A stretch of 64,000 bases of DNA from Paramacrobiotus metropolitanus. Its lineage: Eukaryota > Tardigrada > Eutardigrada > Parachela > Macrobiotidae. Shown piece after piece: positions 1-64,000 of the stretch (within the stretch, counting starts at the first letter, position 1; each line of letters opens with the position of its first letter). Location of the stretch: contig NW_026570251.1 in the NCBI RefSeq assembly GCF_019649055.1, positions 868,001 to 932,000 on the forward strand, given 5' to 3'. The notes under the pieces were generated by a model that was not told where the DNA came from, did no database searches, and saw only the letters and a program-made list of their open reading frames with translations. The position numbers were made by a program, and so were the translations under genes.

Positions 1-372
1 TTGGTAAATTTAAGGGAAAAGCCGCAGCAGTTTTGGGCACCTTGCCAGTGCAGAATAAATTTGTTAATGGTGAATTTGATTGTTTTTTTTAGTCTTAATT
101 CAGCAGTTTATGTGAAGGATTTCTCTGGCAGGGAGAAATCTGCTTATTATTGACAACCGGATCGTGACCTAACAGTTTCAGTATTCCGGATACGGGTCAC
201 CATATAAGCAACAGCGGCAATCGGCGGAGCCTTCACTTCAACGCATTTTTTATTTTTTTTATTCATAAATTTTGATTTCGAATCAGCAGACTTTTGATCA
301 GTTAGCATACTTGACCTTTATCCGTATAATTGGCAGTTCTCAGATTGCACCCCTACTCAGCAGTCTAGCATT

Positions 373-708
373 ATGGAGTCACGCGATACCCTTTTTAAGA
401 ATTATACGGTGGAGGGACCAAAATCACGTTTGAAGGAACTGGGCATACTTGACCTTAACGGGGAAAAGGATGCGCTTGCAGACAGACTCCATGCAGTCAC
501 TCCAGAACGGCAGGAGTTTGCAGACACTCCAGAACGGCAGGAGTTTGAGAAGAGCAACGAAGCTACCAGTGGGCAGAAGAGTGTCACCGATCAGTTTACG
601 GTATTTATGGCAGAGCTCGAAATCTCCCAAGCCGGCTCAGAAGCACTCCGGGCAAACGGCTTCCAGTCACCGGCCGGCAGACTTTCGGCACATGAAGGAG
701 GAATCTGA
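373..708 (+). pseudogene. SAP-like gag-type fragment, broken
   Basis: An open frame of 111 codons begins with a short helix-loop-helix stretch (PKSRLKELGILDLNGEKDAL, residues 16-35) that resembles a SAP motif, the DNA-binding fold often found at the start of retroelement gag proteins. It is followed by a small in-frame duplication (TPERQEF twice). The reading then seems to move to a neighbouring frame around position 690, where similar-looking protein continues to about 830. No protease, reverse transcriptase or integrase follows. I read it as a decayed gag scrap; a lineage-specific host gene or a chance frame is also possible. Confidence 0.25.
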
Positions 709-964
709 CTTGGAAAAGGTCATGAAACCCGGACTGGATTTCTACAAACTCCGCAATGCCCGGAATTTATGCATGTCTTTGTTCACAAAGGAACAGAGTC
801 ATTTCATTGGTACGGTTCCAAGTAGCGTTTAATGTTCCCTTCACACAGATGTTCAATATTCGCGGTGGGCCACCTATGTTACAGTCTAAGAGACGCGCCG
901 GTTTCTAGGCGGGCGTTCATTGTAAAGCCGTGTTCAATGTTCGCAGATGTTCAATCTCACAGAT

Positions 965-1549
965 TTTACTGTACTTGCACGAAAACTTTCACTGTCGCGC
1001 ACTCCCAAACACATTTTTGTTTTGGTTTATGACATTCTATAGCCAGACGGCTTCTATACACTGGCGCGAAAACCGCTTGGGGGCGCAACATCCGGTTCGG
1101 AAATTATGGCTTTTAGAAAATTCCAAAAAGTTTCAATGCATTCAGGTGTACCAAAAGTCTCATTATGGACTGATATCCTTCAGATTGTGCACGTAAATGC
1201 ACATAACCTTGAAGAGCGGTTTTACCCATCCACTGTTCTAACATGTTTTTCAAATTTTAAAACGAATTTTGGAAATTTTAAAATATATTTTAAATTTTGA
1301 AAAACATCATGGAAACCTGGATCAGTGTAAAAACACCTGAATGCATTTAAACTTGCTTGAATTTTTTTAACTGTCATATCTCCCGGACCGGATGTTGCGC
1401 TCACAAACGGTTTTCACTCCCATGGATACAAATCATCTGGTTACAGAATGTCATTAAAGAGGAAAAAAAAGGTTTGGGAGTGCGCGAAAGTGAAAGATTT
1501 CGTGCATGTACACGGCTTTGGTACCATGTACCAGGCCACTTCCCTTTAA
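965..1549. mobile_element. Long-inverted-repeat (fold-back) element, copy 1
   Basis: The two halves of this stretch are imperfect reverse complements over nearly their whole length. The left arm (tgcacgaaaactttcac, then gacattctatagccag, then gcgcaacatccgg, then gcattcaggtg) reappears inverted in the right arm between about 1,330 and 1,520. The AT-rich centre at 1,243-1,311 is itself a hairpin. The right end reads ...cttcccTTTAA. A second copy lies at 58,101-58,811. No coding sequence. The left boundary is approximate because that end has diverged. Confidence 0.7.
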
Positions 1550-4221
1550 TATAAAAATTTTATAGTTACCGATTTTGTTACGTTTAACAGACTTTCGCCA
1601 GTGTGTTAAAGAAATTGTGTGTCAGCTTTGCGTGACGTAATATTGTTCCATAAAACCGTTCATTACTGTGGTCCTAGCTTTTCATTTCCGCCTCGAGCCT
1701 TCTTAGTAATTTTTACGATGGTTTCTAGTTTTAGTCAATCGTAAAATAATGCTAGGCATCCTGTTCGAAGTGTGACAAAATTCGATCCCTCCAATCATCT
1801 TTCTTTACTATTTAAATTTGGCTATACTACTCATAATATTCCGGTACATAACTGATTTGTTTTGCGGGCAGGAATTCCAGGAGAGCTTCTGATTTGGTGT
1901 TTTACCTGCTGCCTTAATGTGTTAATACGAGTAATTAAAAGGAACTTTATTTGGCTCACTTGTTGCTGTAGCTCCTTGCAATCGAAGAGAAATCCTCAAT
2001 CGTGATCTGCACTTTGCTGCAAGGAACTGAAAGAGGTGAACCGGTTCGGCTGGTTATAAGCGGCCAGTCGAATCCGGCTGGCCGCTCTGCCACAGGTCAG
2101 TGACGGAGGGTCATTAACGGAGATGTGGTCAGCAACGGGCGGCCAGCAATACCGTAAAATCCGATATTGACGCCCCTCCGAAATTACCACCCCGGGGCGT
2201 CTAATAATTTGCGGCGCCGCCCTTTTTTAGCGTGTTGTCGGTACGGTCTTTGTGGTACATCTTGCTAATTTAACTAATGCACACTCTTAAACCATGATTT
2301 TCTAACTAATGTCTGGGTTTCTGAATTATTCCTTTAATGTTCATACATAATAACGTCGTTTAAACCGACACATCATGAGCGTGTTATCCTTTGAAAAATT
2401 AGACACCCCCCCCGTAATAAATGCCCCCTGCGGTTTTAAACGTGAGTCTGTACCTCGCAACGTCCTGCCACACCGTTACACTCTTTACGATTCTCGGATT
2501 TTCGATGAGCATCAGTTTTTTACCTGTTCCCATTGGGTCTAACTATACGAAGTTTTTTGAAGGACTATGTGAAAATAATCGTGTGCCGATTTGGTCAGTG
2601 CCGATCTGCCGTGCCGAAAATATTCGTTTGGCACTTATTAATAACTACGTACTATATAGCCGAGGTAGGTAGAAGTATATGTATTATGTAGCAAAGGTTG
2701 AAGTTTGAACGGCCTACATATGCAATAAAGCCAACGAAAAATTTTACTTTAATTTTTACAAAAACGTGCTTTGATTATTTTGGAATTCCGTAGCCCCGGT
2801 GAACGGCGGTGATGGCGTAACTGCGACTAACCTGGCATAGTGGCATTCATAAAAGCGCGACCATGCGAAAGTGGGTGTAGCAGCGTTTTAGCTGCTAATG
2901 CCAGCCAAGCAGACGCTGACGCATCCGTCCTCACCGGCGCTGTGGTCGAAAAATCGGCCTGGGCGTCGATCTTCATGGCGGTCCAGAGCTGAATCAACGC
3001 TGTCTGTCTGCCGGTAGTCCTAACAGAAAAGGTGGTCGATCCGTCGTTGTCGAGTGATAGTATGGGTCAACCGCTCAGTCAGATCCAGGTAGTAAGACTT
3101 GGGTGCTGCCCTTTTTGGTTTGCGGAATACTTCCAGCTTGAGCATCTCGCGCATCCTTGCCCGAACACTGCAGACGTACCCCGCCGATTTCCGTTTGGTG
3201 ATGAGGCTGTATATGTGCTAAACGTCCTCGGGGTCCATGCCGGCTTTCGTGTACACTTAGCACACTATGCAGATAAATTGTTTTTCGTCGACGTAAAGGT
3301 GACACCTGTAGCGATATCATGTAATGGTCAACGCCCGTATTTGAAAGACACATATACAACATAGAATGTGTTGTTGATCTTGCTGTGACGAATCGACATT
3401 TACCGGCTAATGCAGGTCAAAGACAAGCGGTGTAAGCCGATGAGAAGCACGCATCGGTCTCCAAAACACGGGATGCTGTCGTGTGCGCATGCTGCGTCGG
3501 CGCCAGGTTCGAAGGTGCCGCAGGCACCAAATTAATAATGACTGGTAGCGTACGCTGTCAGATTTCCGTGCACTGTTACGATGTTACTTCATAGTTCTTA
3601 CTGAATTGTAGGTAAGTGTTTAAGCAGTTACTTGTATGAAACAATTTTGATAATTTTTTTAATATGATTAACACCGACTGAATCATTGTGTTCACTTAAA
3701 CTACTTAAATCGGCATCGCGCGCTTCTAGTCGACTTGTGCATGCACACTGATGAAGAACCGAAAATAGGTGATTGCTCTGCCTTTCAAGCGTCCGGGAGA
3801 TACAAACGAATATCAAAACTGAGATACAAACGAATGCGATTAGCGATCGTCCGATAAACAAGTCATCAGCACGGCAAACTAATTTTTACTGCAGAAGCAA
3901 CCAGCGCAGACTATTTCCAAGGACCAGCTAAGACATTCAACCGACAAAAAACGGAGCAAAAAAATCGAAAAGGCAGCGAGCGTACTGAAAAGCATGGGCA
4001 ATTTGCACAAGGCGCAGTACATGCTGCGCTCCGGCGAACAACCTTTCACAAAATCTTGTAAAACCAAAGAAATATACGTACTGACAGCAACAATGAATCA
4101 TTAACCGCACAGCCATCGTAAGAAGAACCATACCGCAACTGGCAAAGAATTTAACGCAACATAACAAAATAAAAGAACTAACACGTAAAAACCTGGATGG
4201 CCAGTGCGACGAAGAATGGGC
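1550..4221. other. Intergenic, no supported gene
   Basis: I see no supportable gene. There is a 9-bp-stem hairpin at 2,059-2,086 (AGCGGCCAG / CTGGCCGCT). A C-rich patch near 2,405-2,440 resembles the interior of the MITE at 26.7 kb. A GC-richer stretch on the minus strand (about 2,830-3,240) has protein-like but stop- and frame-broken reading and may be a dead gene. Confidence 0.5.
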
Positions 4222-4896
4222 TTACTGCGGGGGAACCTGGGGAAGCGGCAGTCCAGCAGTCAACGCCGCGGCAATCTGCTGATCCGGCATTCCCAGATCT
4301 CGTCCCATCTCCACGCCCAACATGCAGACATCGCGCTGATTGCGGGTGCGCTCCTGGAACAAAGCCAGGGTGATGCCCTGCACCGCAAAAGTCAGCAGCT
4401 GTCGGATCGCGGTGATTTCTCCATGAATGCTGCTGATGCCGGCGCCCATCGTGACCATGCTGGCTTTCAAGCCTTCCACATCGGCCCTCATCGCATTAAT
4501 AGCTTCCTCCATGCGATTCAGCTGAGCCTGCATAGCGTGGCAGCCATTGTTGATGCTCTCCACCATCCCTTTCACTTGGCCCAGGCGGGTACTAACGGCT
4601 ATAACTTCCTCGATGATCTTCCCGTCCACCACGGTCAACTTGTCCACCTCCTCAGAAAACAACCTCATCGCAATGCCGGTGCGCTGGGCCAGGCTCTTGG
4701 CGTGCAGTTGCTGTCCTTGAATCACGTGGGTGGCGAGCAGATACTCGTTCTCTACAGGAACGTTCTTCGTGAAGTACTCTTTTATCTCGTCCTCCGTTTT
4801 CCGCCAGTTTTGATAAGCGGTGTGCGTGTCGGATTCCAGATAGAACAGCGTCTCGAAAAAGTTCTGCCCGGTGGGCATGGGCGCCGGTTCCTGCAA
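4222..4896 (-). CDS. Coiled-coil protein, function unknown (probably a 3' exon)
   Basis: An open frame of about 224 codons with coding-like composition. It is helical, with a long heptad-like stretch in its second half (roughly residues 75-160, rich in Met, Glu, Ala, Ile and Leu) that predicts a coiled coil, then a Pro-containing tail. No signal peptide or membrane segment is seen. The frame opens just after GTTTTGCAG at about 4,890, which looks like a 3' splice site, so this may be the last exon of a longer gene. If it is a single exon, the first ATG is at 4,878. I do not recognise the family; a structural or adaptor role is only a guess from the coiled coil. Confidence 0.55.
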   Translation of the reverse strand: MQEPAPMPTGQNFFETLFYLESDTHTAYQNWRKTEDEIKEYFTKNVPVENEYLLATHVIQGQQLHAKSLAQRTGIAMRLFSEEVDKLTVVDGKIIEEVIAVSTRLGQVKGMVESINNGCHAMQAQLNRMEEAINAMRADVEGLKASMVTMGAGISSIHGEITAIRQLLTFAVQGITLALFQERTRNQRDVCMLGVEMGRDLGMPDQQIAAALTAGLPLPQVPPQ

Positions 4897-4924
4897 AACG
4901 CCATTGCGATCAGACTAGTTTAGC

Positions 4925-6014
4925 CGACAGCGCTGCACTGAACAAGCGGATAATTATTGTACATGGAGCTCTTGTACGTACTTTGTACTAAAAAATTAGA
5001 ACGTGCTTAAAATCAGACTGCGGGGAATCCGCCCGAACGATACACTGGACCAAACTTCGATGTCAATCGTTCGATAGCTCACACTCTGTAGTAAAGCCAT
5101 CAAAAGTCAAATCTTAAAAAAAGAATACCAGCTTTCAAGGAACTCACAAAAACCTAACAAGCAAAGTTTACGGGAAGTGCTCAACCACATGTTCGAAGTG
5201 ACTGCTGAATAAAGCTAAGTAGCTGTCCCACCGTGGGCGCATGCGCTCTGTTAAGTACTGGCTCCTGAAATTATGTTTCCCAACATTACACTTCACAATC
5301 ACATTATCCAGTATTGCGAACCGTTGGAGCAACTAGATGCTGCTTTTTTATGTGCTCTTTTGAGGTATTTTTTTTTCTACTTCCCATGTGTACTCCGTTT
5401 GCGTTTTGTAACCTGCTGTTAACTCCGTGATAATGCCACGACCAAAGAAAAGTTTGACTGGACGGCGAAAGTTGCGGAATCGACAGACTGTCAATCAAAC
5501 TTCTACACAGTGCCAAGAAACCAACAGACTTCCAACTAGGAGGTAACGTAAAATCATTTTTAGATTGTGCTGAGGTTTCGATGAATTACGCAGCTTAATT
5601 CCAGACGAAGGCCAGTGATTTCTCATCCAGTAACTGTTGCTGCACCATCGGAATGCGCTTCTGCGATCACAGATAAGTACGTTATAAAATGGGTCGCGAG
5701 GGTCGCGTAAACAATTTACTGTAATTATTAAGTGCCGCTAAAACGTGTGTTTAAATTTAGATTTTTTTTCAGTAATGCAGCCTCTTTTGTGGACTCCTTT
5801 CTTTCGCTGAACGTGAACGACAATCGACCTTCCACTCCCCATGAAGCCAATCAGCACTTGCCATCTCATTATTAACTATCAGTAGCTATCAGTGATCTGT
5901 TTACTGCTGCAAACGACAAAATAAACGAAATAAAATACGTAGTTGCTAGCAGAGAAGAATGAACGGAAGCCAAGATACCAATAGAACCAATGCTCTTCTT
6001 TTGTATTGTACTAG
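4925..6014. other. Intergenic; one weak basic ORF
   Basis: No convincing gene. A short frame on the plus strand from the ATG at 5,431 to a possible GT donor near 5,543 encodes a basic peptide (MPRPKKSLTGRRKLRN...) like those that start some transposon proteins, but nothing downstream continues it. I looked here for the missing front of the astacin gene and did not find it. Confidence 0.35.
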
Positions 6015-8198
6015 GTGTTCATCAAACATTGGCAGACAGGGAGGTCGACAAAACATCACGTTGTCCCCGGCCTGCATTTTCCGCGGAGCGATACAGCACT
6101 TGACACTTCACGCTTTGGGATTTTTTCACGAGCACCACAGAATGGACTGCGATGAGTACCTGCTAATTTATTATAACCACACCGACCTCCCGCGCAATGA
6201 CAGCGTTTTCCGTAAATTTCCCCGAATGTCTAATTATGGAATCGAGTACGATCTGGAATCCATTATGCATTACGGCGCTTATGATATAGCCAACGCGGAA
6301 ACCCCAGGACGGCCGGTATTTGTTCCGAAAACGAATCCAAAGGGACGCCGAGTCAAAATGGGTCAGAGGCGCGGGCTGAGCGCCAAGGACATTGTGAAGT
6401 TGTGCACCGCGTACAACTGCACCGCTAGCAACGACACCATATCCCGTTTGGAACCGGTACCGGATTTCTTCCGTGTCAATCTGACACTGCCCCAATGCCA
6501 AACCCTATCGGAACTCCCGTCTTGGGATGTCGGCGCTACTCCCGCCATGTGCAGCGGATGGAAAATGCTGAAATTATTCTGTAACTGCAGCACTACTCCG
6601 GCGGACTGGAGAGAGGTCGTCAACACGGTGTCTAGTTTTCCGTTGTACGTCGCGAGTGCCGACCTCTATGACGGACCGGAAATCAATCAGGCACCGGACG
6701 TTTTTGCTGTGATCCGCCGACAGGTTGCCCTGTTCACGCTGCGCATGTGCGTGCAGGCCTATTCCGCTAGCGTTATCGCGCAGATGCGCTTTACTAACCT
6801 TGTTTACTTGAGACTGCAATTCTGTTTTCGTCTCATACTGCGCAGAGCCGACTTTATCGGCCTGGACCGATTGGTTATTGTCATCATGGATCGTAGCACC
6901 ATCGAAAGCCTGGAACCAGATACCTTCAACGCTTTACCGGCGCTCAAGCAGTTAAATCTAGAGAGCGGCATCTTTAATAACAGCACAACCGTCGTCTTCG
7001 AGAATGATACGCCTTTGTTGTTTGACCTGCGTATCGAATACCTGTATCGACTGCATTGCAGCTGTGAGTTCGCTCGATTTCGGCAGTGGCGAAGGAGCAA
7101 TACAGCATTGAAGTTCCATTTTAACCGAGCCGAGCTGCATCACATTGATGGCGTCCTGTACAGCGATGCATATTCCAGGGATCAACTATACTATCCAGTG
7201 AATTGTTGCGTTGAACCGTTTCCGCGATCACCGGAAGGATTCAATTTTTCGCAGTGGGAGTACTCCATCAACGAACCAATATGTTAGTCATATTTTAATT
7301 GATGCTTACAGAGTAATAGGTACCAGTCGTCGCTGTGCTGCAATCCGTACACGCGCATTACCGCTCTTTATATCTTGCAGGTGCTGACAACGCAACTACC
7401 GCTCTGCAATCCAAGAAAGACCAATGGAATCCGGTTTCAAAAAATCAAAGCCACACAATCGGTGGGTATCTCTTTTTTTTTTCGTTGTCTACTTACGCCG
7501 GCAAACATGCCGATTAATTGATTTTTGTTTAGATTCCCCATTATCGCTTTGGCTGCATCACAGAAAAGGTAGCAAACAATGTGACCACTATTATTAATCA
7601 TTAATAAAGAACTCGGTTACGTGCGCGCTATGGTTCGGTTTCTCGAGCAGGTATACCGGATACATCATCAGTTTCCACTCCGTCACAATCGTCGTCCACA
7701 ACAGGGCCTAACAAAGGTGGGCAAGACATCGCTTATAATTTTGCCAGCTGTGGACGAAACCGCATTTTTTTAGATGCAGCATTCAGCGGCAGCTCCGGTA
7801 AACCTAACCCTCTGGTTTACGTGTCTCTGTGTGTGCTGGCTTTACTGGCATTTCCGGGGGTATATTTCGGACGGCGACGTTGTGGAGATCGATTACGTCG
7901 CGACCGGCGCCCGGTGGCGGTAGATGGAGTCCGACCGGCCGGCGAATATCTCAGCAATGACGATTGCACAGCGAATGGTCAGCCAAACACTACACAGTCT
8001 ATAGAGCTTTCCAATCACACCCTGGATGACCGTGAGGCATCCATAGATTCGGCATCGGATAATGCGGAAGCCACGACGTTCCTAGGCACTGAGCATAGTA
8101 TTGCAGTGGACGGTCACGAGCGTGCGTTAGACAGTACAAGTAGTCTGGAGAATTCTGAAGCTGGTTCGGAAGTAGATCAGCAAAACCGTTTGAACTGA
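6015..8198 (+). CDS. Membrane-anchored astacin-like pseudoprotease with LRRs (5' end missing)
   Basis: Five exons join in phase: 6,015-7,282, 7,381-7,461, 7,533-7,568, 7,651-7,716 and 7,774-8,198, all with GT-AG ends and phase-1 introns. Exon 1 carries the second half of an astacin (M12A) domain: C-S-S-N-I-G-R-Q-G-G, the zinc signature as HLTLHALGFFHEHHR, the Met-turn SIMHY, and a closing GLSAKDIVKLC. The signature's catalytic Glu (HExxH) is Leu, while the three His ligands remain, so zinc may bind but proteolysis is unlikely. Leucine-rich repeats follow, ending in a Cys-capped LRRCT (LHCSCEFARFRQW). Exon 4 gives a Ser/Thr stalk. Exon 5 gives one membrane helix (VYVSLCVLALLAFPGVYF), a GRRR stop-transfer and a ~115-residue acidic tail. 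The N-terminal half of the astacin domain and the signal peptide were not found upstream. AATAAA lies at 8,299. A surface receptor or binding protein is inferred. Confidence 0.8.
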
Positions 8199-8298
8199 AA
8201 CACTGGGATAACGTTTCATATCGACTACTGAGCAATAGGATTTGAAGTATAACGAAGTATAATAACGTCGAATAACCTTCGAGCAAACCAAACCAGCG

Positions 8299-8304
8299 AA
8301 TAAA
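8299..8304 (+). terminator. Polyadenylation signal AATAAA
   Basis: Canonical AATAAA about 100 bases after the stop codon of the astacin/LRR gene, in a plausible 3' UTR. Confidence 0.5.
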
Positions 8305-8867
8305 ACATAAACTTTCGAATCCATGCACAAACCACTTCCAGCAGTAGCTAGCTTTTGAGAAACTTAAAAGATCGCATTACCCACAGAATACCCTTATTGT
8401 CTGTAAGTAGTTTCAGTTTAAGTCTGTATTAAATACTGCTCTTTTAACTTCTCAACCCGAATTGCTGATTCAGCGCTTTGAGGAAGCTTACGTCTGTTCA
8501 GGTTGGAAAAGGATGCTAGGACACGAATTAGCTGTGAGTCGTGTGATTACGATTACCAGAATGAGAAACACCAGTTTACTGTGCGACCAGATCGCATGCC
8601 CTATTTATTAGAATTTCCCGTAGTTCTAGTACGAACGACAGAAGAACTCGTCAGAAGCCTTTTCATAGAACAAAGCAGCCATCCTTTTTTAGGTGGATGT
8701 CCGAATACCGGCCGAATCTGCTTGTTCCTATGTACAATACATTGTCCTGTATGTCAACGGGTTTTAAATTTATATTCTCATTAATATTATGTACTTCCGT
8801 GTTTTATAATATATCACGGCGAGTTCTGTATACTAATACCTATTATACCTTTGTATTAAGCAGCGGC

Positions 8868-9635
8868 GCCGTCAGAAGTGATCATTATTTTTAACCGCTA
8901 CATCTCGTAGAATATCTGGAAAACAAATACGTACCTCGTAATTATATAAGAAGGAAAACAATATGCCACAGAATCTCCTCATAGAAGAAGCAAATAAAAA
9001 CAGTCCCCAAAAGCAATAAATAGAGCAAACGACACTGTACAGCGACAGCTAAAACAAACAAAAGACGGTCTCCGTCGAGAGTGAGAGAAAGGTCACTGGA
9101 AACAGAAAATCAAAAAACCGCGGATCCTCCCGGAAAAAGAAAAATTACAAAAACAAAACGACTAAAACCACGTTTGCTGTAATATTTTGTCAGAGTAGAA
9201 GGCTCTGCCCTCAGGACAGCCGCCCCATCCGCCGTCTACCTGGTTGTCTCAAGCTCAAGCACAAAAATCTTGATCTCATCCAACAACGGCGATGGCACAG
9301 TGGCTGTGCTACGTGGATCACACAGTCGGTAGCCAGCGGTTCGATTCCGCTCCGTCGCCATTTTTCAGAATTTCCTCAACAGGAAATTCTTTCGGACTTC
9401 ATCTGGCCGCCCTCCCTTCGCTGAGATACCCACGGACAGCCGTCTTTATGGCAGCCTCTGATAATTTCACCACAGGGAGAGGGACGCGCCGGGACACAGA
9501 GAAAAAAAACCCAATAATCAATCAAAAAGTAAAAACAGGAGACCCGAGGAAACACAACAGCCGGTGTTTCGTTTTTGTAAGAAAAAAACACATTGTGCAG
9601 TAAATGTGCACTGTCACGGATAGTAATTAAAAACT
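8868..9635. repeat. Dispersed repeat family R, copy A (interrupted)
   Basis: Nearly identical to 32,255-32,728: it shares, for example, ccacagaatctcctcatag, agacggtctccgtcgagag and cacattgtgca in the same order. Copy A is longer only because a 276-bp element sits inside it at 9,188-9,463. A diverged fragment of the family is at 23,365-23,460. No coding potential is seen. Copies A and B each lie immediately left of a clockwork-orange sequence, so both may belong to one duplicated block. Confidence 0.85.
9188..9463 (+). mobile_element. 276-bp insertion element with tRNA-like core, copy 1
   Basis: Begins TGTCAGAG and ends CTCTGATA, an 8-bp imperfect inverted repeat. It is flanked by ATTT on both sides (9,184-9,187 and 9,464-9,467). 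The uninterrupted repeat copy at 32.57 kb has a single ATTT at this spot, which shows the empty site. A tRNA-like segment runs from about 9,288 to 9,362: an A-box-like TGGCACAGTGG, a B-box GGTTCGATTCC, and pairing ends GGCGATGG / CCGTCGCC. The second copy (31,054-31,329) has exactly the same length. It could be a tRNA-derived SINE, but the 4-bp duplication and terminal inverted repeat look more like a DNA-type MITE. Confidence 0.85.
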
Positions 9636-9910
9636 CGCTGATAACTACTATCTCAAGAAATAAGCCAGTTTTTTAAATTTTGCAGTAGTCTTTTAAAGGA
9701 AAGAAAGGTCTTTTAAATGTAGATTTAAAACTGGGTATCAGTAAAAAATTAGATAACTCAAGTTATGAAAAATGAACACACCGAAAATATAATTTTTCAA
9801 TTTACGCTTCAATTAACCTTGTTATTCAAACTGGATCATATAAACTGAATACTATGTAAGAATAATAATAGTAATAATAATATTAAAAACGACCGGATGT
9901 ATCGGCTTAC

Positions 9911-10515
9911 CTATATCGTGACCCATCCGGTCAAGGGCGTTTTGGGTATGGTTGAGGAGTCGGCTGCACAAACTTTCCCCGACAAAGAAGCCTTTAACGT
10001 CCACCAGAAACTGCAGTAACTCCACGGAGCAGTCCTTGTAGCCTTCGGCGTAGCTGCGACTGGTGCTGCTGCCGGTGTTGTCTTTGCTCTCGGGCGTCGG
10101 AGATTCCGAAGGACTCACGTGCTCCACATCCGCTACCACAAAATATCAATAAACACAAAATAAATATGAAAAATACTAAAATAAATATGATCAAAGGCAT
10201 ATAAATAATGGTAGCCGAACTCACTTTGAAACACGATGGAAGCTTGCTTTGGAGATAGCGGATATGCTTAAGGCCATTTCAATAATCTCCGTCTTCTCAA
10301 TCCTCCCGCGACCCTATCCAACAAAAAATAACTGGTAAAAATGCAGCATTTAAAATGATTCAAAAATTAAACATTAAAAAACATTAGCGATGCCAGTGAA
10401 TACGTACACGAACCTTTCGCAGGTAGCACGACGGTATCAGCCGGCTGAGATCAGCCAGACAGTTGTTCATCCGGTCCCGCCGGCGTTTCTCGATAATCCG
10501 ATGAGACATGGGATC
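9911..10515 (-). pseudogene. Partial clockwork-orange duplicate (bHLH plus Orange), frame-broken
   Basis: Matches three internal exons of the gene at 32.8-43.6 kb with their introns: the basic/helix-1 exon (10,414-10,515, 102 nt as in the gene), the helix-2 exon (10,225-10,313) and the Orange-domain exon (9,911-10,132). It is therefore a DNA-level duplication and not a retrocopy. The helix-2 exon is 89 nt against 91 in the gene because of two single-base deletions, near 10,271 and 10,230, which shift the frame. The splice sites still look usable. No copies of the two N-terminal exons or of the last exon are present. Remaining differences are few, so the copy is fairly young. Confidence 0.85.
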
Positions 10516-10924
10516 CTGCAGTGGAACAACACAACACTCATCTCGATTGCCGGGTGGAATTGACATTCGTTATGACAGATTTTACGGCTTACTCGATAAT
10601 ATCAAATAATGCAAGGCGTTGGGCTTGTTGCAGTCTACCATTTTGATCAAAGCTATGCGCAGTTTTTCTTTTTTTCAGAAATTTTGTACGTCCAGGATTT
10701 GTACTATTAAGCTAAAAAATGTTGTACGAATCAATCAAGTTCGGGCTCAAAACAATGGTTTTTTAAGCATGTTTGAGCTTTCGTCTACATAATAGACCAC
10801 AATTGCCGCACCAATCAGGACCAACTCGGTTCGCAGCAGCCGTTGGCATTTGAACGAAACGTTATGCCTTTTCTTTCTTTCGTCAATAGGGTTTACATAA
10901 ATTTATATAAACCTTATTGAAGAA

Positions 10925-11075
10925 AGTTATATATAAAATTATATATATATATATATATAAATATCTAAAGTTATATATAATTATATAATATAATATAAAG
11001 TTATATATAGTTATATATAATAATTATATATGATTATATATAAAGCTATATATAAAGTTATCTATATATTTATAT
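10925..11075. repeat. AT-rich microsatellite
   Basis: Runs of TA dinucleotides mixed with repeats of agttatatata. No gene. Confidence 0.8.
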
Positions 11076-11589
11076 CACTCGCACTTTATATCACTCGATG
11101 GTATTCGCTCGATAATGTTAACTGCGATTTTGAAATTTTTCAGTAAAGAGGTTTAACTGAAGAACGATATGTATTTTGATGAAATCCAGTAAAGTACAGC
11201 AATGCGTTACTTTATTCAAGTTGTGATCTGTGATAATTTTGTGTTAAATTGGCGGTACAACACTTGGCGTACAGCTGGTGAAAACATAGAGCAGTACATG
11301 TCAATAGCGCGCGTGTTGTACGTGCAACTTAATGCCAGTCGGCATAACCGGCTGAAGTACGTACTTGTACATACTGTACTTTATTACTTGTATCTAATCT
11401 TTATTGGTCAAATCAAAAACAAGGCTCTTTATTGGTCAAATCAATCAAACACAATGTATCGAAACATAATAGAGTAATACGAGAAAGAGTTACAACAGGT
11501 AAATCTCATTAATTAATTCATGTACATATCTCGTACTTGTACATACTTGTATCGAGTATGAACCTGTACGTACATAAAATGTCCATAAT

Positions 11590-11791
11590 AGAAGATATGC
11601 CGCTAGTTTAGCGTCAACTCGGTTTCGGTCCGGTTTTCAGTCGAACCGGTTTGGAGCCGCACTGAACCGGTTTGGAGCCGAACCGATTGAACCGGTTTAG
11701 AGCCGAACTGAATTCCCCTTTCTTTTGTATATTTTTCCCCACCCTCTTTTTTTGTATTAACATGAATGAACATGAATGAACATGATACCAG
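11590..11791 (+). repeat. Left terminal inverted repeat
   Basis: Matches the reverse complement of 16,757-16,937 with small indels. It contains three direct copies of GAACCGGTTTRGAGCCG, spaced like iterons, and ends inward in a CATGAATGAA repeat. The motif copies are candidate binding sites for a trans-acting integrase or replication protein. Confidence 0.9.
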
Positions 11792-11806
11792 ATTTATTCA
11801 TGATAT

Positions 11807-13027
11807 TTACAAGTGAAAAAATAAATTATCAGGAACATTGGTAGCCGGACAGTTGCGCTTCTTACATAAGTGATCCCAACGCGGATCAGAGAAAGGCTCA
11901 AAATTTCTAAGTTCACATTCGCAGTAATAACACTGAACACAGTCTAGTGAACCAAAATGAAAAAAATCCGTTTCCAGCTAATTCCATGGGTGAGGGTTTG
12001 AGATGTAGCTAACTTTGAACGACTCCAAACGCGATCCTAAAGTGCTATAGTTGCCGAAATCATCAATTTCGCGATCGGTTAGGGTGTTGCTGGCGTGTTC
12101 AGCAAGTTTGTCAGCTAGCGTAATACTGTTCTTATAGTCACACAGTTCAAACCACGCCGATGGTATGCTTTTGAGACCGCGCCAAGCTGCGGCAATAGCG
12201 CCCGCCAGGGTTGCGATTCCGTTCGTACATCCGCCAACACGTGGTGTAAGTGCCATGGTTGCTTCAAAAGCATTTTTAGGCGATAGATCGGCTCCTTTGA
12301 TCACGCAGTAAATAGCCATAGGTACAGCTTGCAGTCCCGAGGAATCATTGCCAAGGGCTTTCACCACAACACTTGTCTCTTGAGACAGCAGAGTTTTTAT
12401 GTGCACTAATTTTGATTGATACAGCTGAAGGCTAACGCCTGAGTCACACAGAGTGATTAGCGTGTCCAGAAACTGTGCGGGAGTAAAGTTGGGATATTGC
12501 AATGCTACGGCAATAGCGTAGGCTTGAAGCTCACATGCCCCGTAAGCTTCCATCGTAGGATGTGTAAGTTCGGCGACGTTACGTACGTTGCGGATCATTA
12601 TTTCTGTCTGATGTTTGAAGTGCAGTGGATACGCTGAAATCCACGCAGCAGGACCGTATCCTTTTTGGTATACACGTGGTACGATTTTATTCGGCAATGT
12701 GTCAAGGGATTCATAATTGCTCCACTTCCAGTGATGTATTCTAACTTTTAGCTTTCCAAAAGCCGAACGTATGACGGGGTGTGCACTGTAATATGCGTCA
12801 ACGCATGCACGAGCGGCACTCGCTGTACCATAACCACCGTCATTTAACAATGCGTTACCAAGCGCGTTTGTTAATACAGTTTTTTCACGATGAGAGCGGT
12901 AATCTCGAGTATCAACAAACATTTGCGCTACGTTATGGACAATACCATTGTATGCCTTCAAAGGAGCGCACAAGCATTCCCCGAGTAGGCCGCCGACTAA
13001 GCAACCGCGAAGTTGATCTTTCTCCAT
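11807..13027 (-). CDS. ARH-fold pseudoenzyme with C-terminal BIR beyond an in-frame UAG
   Basis: The first 349 codons resemble ADP-ribosylglycohydrolases (ARH/DraG). They have a glycine-rich start (residues 8-20), a central TH-x-x-x-x-AYGACELQA helix (155-169) and the late GGxTxx...AGAIAAAW motif (265-282). The usual Asp metal ligands are gone: the early (T)DDT is REKT (47-50) and GGDTDT is GGCTNG (265-270). Binding without hydrolysis is likely. A BIR domain starts at R333 and is cut by UAG (11,978-11,980). The same frame stays open for 56 more codons to UAA (11,807-11,809) and completes C-x2-C-x16-H-x6-C exactly (Cys codons 11,930, 11,921 and 11,849; His codon 11,870, lower coordinates). This means UAG read-through, a recent nonsense change, or a 36-nt intron that would remove the stop. 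The start ATG lies about 40-50 nt after a TATA-like box. Confidence 0.75.
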
Positions 13028-13066
13028 TTTTTTTGCAAATGATAATTATTTAACGCAACTCCAGCT

Positions 13067-13075
13067 CTTAAATAT
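13067..13075 (-). promoter_or_regulatory. TATA-like box of the ARH/BIR gene
   Basis: ATATTTAAG on the minus strand, about 40 bases upstream of the ATG at 13,027. Confidence 0.5.
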
Positions 13076-13355
13076 GGTCAGAAAAAACAGCTAGCCCCCA
13101 GTTTAATTTCTGACCAATCACAACGCTCATATCCAAATATTTTCCTGATTTTCCGAGGTACGTCACAGGCTGTTTGACCAATCAATATGGTTACGCAGTT
13201 TATGGGGTTGTAGTTTTTTTCGATTTTTCAACCAATCATCGACATAGTAAACTGTTTCAAGTTTGCCAGTGACGTATGTATGAAAAAGGCGGGGTTATGC
13301 GAGAATTTACAACCAATGGGGCGAGAGTTTGGCTTCCTCGGAAACAATCCGCGAG

Positions 13356-13363
13356 TATAAAAG
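13356..13363 (+). promoter_or_regulatory. TATA box of the 81-residue gene
   Basis: TATAAAAG, about 84 bases before the ATG at 13,447, leaving a roughly 55-60 nt leader. Confidence 0.65.
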
Positions 13364-13446
13364 CGACGCGGCTGAGCTTTTCCAAATCATTCTGCAAAAA
13401 AAAAGTTGAGAGCAAGTTCTATCATCATAATATCACGAGAGCAAAA

Positions 13447-13692
13447 ATGGATTTCGCACGTATTTTGGATTTTGTCGGTGATCATGACGGCTACACTGTA
13501 TACAAAGTCAGTAGTGTGGTAAGTCTGTTCTGGAATGCTAAAGAAGTACGGGCATTTCTTGTGTTCGAAGCAAATGCGGATGCTGAAGGCTTGCGTAAAG
13601 CATGGAATAAAGGGATCCGATTCGGATACAATGAAATTACCGAACTACTGAAGATCTTGAAGAATGGACATCTGAAAGACACGCTTGGGTGA
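13447..13692 (+). CDS. 81-residue orphan protein of the TIR element
   Basis: The ATG at 13,447 is chosen because it follows a strong TATA box and a short leader; an upstream in-frame ATG at 13,276 lies before the TATA box. The product is a compact, mixed alpha/beta-looking soluble protein beginning MDFARILDFVGDHDGYTVYK. It has no signal peptide, membrane segment or Cys motif. I do not recognise it. Its 3' end overlaps the end of the convergent basic-protein gene by 56 bases (13,637-13,692). Its place in a cargo cassette with BIR and IAP genes suggests a role in the element's interaction with its host, but that is guesswork. Confidence 0.6.
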   Translation: MDFARILDFVGDHDGYTVYKVSSVVSLFWNAKEVRAFLVFEANADAEGLRKAWNKGIRFGYNEITELLKILKNGHLKDTLG

Positions 13693-14440
13693 TGACTTTG
13701 GAGCAGCTGGGGAAGACGAAGCGAGGCTGGGGCGGAAACACTAGCTTAGCCCTAGGCTTGACCAAGGGCTTAGCCTTCGGCTTAGACACGGGCTTAGCCT
13801 TTGGCTTAACCACGCGCTTCACCTTAGGCTTTTCCTTTGGTTTAGCCTTACGAGACCGAGGCGGTTTAGGCAATTCAGCAACGTAGTTCCAAGCACGAGC
13901 ATTAACAAAGAGACCAGGGCACAAACCGTCAATCAGTTTCTAACAAAATAAAAAACTATTAGAAAATTTCAAAAAACTATAATTTAATTTATCAAATAAT
14001 ACCTCCAGCTGATCCAACCATTCCATTAGGTTAGTGTGAGCCTGACCAAAGTCCTCAAGCCACGTATACTCAGCCCTCAACGTAACCCGATACACAGTGC
14101 TTACAATATCTAATAAAAATAAAATTAAAAATTAAAAATCAATCAAATTAAAAAAATAAATTAAAACGTACCCTGGAAATGCTGAGCTTGTGACTTATTC
14201 TCCTCATCAGACTGTCTATGCCATATCTTAAGGTATTGCTGAATTTCATCTATAGAAAATATTGTATTCATAAATAATATTTATTAAAATTTATTTTCAA
14301 AAACAAATAAAAAAGTTCAACTTACCAGCTTGCTTGATGGACCAGTTGATGTAGTGTTGACGGTTGACAAATATAAACACGTGAGGAGGCATGGGATGAG
14401 CCATAATAGCAGCTTGCTGGGCAAAAGTAGGACGAGGCAT
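13637..14440 (-). CDS. Spliced Lys/Pro-rich basic protein of the TIR element
   Basis: Four exons join in phase: 14,326-14,440, 14,172-14,249, 14,003-14,109 and 13,637-13,939, with GT-AG introns of about 62-76 nt. The product is about 200 residues. The first half is helical and rich in aromatic residues. The last exon carries a run of KPKAKP-type repeats (about residues 120-160), like the tails of linker histones or viral core proteins, which suggests binding to DNA or chromatin. The ATG at 14,440 follows a TATA box (14,606-14,617) and a ~135-nt leader. Introns inside the element mean it has been through a eukaryotic nucleus; they argue against a recent cDNA origin. Exact function unknown. Confidence 0.7.
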
Positions 14441-14605
14441 GGTAAAGGATCCGAGGACTGATAAAAAACAAAACTAACGGAGAAAAGCGTTCGTATATCC
14501 AGGCAAAAAACTAACTGAGAAAACGGTTGAATAATCCAGGCAATGGTGGTAATCCAATGGAGAAAAGTAAACTGTTGGAATGAAGTAAAAATGCCTGGTC
14601 GCGTC

Positions 14606-14617
14606 GGTTATATAACC
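14606..14617 (-). promoter_or_regulatory. TATA box of the basic-protein gene
   Basis: GGTTATATAACC, a palindrome containing TATATAA on the minus strand, 165 bases upstream of the ATG. Confidence 0.6.
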
Positions 14618-14739
14618 CGAAACCAAACCAAGTTTCAACTTTCGATACCGACATAATCGTACGATCTATTGTCTGGTCTCGCTGTATGATGACGTTATGT
14701 TAACAGAATACAGTTAACTAGACTAACTTTTAGCGTACA

Positions 14740-14985
14740 GACCAAGAACCAACCAAAAACCATCTCGAAAACAATGACAGACTGAAACGCGCAAATATCA
14801 GACAGAAACCGAAGTGGGCGTACCCTAGCAAGCAACTACCAATAAAAATCGTTCCGAAAACAATGATTGACCGAAACGCGCTAATATCAGACAGAAATCA
14901 AAACTACCAATAAAAATCAATTCGAAAACAATGAAAGACTGAAACGCGCTAATACCAGACAGAAACCGAAGTGGGCGTTACTAGA
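14740..14985. repeat. Three ~75-bp tandem repeats inside the TIR element
   Basis: Three successive units share the order accAa-AACCA/ATAAAAATC - CGAAAACAATGA - GACTGAAACGCG (or GACCGAAACGCG) - AATAYCAGACAGAAA, and two of them end CCGAAGTGGGCGT. They sit in the long noncoding gap between the basic-protein and IAP promoters, a position suited to an enhancer or replication-origin iterons. Confidence 0.7.
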
Positions 14986-15053
14986 TACCTCCCCTTCCAT
15001 AAGCGGCTGTACCTAACCCCTCCCATATACGCCCTAACTGTACTTACTCAGCC

Positions 15054-15146
15054 TGGCCTCACTCCGCTCGGCCACGGCAGGAGACCTCCCGCGCACACAC
15101 CGAGAGGACAGTGACATAGGGGCGGTCCTCGCTACGCTCGGACCGC
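15054..15146. other. Twin hairpins with matching loops
   Basis: Hairpin 1 is TGGCC-(11 nt)-GGCCA at 15,054-15,074. Hairpin 2 is GCGGTCC-(11 nt)-GGACCGC at 15,122-15,146. Their loops are TCACTCCGCTC and TCGCTACGCTC, matching at 9 of 11 positions although the stems differ. A conserved loop on different stems suggests recognition by a protein, for example at an origin or processing site. Confidence 0.7.
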
Positions 15147-15149
15147 TGC

Positions 15150-15930
15150 CTTGTTTTGTCAGCTAACTTAATTGTATATTAGTAATAGTTCTAACAATTG
15201 AAAGCTTTGTTGATATAATACCTCATTATATGTTGACCTAGAAAAACAAGTATTATATATCTCGACAGACAATAGAGCCCGGACTAATGTGTCTAGACGA
15301 GAAAAAAAACCCGGGCTAACACTGTCGCGACGAACCAGGATGACATTATCTGCGAAACAAAAATCCAAAGAATGTTTGACCTAGTAAACCAGGATTAATA
15401 TCTGGCTCTTCTTTTGTACCCCATTGATAACGAAAGATGGCTGAAACACTCAACGACATTCTACCTTTACTCAATGCAGAATAATTTCTGACGAATAATA
15501 ACTTTGTCTAATTGATTCAGGCTTTATCACTGAATCAGCTTATCCACTGAAAAACAGGCTAAACTATTGTACTAGACACAAATTAGAGAGAACTTACTCC
15601 GAACTGATGACAAACACAGTTTAATGCTAATCCCAATACACTCAAGCATGAACAGTTGATTACACACAACATTCGTACTAGTACAAAGCAAACACGGTTC
15701 ATTTACACAGTTTCAGGCTAAACCTGTACGATATAGACACTAAACAGAGTACACACAGCCCCAGTGTCGAAGTACATACTGTACCATGCAAACGATCTTA
15801 TACGCAGTAACACCATAACCGACCAATACTCTACCCTTACGGTATAACCGGGGGTTGGCCTTCGTACTAATGATCCAATAGCTGGTAACCATACTGTTTT
15901 GGAGGTGTGGTCTTGAATTGCCGCAGTCCC
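15150..15930. other. Noncoding stretch of the TIR element
   Basis: No supported gene. There is a 7-bp inverted repeat AGCCCGG / CCGGGCT around 15,275-15,316. Several AACCAGG-type motifs lie near 15,340-15,400. AATCAGCTTATCC/CTGAATC repeats lie near 15,515-15,560. Confidence 0.4.
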
Positions 15931-15937
15931 AAGACAC

Positions 15938-15945
15938 TATATAAA
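15938..15945 (+). promoter_or_regulatory. TATA box of the IAP-like gene
   Basis: TATATAAA, 47 bases before the ATG at 15,985. An initiator-like TTCAGTTG lies 23-30 bases downstream of the box. Confidence 0.7.
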
Positions 15946-15984
15946 CCCCAACTACCCATTGCAGGAGTTCAGTTGACTGTCAAA

Positions 15985-16746
15985 ATGGATATGACACTGA
16001 TCAGCAATTGTTTCAACAGTTTTGAAAACTGGCCGGACCAGTCGCTCGCCCCTAGAGAACTGGCAAGCCAGGGGTTTTATTATCAATGGGTGCATGACGA
16101 AATTCACTGTGCATACCGTGGCTATATTATGGGTGACTGGGTGAATTCACGGTATAAGCCATACTACCGACACCGGTTAGCCCGTCCAGACTGTGTAAGG
16201 GGCGAAGATGAGAGAATACTACTTCCGTTTTCACCGGCAATGAAAGACTACAAGGCACGCTTCGCTACTTATGCTGATTGGCCAGCAAACAAACATCAGC
16301 ATCCCAGGGATATGGCTGCGGCCGGCTTTTGTTATGAGGGCAGGGATGATCGTGTACGCTGTTTTCACTGTGGAGGTGCACTACATGCTTGGGAGAAAGA
16401 CGATACCCCGTGGGAGGAGCACGCTTGGACTTACCCAAAGTGTCCGTATCTTATACAGACAAAAGGCTTAGCATTCATCAGTGAAATTTGGAAAAAACGC
16501 AAAGAAGCCGAAACAACGTGTTGTGTGCTATTGCAAAAAGCACCGCCAGCAACGCCGTCCGAAGATCCCAAAGAGAAGTTGAGCTGTATGAGAACGAGAA
16601 TACGAGAATGCTACGAGAATGATTTTGAAATCATGTTTAGACCCTGCGGTCATTTAGTTTGCTGCGCAAAATGTTCAAGCAAGCTGCTACTGTGTCCGAT
16701 TTGTCGGGGGGTTATTTTCAATAAGTGTTGGGCTTTCTTCTGTTAG
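15985..16746 (+). CDS. Inhibitor-of-apoptosis-like protein, two BIRs and a RING
   Basis: 253 residues from the ATG just after the TATA box. BIR2 (about residues 90-158) is canonical, C126-x2-C129-x16-H146-x6-C153, with the usual GG...W and DxPWEEH. BIR1 (about 12-72) keeps C42, H63 and C70 but has Arg at 45 in place of the second Cys. A C-terminal RING keeps C209, C221, H223, C227, C230, C237 and C240; the position of the first Cys is Ile206, so one zinc site is incomplete. In this family the BIR binds caspases or IAP antagonists and the RING is an E3 ubiquitin ligase; IAP genes are repeatedly acquired by large insect DNA viruses. Here it would protect cells carrying the element, which is inference. 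The fusion-protein BIR at 11.9 kb is a separate, more divergent sequence. Confidence 0.85.
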   Translation: MDMTLISNCFNSFENWPDQSLAPRELASQGFYYQWVHDEIHCAYRGYIMGDWVNSRYKPYYRHRLARPDCVRGEDERILLPFSPAMKDYKARFATYADWPANKHQHPRDMAAAGFCYEGRDDRVRCFHCGGALHAWEKDDTPWEEHAWTYPKCPYLIQTKGLAFISEIWKKRKEAETTCCVLLQKAPPATPSEDPKEKLSCMRTRIRECYENDFEIMFRPCGHLVCCAKCSSKLLLCPICRGVIFNKCWAFFC

Positions 16747-16756
16747 ATTGTGTGGT

Positions 16757-16937
16757 ATTTCATGTTCATTCATGTTCATACAAAAAGAGGGTGGGGAAAA
16801 AAAACAAAAGACAGGGGAATTCAGTTCGGCTCTAAACCGGTTCAATCGGCTCCAAACCGGTTCGACTGAAAACCGGACCGAAACCGAGCCGAACCGGACC
16901 GAAACCGAGTTGACGCTAAACTAGCGGCATATCTTCT
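16757..16937 (-). repeat. Right terminal inverted repeat
   Basis: Reverse complement of the left end. It has one extra TCGGTCCGGTTCGGC unit and one fewer GAACCGGTTTRGAGCCG copy, so the two ends have drifted by repeat gain and loss. Confidence 0.9.
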
Positions 16938-17058
16938 CATAATACATATCTTGTATGTACATTGAAGCACCTGGATTTGCGCAAAACGCATGCTGGCGAT
17001 TTTTCTTTACATTTTTCATGTTGTGTGTACGGCTTGTGCCGACTCAGCAGCCACTTGA

Positions 17059-17394
17059 TTCGCGACATCCGCACGCGCGGGAGCAGCAGCAGCACAGGCC
17101 GAGCAGGACAAGATCGAGAAATATCGCAATATCGGACAGGACTACTGGTTCCGTCCTCTGGGCTTTGAAACGCTCGGGCCGCCCGGGCCGGAAGCTGCCC
17201 GCACGATCACGGAAGCTGGACAAATGATACAACAAGAAACCGGCGACAAACGAGCCACGGACTACCTTGGCCAGCGGATCAGCATTGAAATTCAACGAGG
17301 AAATGCGGCATCGATCATGGGGACAGCGCCAATGGGAGCAAATTTAGATCAAATTTTCTCTGTAATTAGGCCGCCCCTCTCGATTGATGCTTAA
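17059..17394 (+). pseudogene. C-terminal fragment of a non-LTR retrotransposon ORF2
   Basis: An open frame ends at TAA (17,392). Its text (YWFRPLGFETLGPPGPEA..., then DYLGQRISIEIQRGNAASI) matches in style the tail that follows the reverse transcriptase domain in many animal LINEs. No reverse transcriptase core lies upstream: the frame is closed by TGA at 17,056, and the 5.35-kb TIR element ends only 120 bases away. I read it as a truncated 5'-less LINE copy. It might also be the part left beside the insertion site, but no matching upstream half is seen to the left of 11,584. Confidence 0.55.
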
Positions 17395-18640
17395 TAAGTG
17401 GTTGTTTTCTAAGTTACTGTAAAAGCTATGGTGAGGAGAAAAATAAAAAGTTACCTTGATTTGCTGGTAAACACAAGCGGCTTTTGGTGCCGTGTAGGGA
17501 CCAACAAGCATGGGATAGACTGGGATTCGCGTCTTGCGTCTTGTTTACAATGCTTCGATCCTTACCATAATTTATTCGTGTTGTACAAGTAAATTGACTG
17601 GCACCGCAACCCGCTGGATAAAATCTGGGCACTTGTTTGACATTTATGCGCCTGAGACTCCAAGCTGCTATTTAACTGCGTTCCGTTAAGTTTGTAATGG
17701 TACCTGTTTGTGGATGGGATCTATGTGATATCACAGATTCTTTCCGTAACTGGGTCGCATCAAAAAATTTAACATTAAAAAAAGATCCGATCTCGTTATC
17801 CTAGTTAGTAGTTGCTAGATTAAAAAGCTCCTTCGGCAGCAAACGTGAAAAGCAGACATAATGCCGGATGCCGGAATGTTACTGCATGCGATTAACGGGT
17901 AGTCAGTATGGATTTGGTAACATCCAGATTTTCGCTGCAACCTTGATGCGTCCAGTATTTAGCAGTTTCTTGTTGACCTGTAGAATCTCCTGAAGGCCGC
18001 CAACGCCGGGTGCCGTGTCACTCGGCGTATTATGAGGTTCGGCCTGTGTTCTGCACTGAAGACAGCACCTTCAGAGTTCAGCGACAACGCAGAAGATAGC
18101 AAGCCTTTTAGCAACCCACTTCTGTTAGCTTTAGTGTGAAGTGAATTTATTGTCCTTGCAACGGAGCGGTTGCCCCCTCTAGGCTTCAGACAGTAGAGAA
18201 AGAAACAGAGTGTAACAACAATATCGCAAAATATCAACAGGAAAACATGTAGGTCATTTCAAAGTTATACTAAACACGCAGGAACACAAAGTCAAAAGAA
18301 CAAGCGTTAGCCATTAGCATATGAGCAGGAAGAAAGAAAGTTGGTACTGTGGTTGCGAAAAGTCGGTATTACCTATGTGGAAAAAGGGAGGGAGACGATC
18401 GCGCTGGGGTCGATGCATAAAACCAAAACCCATACAACTTAGTATCAACAGAATTTTCAAAAATTTCCAAAATAAAAACCGTGGGGAAAAGGAAAGCACC
18501 GTCACTTACGCACGTAATCGCCTTTTAGAAGCGTTGTCAATTATATCGCAACCGTGAAAAAGGAGCAAGAAAGTAAGAACCATTAACACTGAAATATAAA
18601 ATTCCGTAACTGCACGAACAAGTTAAAATACATTAACAAT
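17395..18640. other. Intergenic, no supported gene
   Basis: Only chance frames. Nothing with a domain, good splice pairing or repeat structure was found. Confidence 0.4.
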
Positions 18641-18666
18641 AAACGTGAAAGTACCGAGTGAATAAA

Positions 18667-21600
18667 TTAAACGCTTTCTTTCAAGGTTTTCACGGATGGC
18701 AGATCATTCAAGTTCACTTTCTTCAGGGCATTGGTGAAAATGTTCAGCGTCACGTAGTCAGTGGGTGGTAAGGGAAGCTCGTTCCAGACGGACACAAGGC
18801 AGTTAAGGTACAATTCATGGATGGCGGTTACCGTTTTTCCACAGATGGTTGTCGGAGCCGGTTTGAACGGACATGGGTGCCTCATGAGACGTTCAGATGG
18901 TCTTAAGTTACCTGCAACAGACTCAAGCGCAGCAGCCGAAACGTTAAGCGGTAATACTGTACGACCCGATCACCCATCGGAACCACTCGAAACACCAATT
19001 TGTATATAAACGACAAAGCTTTTTTCACACGGCGTGTCCCTAAAGCTTCCCATTTAAGTTCTTTCAGTCTTTTGTCATAACTTAGGGCGTTGTTACCGGG
19101 TCGCAGGGTTTTAGTAAATCGTCTCTGACAACGTTCGATGACTTTCCTGGACTGCTTTAGTAACGGATGTGTGATTAAACTGCAATAATCGATTACCGAA
19201 AGAACCAGTGACTCGAAAAGTCTTATGCGAGCACCGAGCGGACTTTTCGGCGTTAAGAATTAGCTGTTTATCGTTGAGCCACTCACCAAGATTCGTCAAA
19301 TCTTCCTGCAGCAACTGACTATCTGACGTGTCGGTAACGGGACGTAGCAGATTAATGTCATCCGCAAAAACAAAAGCTGCGCTTCAGTTTTTCAGTGCAC
19401 GGATAATAAAATTTAAGACACAAATGAACAACAAAGGTCCCAAAACTGAACCCTGGGGTACACCACCGTGTACTGGTAGCTCATCAAAAATTTCATTATC
19501 AACCACGACACGCTGTAGCCTGTTTTTCAAATAATCGGAAATTAAATGCACGATCTGACTGGGGAGATCCATTTCGATCAAAGCGCCGATAATCGACTCA
19601 TGGGAGAGCTTATCAGAAGCTTTAGAACACTCCAGAAAAACGGCGTCTACAGCAACCTCATTAGTAATAAAATCATTAACAGTTTTAACGAAAAGAAATA
19701 ATTGCAGTTCAGTTGATCTTTTATGTCGATAAGCAAATTGGTGGTCCAAAGGGATTTGATTTTATTTAGGTAGTCACGAATCAGTTGGTCAAGACACCGT
19801 TCGAAAATTTTTGACACAGGATTAATAACGATACCGGTCTGTAACTGCCTGGCAATCTATGATCAGCAGCAATTTTTGGCACAGGAGTGATGAAAGAATG
19901 TTTCCATCTTTCAGGATACACACCTTCGTTGATAGCCGCAGTAAAAATTAATTTAAGGAGAACGATGATAGATTGCGCAGCGATCTTCAAAAGTTTGTTG
20001 GTGATCTCAAACTTACCGCTAGATGTGGTAACTAAAATCTTTGCTAATTGTTCGAAAATTAAAAGTTCTGAGATTTCTCTCGTTTCACTGTTTTTACAAA
20101 CCAAATTTATGCTGGTTCCGTCCGTTACAATGCGTATTACACACAGACTGAGATTCGTGGTAAACAGTATTTAGGGTGTTGGCCTTTTTCCTGTCTGTTG
20201 TGGCTAACGTGCCGTTACGGGTGGTTAATGGCGGCATCCCAATCTGGTCATTTGTTGATTTCATAAAACGCCAAATTTCGATGGGTTGTTTCTGTATGCT
20301 GTAGATATATCCGCAAGTTTGTGTTTACCAAACTTTCTCACAAGGATGTTACACTTTTTAGAAAGTTTCTTCCATTTCAATTTAAGATCACCAGACTTAA
20401 CGTCCTGGCGGTACAGCTGAAAAGCACGATCGCGAGAATTAATCCGTTTCTTAATATTTCTGGGATATTTTATCGACCCTTTGCGAACTCTTACATCAGT
20501 GTAAGCAAAAAAAGATTTTGCTGTTTTAAGAAAAATTTCTTCAAAATCATCGGCTCTTTGGTTTGCGTCGAGACAAGCAACCTGTTCGCCCAATCAATAG
20601 CATTTAACGCGGCATTAAAATTATCGATACTGCAACTTTCAATTTTCCACCGTTTCATTGTGCGAAACTTTCTACGAACCTTTTTTACTTTCAAAATAAA
20701 TTCGAAACCAATATGGTCATTCTTTGTAGAAGGCGGACTGATTGGTTCTGCTGGTTCAAACAGCGTGTTAGCACTTAATAAGCACAAGTCGAGACAGTTG
20801 TACTCTCTGGTGGGGAAGTTTATTATCTGGATTAATCCAAATTCCTGTACGGCACTTAACAACTCCCGGCTGGCTGGCTTGATTGCTGTTTTATCAGGCC
20901 AGTTTATATCAGGCCGATTAAAGTCACGCATAACTATGGACTTGGCTAAAATTTGAGGAGAGAAATTAGAGCGCAAATGTTCAATAAGAGCAGGTACAGC
21001 ATGCATGCATTTGTCTGGTGATGAATAGAAAGCGATGAAAATTCGATTAAGCGACCGGGATTCAACACACAGAATTTCGAGCTCAGATGATTCTAGCCAA
21101 AGCCAGTAGACTAGTACAAGCCAAGAAGCAGATAAGATCAGTTAAGCCAACTCTGCTGACTTAGCATACGAGTCTAGGGAGAAATGACTGAAAAAGTCGT
21201 TTGAAAATTCATAACAATTCATTCGTGGAAGATAGTCAAACGATTTCCACGGTGACCACCTAGAGCATAATGTGGTCGACTATCCGGTTCCTTGACCTAC
21301 TCATCATTTTTTACATTCAAATTTTTAGAAATTTCTGTGCTGGAATTCCATTCATTGCGATCTGTACGCGCATGACCTCAATTCAAAAAGACAATGTCCT
21401 GGAGTGAATGGAAAGAATAGAACGTTTCCCGAATCTTCTATATTCAGTTCCTTGTTCGAGGGTGATTTTTTTAAAAGGATGAATCCGTTTTGCCACATTA
21501 TTTTGTACAGCTCGTACAACAAGCGCGTCCCTCTGTCTTGCACGAGGAATTACTTATAGAATAAATTTCAAAAACTATCAAAGGACGCTGGTCTGAGCTC

Positions 21601-22056
21601 TCTTCTAATCAGCGGAGCTGGCGTGGCAACGTGACCGCGTTATATGCCTGCTTCTTGGCTTGTATTAGTCTACTGGCTTTGTTCTAGCTCAGGCTTATGG
21701 AATGCACGTAAAAAATGTCGTAAAACAATAGCCACACCACCACGACCATCAGGCCTTGCTTTTCTAAATACGTTAAAATTATCTGGGTCAGCAAAACAGG
21801 AATTCTTCATGAAAGGCCTGTCATACGTTTCAGTAAGAACAGTCACATCACTACCTGAACAAAACAATTTAACTTTGTCCTGCTTATTATTAACGCTTCT
21901 CACATTACAGCACCGTACACGGATGTTTTCCAATAGAACCGGAGGTTTCGCCGGTTTTACGGTTACAGAACTGCTGGACAAATTTTCATTATTTAAAAAC
22001 GTTTTTGAATTATTCAAATTTAACAAATTTTGTTCCCCACATTCAAAAGTGTTCAA
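18667..22056 (-). pseudogene. LINE ORF2: endonuclease plus reverse transcriptase, broken
   Basis: Endonuclease part: NVRS and LTETYDR motifs (21,800-22,000), interrupted at 21,091-21,688 by a transposon, then a DFN motif read as MRDFNRPDINW (the usual GDFN has Arg for Gly). Reverse transcriptase part: PVSLL, then HQFAYRHKRST, then GVPQGSVLGPLLF, then FADDINLL. A frameshift near 19,750-19,800 separates the first two motifs, and an in-frame TGA (19,384-19,386) lies just before FADD. The tail VWNELPLPP is at about 18,780. The enzyme copies its own RNA at a nicked chromosomal target; this copy cannot. Confidence 0.9.
21091..21688. mobile_element. hAT-like MITE nested in the LINE
   Basis: The element 21,098-21,681 (584 bp) begins CAAAGCCAGTAG and ends CTACTGGCTTTG, with about 34 bp of near-perfect terminal inverted repeat (CAAAGCCAGTAGACTARTAC...). 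TTCTAGC is duplicated on both sides (21,091-21,097 and 21,682-21,688). Removing the element plus one duplicate puts the LINE endonuclease back in a single frame, which confirms the boundaries. No transposase. Confidence 0.9.
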
Positions 22057-22058
22057 CT

Positions 22059-23165
22059 TCAGCGGTAGCGTTGGACGTTTTTTAAAGAACTGTTATAGAA
22101 CATCCGCGATTTATACAGATCTTGGTAAACATTGCAGTATTCATAAGCAAAGGCTCCATGTGGATTTTTCACGTCGTGTTTACCAGCCGCTTTACAGTTA
22201 ACACATTCATGTTTAAATGAAGGATCAGTCTCAGAACAGTCAGCAGACAAATGATGCTTACCACAGTAGCCACACACTGCCACTTTACCACACTTCGAAG
22301 CTACATGGTAAAATTCACAACAGTTCTTGCACTGCGACACGTAAAAGTGATCACTGACAGGGCAAGAATACCAATTGAGCAAAATAGATTTTTTGGTATT
22401 CAGAACGTTTTGCGTCTCGGCATCGACATCGATGACAACCGCATAGGTTAATGGGTTAGGACGATTGCAAGTAAGCTTTTTTACGATCTTAATTTCAGAA
22501 TCAACGCGCAATTTTTTGACTTCAACTTATTAATCAAATTTTCTTCGGACATGGCAACTGGAACCCTGCGAATTATCATACGATGTTTGCAGGCTTTCGG
22601 CTTTTCGACACTCACACCAAGTGCATCGCTATGCTTTTGAAACAACTCTTCACCTTTCGCCGCATCGTGTGGCGTTTCAAACTCCACGACAACTGACTTA
22701 CCGTGACCCGGGCGGACTTTCGATACACTGGCACCTTGTGCTCCGGTGGGGATGGTAGTAGACAGGATGTTGCACAAATCCGTCATTTCTTTTGCTGTTT
22801 TGCGTGACTGAGGTGATAACGCCGCATCTTTCGGTTTCAGCACAAGGATTCTCTTATCGGATGCATTTTTAGCATTTGGCAAGGTTCCTTGGGAGGTTAC
22901 AGTGGCGTAGGAACTTTTCGAAAGGGCAGGTTGGGAATTCTGACGTTGAAGGGATTCAATTTCCAGCAACGCGGTTTTGTGCAGTTGTTGCAGAGTCAGT
23001 TAGCTCCAGTATTGCACGTCCATCGGCAGTCAAAGCTGTGTAATCCGCTAGCTTTTTACATGTAAGAAAATCCGTAATAAACCGATTGATTTTAGCATTT
23101 GACTGGGAAAAATCAAGGACTGGAATTTCAGATGTTCTGATCGAACTTTTACTGTTTTCCCCCAT
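22059..23165 (-). pseudogene. LINE ORF1: zinc-knuckle RNA-binding protein, broken
   Basis: Three overlapping frames (22,956-23,165, 22,481-22,969 and 22,059-22,511) make up one protein with two frameshifts. The last third has CCHC knuckles: C-x2-C-x4-H-x4-C, then C-x2-C-x3-H-x4-C, then another Cys/His cluster. The middle part (VVEFETPHDAAKGEELF) looks like an RNA-binding fold common in LINE ORF1 proteins. It ends directly before ORF2. Confidence 0.8.
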
Positions 23166-23364
23166 GATGGGGAAAACAAAAGGTCACACTTTAGAATCGA
23201 GAAAACCGAGATCAAATTTTCTTGTATGTTTTATAGTGATGAATATGCCGTACACTGAGAGATGCTTTGAAGACAGTTCGGAGACTGCAATGATTTCATA
23301 TGAAAAAGTTATGTTCGTTTTTAAATTACTGTGCAGTCCCTATAAATAAATTCCTTTTTGTTTG

Positions 23365-23460
23365 TAGCATTGCATCAAGCACAGCGCAGCCATTAGTGAA
23401 CATTATTCGTTTGTAACCATTACATCTCATATAAAATCTTAACAACAATTAACTAAAAAA
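23365..23460. repeat. Diverged fragment of repeat family R
   Basis: Aligns with the left part of 32,225-32,300 (gcattgcatcaagcac..., then the ccattacatctcat end). The similarity probably starts further left, in TTTAAATTACTGTG at about 23,319. Confidence 0.55.
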
Positions 23461-23862
23461 TAGGGAATGGACAGAAATTCATAAACGATGGAATGGTGAA
23501 TCTTAACTTGGTGGATGGAGAGCAGCTCCGCTCAACGTTAGGAGCATACTAATGGACCCAAGTAGACAGAAAACGTTCTCAAACACAAAGCGCCCTTAAT
23601 TGAGGAATAAATTGGTACTAAACTACGTAATAACTGATACAAAAGTATTTACTTTCCTATTTAAGGTGAAATCTTTCTTTGATTTTAACATGAAAATCAA
23701 TGTGCGTAATTCTGAAGTTAGAGCTTGTTCTCTCAAACTTAACCGAGATTTCGCATCATCAGCTCTATCAACTGAATCTTCAGTATTGCACTTTAGAGAG
23801 CACGGTTCGCCTCGACCTGCCAGTGCAATACAGTATATACATAGCTATGTAAAAACAGCTAC

Positions 23863-23927
23863 AAAAAATCGTTCCACGAAACAGCACCCGAGCTATAGCT
23901 CGGTGCAGTTTCTTGGAACGATTTTTT
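23863..23927. ncRNA. miRNA-precursor-like hairpin (candidate)
   Basis: A 65-base stretch folds into a stem of about 30 bp with two single mismatches, one bulge and a tiny TATA-like loop: AAAAAATCGTTCC pairs with GGAACGATTTTTT at the base, and GAGCT with AGCTC at the tip. The size and imperfect pairing fit a pre-miRNA; the loop is very small, so a short palindromic insertion is an equal alternative. Confidence 0.3.
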
Positions 23928-24619
23928 ACTGACGCCCGAAATATCGGTAGGTTGACGACAAGAACGTTTACTCGTGTTGTACATTGTACAATTTTGAAGC
24001 GGAAACTCGGTAAACCCTATTTTCCTCGTTCAAGGGTGGGAAAAGTGCCTATCCTCGTCAAAAAGCGTTTTCTAAATTTACATCATATCGCAGTTCGTCA
24101 AGATCTCAGCAGTCTATCAAGAAAATGTATTCACGGTAAGAACTGAACAGCTGATCAGATGTGGAATTGTGGCATAATTAAGAATGCATATCTAAAGGTT
24201 TCATATTCGGATCTACTTCGGATGTGTAGTATCCAGATTTGAAACAAAAGCTACGATTACACCATATCACATTTCTGACAAGGGCTACGAAACTGTCCTC
24301 GCATTGGCGTTGGCCCACGGGGGTTATACAAGTATACTTCTTTTTTCAAAAAACCGTTCGTTCGTTTAATGAACATCAATATTGCTGAACAAACAGAATT
24401 TTCAAAATTACACCAAAACATCAAATTTCTGCCGTAGTGACATCTATTTTCAAAAAACATTGAATGCTCATTTGTATGATTGTATCTTCAACGCCAGGAA
24501 TATCCTAAATTTGATCATATTATTTATGAATATGTTAAGTTTTTGTCGTTTGCTGTAAACTATTTCTAATATGTACTGTATGCTTTTGCATGAAATGGGG
24601 CCGGATCGTGGTGCTGGCA

Positions 24620-25612
24620 TCATCCCTTTTTATTAGGCGCTGGTTGCGGTGCTGGCGCTGGCGGCTTGGGCTTGGGCTTAGGAACAAGTTCAATCGCCGA
24701 CAAAAAGCGGGGGCTCGTAGTTAAATTCTTTTGGTTTGGTCCAGTGGGCTTATCTAAGTACAAGCAGGGATATAAAAGAGAACAAGAACAAGCAACGTTG
24801 CCAGCCTTTTACGAAAAGATCTGTTCGTACAGTATAGCTGGTCTACGCCACCAATCCCGTGCCGGTTATCACCAGTTTTGAATACATTAACATGAAGACA
24901 CAAAACCTGTTTCGGGGTCTACGTTCTAAAGAATGACATAAAGTATGTCACATTGTCAAGTGTACTCAAGATAACTGATACGCGTCGGGTAACGGAGAAA
25001 CGCTTAAAAACTCCCGATGTGTCAGTGAAAATACTATCAATAAACCTTAAGGCGAGTGCGCCTGCGTGCCCGAAAGAAGTTGATCGTTGAAGTCGTCCTG
25101 AGAGATCGGTTTTCAACACATGAGTGTAGCAACATGAAGTAATGCGTCAAAGAACGGGTTTTCGGTTTAGGTTGTATAACATGACGTGTATATACAGTAT
25201 GTGTGTTTTCGTTCCATAGGTACCCGGTGCACTATTTGGAAGTAATGCCCCTTTCTATCCACTATTTAGAAAGCAGAGTGATTGTTTAAATCGCTGTTTG
25301 CGAGTCTGCACCACAGGCGACGGCAACACCCAGCGACGGCAAAACTTAACAGCAGAGTTAACCTTAATGCCAGAATATGCCAAGAATTCGTTTATTCTAA
25401 ATACTATGCAGGCAAGGTCAACTAATCACCTTTTACATACCTTCCCCCATAATGTGTTCTGGGCTGTTTTCGTTGAGAATAGTTCCAGTGGGATCTCTGT
25501 TACTTCCGCTACCAACCGAAGTGGAACCGGTCGAAATGGGAGCCTCGATTGACGAAACTGTAACGACTACAACAATAAAACAGAAAGCGGCGCAAAACGT
25601 TTTGGTAGCCAT
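24620..25612 (-). CDS. Small secreted Lys/Pro-rich protein, three exons
   Basis: Exons 25,441-25,612, 25,046-25,097 and 24,620-24,713 join in phase (phases 1 and 2) with GT-AG ends. The predicted product is about 105 residues. Exon 1 gives a clear signal peptide (MATKTFCAAFCFIVVVVTVS, likely cut near SSIEA), followed by a Ser/Thr/Gly-rich stretch. Exon 2 adds a short basic segment. Exon 3 ends in alternating Lys-Pro and Pro-Ala (VPKPKPKPPAPAPQPAP). No cysteines remain after the signal. No family is recognised; a secreted matrix, cuticle or defence peptide are all possible. A TATA-like box lies at 25,691-25,700. Confidence 0.6.
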
Positions 25613-25690
25613 AGCTCAAGCTGTGTAGCACAGAAGAAAATCAAATCCTGAGTATTCTCTGAGACTGACAAACTGTACAGCAATTACGCG

Positions 25691-25700
25691 GTTTATAAAC
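25691..25700 (-). promoter_or_regulatory. TATA-like box of the secreted-protein gene
   Basis: GTTTATAAAC about 80 bases upstream of the ATG at 25,612, with an initiator-like TCAGTCT about 30 bases downstream of the box. Confidence 0.45.
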
Positions 25701-25749
25701 ATCGTTGTCGTTCATATTGCAGCGAGCACATTCAAGTTGTGCAATGTTT

Positions 25750-26650
25750 TACGCCATGGGCAACGCATCTGAGTTATCGACCAATGTTAATATTTTGTAA
25801 TAACAGTAATGGCTAATTTTAATATTTTTAATCTCTCACAAGTTACCATGACACGCAATCATTCGCCAAAGGCGTCATCCACTACTCGTAGTCTACCGAA
25901 AGAACTTCCGTGAATTTCAACTGGCAGCGTTGCTCAACGGTGTTACATGCACACATCTTGAAGCAAATTCTATTTCTCACAGGATTTTTAGCGATAACCA
26001 ATGAAGCATGGTTATCACTAGAAATCGTGCTGCTTTCTTGCACTTGTTGCGTGAACATGATTACATAAATAGTTACAAGTTACAACCCATTTGGAAAATC
26101 TGGGTTAAACTTACTCAAGTAGTGAGTGTGGACCGTATGGTGGTATGCGCGCTGTACTTTGTGCACACGAGCACCGATTTTGCGATTCGAATGTGTACAA
26201 CTGTATGCGAATACCCAGAGCCGTATTATTCTCATCCAATGTAATCGGCTGTTTAATAGCTGAATATTATAAGCCACATCACTTGTTTTCTCTCCAACCA
26301 AAAATATCTAAATGAAATTTAATGAATTGTATTTGCGCTTATCTTTGAGCCTGCATGAACGTAAAATAAATAAAAATAATGGACCGGTGACCAAAGGTCT
26401 TCCTAATTCAGCTTCTGTTTAACGTTACAGAAGTTCCAGCTACGATGTCATGAAGGGCAAGCTGGATGACGTCAAGGCCGTGTGCACAGTAGTCGTACGA
26501 TGCTTAAATGTATCCGTTAACGAAGCTCGGACTACGGAGTAGCACTCACGCTGTCAAACGAGAAATCTCAATAGGGGTAGACCGGTAGTATACAATCCCG
26601 GCTGGACCTACCATGCAGCACAGAAATACAGACCATGCCAAGAAGCGCAA
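25750..26650. other. Intergenic, no supported gene
   Basis: Chance frames only. No repeat or exon could be supported. Confidence 0.4.
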
Positions 26651-26652
26651 AA

Positions 26653-27131
26653 TACCGTAATTATCGAATTTGCACCTCCCCGAAATAAGGTCCCCCTCCG
26701 TAATAAGCCCCCCTCCAGCAACCCGTTTGCAAAATAGCGCCTCCCCCCGAATTTACCGCCCAGGGAGCGTTATTAAATGGCTAGCGCCACAAAATGATAG
26801 ATATTCCGCAAATTGCTTCATAATAATTGTTATGATTTAATGAATAAACAGAAACAGTCACAAAAATGATGTTGTACGATGATTCAGAATGCTGCTCGTA
26901 AGGTTGTAAAACTTCAGATATCGGTATCTCACTATCTAGTATATACTGCGCTCAGTATCAACAGAACAGGATGCGCAAATGTTTGAAAAATGACGGCCCT
27001 CACCGAAACATACTGTTTGAAAAATAGTACCACCCTCCGAAATAACGCCCCCTTCCCGAAATATAGGCCCCCTTCCTCCAGGACGTTTGAACTATTTGCA
27101 CCCCAGGGGTGCAAATTCGATAATTACGGTA
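26653..27131. mobile_element. TA-flanked MITE (Tc1/mariner-type ends)
   Basis: Perfect 24-bp terminal inverted repeats, TACCGTAATTATCG... and its complement ...CGATAATTACGGTA, beginning and ending with TA, the target of Tc1/mariner elements. Subterminal C-rich blocks (CCCCGAAATA-type) are also inverted. No transposase. Confidence 0.85.
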
Positions 27132-27700
27132 TCTGTGATATTTTTCATCAACCATAATGCCGCAAACGTTTTAAAATGCGCATGATACTTCCATATTTTT
27201 CATAGAAATTTTTTGCTTTCCAAAAGTCAAGATACCAGAATATCTGCCTTTTTAAACTTCTTTCAATCTTTCCATTCATGGCCGAACTTTCAAGGGCAGT
27301 ACTGTAAATCATGCTTTGCAGTTACAGTCAGTAGTACTGTACAGAGGTCGAAGTTGTGAAATATGAATATATCGCAAGTCGGCAGCGGGCATCGCAAGGC
27401 ATAATTCGGTCATCGATAAAACGAATAATTTATTATAACCTTCCTTATAACTGTGCCAAAATAAGAGAATTTTGAAGGCATACTGCACTCGCCTATATCG
27501 TATGATCAATGTATTCGAAATTAAAAGTGTTGCTGTTAGGGATTTTCTTTGACCATTTTGGTACACCAATATACGGTATGTAGCATGTTTCGACAGCCGG
27601 GCACCTGAATCCAGCATGCTACTCGATTTTCAAGAAAGTTTTACGTGTAATTCTTCTCACGAGTCACAATAATTGTGATTTTAAACCCTTAATATTAACC

Positions 27701-27905
27701 TTAATACCTTGATAAGAGTCTCACAATGGGACCGGTGAGCTTTGTGACAACTCCGCGGCGCTCGTACAAAAAGTGACTAAACCCGCCGTCGGTGCGTAGA
27801 TTAGCAATGCAGCTGTTTGTAAAGAAGAATTTAATATAGTTATCAGCTTGTTTGGTACGAGATTGCGAGTATAAAAAGGACAATATTTGAATTCGACATG
27901 GACAT
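27701..27905 (-). CDS. Possible two-exon small secreted peptide
   Basis: Exon 27,859-27,905 starts MSMSNSNIVLFILAIS, which looks like a signal peptide. A 46-nt GT-AG intron with a CTGAT-like branch site leads in phase to exon 27,701-27,812, whose basic tail ends GPIVRLLSRY. The total is about 52 residues. A TTTATAA lies roughly 35 bases upstream of the ATG. The intron is very short and no family is recognised, so this is tentative. Confidence 0.25.
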
Positions 27906-29242
27906 GTATTTCTACGGAGATAGTGCAAAAGTTATAAAACCGTATTAATTTTATCAGAAACACCATTTGTTTGTACGTCAGCAGTCAGTCAACGAGGAAT
28001 GTGACGTTGTTGTTAAAAACGAGTATACCGCGCCAAATTCTTAAAGAAATATGCCACCGCAACGCCACACTTCAGCCGGCAGATATCAGCAATGCATAAA
28101 AGTTGCATTTCTGATCTGTTTTTTTTCGCCCTTTTACGGATATTTCCACGTGCTGTGCTCTGTACATTTTGTTTCCGGTGCCTGGTAGAGCGTGATGTGC
28201 ATGTGACACCATTCAGTTTCTACCAATCCCTTATTTTCGTTTGATGCACCATTCTCCAGTCTTAACTCAGCAGCGTGTGCAGCAGTATTGTTGATCTACC
28301 GGTGGATGTATACTGTAGAGCAATGTGATCAATAAATAAATTGTCTCAATCGCCATTAGTCCACCAGTGCAGTACATTCATCAACCCACACCTACACCAA
28401 TGCAGTACATTCGCCAGCATACAGGCCTGCTCTGTTATAAGTAATGTATTTAGTATTTACAGTACCGTTGTACTGACCATGGAATTGCAGGCATGCACTA
28501 CGCAAACGTCGAGCTTGAATTTGTTAAAATACGCGTAAACGGTAAGAGAATATACGTGAAGTTAATGGTTAAAACGTAGTTCCTTCTTTTTCACAGCGGC
28601 TGAGTGAGGACTTCCGCACGGTAAAATTTTGAGTGTGTAAATGCGCCAAGTAAATCATAAATCATGAAAAAATTCAGTAGGGCTTAGCGATCCATGTCGT
28701 CTGACTTGCATCAAATATTACCTGACCGCTTAACGAAATTCAATATGTAGTGTCAGATGTCCTTTGGGACGTGTGTAATATCATGGAAATAACGTTGACA
28801 AAGATTTTACAGCCAGACAGAGTGACTGTGAAGGCCGGGCCAACACAGTCACTTTCTTGTTGTCTGGCCGTACAGTCAAGAACCAAAGTAAAGGCATCCT
28901 ATCCTCTCTCACCATATTTACATGCACAAGCTGATGTTTCCGGCAATCTTATCGGATATTTCTACATATACATGTATGTAGTCTGTGTTTTGTTTCCATT
29001 AAATTTTGCCATTTCAATATTTATATCCCAACCCGGCTGATCATTTGATATAATGGTCACAATGATCCGTCAGTGGTCATACATTGTTTTGGTGCGTATA
29101 GGTCATTCCCGACTTATTTCACTGATTTTGGCCGTACTAAGGTTCATATTTATCACACATTTTTTTAAAACATCCTTTGTCGTGGTGTTACTTTTTATGT
29201 CGTATATGATCATACATTTAATAATCATACATTTAATGTTAA

Positions 29243-29314
29243 TTGCCCATAGCCTGGTGGTAGTACGTCTGGCTTTAAGATTGTATGTCCTGGGTTCGAT
29301 TCCTAGGTGGGTAA
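29243..29314 (+). other. tRNA-like relic
   Basis: Has an A-box-like TAGCCTGGTGG, a good T-arm with B-box GGGTTCGATTCC, and pairing ends TTGCCCA / TGGGTAA. The anticodon stem does not close well and the spacing is off by one, so a tRNA pseudogene or SINE head is more likely than a working tRNA. Confidence 0.4.
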
Positions 29315-29430
29315 CTTTTATCTCATAAAATCAAACCAAAAAAAGTATAAAATTTTCAAAATAAACAAAAAAATTTTCCAATAGCCTGGTTTGCCCAACG
29401 GTTTTCACCTGAGGGTAATAAGTCTCCGTA

Positions 29431-30328
29431 ATGGAGTTTGGCTACTGTAGTACGATAATAATAATAATAATAATAATAACATTTGCTAACATCGTACATG
29501 CCTGTTTAACGATTCCGGAGAATTCGTATTTTCAAGTTGTGACCCTCGCTTTTCAAATATCCCTTCTCTTACTGCCCGTGTTTCTTATGGCTTTGTCCTT
29601 TTTCTCCATGCTGAGATTAAGGGACACCGGCAGTCGGTTTGAGCGCGCAATGGCGCGTCCTCAGGACGCGTTTGTATCAAGTGTGTGGAATGGCTGTGGA
29701 ATAATCGTCGCTTTGGCCTGTATGTTTACTGGCATCGAATGCATGCTGGTCTTTGTCCAATCTACAGAGGCCCTGCATTGGGACGATGCAGCATATTGTT
29801 ACGCAGTCCCATTTAAAAAATTACAGTCCACCGTTTTGACGGTTTTTGCTATATCCTCAACGAATAATTTATTCCAGTACGCATCGTGCTGTTTTGTCGC
29901 GGTAGTTTTTGGAGCGGCCATTTTTTGGAGCGGCCATTTTTCCGGTTGCTTTTAAAATACGCAGGATGGAGAAAGCATTGTTATCGATTATTAAAATATC
30001 GGAGACTCAAAATTTAGGCGCCAACCAAATTTATAATCCGTGTGAGGATTTCGATAACATTATGCGGTTTATATTTAAATTTAGTGACCTTATGACTTCC
30101 ACATCTTTTCTATTGTATATATATGGCGTTTCCGCAGCAGTTTTTGTTATCCTTTATCTGTCGGGAACCGGCACAATCAATCTCTCCGATTTGGTTTTTC
30201 CCGCATGTGCCCTTATGTGCAACGGCATAGATTTCTTCGCCTGGAACTTCTTCGTATACGAGGTAACTTCAGACATGTACAAAAAGCTAGTTTATGCTTC
30301 CTTAAGTCCGCAATTATTGCTTCGATAA
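29431..30328 (+). pseudogene. Multi-pass membrane (chemoreceptor-like) gene, frameshifted
   Basis: Two overlapping frames (29,431-29,955 and 29,909-30,328) together give about 300 residues with six or seven hydrophobic helices, short loops and a C-terminal helix. The pattern recalls invertebrate gustatory-receptor-like proteins, though no diagnostic motif was confirmed. The frame breaks at a tandem 16-bp duplication (29,906-29,921 and 29,922-29,937, tttttggagcggccat twice); one copy would keep the frame intact. The start is uncertain because the first codons are an ATA/ATAATA microsatellite. AATAAA lies at 30,363. This is either a fresh null allele, a pseudogene or an assembly error. Confidence 0.6.
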
Positions 30329-30362
30329 TGTACAGTATTTCGTTCGTCTAGTAACAAAGCTC

Positions 30363-30368
30363 AATAAA
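30363..30368 (+). terminator. Polyadenylation signal AATAAA
   Basis: 35 bases after the stop codon of the multi-pass membrane gene. Confidence 0.5.
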
Positions 30369-31053
30369 GCGCGTACACGCAACAACGAGAATAGACAGGA
30401 AAGGTCACAGCCATATTGGGCCGGCCGCTCAGCAGATCAGCTTATCCAAATCCCGCACGCGTGATTAAGGCACAATTCACTGCCTACTCAATCGACCGGT
30501 GTGGATGCGACCTTTTCTAAACCTTTTTCGTTGTTGCATTCAGTATGACATCATGTTTACTCTGTATGTAAACGCGTTGCATTGAATACTTGGGCTTACG
30601 TTGCGCTAATTGGTGGATGATGTCCTAGTACAAATCCTACCGGAAGCGTGATGTGACTTATACACAAGTCAATTAATTCATGCATGCACTAATTATGAAA
30701 ATTTCTGCAGTCTTTGTTTGGCGCTGTATGTATTTATCAGCTTCTTTTTGTACAACTGATTATCAGTAATGCATCACGTCCTTACAGTGCATTACGAAGC
30801 GTAACTGCGTTTCGTCTTTGAGCAGGTCTCGCGCTTAAGATCGACCGCCAAGGAGATTCGGTCGTCCGACGTCCCGGGACATCAACAGCTTATGAATGTT
30901 GCCGATGCGGTGATAAGAACATTGGCAAACGCAGCGGGCGACTTGGAAGCATTCAAGGCATCGCTTTCTGTTGAAAGTCTCGTGAAGGTGCGGTGCTTTA
31001 ACTTTAAGTTCTATACACTGGTCTCGCATTCAAAGAGCAGCATGAATCGGCAT

Positions 31054-31329
31054 TGTCAGAGTAGAAGGCTCTGCCCTCAGGACAGCCGCCCCATCCGCCG
31101 TCTACCTGGTTGTCTCAAGCTCAAGCACAAAAATCTTGATCTCAGCCAACAACGGCGATGGCACAGTGGCTGTGCTACGTGGATCACACAGTCGGTAGCC
31201 AGCGGTTCGATTCCGCTCCGTCGCCATTTTTCAGAATTTCCTCAACAGGAAATTCTTTCAGACTTCATCTGGCCGCCCTCCCTTCGCTGAGATACCCACG
31301 GACAGCCGTCTTTATGGCAGCCTCTGATA
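31054..31329 (+). mobile_element. 276-bp insertion element with tRNA-like core, copy 2
   Basis: Same length and almost the same sequence as 9,188-9,463, with ends TGTCAGAG...CTCTGATA. It is flanked by GCAT on both sides (31,050-31,053 and 31,330-31,333). The different 4-bp duplication shows an independent insertion and fixes the element's ends. Confidence 0.9.
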
Positions 31330-31607
31330 GCATGGTTGTTCAACTGTGCGAGACGACAGAAATATTAATACGTAGCACCTACGTACAGAAGTGTTATGTA
31401 GTATGTACAGATATGTAATGTACAGAAATACTATTATGTAGTATGTAGTTTTACGTAGTCTTTACTTCCCACGCCCAGGCAGACGTCAGCGGAACGTTAG
31501 ACGCACTTTAATAAAGTTAACACTGACCTGATAACCTTCGCACGTGAAAGCCATGGTAAATAAATACCTAGCGTCTGATAAATTTAAATTACGGTTTAAT
31601 TTCTTAG

Positions 31608-31787
31608 GCTCTGGTTGCTATCTGTAACTTTACGGCGGCGATGATGCTAACCAAGGACTCAGATAAACAGACAACAGCCTTAGCTCAGCAAACCAACTAC
31701 ACCGGAAAAAGGCTCGCCCAGTTCACCGATTTCTTCTACAACGCTACCAATTCTTCGGATCCGAGATTGCATCCTTTATACGTGTGA
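31608..31787 (+). other. Possible orphan exon (extracellular-like)
   Basis: After a good acceptor (TTTAATTTCTTAG) an open frame of 59 codons ends at TGA. It has three N-glycosylation sites (CNFT, TNYT, YNATN) and reads like an extracellular segment. No partner exon was found. Tentative. Confidence 0.2.
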
Positions 31788-32254
31788 ATCGAACGATGCA
31801 TTTGGGGGTGAGTAATAGTATTTTACAGTTTAATAAACCAAATTTTTGCAAAATGGTATGGGGCTATTCATCATCTCTGTGAGCCAAAAAAACTTAGCAA
31901 TGATAATTATAACAGTATGTGTCCCAAGCTCCCTAATGTTCTTTCACATTTCAAAGAGTATCTGATAGAAACTGCAAGATCGTCCACGCGAACTGCACGT
32001 ACCGGAAGCAGGTTTCTTTGTTTTGCCGAATCCAGACCAGAAAGCACTGGAAACAGTTCTTTCGTGCTTTACGGGAACCTGCTGCTGAAACTTTGCTCAT
32101 TTATATACAAAAAATTGTTCATTTATACAGCCGCTGACGTGATTGCGATGGTTGCATGTTAAAAAATTCTGTTTTTCTTTAAATTACTGTGGAGTCTATG
32201 AGTCCGACTGAAAAATTGAAAATCTCTGCTTAAAGCATTGCATCAAGCACCGGC

Positions 32255-32728
32255 GTCGCTGATAGTGATCATTATTTTTAACCGCTACATCTCATAGAAT
32301 ATCTGGATAACAGATACCTCGTAATTATATAAGAAAGAAAACTATATGCCACAGAATCTCCTCATAGAAGAAACAAATAAAAACAGTCCCCAAAAGCAAT
32401 AAATAGAGCAAACGACACTGTACAGCGACAGCTAAAACAAACAAAAGACGGTCTCCGTCGAGAGTGAGAGAAAGGTCTCTGGAAACAGAAAATCAAAAAA
32501 CCGCGGATCCTCCCGGAAAAAGAAAAATTACAAAAACAAAACGATTAAAACCACGTTTGCCGTAATATTTCACAACAGGGAGAGGGACGCGACCGGACAC
32601 AGAGAAAAAAACCAATAATCAATCAAAAAGTAAAAACAGGAGAACCGAGGAAACACAACAGCCAGTGTTTTGTTTTGTGTAAGAAAAAAAACACATTGTG
32701 CACTGTCACGGATAGTTAATTAAAAACT
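32255..32728. repeat. Dispersed repeat family R, copy B (uninterrupted)
   Basis: Same sequence and orientation as 8,868-9,635 without the 276-bp insertion; it provides the empty target site GTAATATTTCAC near 32,566. It ends about 110 bases before the clockwork-orange stop codon. Confidence 0.85.
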
Positions 32729-32838
32729 CAACTATAATACACACAGAATTGTACACACTATACACCGACACTCATTTTGACGTTACGCACGTCCGCTGCA
32801 TTCCCGCGTGTTTAAGGTCACCATCGCAAGGGTGGTGG

Positions 32839-35800
32839 CTACAACCGCGAATGCGGCTGCGACAGATTAAGGATGTGGGGCGAGGTGCGGGTGGTGTTCC
32901 CGCCCGTGGGCGGCGGCCCCGGAGGATGGTTGTGGGAGGTGGGGAACGCGTAGTGGATGGGCGCCAGCACTGGCTCCTTGTGGTGGCTGGCCGGGGTCAC
33001 CGGCAGGGAGCCGCGCCGCATCACCATGTTCCCGCCGGAGGTGGCCGACTGGATGACCGTGGCGTTGTGCTGCACGGCGCCCGGGACCTGGCAGATGAAG
33101 GGCAGCGAGCCGACGGTGCTCCCGGGGACGAACGGTAGCGGGGTCTGCAGGAAGGAAGCCGCCGCCTGCTGGGGGGTCAGAAACATGGGCCGCGGGAAGG
33201 TCGGGACGGGTCCGGCGGCCGCCGATGACGGGTGGAGGTTGGGGGTGCTGGTGGAGGTGGGCTTGGGACCGCTGTGGGTGGTGGCCGTAACCGAGAAGTT
33301 GACGTTGATGGTCACCGGGTGGCAGATGGAATGCGGACCGACCTTGGCGTCCGGCTCGAACTCGATGAGGTGGGTGGCCAGGGACGACGGGACGTAGTAG
33401 GCCCCGGAGGAATGCAGCGCGAAGATGGGCACCGTCGAGGAGGAGGTGACGGCCGGCGACCCGGAGGCCCGCCGCTTGTGGGCGGTGGCCACGAAGTCGG
33501 CAGGGAAGGAGTCGAAGGAGCCTTCGCGGTCGATGCTCTCGTTGGATCCGGAGGAACGGGAATCAGGGCGCCGTTTGCCCAACAGTATCGGGCTCTCCTC
33601 CACTTTGATCTCGGGGTCGCTGGTGCGGCGCAGCTCCTCCTTGAAGCGCTCCTTGATGGTCCGTTTGAAGCTGTACGGGGCTCCTTCTTTGGCGTCGGTG
33701 GTGTCTTTGGCGGATGTGGACGTCGGGGAGGCGCTGCGGACGGCCGCGGTAGAGCTGGCCGGCTCGGTCTTCCCGTCGGCGGCGTCCTGCTGCCCGCCCA
33801 CCGGGCGGTAATTGCGGCCCCACGTGTGGAAGGGGCTCTGCAGCATCTCCTTCAGCTGGCTGGAGGCGGCCGACTCCGCGTCGCCACCTTTGCTCTGCGA
33901 GTTGCCGCTGTTCCCGGAGGAGTTAGGACTGTTGCTGCCGCCGGAAGCGTGCATCTCCGCCTCCGAATCGTAGTCGCTGGTAATGCGGATACCGCGGATG
34001 TCCGACTGGGAGAGCGCCCGCGGGCGGTGGCCGTTGATAAGCGGGGTGACCTCCAGTTTTTGGCTGCCGCGGTGGTGGTGGTGATGTAAGTGCCCGATAC
34101 GGGCTTCGCTCTCGATGGAGGAATCGCGACGGCTTTTGGTGAGCGGCTGCAGAAGGTCCGGTGGGAGGTGTTCCCTTAAATCTGCCAAAAGATAGCGGCT
34201 GTCACGATGTCATTGATTTTACTATTATTTCATAAAATTAACCCAAATCTTTCTTTAGGATTTTCCAGTGGCCTACTGTAGTAAAATACAGTGCATTCGG
34301 TTAACATAATATTAAATATCGTAATAACAAACAGACGTACTTATTAAAATAATCAGTTTTTGTTTTATACGCTTTATTTTACCCTGATATTTAAATTAAA
34401 AAGTAAAAATTGTATATGTACTACCAATAAGAATAATAATTATTTTGATAATATTAATTAATGGTGACCGGAAGTAGCGGCTTACCTATATCGTGGCCCA
34501 TTCGGTCGAGGGCGTTCTGGGTGTGGTTGAGGAGCCGGCTGCACAGGCCCTCCCCGACGAAGAAGCCTTCGACATCAACCAGGAACTGCAGTAACTCCAC
34601 GAAGCAGTCCTTGTAGCCTTCGGCGTAGCTGCGACTGGTGCTGCTGCCGGTGTTGTCTTTGCTCTCGGGCGTCGGAGATTCCGAGGGACTCACGTGCTCC
34701 ACATCCGCTGTAATCACAAAATACCCATAAATACATAAACAAACAATAATAAACAAAATTAAATAAAAATAAAAACAACACAGAAAAAATATACTAATTC
34801 AACTGAAAATCATATAGAAAAAATCAATAAAAAAAATATAATTAAATCATGGTAGCCGCACTCACTTTGAAATCGCGATGGAAGCTTGCTTTGGAGATAG
34901 CGGATATGCTTAATGGCCATTTCAATAATCTCCGTCTTCTCAATCCGCCCGCGACCCTATCCAGCAAAAAAGCATCCGTTAAAAATCAGCTTTCAAATAA
35001 TTCGAAATTTAACTATTGGAAAAACACTAGGGTTGCCGATGAATACGTACACGTACCTTGCGCAGGTAGGACGACGGTATCAACCGGCTGAGATCAGCCA
35101 GACAGTTGTTCATCCGATCCCGCCGGCGTTTCTCGATAATCCGATGGGACATGGGATCCTGCAATGGAACAACACAACACTCATCTCGATTGCCGGGTGT
35201 AATTGACGCACGCTGCGAGTGCAACGGTCACGGATGTTTATATATATACTGTACACGGCCGCGTAATCAACGCAGCGGCCGCGTCCAATTAGCCTAATTT
35301 AAGCACGGTGCCGGCGGAGCGATTAACGGGGGATTATTTTTAACCCGGGACTCGGTAATTCGTATATCCCATAGTCAATACACAGGGTGTGTGATCACGG
35401 GGAAACGCGAGTCATTTCCGCTGTCGCACAACGGCTGACGCATTGTTGACATGTACTGCCTTGCGATACAATTGTACATTGTGATTGTGTGGTGATGTCA
35501 TCGGCGCACGCGGTACCCGTCGGAAAATGCCCCGTGCAACAACACGCTGCACGTCATAGCGGCCAGAGGATGCCGGCTGATTGTTGTGTACGTAACACGC
35601 AATATTTTCATTCTAAACACCACGTTGCAATATCGTACACACGATAAATATTTAATTTCGACCTGGATGCGCAATTTGTTTTGTTTTCCACGATTTCGAC
35701 AGGAAACGCCGGCGTGAAAATAGATTACACAGCAGAAACTGAATTTCTTCTGCGATATTTTAATTAAGTATTTAATTTGATTAAATCGTAAAGTGTTACT

Positions 35801-38800
35801 ACTGCATTTCATAAATTAACATAAAATCTATTGAATCTGTTATGTATTCCAGTAACTTTTTATTTTTATTCGAATATATTTTTTATAATTTCGGCAAGCA
35901 ATACCGGCTCAGGTTAACTTTTTTAATTAAATTAAATTTTACTACTCGTAGGAACTAAATTATTTCAAGGGTCATTTCGGAAATTTCACAGAAATAATTT
36001 TTTATTTATTCTAATAATTAATTATTTTTAAAAAAGCAATTTTTCTCTGTACACGCAAAAACGCGCTTCGGTAAATCAGAAAATCCTGGAACGGAACACG
36101 GAACCGCACTTCGGTCGGTGTTTTGGCGTATACAAAGCACCAAAACACGCACGCGGTGTTTACGTAAGAAAACGCTGCAGTTTTTTCACGAGAGGACCCT
36201 TCGCCCGGTTTCACCGCCTAGCACCACGTGATGCCCACTTGAAAGCGGAACACAACACGACACAATCGATACACGTCCGGTTGAGAACTTATCCGCCGTA
36301 CTCAGCAGAATGTGATACAAATGACGTCTGTACAATGTACATTAAATTTTGTACAGTACAAACGCCGTGTACACAGTACAGTACATATAGCGCCCTGTAC
36401 ACGCCGGCATCAGCCGGGCGCAGCGTGTGATGGGGACGTGATCGGCACTGACCGCTCGGTAAACGCAGCGGCGCTGTCGAAAACGTGATCAATCACGGAC
36501 GGCTGCGTGTGTGTAGTACTGTGTGCATGTACACGCCGGCTTGACCGCCCAACAGGGTCACTGAAGGACATTGTGTGTGACCGCTGCGGCGTTTGGCCTC
36601 GGCGCCGCGGTCTTATGTAATCCGCGCCACTTATTGCGTCAGCGCCCGCTTTAAACCGACAATTTTTCTCGGGTTTCCGATTCCGTTTTTCCGGCTAAGT
36701 TTGCCGATATCTTGCGTTGCAGATCCGTCAATCGTTCAACGCATCGAAGCCAAGAAGTAAATCACTAGTTTGAAAAGATTATAATTTCCGTACATCCGTT
36801 TTTTTCGTGCAAAAAAAACTCAGATATAAAAATACTATAAAAAAGTTTTATACGTATACTAAAAATCATTTTTTCTTTAATTTTATTCAATGTGTCGTTG
36901 ATATTATTAATTTGATTTAAATTTTTTCTGGAGGTGTTTTTAGTCTTTAATAAAAATATATAATAGTGTGGCGGCTGTTTTTATTGATCGATGAGTCGTT
37001 AAATTTTTATTCAGAAATCTGCCTCGTTTTTTTCTCTCGCTGAAGTGGCTTCGTGCAGCGCTAATGATGACCATCACAATTTGGATGGGCCGTGGTTCCC
37101 ATCATAACACGCCCCTCCTTTACGCCGCTTTACAAAGTAGCCGATTACGCTGTGTCGCCACACACACACACGCATTCATACCCAGTTTAAACACACAACT
37201 AGCCGTTGCATAACCAAAACGCTTTGGCACACAAACGCGCTGTTGGCAGGCGCTATGACATAACGCACACACACACACACTACTGAACTTCGGTCAAGTA
37301 CCTTCCAACCGAGTCAAAGCAGCGCCATGTGCTCGCAACAGAATTCGGCGAAAACCAGAAGCGAGAAAAACAAACCCCGGCATACTGTAAAGTGCAGACG
37401 AAACGGTCCGGTATAATTATACATATAAAACATAAATCCGCGCACTGTCATGTACACCACGCATATATGGCTGCCAGTCATCCCTCTGCCATTAAATCCC
37501 ATTTGGCGTAAACAAGCGCCTGCGTCATCACAGTGCACGGCTAATCAGCGGATACCCGGGTTTGCACGTTTCCCGAGCGCTCGCTCGTTCTATCCGTTCA
37601 AGCCGCAGGAGCAGACAAACAAGGACGCGCGCGCACGCTGACGCACATTCCCTAATCGATCCCGTTTTTTCCCTCTCTCTTCCTTTTTCTGAGTGATCAA
37701 TGGGATCACGCGCACGCACGCAACCGGGAGAAAAGCCGCTTTACCAGCGAAAAAACCCGGGCTTTTCGTGTGAAGACTTTTTCTCTGCCTGTTTACGGAA
37801 AATGCAGGCAGTGCTCTCCCGGAAATGAGCTCACGGGAAAAAGAGCCTGGTTTTTCCGGGAGTTGTGGGGGTATTTATTAAGGATCGCGCGTGGTGCAAA
37901 AACAATCAGCGGGCGGTGTATAAAGTTCAGCTTTAAGGTTGATTAGATCGATGCGGGCGCTGCTAGTGTATGAAGGGAGGTTCACGTGGGCCCAGCACAA
38001 TACCGGTTCCGTTGGGAACTGGAGAAAATGGCATTATCGGCGGTAATTCACAGGAGTTCAAATTAAATACTCGGGTCATGTGCTGCACGCGCGCCGGGCG
38101 CAGTAATATAATTAACGGAAATGTGACTGCACCGAAAGGGCAGCAATTATTTCCTTCGACTCGTTGAGAATCCAAAGAAATTCGTATAAAATATTTCTTA
38201 CACTTTAAATAAACTAATGCGACACCATTAAACAGAATTACAAATTATTAATTAAATATGTACGTTTTTTGAGGAATTTTGGATACTTTGGTTGATGATT
38301 AAGAATTTGTTAAACTGGAATAAAATCGGGACTATTTTTATTGTATGCTATTATAACAGAAATTCATATAAATTGTTTTCAGTGCTTTTAAGAAAATTTA
38401 CAATTTTACAAGTTTAGAAGAAAACAATTATTTAGTGAAAGATTTTTGTTTTGTAGGAAATTGAGTGGTTTTATGGTTGATTGTAATTTTTAAAATCGGG
38501 ATGAAATCGGGGTGCAGCGCGGGAATAACTCGAAAGGTAAATGGTCAATTATTAAAGTACACACATAGCGCGCCCGCACTAATGGCGGACGGATATTATA
38601 TTTTTATAATGGCGTTAAAAGATGGCGTTGATGGCGGTGGTGTATTACATAAGCCGTTAGCCGAGCTCCACAGCGGCGCAGAATATAGAGCAGTAAAAAT
38701 GGCGAAACAGAACGTTTAACGGCGGGAAATATTTACAGAGCACTACAAATAAACGCCGCGTCATATCTCCGCGCGAGCGCGCGGCTGCCTGATTACGAAA

Positions 38801-41800
38801 TAGGCCAAGAGCTGCACACACACAACACTCTCTCCCTCTCACTGCGAAAACACTCACTCTGAAAAGAGTGGAAAAATAATAAAAAATTGAGCATGAGAAA
38901 GACATAGAGAGAGAGAGAAAAACGCCGACAGAGCTGACATGACCCAAAAACATTGGCACACGAGTAGCGGTATATTACATACACTGGCACCACGGGCAAA
39001 CGGACGCACGTCCGCCCCAAAATGACCCATTTCACCGCGGTTAGAACAGACTGAACTCGCGCGCGCGCAACATCGCACGATCGATCCCGCCATGATCAGT
39101 CGCCGCCAGACGCCGGGTGGCGCGCTATAACGGCCAGGATTTGGAGCGGGGAGAGAGAAAGAGGGAAGAGAGCAATTAAGGCGCCCAGCCTGGTTTTAGC
39201 TCCGGCGCTGATTGATGCCTGTTCGCCCTCGGTCGAGCACGAACAAACACCATCTAACTGCGCACTCTCGCGCTCCCACTTTTATTTTATCCCCGTTTGA
39301 TACCGGGAACGAGGCCGCGCCCGGGTTTAAATGCGGCGCCGGGAGTTGGAGTGTGCGCGTCTACCTAACACCGCAATAAGCGTTGACGGTGCGCGTCGGC
39401 GTCCGAAGACCGACATGCACCGGGAGACTATTGTTTAATCGGATACTCAACCTACTTTCAATGTCACTGCTGTTGCTGACCCAATCCCGAATTATTAAAT
39501 AAATAAATAAATTTATTAGAAAGGCAGGCAAATGGTTATGCCGGCAAATTTTGTTGAATTTGATTTTAAGTAGGTTGATTATCATAGTGAGATAACCTTT
39601 ATTACCAAGTAGGCAAGTAATAATTATGTGGAACTGTAAAAAATTATAATCGGTTTCCAGTTCAAGGAAACATAGGAAAACCTGAGAAACCAAAGAAACT
39701 TAAGAAAGTTCAATATGTGCGTGCGCAATTATGCGTTAAAAACGTAGCACCTACGTTTTACTAATAAATTGTAGTATTAAAAAATCTATTAAGTGGTTTC
39801 AAAATTTTGCGGTATCTTATAAGAATTTCCTTCTGCCAAGTTTCATACAAAAATGAAGTAATATGTTCGACTACGGCAATGTGTCAGTTGCGTTTCTCAG
39901 ACGGATTAATCCAATTTTAAAAACGGCCACATCGAGCGAGAGAGAGCCTATATGGAGTGTTGGTCATACGACAGCTCGGCTGAGTGAGTAAACAGTAGCA
40001 AATCGAGGTCACCTGAAGGGCTCACACCAGCTGTGTGCGGTAATCGGCTCTCTGAGCTGACGCTACAGATGTTGCAGCATGCCGGCAATCGGGCGCGCAT
40101 GAGTAGACGCACAAGGTTGGCCCCCATATCCACGCAACACCATCCGCATGATGCGGCTACTGTATGCGGCGCGCTCTGAATAGCCAGCGATTACATCAGA
40201 GAGCGGCGCATTGTTCTCCACAGTGGCTGGCTTATGGTGTCAGACAATAATCACACGTATACACACACAAGATCCGTCCACACACACAGGCAGGCAGCCA
40301 CGGAATCTGACCGTGAACATGCGTATGATGTGTGAGGCCGCGTTCAAGGCAGACCTTGAGTGGCCCGTTTGTTTAAGCCCCTTTGCCGACCAATGCCATG
40401 GTCAGGCGGCCCGGCTGAAGGGGACCATCACGCGTTTACGTAATAGCACGCAACTGACCGTGAGCGCGCGGCATGTGATATAATCGCCTTGCGTAATTTT
40501 GTGTCGCCCGCATTTTAAGTGCATAATATTTCTTAGAAATCTAAGAAATCTAAGATTAAAAAGCAGATGTCGACAATTTTAATGAATCTAAGAACCCTGA
40601 AAAAAATTAGAAACTCTGCAGTTTTTAATTAATCTTCTTCGAGGAATATTAGAAGCCTAATAAAAAATATAAATCAGCCATATAAAAGAATATTCTCTTA
40701 GAAATATTAAAAACCTAAGTAAAGTAACAAAATCGGCGAATTTTCTTCTAAGAAACCTAAGAAACCTAAGAAAAAATCGACAATTTGGCGAATCTTGCAT
40801 AACTCTGCTCGGATCTTTAATCCAAACGGCACAGTGCGCACTCTTCCGGCCGAGTTGCTATTTTTACCGGCCATCATTTTCCCCTAATGGAATGTAATTT
40901 GCCGCTTCCGGCGTGGCAGTTAAAGCTACAGACAAACTAATGATCAACTGCCTTTTCCAGCACACACGCCTCTACGTCAGCGGGCCTCTAATGAGCGGAA
41001 ATGAAACCGACTGTAAAAGACGGCACATGTCCCGGGATCAAACAATAGCCCATCTTCTAGTCGACCATGCGAAAATTCCCGGGAAACCTTTTGCACCATG
41101 GTATAGGATGACGCCGATCAACGGCGGATTTTCGTTAATTGCCCACACGTAAAACCACACGTGCGCACCGATAAATAGTATTGATCGTTATGGAGGGCAG
41201 TGCGCACATATACTGGCCGCTCGGGAGAAAAATTACACCGGAGCAAAACCGGTCTCCCGGCAATTATTCCCCTTTTAAGCCGGGGCAGATCAATGCCGCG
41301 GCTGGAGAGGATGCGCGTATGTACGGTGAAGGTGCGGCCGCGCAAAGAGGGAAAATATATACGTTTGCCTGCACAGCAGTATGCAGCGCTGAATTCCCCG
41401 AAACGGCACGTGCACCCGGGATTACACTGGGATCCGGGTCGATTTCTGCGTCATCAATACGGCGATAGAACAGCTTAGCGGTAAAGCTCAGTGTAATTCC
41501 ACCGAGACAACAAGGATGCACCAAGGTAGAAGGGAAGAGAAAAAATTGGCCCAATAAACGCGGCAAACAAATTACAGCCGGGGTCGTCCGCTCAAGGGCG
41601 GCGGTTGGGGAGCGTTTCACGTTTTTCTCATTTTCCGCTTACGGCGGCACTTTTACCGGCGCTTAGTCGGAGAAGCGATTCAGAGAGAGAGAGCGGAAAG
41701 ATAAGTGCAAAACACTTTATGTAATAATGAAGCATGCTGCTGATGGGCGTTGTACGGTGGGAAAATGTTTTACAAGTCGCACACAATTCCCTCGCGGCAC

Positions 41801-43649
41801 TTTTTTTCAACTGACTAATTACCAAACCATAGTTTTCTGATCAGTTTTTTCGAGACAATATAGACTCACCCGTGGCGCCGTCTTCTTTTTCCCGTATCCA
41901 TACTCGTCGTCATGCGGCGATGTGGAAAAGTTCAACGTTCTGAAAAATGCAACGGTTGTTGTATATGTGTGTTGAATTGTGAGTAGCTGCTGTGTGTGAG
42001 AGTGTGAGAGAGCGTTACTTGGCAGCGATACGGCACCAACAATTTTCATGCTGGTCAGAACGGACTACGTAACCATAATGATTCTCTTATTCTCTGTGTA
42101 GCATATACGCGACGTGTGTTGCATGTGCCAGGTAAACACCGTGAATTAACGCCGTGGTTATGAAACGCTGCACAACACTGGCAGAAGAATTTTTGCGCCG
42201 CCATACCGGCCACGACGAGAGCGTCCGCATCAATTCTCTGCCATTGTCATTGTCCGGCAAATGTCGGCACACCGTAAAAAAACTTGTTAGAATAATTTCC
42301 ACGCGCGCGCTCGCGCTTTCTTCACACCAGCGCCAAAACAAATTGCCGGCATTCTTTTCTCAAGCATGACCGTTATGCAATGCCCACAATCTGGACTTGC
42401 TGGCTGCGCCTGATCATGAGATGGCCGAATACGTGTGAGTATATACGAAGTGTATAATGCTTTTCCGGCTGCTGTTTAGCGGCTCACTGCCACTATATGA
42501 CACAAACGCCCACTTCATTCGAGCCACAGCCACAAAACAACAAACAATTTCCAGAACGGAACTGCGTAATAACACTTGTAACGCCTGTGACTTTTGGCTA
42601 ACCTAACCGATTTTCTCTGCCTTCAACAGAAATTAAATAATATTCCCATTCACACGTACACACACTCCACAATCTTTGCTCTTTGGACCTGTTACTGGAA
42701 ACTTGCCGCGGTTGAAAGAATAATTAAGTCACAACTAAACTGACTGCCTGATCAATTAAGCGTAATCAGGACAACCCATCACCGTAAACATGTTGCGCCT
42801 TTCCGGGAATCGCGATTAAAAACCCCATATATCAGGTTTTGAACTTTCTGCGTAAAAACCTCATTAGATAGATCAGGTTTATGCGTTTTGAACTTTCCGC
42901 GTACGGTCGCCCGAATGCCAAGTAACCCTGACGTCATCTCACAGACAACGTAAGACTTTAGTGTGATTTATTGCGACGTACACATACCGCTCCATGTTGG
43001 GATCCTTGAGCTGGCCGGAGGCGTCCTCACTCAGCGGACTGGACTCGCGGGTCTCCCACGCGGCAAACTGCAGGGGCGCCGTGGCGGCCCCGGACTGCAG
43101 CGGGTGGTGGTGCAGCATGGAAGCGGTGGAGACCGTGAGTGCGGGCCCAGCGCGCATCTGCAGTACATTCCCATAATCCACCGCGCCCGACACTGACATC
43201 ATCGATTATACAATACACTTGTACACTCAATCAGCACACACAAGATTCAGGTTTATGATTCTCCCGTGGTCATCCAGAAAACCGCTCGCCTGTACATAAT
43301 ACGTCCTGAGTTTCCGCTATATTTTCTACTTCGGTGCTGTGTTTGTCGGAATATGCCAGAGTTACTTAATCGCCTCGAAATGAAGAATGCTGTGTGGGGT
43401 TGGTTGTGTGAGAGGCCGCTGCTGTTTGAGCGTTGTGTGTGTGTGTTGAGTGCGTACTTACGTGTGTTGTTGCAGCAGACAACGTTGGAGCGGTACTGAT
43501 TGGTCGCGGGGTCGAATACAGGGTGCTTGTACGAGGCGCTTGGTACACAGTGCGCGTTGTGGCAGTCAGGCGAGTGCCACAGATCGAAAGCCGGCTGGGG
43601 CACGTGCTGTGCTGCTGTTGCGGTCGTACAATCTCGTTGGTTCCACTGA
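32839..43649 (-). CDS. cwo: Clockwork-orange-like bHLH-Orange transcriptional repressor
   Basis: Exons, in coding order: A 43,462-~43,649, B 42,988-43,192, 2 35,057-35,158, 3 34,866-34,956, 4 34,486-34,707 and 5 32,839-34,181. Exons 2 and 3 form the b[23 protein letters not shown], loop, then [20 protein letters not shown]. This text is characteristic of clockwork orange. Exon 4 gives the Orange domain ([16 protein letters not shown]...). Exon 5 is a long Ser/Pro/Gly-rich tail ending QPHSRL, without WRPW. Exon A adds a Cys/His segment (SPDCHNAHC). In flies CWO binds E-boxes and represses clock genes. Junctions A-B, 2-3, 3-4 and 4-5 are in phase. B ends in phase 2 while exon 2 needs phase 0, so a small exon in the 7.8-kb intron, or a weaker donor (TAT|GTGTAC), is implied. 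The 5' start is not resolved. A broken partial copy is at 9.9-10.5 kb. Confidence 0.85.
36225..41412. promoter_or_regulatory. CACGTG E-boxes in the large cwo intron
   Basis: Perfect palindromic E-boxes at 36,225-36,230, 37,983-37,988, 41,158-41,163 and 41,407-41,412. In flies cwo is driven by CLOCK/CYCLE and represses itself through E-boxes; use of these sites is inference. The rest of the intron holds simple repeats (CA runs near 37,160 and 37,268; GA run near 38,906) and no supported gene. Confidence 0.45.
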
Positions 43650-43699
43650 CTGAGTTTCCTCGGTGTGTGTGAGAAAATGGCAGCACGTACGTGAGTAAA

Positions 43700-46600
43700 C
43701 GCGTGCTGCTGTATCGCTTGCTCGGCAGACAGATCAACCGAGAAACAGACCAGAGAGAGAGGGAAAATAATACACCCGCTCAAATGCGGTCATATAGCGC
43801 GTTCAGTATCAGCAGACGGGCTTTATCGATTGGCCTCAATGTGAACTATGGCGCTGCTGCGCTCGTACGACTGGCGATAATCGCGTGAATGACAGCCATG
43901 ATATAGATTTTTGCCGGGGCGAGTTTTTTGTGCACTCGTGTGCACCGTGTGTCTGCTGTACTGGTCATGATCAATTGTTCGGGCCGGGGTTAGCTTTAGA
44001 ATCGATACAAAAATTCTAAAAGGAAAGATTGCTGTGCGAGATTGCCCGTTGTGCATGACTGGCGCAGAGAAGGTTCTGTGACTGACAAACGGCTTGAGAA
44101 AAGCAGAAAAAATTGCGCTGCGAGCTGACAAGAACGAAAAGTTTTTAATTGAACGGGCTCCGTTAGTAATACTGCAGTCGGTGGTGGAAAAACATGCAGT
44201 GGCGTCGCAGTGTCAACCGCCCTTAGCGGCTAATTAACTTATACTCCCGGATGGCATTTCACGTCATAAAAACCTCGACGATTCAAAAAAAACTTGTACT
44301 CATTCATTAATAAAATCAGTTACTGCGTCATAAAAACTATTATGAAGCTCGATTTTATGCATCATGGAAAAGAAAGATTTTGGTTAGAAACCTTGCTCTA
44401 ATCAAAACGAAATGAGTAATTTTAAAAATAATTGACTAAGACTTCGTTCAGATTTTATTAGACTTGAATACTGTTTTAATGTATTTCCGCTTTGATCAGC
44501 ATTAACCGCAACAGCAACAACACTAACTGCAACTGACAATAATGCAGTTATTAATACATGACTAGTTATAATACATGATTATGTATTTTTTTTATTAATT
44601 ATGAGTATGTACTATGATTATGTATTATTTTATTTCCATGTTATTTTAATTTCTCAATATGTGCAAGGCGAGCTTCGCTCAACAAACATGATCAAATGAA
44701 GAATTTGTCCCAATTAACATGGGAAGGGACCGTGATTTCCATGTTATCATTGCTGCATTGTTTTTTTTAAACCTTGTTTGTTTATGGCGTAAAAAATCTG
44801 AATTTTTTTTACCAGGTAGTTTTTATTCGGTATTAAGAAAGAAACCGACAATAAATTTTCTAGCACTGCTTTCGAAAACCAAATAAATAATATTAATGGT
44901 TCGGATTTGATATAATTATTTCTAAAATTAAAGCCTCTCTTACGGTAGTCAGTTCAGTAAATTTTAAAAATAGTACAGACAGTCATTAATTTCTCCATGG
45001 TTGTTAGTGGAGCGAGAACCTCTAATCGAGCGCCGGAAAGACGTCAAAGAATGATAACAATGCCGCGGCACTAATTATAGATAGCGGCCAGCTCTCACTC
45101 GCGACATATCGGCTCGCGAGCGCAAACGCGTCGCAGATGTGCTGGCGTTGAACTAGTTTTTTTCCCTTGGCTCTCTTTTTCCGCTTTCGGCCTATTCCAG
45201 CAAAGCGGATCACGCACAGAGCCGTCTGGAATGTTTTCCCCGCATTTCGAGGCAAAAATCGATCCGTCCAGCGCGATTGGGCCCGCGCATTGATATTGCC
45301 GGCACAGACCTTGAAAAACGCAGCACGTCTGTGAAAGCGCTCGCGCCGGGAAAAAAGTTTACCCGGCAAAATTCTCCCACTGTGTTTTATCGCGTTGTAT
45401 GCCGAGCTCTCGTCCGCTTTTGCTGATTTACTAATCAAGTGCAGCGCGGGGAAATTGTTGACAACGCGCCCACTTCCGCCGAATCCGGGCGCTGACGCAT
45501 GGCCCTTATATGCAAAAAACGCCCCGGTCGCAGCAATTATACGACCGTATAACCACATTTGCATTTCGCCGCAGAAACGCGTTCAACTGCGAGTCGTTGG
45601 TCTGACGTAATTCAGTTTTAGTTCAAGTGGATTTTCTTCCGACATTTTTGTGTTGGTTTTGTTCAATAAAATACTACATGGTTTATAAGAAATTTAATTA
45701 CCATTTTTTTAATGCACGCTTAAACGACCGTGCACATCTTTTCGTCCAATATAAACCTGTATCAAAATTTGGTTACTGTTTCTAGGAAATTGCTACTTGA
45801 ATTTTAAAACGCCCGTGGAAATTTGAAGCCGTTAATGTACTGTTCATCATTCCAAGTAATCATATTGTTACAGTTCATCCTGTTAGTGCCGATTCGATGT
45901 AACAAATTTTCCACCATAATAATTTTACTCAACATATCTAATCAGACAAATATTCCTCGCGATACCGCGTGTTCCGTTTTAAGTTTTACGCAACAACAAC
46001 AAAGTTGCGGTGGAAACCCGAGTGTCTTACCAAGTAAACGATTTATTCATCAAGTGCGTATAAACGTGTATACAATTTTTGTCATGTACACTCCACGCAT
46101 ACAGCACACAACACTGTACATAAATTAATCAAAGTACCTGCAAGTTCGAGACTGGCGAAGCGGTTTTCCGCTCGGCTGTTTGTCGCGCAACATGATCGGG
46201 GCACGTGAGACGCGACAAGTGTGCATGTACCCATTTTTGCAATTGAGACGAGTGAGTATTTTTAATAATCGTCGCTGTTACCCATACGACAACGCGGCCC
46301 GTAAACACATGTACCCGCTGACGGCTCGCCAACATTCATATAAAGTGTCTGACTTTGGTGTGACCTTGGCCAGTTGTGTGATAACGCCACAGCGCGGCTG
46401 AAGGTCGACCAGGGACCGGCGACGATTACGGCGAATTGTTGTGTCATGTGTGTGTATACATGGATGCTGGTGTTCAGACTATACAGAGCGCGCGTAAGCC
46501 CGTATACAACATTAGTCTGTCGGAATTAATTCGCGTCTGAAAGTGCTCCGTATAACTCGCGGCTAAAAATACGAGTTAGATGCTGCTTTGGCGTGCGTGA

Positions 46601-49600
46601 GGCATTTTCCAAAGGGGGTTATTGCTGTGCGGTGATTCGTGTATTTTCAGTAACGGAAATTGTCTGTGAGTCAGGATATTTACGCACAGTGTGTGTACAC
46701 TTGTAATTACATTTACCGTTATAACAAATTAGGCAAAACCGTTGCACGACCGGAATGGCAATTGCAACGGCTAAAAATACAGTGTAATTCATTACGCCGA
46801 ATGTTGGTGTTGTATATGAGCAATATGTCACAACCGATCAACACAAATTAGCCAACGGTCGCGATCATTTCTTCTACAGTAGAAAATTCCCAAGCGGCAC
46901 CATTTCCAACTAATAATTTCCTTGAAGCCGTTAGCTGCGTTTCCCTCGATAAACAACGCTGTGAGAAATAATTACTGCACGTTCTCCGCGCTGGTAATTA
47001 ACTAATTATATTGATTTTCTTCTACAAAGGAACCTTTGCTCGTCTGCCGGTGTTTACCGTTTTGTAGCGCGCGCGTGCGCCGTTTATAGCCGCTTATCGG
47101 TTATGTAATAGTCACCGCCGATCCCCTCCCACCGTGTATTCTCCTTAATCGGTAAACATCACGGGAAGAACAATCACCGAGCGCGTGAGCTATGTATACA
47201 TAGCATACACCGGTGTCAGGTGTGACCGGCGACAGATGCTCGGAATAATCGCTTAATCAGCAGCCAGCGCGAATGGAATCAATCACTTCCGCACGCCAGT
47301 GTTATCGTCCATCTACTTTGTTAAATTTAATTGCTACTGTTTCCTTTGTGCAGATGATGTGGCAATTTTTGTAATTTGTCAACAAATGCAATTATCTTCA
47401 CGCACTTCTCCACTGATTACGCATATATTATTACAGATGACGCATAAAATAATTTTGCCAGAATTTTTATTAGATATACAGTAATTAAATACGTATAGAT
47501 ATTTGATTAAACAAAATCGACTATATAAAAAATTATCATTAATCAATCGTTGCATTACGTGTATGCATATGTACAAGCGTGCCCCGCAATTTACAAAAAA
47601 CTCTTTACTACGGCGCGCCACGCCACATTGCTTAAACAGTTAAACTGTATCAGCATTTGCAGGATGTCTGATGCGTGCCAAAAAATATCGATCAGAATTG
47701 TAAACTATCGATACTAATATATTAAATTAATTTTTCTTCTTGACAGTTACTTTAAATCTGGAGGGAAGTGAATTTGTCATTGTGGTAGACGAAGTGTAGT
47801 GCCAGTCGTTCATAGGGCAACTTTCGTGCTTAACACGTACGTGGTATCTGGACCTTTACGACAGAAATATGGGACACTCTTGCAACTTTGTATTAGACAT
47901 ACAGTAAGTCTTCAATTTTCGATAATTTGTTCTACAACATCTTGCTGTAGTTAAGTTAATGCTGCGACACCACCAGCTTCACACGGCATAATAATAGTGT
48001 AGTGTAGCCCAGTATTACGTGCATTTCACGTTAGTATAGTACGTTACGTCGTTAGTATAGTACGAATGTAATACGTAATTATAGTCTGTAATGCCGCCTC
48101 GATTGCTCTGTTATAAATCGAAATTCCACCCGTACTGTGCTAGACACTTCGAACGTTGGTGCGTGTGCATATTTTAAGTTTGTACTCTAGAATACAGGGT
48201 AATTTTTGTAGATAAAAACTATAAAAATTCTAAATTAAATTAAAACCATTGAAAAATTCTACTCAGTATCTGTATATACAATGTTTTTAATATGCGCTGT
48301 CGAAACGAGCAGCGGGTAGTGGGAGTTCGAAGCATTCGAGCAACCGGTAACAAAGCCGTGTATGGTTCCGTGTAACGTGGCTAGCCACCTACGTGTGGCA
48401 GTGCAGCTAACCTAGCGAAACCGTTAAAACCTTAACGACTGCTGCAGGTAGGAACTATGAAGGTATATTGCGTGATAACGCAGCTAGGTACAGCCATCTC
48501 TCTTAGTGGTAGGCTGGGTTGCACGGCTGTCTAAACTTTTTCACGACTTCCTCGATCACATCGCGTTTTTATTTCCGCTCGTTGTAGTCTGAGCAGCAAT
48601 AAGCGCGGTTATAGCAACGAAGAAACTGCCAAGACATCCCAGATTCTTGCTTGGCTTTTTGTACACCGTTACGTCAAGTTGTTGCGCACCGTGTATACCA
48701 TACATGAAGTAAGTGATCTTTCAACTGATCTCCTGTTTTTCCCACGAGCATGGTTTTATTCTTCTCGCTCAACCGATGTCACCAAACTGAACCTACATGC
48801 ATGCAGCGATTCAAATTATTAACGGTTGATACGCTTCCCCAATAGCTTTTCTGGGAGCCCTAACAGTTCTGATCCTTTGCCATTTTCTTTGATAAAGGAT
48901 AACCTTGATGAAATTAACAAATTAGGAGCAAGGAAAATAACAAAAAGGTCACGATGGCTAACTTCCGTAATAGGCTTGGAGAAACTGAGTGTAGAAACTG
49001 GCAGAGGCAATGCACAGTTGGTAGATACTAGATAGCTGGCTATAGTTGATGTTGTCCACTGCTCGTTCTTGCGCGAACTGAGACAAATCTTTTACCCGAT
49101 TTAAGTAATTTGCTTGATGTGGCGCTATCACTTTTTATTGTGTAGGCTCAATCGTAGCCATTAACAAACTGATTGGTGATTTGTAATATTTACAGATACA
49201 GAAGCAACCCATTCCAGAATTTTTGTTTGCTTGCTTATGCGTCCTTACGTCACATTTTAAATTTTTTTTGCGCTGCGCATCGCGCAAAGGTTAAGAAAGG
49301 AGTTGACTTTATCAGCTACCATCACCTTCTGTTGGCCCTCGCGGATAGCTTAACCGTTTTTGCTCAGCGGATGCCGGTAACGTAACATGAAAATGTATTA
49401 GTAGATTTTGTAGTTGTATGAATACTGCAATTGCTTATCCATAAAATTGTTTTACGTAGAACCGGCAAAACTTTAGTTTCCGTGATGTGTGTGGATAGCT
49501 AGTTGCCGTTGTAATAAGCTTTTGGAGGTATACTGTAATATTTATTAAAATCATTTTCCTACCAGTACTGTCCAAGACCATAACGTTCGACATCTGGATT

Positions 49601-49616
49601 GTAGCCATATTATCTT
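43700..49616. other. Upstream of cwo, no supported gene
   Basis: No coding exon could be supported. An open frame of 180 codons on the minus strand (45,022-45,564) lies in GC-rich DNA, has no domain or splice context and is probably chance. The cwo promoter and untranslated exons are likely here but not identified. Confidence 0.4.
46202..46207. promoter_or_regulatory. CACGTG E-box upstream of cwo
   Basis: About 2.5 kb upstream of the first recognised cwo exon. Single palindromic E-box; role inferred. Confidence 0.3.
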
Positions 49617-49654
49617 ACAAGAAACAGCCTCGGCTTCGCCTCCGCGTTTCTTGT
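49617..49654. repeat. Conserved hairpin, copy 1
   Basis: ACAAGAAAC and GTTTCTTGT enclose a GC-rich inner palindrome (GCCTCGGCTTCGCC). Identical over its core to 51,307-51,343. It heads a stretch that leads into a 51-bp minisatellite about 240 bases later. Confidence 0.85.
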
Positions 49655-49894
49655 GGTCTCCAGTGTACGGCCGGTTTATTCAAATGATTTCGAACAGCTA
49701 TTTAGTTAACACGTTATTCCTTCAGCGAAACAAAATGGTCCGAAAATAGCGCTAAAACGCAGATAAGATGAAACGTGAATTTATGGCTTTTTGTGCACTC
49801 AGATGCAGTCACTTTGACTCAGCAGGAAGTTTTTGTTAACTTTCCCTCGACTCTGAGACTACCAGGTACTAAATTTTTACCTAGAGAATGCTTG

Positions 49895-50105
49895 CAGTAG
49901 ATGCTGGTGGTAGTTCCGTCACTTATTAACCTAGCGGGCTATGTGCTCTGGACAATAGCGGTAATTCGGTCACTCGTTAACCTCACGGGCTTTCTGCTCT
50001 AGCCAGTAGTGGTACTTCGGTCACTCTTTCACTTAGTGGGCTGTGTGCTCTGGAAAGTGGCGGTAGTTCGGTCACTCGTTCACCTAACGAGCTCAGTAAA
50101 TGTAA
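49895..50105. repeat. 51-bp minisatellite, about 4 units
   Basis: Unit starts GGTAGYTCGGTCACT and contains ACCTARCGGG and a CTGGACAATAG-type segment; the period is 51 bp. Because 51 is divisible by three, the array stays open in more than one frame without being a gene. Confidence 0.85.
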
Positions 50106-50269
50106 TACCGCGCCGGTCTTTTGAATATGGGCATTCAGATTATGGAAATGTTTTCTGCGGATTCTGTACGGGAATGTTGGGTTCGTGTATCCCATTTCAT
50201 TTACGGACTGGTATATGCTGATTAATTATTACTCACTGTCCTTTTTTTGCGCGGACTGTAACGAAAGGT

Positions 50270-51306
50270 CATCCCGTTTGAACGATTTCTTTTGGTCGCA
50301 ATCACAGCTAAATGGCTTTTAACGAGCGGTCTTATCCTTAAGTCATGTTTTTGAGCGCTTTAAACTGTTAACGGTTTATTGAAACGAAGCCATCCACTAG
50401 CAGCATCGTCTGTGTTACAGTAAAATCTTTTTAATTTGTTTATCTGAAAAAGTACGACCAGTTTAAATTTACTGATTTTGTGCACTATGCAACCGGACTG
50501 GGAAATTGTTTTCAAGGTCACCTTGAGCTTTCAGCTCTACCGGCACCGGCGATTGTGAACGAGAGCCGGAGCGGATAATTACCAAAACAAAATGCATGTG
50601 ACACAGTTTCCAGGCATGCTGAATCGAATGGCGTTAGCAGTTTTTCGATTAATTTTTTTGTTTGTTCTGACCAGATCGTACGGGGTTTTACGTTGTAATA
50701 TAGATCTTTACCTTGATATTCTCCATTATCATTACTGACTTGAATTTATTTTAATTACTGATTAACAAAAACAGCAGCGTTCGAGTTGTAGGGAAATTTG
50801 CAAGACAACCATTAAATAAAAAAACAGCGAATAATATCCTAGACTTTCCGGATTTATCTAGATCATAATTAATGAAGGGCAAAATGTCAAAATTATCAAT
50901 GCTCGTAGAATTCTTAGAAATATGTACCAAAAATCAATAGCGTCATCGTAAAGTCAAAGGAACAAAACCGGTGCGTTCTATTGGATAAATTTGTAAACCT
51001 TAAACCCAGCTGAATGACCTTTATAATATGAATGACCCATAGAATGTTACTCCAGCATTACCAGTTTTGGCTCCAGCTTGGATCGTGTAAAATGGACGGA
51101 GTTAAATTGGACCAAACGTTTCGTTGATGCCAAACACCGTTGTTTATTGTAGATTTGCTGTTGGATTGTCCGTAGCTTTGTTTACCGAAGTGCTTTCGCC
51201 TTTGTGACAGCACATTCTTTTTGTTAGTCTACCACCTCGTGCAGGTTAATCCTGATCGTTGTAGACATTAAGCCAATTAAACAAACAAACAAACAAATAG
51301 TATTTT
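50270..51306. other. Intergenic between the two hairpin units
   Basis: No gene or clear repeat seen. Confidence 0.35.
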
Positions 51307-51343
51307 ACAAGAAACAGCCTCGGCTTCGCCTCCGCGTTTCTTG
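51307..51343. repeat. Conserved hairpin, copy 2
   Basis: Same hairpin as at 49,617, again about 270 bases before a 51-bp minisatellite. The intervening DNA is alignable only in patches (GGCCGGTTTA, ACTTTGACT). Confidence 0.85.
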
Positions 51344-51609
51344 GGTTCTAAACTCCTAGGCCGGTTTACGGAGTGTTAACTTAGAACGGATAAATCTGAA
51401 GAGCCCGATAACAAAAATTTTATAAAAAAATGGATGTTCTGGTTTCGTGCAGTCGAACGCAATTACTTTGACTTTACAGATCATTTTTTATTAAATTTTC
51501 GTAGCGAAAAACCATCCGAATCTAATCACCCACGGGAGTACCACATTACAAACTAAAAGGACGCTAAGACTGGACAATGGTGCTAGATAATCACCCACTA
51601 AGAACTTAG

Positions 51610-52262
51610 CGGGCTTTGTTCTATTTTGCTCAGTAATATTGCAGTTTGGTCATACGTTCACCTAAAGGGCTCTGTGCACTGGATAGCATTGGTAGCTCGG
51701 TCACCCATCTACCTAACGGGATCTATTCGCTGGACAGTAGTGGTAACTCGGTCACTAGACCACTTAACGGAGTTCATGCGCTGGATAATAGTGCTAGCTC
51801 GCTCATTAGATCACTTAACGGAGTTTGTGCAGTGGACAGTAGTGGTAGCTCGGTCACCCATCAACCTAACGGGATCTATGCACTGGACAGTGGTGGTAGC
51901 TCGGTCACTTACTCACCTAGCGATTTTTTGACGCACTCAATCACTAGGTGAGGGACTGACCGAGCTCCACCTGTCCAGTAAGAAAAATCGCTAGGTAAGG
52001 AGAAAAATCGCTATGTGAGGAAGTGACCCTGCTACAACTACTGTCCAGTGCACAGAGCCCGTTAGGTGAGCAAGAGCAAAGCCCGCTCGATGACTCACTC
52101 ACCTAGAAATTCCGCTCTGTGGGCAGTTATGGTGTTTCGGTCACTCACTTGTCTAGTGATTTTTCTTACTGGTCAGTGGTGGTAGCTCGGTCACCCACTC
52201 ATCTAGAGATTCCGCTCAGTGGTCGGTGATAGTGTTTCGGTCACTCACTCGTCCAGTGATTT
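51610..52262. repeat. 51-bp minisatellite, two blocks with an inverted segment
   Basis: Six units of the family at 49.9 kb at 51,640-51,930, then an inverted stretch (about 51,940-52,090, where GGTAGCTCGGTCA-type sequence appears as its complement), then diverged 50-51-bp units to 52,262. Two chance frames of 101 codons run through it with 17-residue repeats; they are not genes. Confidence 0.85.
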
Positions 52263-52574
52263 TTCGTATTGATTTTATATTTGATATTTTTACATTTATA
52301 TCGGTTGATTTTAAACGTGTTTCGAGCTCGGCAACACCGGCAGCAATGTTTGAATAACGCGAGTGTTTGAATAAGTACAATAATTTATTTATTTTTCGGT
52401 TTAATTAGTGTAATAATTATGTCAATTGGTATTTTGTATTGTATCTAGGCAAATATTTCTCAGTTTCAAGGTGACCTTTAAGATGGGTTGGATCAATCTG
52501 GTCTTAATGCCGGCTTGATGCCGGCTCGATATTTTCATAAAAAAAAACACATGCCGGCCATTTCTGAACTATCC

Positions 52575-52843
52575 CGGATCTAATGGCGTTGTCCGTTTTT
52601 CCAGAAGTTTTATGGTTGTAGAGATCTCAAAACTATGGGGCGCCGCGCGTAGTATAGATCTTGTACTTAATATCCGGATAATGTACGCGCTTAAGTCGAT
52701 TAGCCGTTCGAGCACGCCGTCACCCGTTCCTTGGACCGCTGTTCGTCGAAGATCATCGCCGGTTTCCAGCCCAGCCAATGCTACTGTTTCCGCTTCATCC
52801 ACAGGCGCTTTAGCGGCCGCCGCGGGTTCGGCCAACCTGTGAT
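52575..52843 (-). other. Possible exon, function unknown
   Basis: After an acceptor-like CGGATCACAG the minus strand stays open for 88 codons with coding-like base use: an Ala/Glu-rich start (AEPAAAAKAPVDEAE), then a helix (GDGVLERLIDLSAYIIRIL). No partner exon or family is recognised. Tentative. Confidence 0.25.
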
Positions 52844-53599
52844 CCGGAACGCATCACCGATATGCCGGAAGCTAGCGCGCCGATGGCGCTTTCGGCTGCG
52901 CAGTCCAACGTCCAACGATATTCTTTCAGCTGCCGTAGGTGACACCCGTGGAGGAGTAGTCCTTCCAGAGCTACCGGCTTGGCTACTGTGTGGTACGCTC
53001 AAACAGGAAAGGAAAGGTCAAACGGAAAGGTGACTGCTTGCTGCCGGCTGCAAAAGTTATTCTCTGCTTTAACAGAAAACAATTGCGAAGTATTTGCTTT
53101 TAATTGTAGCAAAACCTATAAAACACCTCCGTTAACATTACAATTACAGTTAATGATCAAATTAGCATTACTGGGTTTTAAATTTTCTGAAATGACATAG
53201 CGCCACTACTAATTATTAAACCCAGTTTAATTAAATTCAAAGTTTATGATAGTAGCAAGGTATTGAATGTAAAGGAAGGAGAGAGGTGTATGCGTATTAC
53301 AGATTACCACAACAACGCTAACAAGGCCGTTCCGATTCCAGTAAACAAGGTCGCTCCAATTCAGAACGATTACGAACAGAAGGATGTGGTTAACTGAGCA
53401 ACAAAATGAAATGCCGGTGAGATGAAGGATAAATGATGCTGAAAACAAAGCGGCTGTGACGCGTCGACCATATAAATGATATAAATGATCAATTCCGGTA
53501 AAATTCGAGGATTGGCTAAAGGGCACATAGTGTACACAAGTTAGCAAAAACTTGAACAAAACAGATTATGTTTCGCGAAAAGGAGCGGATAATAGGATA

Positions 53600-54208
53600 T
53601 ACAGTAAAATCCCTCTACTACATACACCCTCCGTTCCTAGCTCTCTGAATGTTGTAAAGAGGTGTGTGTTACACAGGGGCACTGCCTCTGGGGGCGGTAT
53701 TTAACTCACCCCCAGGGGGTTGGCCATATATTGATCAACAGCAACTAAGCACGGTGCCGCTGATGTTTTTCTTACGAATTTATGTTAATCCTCCAAAAAA
53801 AGACTCTGCAGCCCTTCTGTTTTGCATACCTTTTCAAAAAGCTGCTGTATTACCGGCAGTTAATTCTCCAAAATAAACCGGTAACCATTAATTTTCAATG
53901 CCTTTTTGCTGCTTTTACTGTCATTTCTGGTGCTGGACAGATCTGAAACTGAAACAGGAACTTTCTTTGAAACCTTTCTTTCTTTGAAACCTCATGCAGC
54001 CAGCTGTATGTAAGGCAGGGGTTGACTGTATGTTAAATACTGTAGGCGGTTCCCCGAAAGGTGTATGTTATACTTATAGAGGGTTGAATGTTATATAGAG
54101 AACCGCCCCTATGTTATAATCCACCGAACAGTTCGGTTCTCAGCCGGACGTATGTAATAAAGAGGTGAATGTTGTATAAGGGTGTATGTAACGAGGGGTT
54201 TTACTGTA
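53600..54208. mobile_element. 609-bp TA-flanked MITE (Tc1/mariner-type ends)
   Basis: Ends TACAGTAAAATCCCTC... and ...GAGGGGTTTTACTGTA form terminal inverted repeats of about 30 bp (continuing ACATACACCCT). No transposase; the interior is noncoding. Confidence 0.85.
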
Positions 54209-54555
54209 TTGATCGCTTTCCTGGTTTCAAGGACATTGATTCGTGGTAGGTTACCTCAATAGAGCTGCGAACAGCATCCGTCATAAAAACTCGGCGTCTG
54301 TTTACAACTGACGGCAAAGATTAAGTAAACCCTTCCTGACTGCAGGTACATGACGCATTATTCACTGCGGGCTTTTGTGTGTTTTGGGCTGTGACACCCT
54401 TGCCGGTCTCTTTAGCAGTTTGTCGTTGAATTGTCCTGGCATGAAGGATTTCTGCAATTATGCTACCTTCTGTGCCTGAACATGGCTAGGGCGGCGATTT
54501 CGTCGGCTATAAGTGAACATGCTAGCCCAAGAGCCGCTCTGTTCGTGTTCTCTAT

Positions 54556-55019
54556 ACTTCGCTTACTGCCTTATATGGGCTCCCCTTATATTACTCTCCC
54601 TTATCTGGGCTCCCGGCCAATATGAGCAACCCTCTATATCGGCGGTTACGTTATTACTCACAGTTTTGCAGCTGTTATCAGTGTTATGACTGAATGAAAA
54701 TTTAGATTTATTTAAAATACTTATTTCGCCAGTACTTTGGTAGCATCGAGTGTATTTTAATTTAATTAAGATATAATTAAAATTATTATATATAGATAAT
54801 AAGATATAATTAAAATATATATAGATAATTATATAAATATAATTCAGATGTGAAATTTCGGAATTCTTTGGTGTGCCCACTTGTAAATCCGGTTGAAAGA
54901 AGTAGAAAAGGGTTCTGCTATAAATCCGATAAATAATTTGACGGGTATTGCTCACTAGCCGGGAGCCCAGATAAGGGAGAGTAGTGCAAGGGGAGCCCAT
55001 ATAAGGCAGTAAGCGAAGT
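54556..55019. mobile_element. Fold-back element with ~60-bp arms
   Basis: Left arm 54,556-54,616 (ACTTCGCTTACTGCCTTATA...) is repeated inverted at 54,957-55,019. The arms match at nearly every base; the interior is AT-rich. No clear target duplication was identified and no coding sequence is present. Confidence 0.8.
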
Positions 55020-55229
55020 AGTGCACACATTTGTAAGATTTTTTTCGTACATACTTAATGGTAAGGGAAGGCAGCAGAGCTTGAGCGTCTCGGGCCATAT
55101 ATAGTACTGTGTACGATATTATCAGAAATGGGTGTCTATAGTAATTAATACACAGGGTGCGACAAAATGATGCCTATAATAAACGGGGGTTTTAGGGGGT
55201 GCCTATAACGGTATCCTTAAAAGTAACAC

Positions 55230-55990
55230 TACCTCAGTATTATCTTTGGCACACCGACAATTTTCTGATCTATGTACATTGCTGACCGACAATTTTTGAC
55301 GACTTTTCGCTGATATAAGATATACAAAAAAACAGAAGAAGAGATAAAAAACATAAGAAAGTAACAGAAAACATAGGACAACAATCAGTATAAGAGACCC
55401 ATGAGAACAAAAGAAAAACAAGAGGAGCCTAAGTCAAACTAAGAAATAAAAGTCAGCCAGAATCCGATGGAAAAAAAAACACCAAAGAGCTAAGAAACCT
55501 AGAAACCAGACTGGTAAGCAAGCCGTCGGTCCATAAAACGGTTTCAGCGAAACGTCGAGCAGCTAAATTGTCGAAAGCGAATTGTCGGTCAGTAACATGT
55601 CGGTCCGCAGGTTGAACCATCAAGTCCATGTTGCTTCTCAACAGTTCAACTAAGTTCAAAGTGAAATAATTATGGTTAATCCGTGATCGACGTGAGCTCA
55701 GAACCGACCGCTTTAGCACTTTGCACTGTCCGAGATTTAGCTGTCGATTCGATAAGCATGGATTCTTTTCATGCGGAGTTGCATACAGCGATCGCGGTTA
55801 CCATGTTTTAATTGTTTAATACGGTTCCACACAGTATAAGAACAGCTGAAAACGAAGTGACTGGTTGTAAAAAATAGAAGGTTATGAATAAAACAAAAAT
55901 AATGGCAGCCCATCAAGGCTCTGACCCCCGTTTTGCTGTCCGACAATTTGCTGACCGACATTTTGATAATTCACACATTTTCAATCAGAG
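55230..55990. repeat. Stretch with recurring CTGACCGACAATTT-type motifs
   Basis: CCGACAATTT or its complement recurs near 55,253, 55,285, 55,550-55,605 and 55,940-55,965. Probably the edge repeats of an old transposon; boundaries unclear. Confidence 0.3.
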
Positions 55991-56556
55991 CATAGTTTGT
56001 CGGTTGCGTATGATCTCGGACTCTTTATGTATTTGTACCCCTACGTAGCGATTCGGCAACGCTCCCCCGCTCCTGCGTTCGCCAGGAGTATTCGCACCTT
56101 TATTCCACATTAAAAATTTGTTCACAAGCCACTCTTCTATAACCAGAAAGTATTGGAATTTACAGAGTATTACGCAGCGTGAGCTGATCCCAATCTACCT
56201 ACACATACGCGCTGCAGCCACCGTATTTATTCCTACTCGTTTCTGTGTATAGCGGTAATCTAGGACATCGCATCATTAGTTACAAGATAGTCAAGATTAA
56301 GAAGGGAGAGACAATGACAACCGAAAAACCAAAAACCTGCTATATCATTGTCGTTATTCAACAATTTGTTTCCGCCCGTATAGCACATAACAGTTTAAAC
56401 CCACCACAACGTCCTTCGCCCGCTCCCATTGCAATGGGGGCTACCGTATCAAGCGCAAAGGTTAAAGTATAGTAAAAAATTTAACTTGCACCATCGAAGC
56501 AGACACACTCAAACTTACCAACTGCCACTTGGTCAACAGAAACACAAGACCACTGA

Positions 56557-57439
56557 CTATTGGCCGACCTTTCCCACAACGTTCAGATGAAATTCCTGCA
56601 CATACCACTCATCAAAGAGATCGTCGACGCGAAACCAACACTGGTAGCGTCCGGCATCGCGGCGGCTGACTTTGCCGATGCGCAGTTGTAGACCGCATTT
56701 ACAACCATCATCAAATATTGATAAGTACGAGCCCGCTTCGCCTCGAGAGCCCATACCGTTTCGAAATGGCCCATGGGCCGGTGCATAGATCAAATAGTTC
56801 TCGCTTCGCAGCAAAAGCCGCTCACTAAAGGGATCCGGCACGGCGTCAAATTTTACGTGGCAGCGCAACTTCACCTCCTCACCGACGGTGACGGTCATAT
56901 TTGACATGGGCGGATCAAAGAGCGTCTCGCGCGTTATGAGAGGACTGACGCGATACCGCCGGGTGGTTACTAGCTGGGTGCCGTTATACTGCAGACACTC
57001 GTAGACGCCGCTGTGCGTCTGCGAGAAATTGATCAGTGTGATGGTGTAGAAACGGCCACCGGGAGCAGTTGGGGCGTAAGCAACCGGAGTGTATATCTTC
57101 GGAAATATTTCGCCACATTTCGGTCGCTTGCGTAGGCAGAGATTCCACACCACATTCCGGCCTTCTTCCAAGTCGGTACCGTTGATCGACTGCAGCACGC
57201 TGTTGAACTTGTACGGCACCTGACGTTCCCCTTCCGTCGCTGCTATGTTGTCATCTACTACCGGGCAGAGGAGCTCTACGGTGGTCCATAACGGAGCACG
57301 TATGACGATTTCATCAGGACCGGCTTCGTGGTCAGAGGTCAGGTTGAAGAGTTTATTCAACGATATCGGAGCAGTCATATTCTCAGGAGACCCTTCGTCT
57401 AGGGTTCGCAAAACTACAAAAACAAAACGTCCAGCATAA
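56557..57439 (-). CDS. Two-Ig-domain extracellular protein (3' exon)
   Basis: An open frame follows CTTTTTTCAG at 57,440 (or a second acceptor at 57,414) and ends at 56,557. It encodes about 290 residues with two immunoglobulin-like domains. The first has VELLCPVV ... W ... NFSQTHSGVYECL and the second VGEEVKLRCHV ... LRIGKVSRRDAGRYQCW; the DxGxYxC signature is plain in both. There are several N-glycosylation sites. No signal peptide lies in this exon, so a 5' exon further right is expected but was not found. No membrane helix precedes the stop, so it is either secreted or a further exon follows. A cell-surface or secreted adhesion or recognition protein is inferred. Confidence 0.7.
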
Positions 57440-57479
57440 CTGAAAAAAGCCGGAAAAGCGTGCTGAGGCACTAGTGGCG

Positions 57480-58100
57480 AATACAGAAGATCAAATTATG
57501 CTATAAATCACTGGCTAATTTAATGGAAAAGCAAAGAACCAGTTTCTTGCAATAGGATGTAAGGGAACCTGCTCGATCACATATAACGTGCAGAGCAAGC
57601 GTATCGCTATAATATTTAAATTGTATCTGCATATTCAGTCTGTGGTCTTGCCCTAGCAAAAATATCAGAATCATGGTTTTCCGTCACTGATCTCGATAAG
57701 GCGCTTACAGGCTCCGCCATGAGAGAGGCCGAAGCTAAAAAGCCAGTATGGCGGTGTCGGCAAACAAAAGCGAGCACTTATGATTTATGACAGTGCCGAC
57801 CGGCTTGATGACGTGTTTAGGTAAAGTTTCGGGAAACGCATTAATTGCCACACTCAAAACCTGATTTTTAAAAAAAATCAAATTAAAGCAACTTTAATTT
57901 CGAAACTTTAATGATCACCTCTTTCCATCCAAGTTTATTGTGGACTTTCGTTTTTGTACCTGTTTATTAGAGGGTGAGGGAGCCGCTTTGTTAATATTAT
58001 GATTCGATTGTGTTAACTACCGAGGTGCATACATATAACACAATTTGCATATTTTGATGCTGTAGTACAACGATATTAATTACGTAGCTTCATTGCTTTT
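57480..58100. other. Intergenic; expected to hold the Ig gene's 5' exon
   Basis: No signal-peptide exon could be identified with confidence. Confidence 0.3.
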
Positions 58101-58811
58101 TTAAAGGAAGTGATCTAGTACATGGCACCAAATCGGCGTACATGCACGAAAACTGTCGCTTTCACGCATAGTTTTAGCGTATTATACGGTACATAGAGCA
58201 AAACGAGTTTTATATACTATATACTGGATTGGAAATCGTTTGTGCGTACAACATCCGATGGGGAGTTATGGATGAAATAAAAAAGCTTGTTTAAACGCAG
58301 CCGGTACCGCGTCTCATTATAAGTCGATCTTCTTCAAATTTTATATACGTAAAAGCGCACATTTTCATGATATCAGTTTTACACCGATTTCCCATTTCTC
58401 CACCATTCTTATCAAATTTTAAAGTAATGTTAAAAGTTTTTGAAATTCATTTTAAATTTTCGGCATCGAAAACACGATGAAAACCTGGTTTGTTGTGAAA
58501 ACGGTTCTTCCTGTCAAATTGAGTTTTCATGCATAATTTGAACGAGATCGGCCCACAACGAGACTTTTGGTGCACCTGAAAACGTTTAAACTTTTTGGAA
58601 TTATCTAATAATTATGTAGTCTTAACTCATAACTAAGCAAGCGGATGTTGCGAGCGCAAACGATTTACACGCCCATGTATACATATACTGATATACAAAT
58701 CATCTGGCTACACAATGCCATGAACCATGCAGAATGGGTTTCGGAGTGTGCGAGAGTGAAGGTTTTGTACATGTACACGAATTTTTGCCTGTACCGGGTC
58801 AGTTCCCTTAA
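58101..58811. mobile_element. Long-inverted-repeat (fold-back) element, copy 2
   Basis: About 711 bp, beginning TTAAAGGAAGTGA and ending TCAGTTCCCTTAA, so TTAA may be the duplicated target. Its arms are reverse complements (tgcacgaaaactgtcgc on the left, its match near 58,750 on the right; aacatccgatggg / gcggatgttgcg further in). Related to 965-1,549 throughout. No coding sequence. Confidence 0.75.
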
Positions 58812-59168
58812 CTAATCTAATAACTAATAAGCACCGTGAGAAATGATCGAGCGTCTGAAGACGATGAAGGCAATGGGGAAGGTCAGTAAAGCGTAGAGAG
58901 AGATGTCTGCACCCTTTAGCTAAAAAAAAGTAGATCAAGGCCAACTCCAGGGTACGAAGGTAGAAGTTCTACAACAACGCTAAACTTAAAAAAGGCTATT
59001 TAAAATTGATAGCAGAAGAATCCGGGAATCGCAAGTCGGGTATCGAGTCTGCCGACTCTAGTTTCGCTTCAAAGCAAGTAGTAGTGCAATCATTCTGCAT
59101 TAGTTTTTACTTCCAGTGGTGCTACCGGCCGGTACTGCAGAACGCAAATTAGCAAATACAATTCACAG

Positions 59169-59576
59169 TGATTGGCCTTGGTGAAACGGTGTACGTGTGC
59201 GGTGACTTTGTATATGTACATAATATGGGTGTCAAAAACCCTTCCTTGGAAAATTTTCCAGTTTTGCAGATCCCGATGTCACCGCCGCGCGTAGTTTCGA
59301 AAGGTAGGAAGCAGTAAAATTATTTTAACGAACACAACTCTCAAAAAGTAACAATAACTTCACTGTCATCCACTACATCTGATCAACTGAACGCGATCTG
59401 TTGTCTTATACAAAAAACTAATTGTGTTCAAGCAAAATAATAACTGCTACTACTTCCTCGAATACGCTGCAGCCTGTTAATTTTTAAACTAATTTATTTG
59501 CCCAGTCGCAAGCCAATATTCATCCGTGCTCATCTTTATCATCTTAAATGAAACAGTGTGCCTACAAATTAAATAA
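59169..59576 (+). CDS. Two candidate exons of an unknown gene
   Basis: Exon 59,169-59,303 follows AATTCACAG and reads VIGLGETVYVCGDFVYVHNM... to a GTAGG donor. Exon 59,506-59,576 follows TTTGCCCAG, joins in phase 1 and ends at TAA with a hydrophobic stretch (SSVLIFIIL). The joined piece is about 67 residues. No upstream exon or family is recognised. Confidence 0.3.
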
Positions 59577-59599
59577 TGCAATTACCATGATGCGAAAAG

Positions 59600-61120
59600 G
59601 GGCCCGTAATGGTACTGACCAAATTATTAACGAACAAGCAACGGCTGTCTGTAATAGACCAAACCTTTGATGTCTATAATTCTTCGAAAATTTAAAACAC
59701 ACTTCGAAAACAGTGGGCTGGATAAAACTCGAAAACTTGTGTGGAAAAGGCTCAGGTTGAAATTTTTTTTAAATAGAAATTACCGACCACGGCGTTCGCC
59801 GGGAGTATTCGCAGCCGAAAAGCCGATTATATTATGCACAAATCATTTTAACATCCGGTTATTTATTACGTGTAATTTTGATAACATCTGCAGTAATTGT
59901 CGTGCTAAGCCAAACGATCAGATGATCGCTTCAGAAACAGTCTACCATCGGCGATGTACAGACAGACGGAGTTTTGCTCCACAGTAAAATCTGACTTACT
60001 TGATACGCGATTAAGCCCTTTGTTAACTGGACAAGTTTTGCTTAAATAAAAGCAGCAAAAAGCTAATAAAGAGAAGATTTGACTCATGCTATTCCGCAGG
60101 ATTTTTTGCTTTAAAACTTCTTTAATCGCATTTAATAAAATTATTTGCAGAGAAACAGCGGTAATTTCCGCGAAATGTTCGATTAACAGAAGGAAGAAAG
60201 CAATTCCCTCACATGAATCCCTGTACTTGCTGTTTGATTCCCGGTTGGAGTGGGATCTGTTGGTTGAACATGGCGTTTACGCACCGCGCCGGATTTAACC
60301 AGACGAAGAGGCATAAGTCGAATCGTCAACATAAGTACTGTACTGATTTGCCCGAGTCAATCAACATCAGCTGGAAATACATCTGATTGGGTCGGTATAA
60401 ACTGTAAACACGTGTCTACACATGGATATTGCGTGGAATAGTCATTCTTGAGCAAAGGTAGTATTTTATTTCCGGTAAACTTTTGCCTGATCATGCTACC
60501 AATCACAACACGCAAACCGTTTCATTGACTCAGCTCAAACTCAAAGTAAGCGCTATACTCGTAAATTCGAAAACAGAGACTCAAAGCCGCTGACATACAA
60601 GACTACCGCACGCTACGCCAATGCGAGATATTACGAGACAGGAATTAATCATAATGCCACATATGTAGTACTATTATCATGTAGCAAATTATTTCTCGCT
60701 AGAGTACGTCTATCCAGCGCTTGATGGATTGTTCTTCATATTTTAGAGATTTATAGTTAGGTAAGTAATTTTATTATAGTTGCCGCGATGCACGCATCGC
60801 TTTGCTTCAATGCGTACGATCCATTTCGTGTCCGACAATTTCGGCATTGCGACATTTCGGCACACGGACATTTCGGCATGCTACTGTTTCGCATCTTGTT
60901 TATATTTTGTCGAAATCCTTTCATCGGTATGTCTTTAATTTTTTAAACAGTATTCTTAACGTTGTAAGCTTTGTAACAATTTTCAAATTTCTTGGATTAT
61001 TTAGATTTCTTATGTTTCTTTTGATTTTCTTATACTTTGTGTTTTCTTAGATCTGCCAATGCTTCTATTGGGATTTTTAACGTTATTAACTTGCGTGAGG
61101 TATTTTAATTTTTTTGGATA
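59600..61120. other. Intergenic, no supported gene
   Basis: Several 60-106-codon frames lack splice or domain support. GCGTTCGCCGGGAGTATTCGCA near 59,790 resembles a sequence near 56,073, perhaps a shared transposon end. Confidence 0.35.
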
Positions 61121-61130
61121 GCTGAGAATT

Positions 61131-61180
61131 ATGGCTTAGATGGCTACATGTCTACATGGCCATGTAGCCATCTAAGCCAT
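61131..61180. other. Perfect 20-bp-stem hairpin
   Basis: 61,131-61,150 and 61,161-61,180 are exact reverse complements (ATGGCTTAGATGGCTACATG and its complement) around a 10-nt loop. Possible small-RNA precursor or MITE remnant. Confidence 0.6.
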
Positions 61181-61189
61181 GTACACGCG

Positions 61190-62570
61190 TTTGACGGTAT
61201 CATTTCATTGAAATACTGTACTCAGTGTGAAAAGCAAGTCATTTTCTGGCCAGAAAAATATTTTTTTAGAGATAAAAACAAAATAAAAATTTTTCGCGTT
61301 TTTAACTGAGGAATGAACGAATGCCGTCAAAATTAAATGATTGCTAACACAGCGATACAGAAAATGAATAAGTCCTAAGGAGCATTGCGAATACGTATAC
61401 AAAAATTGATAGGCAAGACCGGATCTTCCTGGACGAATCGCCCTCGGTGTTCGGCTTACGAAGTTCCTTCGGCCTTTACAGAGTGCTCATTAACCTGTTG
61501 TGCAATGCAAGACTTAAAAAAAGAGAAATCAGCCCGTTAGTCGGCGGTTCAGATTTATCTGTTTATAGTTTATTATAACAATAATAAGAAAGTGAGAAAA
61601 AGGTTTGTCCAAAAAGTGAAATCACTACAAGGTGTGCAATGGTGCATTAGAATCCTTGCAACTCGCATAAACAAGCTTAAGCGTCGGAACCGAAAGGACT
61701 GGTTTCGAGCAGGGAAGCGCTTGTTCTAATTAATAAGCATCAAAATGAACCATTTAATATAAACGGATACGAAGTATGTAAGTGTGCCGTTTTGATTAAT
61801 TTTTATAACAAGTATACAAGTTTTTTTGTATACTACCAATTTACAGTATGCAAGTACGCCACTTTGATTACAGTACTTACTGCGATTACAAATCTATTGA
61901 TTTACTGTGGATACGATTTACTGCGATTACAAATTTCCGATTACAAATCTACCAAGTACATGGTCACTACATACTTACTCTAATACTTGATCACGAGTCG
62001 GAAGTCAGTATTACATACTTTGTACGCACATCGCTTGCAACACAATATTACGTACGACTTAATATCTGCATTAACGTTTTATAGCCGTTGAAACGCAAAC
62101 AATCAATATTAGTTGCTATGCCAACTATGTTACAAAATATGCCAAGTGCTAAAAAATATACGTGTACCAGCAAGAATGTATTGGGGTGCGCTAACATTTC
62201 GGCATGTCATACACGGAATACTGTATATCTGTACAGGTGTGACCGGCAAAAAGTGCCTCGACAAAATTGTTCCCCACAATCCACATATTTTTTGCCGTTT
62301 CCCAAAACGGTACCCTCTCGTCGGAATCCAGAATGGTGACAACGGAAACTGCGCATACAGGGGAAAGCTCATTTTCCGATGAATCGCGACCTTCCGTAAA
62401 CTACTCGTAGCGTTACGACCGCGTTATCAATCTGGAATAATATTCTAACATCTGACAGAAACGAAAACATTTTTATTTAATAAATACAAATGTTTCCGTT
62501 CCGGTCAGGTGTCAGATGCGTGACACTATATTAAGATAATCTTGAAAATACGTGACTCTTTGTTGCTGGG
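61190..62570. other. Intergenic, no supported gene
   Basis: Chance frames only; simple sequence CTGCGATTACAAAT recurs near 61,880-61,945. Confidence 0.35.
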
Positions 62571-62762
62571 TTATTGCTGGTCAAACCACAGCTTGAATCC
62601 TAACATACCGTGCGGCAAACTCGGGTAAGTCAAAATATCCGGATGGAGATACTTCGTAGTAATAAAAAGAAAAAAACTGGCTAATAAAATTCTTTCTCTG
62701 GTCACTGAATTGATGTACGGTTTTCCTGGTTCTACTGAAGTACTCCAGATCTGGAACATCAA
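62571..62762 (-). other. Possible terminal exon, function unknown
   Basis: After an acceptor-like TTTGTTAAG the minus strand reads 62 codons to TAA (FQIWSTSVEPGKPY... LGFKLWFDQQ). No partner exon is confirmed, though a protein-like minus-strand stretch lies at 62,982-63,300. Confidence 0.2.
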
Positions 62763-63312
62763 CTTAACAAATTTATTATTTAATGCTTTTCTATAAAGGA
62801 CAAAATAATTAAAATTGCTCTAGCAGCAGCAGCAGCAATAACGCTAATTCTCTTATGCTTCGATCATAAAGCGCTCGAAAAAGGCGACGATCGTTATGGA
62901 CTTCGTTATTGGGCAGCCGGTATTTAAAGTACTAGCGCATAATAAAATCCATGGCAGGAAACCAAGCCGACTCTTCACAGTTTAAAAAATGCAGTAAAGG
63001 TGGGAATAGCTAATGCTGTGCGCGAAGCCAGTAAGACTACTCTGTGGTCTATAGTCAAAAGTTAATATGAGATTCTGGGTGTGAATTGCCAAATGGTGGA
63101 GTGAGCCGAGGTGCCGGTGGAAATACTCTGTGGCTACCCAATCCCAATAAATAAATGAGTCTCCAGGTAGGTCACTGTAAGAGTCATCATCGCCGGAGTG
63201 ACAAAGCGTTTTTCCGGCATGCGGGAATATTACCTCGTATCCACAGTAAACCGGTCTGATTATGACTACTCCGGCCAAGCTGCCCGTGCTACGAAATGCA
63301 TCATTCTCTCAG

Positions 63313-64000
63313 CCTGAACAGCGCCTGGGAAGGGTCCATGGTGCAGGTGGCGCTGCGGGCAGCCGCCGATCAACCGATCGTCTTCCGGCCGTGCACTCTC
63401 ACCAAGGAGGAGAAGTACTACGGACTGCTCTGTATGGTCCGCCTCCAAGACGACGAATCCATCGCAATCATCTAGTGGCGACCCTACCGCTGGATGACAG
63501 TGAATGCTTCGCGGGTTGCCGCAGCGGGTTTCTGTTCCGGCGCTATGAAGTCGCCGTTCCCCTGGGACAAGTGTTAACCACCGTGGATTTCCTGGCAATT
63601 TATGTTAACCAGGTGTGCCAGCTGAAACTGAAGCCTGGCCGTGGAGTGCTCTGTGACGCCAGCTGCCCAGTGACCCATGACCAGGGGGTGGACGATATGG
63701 TGTTCACGTGTGCGGGACGGCATCAGAAGACGCAGGGGGGTCGGCATACCTGCGCTATCCGGTGCCGCGTGTTTGCGCGACTGACGGACGAACACACCGT
63801 CATTTTTGTTCGTGCCGAGATGCATGGGAATGAAAAGGGGCATAGTTTGTTCTGGACCGCCGATTTCTTGCAATGCGCACTGCGGGATTACGTGAAAGAG
63901 GACTTGGTGGAACAGCGTTTTCGGCTGTTGTTCCCTCGTGGTACAGTATGGTGGGTGCGAACTTTCCCTTTAAAATGTACATATCACATTGTAGTCCGCG
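63313..64000 (+). pseudogene. Partial gene at window edge, apparent frameshift
   Basis: After an acceptor-like CATTCTCTCAG the frame beginning LNSAWEGSMVQVALRAAA runs 53 codons to TAG (63,473-63,475). A different frame then carries clearly coding-like sequence from 63,475 to the window end (175 codons, no stop), with Cys-rich spacing (FAGC ... VCQL ... LCDASC ... FTCAG ... HTCAIRC). Either a one-base frameshift or sequencing error joins them, or an unseen intron does. I do not recognise the family. The 3' end lies outside the window. Confidence 0.45.

Follow-up and report, generated by a model that had tools for sequence, protein, structure and literature searches.

The element at 11590-16937 of the window (the 64,000-nucleotide stretch of the Paramacrobiotus metropolitanus genome analyzed here) is very probably derived by internal deletion, as a single copy, from an endogenous, adintovirus-like Polinton/Maverick family of this tardigrade. 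As judged from sequence comparison with its relatives, it consists of the two ends of a long Polinton-type element, the one with ARH and the one with IAP, joined at 13685/13687, and its ORFs and Pfam matches include no PolB, integrase, or capsid genes of its own. The novelty lies in the cargo of the full-length family.

Structure of the element and its deletion joint

The 5,348-bp element is flanked by an exact 6-bp target-site duplication, CATAAT, with its left copy at 11584-11589 and its right copy at 16938-16943, as the preliminary description of this DNA had reported. The inverted ends of about 180-200 bp starting with AG that it had also described are confirmed, the left terminal inverted repeat measuring 196 nt (11590-11785, plus strand; beginning AGAAGATATGCC) and the right one 178 nt (16760-16937, minus strand). 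Both begin AGAAGATATGCCGC and are identical over their first 46 nt, with small gaps and mismatches beyond. These repeats are not a product of chance, because a left-end query gives at least 44 matches in the genome (40 places after the merging of four split pieces), which answers the proposed search for other copies. The companion search for empty insertion sites found none; the left flank is partly a dispersed repeat. A 67-nt subterminal direct repeat is present in three copies at 14755-14978 (plus strand), and an Rfam search over 11300-17300 returned no relatives. The claimed absence of a polymerase, integrase, or transposase holds for the five proteins scanned with Pfam and, by eye, for the 17 ORFs of at least 60 aa between 10500 and 18000.

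The left arm (11590-13685) is collinear with the ARH end of the C151, C13, C21, C3, C11, C308, and C70 elements at 93.6-95.4% identity (80% for C25). The right arm (13687-16937) is collinear with the IAP end of the C151 and C7 elements at 88-89% identity, parts of it reaching 92-95% with C70, C3, and C199, and 80% with C25. Relative to the long element, ~16.75 kb is absent at the joint (13685-13687), which no other genome match crosses: of the 34 assembly matches obtained with the joint region, the window's own is the sole one to do so, which argues for a single deletion rather than a satellite family. Several copies sharing the window's shortened structure, the mark of a non-autonomous Polinton family, were not found. 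The earlier view of a non-autonomous element with IAP and ARH/BIR cargo is supported. That of a distinct or satellite element is not, since the joint was found once in the assembly and each arm corresponds to one end of a long element.

Long relatives and shortened copies in the genome

Polintons/Mavericks generate 6-bp duplications and have ends starting with AG. Sections of the literature on these elements define them by PolB, an rve integrase, and a double-jelly-roll capsid protein (PMC4028283, PMC6431247). The Polinton-like class originally suggested has been borne out, as genes for integrase, PolB, and capsid are present in long relatives that share its ends. Eight of 12 convergent end pairs lie 20.7-26.8 kb apart (the pairing omits four short outer fragments of end matches that were split), and one C25 pair, 43 kb apart, seems to cover more than one copy. 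The long C151 copy, in which the core genes were scanned with Pfam, encodes a TBP homologue and ORF148 in addition to PolB, integrase, and a double-jelly-roll capsid protein, and so provides the full-length relative with integrase or polymerase whose search had been recommended. PolB (L019:73-3417; PF03175, E = 1.4e-41) extends into the next ORF of this copy by phrog_1907, and the rve integrase (L020:3-941; PF00665, 1.4e-13) has a counterpart in a diverged lineage (L042:627-1367; 2.3e-11). The double-jelly-roll major capsid protein is present in the long relative examined, and the best BFVD match of its model is a bracovirus-labelled protein with 26% identity and a low TM-score (0.38). ATPase candidates in the long copy (PF00910, 0.0027; PF04665, 0.0093; PF01580, 0.025) all fall under the Pfam cut-off; a phrog_6891 ATPase match reaches 4.4e-5; a protease candidate (PF00770, 0.04) is likewise under the cut-off, and no penton was matched by Pfam in this copy. 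A genome-wide Pfam search for rve was swamped by other integrases and left unused. A phage collection yielded no relatives, and IMG/VR searches with ARH-BIR, the capsid protein, and a 27-row capsid alignment gave no confirmed locus from any of these queries.

The cargo set is not special to the window copy, the long elements carrying the same genes at the same ends: one end has the gene for an ARH3-like/BIR fusion, and the opposite end an IAP with two BIRs and a RING. Cell-death-inhibitor genes are found near at least 60 of 92 capsid loci, and TBP homologues and IAP genes recur close to Polinton capsid genes in the P. metropolitanus genome. These neighbor counts, based on 92 of 99 capsid rows (seven second pieces of the same gene omitted), 68 of 97 ARH rows, IAP matches at 111 places, and the better-scoring TBP rows, are lower bounds because they draw on part of the matches.

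Among six two-ended copies, the 6-bp duplication is exact in the window, C151, and C13, agrees at 5 of 6 bases in C7, and has no match in C25 and C199. Two of these copies are also shortened: in C7 (3.7 kb), one arm is accompanied by a copied-back inverted end; C13, 14.9 kb long and flanked by an exact CCTACC duplication, has an ARH arm on each side, the two agreeing at 98.8% over 4.5 kb. Three different structures are represented by the window copy, C7, and C13.

Genes of the window copy

Four genes had been recognized on the element; the ARH domain (PF03747), the two BIRs, and the RING are upheld by Pfam, but none of the four is an intact gene, as the ARH gene is frameshifted, ORF148 and the basic-protein gene are cut at the joint, and the IAP has lost a zinc ligand. 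The ARH3-like gene is a 349-aa open frame at 11978-13027 (minus strand) with a clear ARH domain (E = 8e-23, compared with 3.9e-29 in a long copy). Open copies encode a 407-aa ARH-BIR protein; the C-terminal BIR has been lost in the window because the frame departs from that of the family near codon 338, and an out-of-frame remnant of the BIR coding stretch lies at approximately 11838-12010 (minus strand). The 407-aa protein is homologous to ARH3 in the PDB over residues 5-309 (E = 6e-24), so that its ARH domain is clearly related to the ADP-ribosylhydrolase, from which it differs in most catalytic motif residues as well as in the added BIR. The ARH3 motif YTDDT aligns to HREKT and GGDTDT to GGCTDG, motifs that hold catalytic and metal-site residues; the element protein has the domain of an ADP-ribosylglycohydrolase without its intact catalytic/metal motifs. 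In a diverged lineage, WEKT/WEKM and SGCTDA/GGCTDA are seen by eye at these motifs. Pairwise BIR scores pointed to no clear source of the ARH-linked BIR, for which a left-end IAP had been considered. One or more proteins of this kind appear in NCBI under the host's name, as 'ADP-ribosylhydrolase ARH3-like [Paramacrobiotus metropolitanus]'.

The IAP gene (15985-16746, plus strand; Pfam and alignment) has two BIRs (3.6e-31) and a RING (3.3e-9) in a frame open over 253 codons. A zinc-binding Cys of BIR1 has been replaced by Arg and the start of the RING is altered, neither change occurring in five other aligned copies; both sites are normal in the C151 and C3 IAPs, and the zinc ligands of the window copy are not intact. 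The C70 IAP, with a frame that is also open, has a RING Cys replaced by Phe. Two BIRs and a C-terminal RING are shared with baculovirus-type and cellular IAPs, whereas the present genes sit at a Polinton end in many copies and that of the window is damaged.

The joint cuts the two remaining genes. The ORF starting at 13447 (13447-13685, plus strand) keeps the first 79-80 codons of ORF148, a 148-aa protein with a predicted PUR/Whirly-like fold. The best Foldseek match of its model, by fold comparison alone, is a protein of the Bos-associated insect adintovirus MOSUB (E = 6.5e-4, TMq 0.56); viral matches 1, 3, and 5 are adintovirus proteins (6.5e-4, 3.0e-3, and 1.5e-2), two of them named MOSUB, and the second is a mycobacteriophage protein (1.3e-3). 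ORF148 is a candidate for the MOSUB-type gene of Adintoviridae. The basic-protein gene (13640-14440, minus strand), with four exons and a K/P-rich basic tail, has lost its 3' end; the protein is conserved in the C151 and C7 copies, and its one Pfam match, MerR-DNA-bind (E = 0.27), scores 12.3 bits, below the cut-off of 25.4, a result that speaks neither for nor against the chromatin-like role first suggested.

A TATA box had been assigned to each of the four genes, which proved too generous: two of them, the ORF at 13447 and the IAP, have a strict TATAWA in the upstream 150 nt, with another ~172 nt upstream of the basic-protein gene and none for ARH. Across element genes the motif is modestly enriched (10 of 27 against a background of 11%, p = 4e-4), the 27 genes not being independent because some of them, from the window, C151, and C48, are related to one another. 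This enrichment would fit an element-encoded TBP.

Selection and decay

The ARH and IAP genes of the long copies are mostly under purifying selection. The window has 25 nonsynonymous and 11 synonymous private changes against 36:46 summed over open-frame copies (Fisher p = 0.016; equal codons, C21 in, C25 and C48 out) and 25:42 without C21 (p = 0.002), a comparison biased by the choice of copies with open frames. C21, itself one of those copies, shows the same excess (11 nonsynonymous and 4 synonymous changes in ARH), so the window is not unique in its decay, and the omega of the window, 0.64, has a wide interval (0.33-1.41). A working 'cell-survival cassette', as formerly proposed, is unlikely in the window copy, given the damage to its genes and the high share of nonsynonymous changes among those private to it. 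The genes of the long relatives look able to block cell death, so that the cargo is real and the window copy a decaying remnant.

Origin of the window copy and alternative explanations

Defective genomes of linear protein-primed viruses arise by replication errors. By a comparable error, or by end-joining, the middle of the element may have been lost; the parent, or its shortened replication product, would have inserted via the family's integrase, and the window copy would have decayed afterward under relaxed selection. The preliminary description had instead envisaged a non-autonomous or satellite Polinton, mobile through a helper's integrase and spreading an IAP/ARH cassette. The intact ends and exact duplication agree with this, as do the two further shortened forms, C7 and C13, the latter being hard to produce after insertion, so that shortened forms are probably able to insert; however, the single occurrence of the window joint, the differing structures of the three short forms, and the damage to the window genes make such a satellite improbable.

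Still less credible is a domesticated host locus, in which the remnant is retained for a benefit that the IAP or the ARH gene brings to the host: the open IAP frame and an omega interval compatible with some constraint would suit it, but BIR1 and the RING start are damaged, ARH-BIR is frameshifted, and the nonsynonymous share exceeds that of the other copies combined. An assembly artefact that fused both ends of a long element is equally hard to credit, for while similar long copies elsewhere can mislead assemblers, each arm is ~5-20% different from all the other copies in the comparison, the bases flanking the element matched only C31, which holds the window, and the duplication is exact.

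Possible function and significance of the cargo

In the open-frame relatives the cargo, from domain content alone, most likely counters cell death and would keep the host cell alive during element replication. The IAP may bind caspases or their regulators, and ARH-BIR may bind, rather than cleave, an ADP-ribose-like ligand, or serve as a scaffold. Rather speculatively, tardigrade Polintons might possess a repeatedly shuffled anti-death module, with IAPs placed at one or the other end in several lineages and a pseudo-ARH3-BIR acting as the reader of an ADP-ribose-type signal, which it would connect to apoptosis control, together with their own TBP driving their genes; shortened genomes like those of the window copy, C7, and C13 might form and integrate like defective interfering genomes. 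If the reading of a deletion derivative is right, this tardigrade genome would hold virus-like elements by the dozen in the neighborhood of cell-death-inhibitor genes, and mobile elements would inflate the counts of IAP or ARH families in this stress-tolerant animal. The fusion of ARH3 and BIR joins ADP-ribose biology and apoptosis control in one protein, a TBP on an animal Polinton is a possible route to steer transcription, and three differently shortened copies make the formation of defective genomes in integrating animal Polintons testable.

Relation to known systems

The long relatives share with Polintons/Mavericks (Polintoviricetes) inverted ends that start with AG, the 6-bp duplication, and genes for PolB, an rve integrase, and a double-jelly-roll capsid protein; they differ in adding TBP, IAP, and the ARH-BIR fusion, and the window copy in lacking the core genes. 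The terms 'TATA' and 'ADP-ribos' have zero occurrences in the main text of PMC6431247 and PMC11071308. The giant Burro retroelements of planarians, according to the part of PMC6431247 dealing with them, are also mobile and carry BIR as well as BCL2-like domains, but they are Gypsy-type, hold these domains inside a polyprotein, and are described there with no mention of an ARH fusion. Gene content similar to that of the tardigrade family is found in three Drosophila-associated adintoviruses, which are given in part of PMC8363768 as 13.3-14.6 kb, compared with 20.7-26.8 kb for the long tardigrade elements.

Origin and Decay of the Window Copy

The element at window positions 11590-16937 is an ordinary deletion derivative in decay. 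The preliminary description had inferred a Polinton-like or virus-satellite element here; the element is real, since an exact CATAAT duplication flanks it on the left and on the right and its inverted ends, which begin AGAAGATATGCCGC, are identical over their outermost 46 bases, and the Polinton-like class is correct. The ARH end of the long copies aligns with window 11590-13685 and their IAP end with 13687-16937, while the points matching this joint lie about 16.75 kb apart in the long copy in C151. Microhomology at the joint amounts to at most about two shared bases. When a 401-base query over the joint was compared with the genome (169.8 Mb, the window being C31:868001-932000), only one of 34 matches crossed it, namely the window itself, and the window form is thus a single deletion. 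A flank-to-flank query against the genome found no empty insertion site. Within the left flank, the stretch at about 11426-11521 comes from a dispersed repeat that also occurs at 27 other places.

The genes of the window copy are damaged. The ARH frame leaves the family frame near codon 338 and its BIR is lost, ORF148, a 148-aa protein in the long copies, is truncated at codon 79-80, the basic gene, whose product has a K/P-rich tail, lacks its 3' end, and the IAP carries a substituted zinc Cys in BIR1 and a changed RING start. Private nonsynonymous and synonymous changes number 25:11 in the window against 36:46 for the summed comparison copies, which were chosen for open frames (p = 0.016), and against 25:42 when C21 is left out (p = 0.002). 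The ARH of C21 has 11 nonsynonymous and 4 synonymous changes, and drift is therefore not confined to the window copy. The window omega of 0.64 (95% interval 0.33-1.41) shows relaxation compared with the other copies, not strict neutrality. What deserves attention is the full-length family with its cargo rather than the window copy.

Cargo Across the Capsid Loci

Among 92 capsid loci, counting the listed matches up to 22 kb away as neighbors, at least 60 have an IAP match (against a chance expectation of about 2.6 such loci), at least 33 an ARH match, at least 28 both and at least 67 a TBP match; frames are broken in many of these loci. The 21 loci with capsids at least 80% identical to that of C151, including C90, which its IAP assigns to another lineage, comprise at least 16 with IAP, at least 19 with ARH, at least 14 with both and all 21 with TBP. 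The TATA-binding-protein homologue of the long elements (L020:3087-3758, in the piece from the long C151 copy) is divergent and has just two protein-database relatives, each of them on a short contig. The closest database ARH protein, at 86% identity to the C70 copy, is from Paramacrobiotus metropolitanus itself. In other lineages, the IAP is found on the opposite side, some 5-8 kb upstream of the capsid gene, and this difference suggests that IAP was captured more than once, or swapped.

IAP-like open frames of 203 aa, 59-60% identical to the window IAP, lie at C143:288431, C133:126900, C106:152978, C51:457729, C49:105460 and C17:1073521, several of them near Polinton capsid genes; the C143 frame, the one read of the set, has two BIRs without a RING in frame. 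A diverged Polinton lineage was also observed at 11 loci (C48:906000-918500, covered by pieces L041 and L042, and C23, C6, C113, C7, C60, C221, C83, C78, C95 and C126), with the ARH some 6-10 kb upstream and the IAP at a distance of 1.4-2.1 kb from the start of the capsid gene. With this spacing a PolB would barely fit between the capsid gene and the IAP, and inspection of the C48 pieces by eye revealed no PolB ORF.

Other Shortened Forms

A rearranged Polinton of 14.9 kb (C13:230146-245075, pieces L010 and L011) bears an ARH arm at each end, the two being 98.8% identical over 4.5 kb, with a PolB section between them, and the C7 form consists of the IAP arm and its own end copied in inverted orientation, so that the C13, C7 and window structures all differ from one another. 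Because the C13 form sits within an exact CCTACC duplication, it is suggested that rearranged genomes can insert. Such short forms may resemble the defective genomes of adenovirus-type replication.

Comparison With Described Elements

Planarian Burro retroelements contain BIR and BCL2-like domains, according to PMC6431247, and on that account cell-death genes in mobile elements are not new in principle. Among the open-literature matches listed (titles and abstract openings), there was no description of IAP, ARH or TBP genes in animal or tardigrade Polintons; the comparison drew on PMC4028283 and PMC6431247 for Polintons and on PMC8363768 for adintoviruses. The main text of neither PMC11071308 nor PMC11071296 contains the terms 'TATA', 'apoptosis' or 'ADP-ribos(yl)', and Maverick is named once among tardigrade transposons in passages of PMC11071193.

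Surroundings of the Insertion

About 1 kb from the insertion lies a bHLH-domain exon (PF00010, 1.6e-8; window 10387-10566, minus strand). Further to the left, one open frame (5959-7284) encodes an Astacin protease domain and, after it, a leucine-rich-repeat match that is weak and falls below the cut-off. On the other side, a minus-strand stretch at 20494-22969 that includes an endonuclease domain (PF14529, 2.3e-7) is probably what is left of a LINE.
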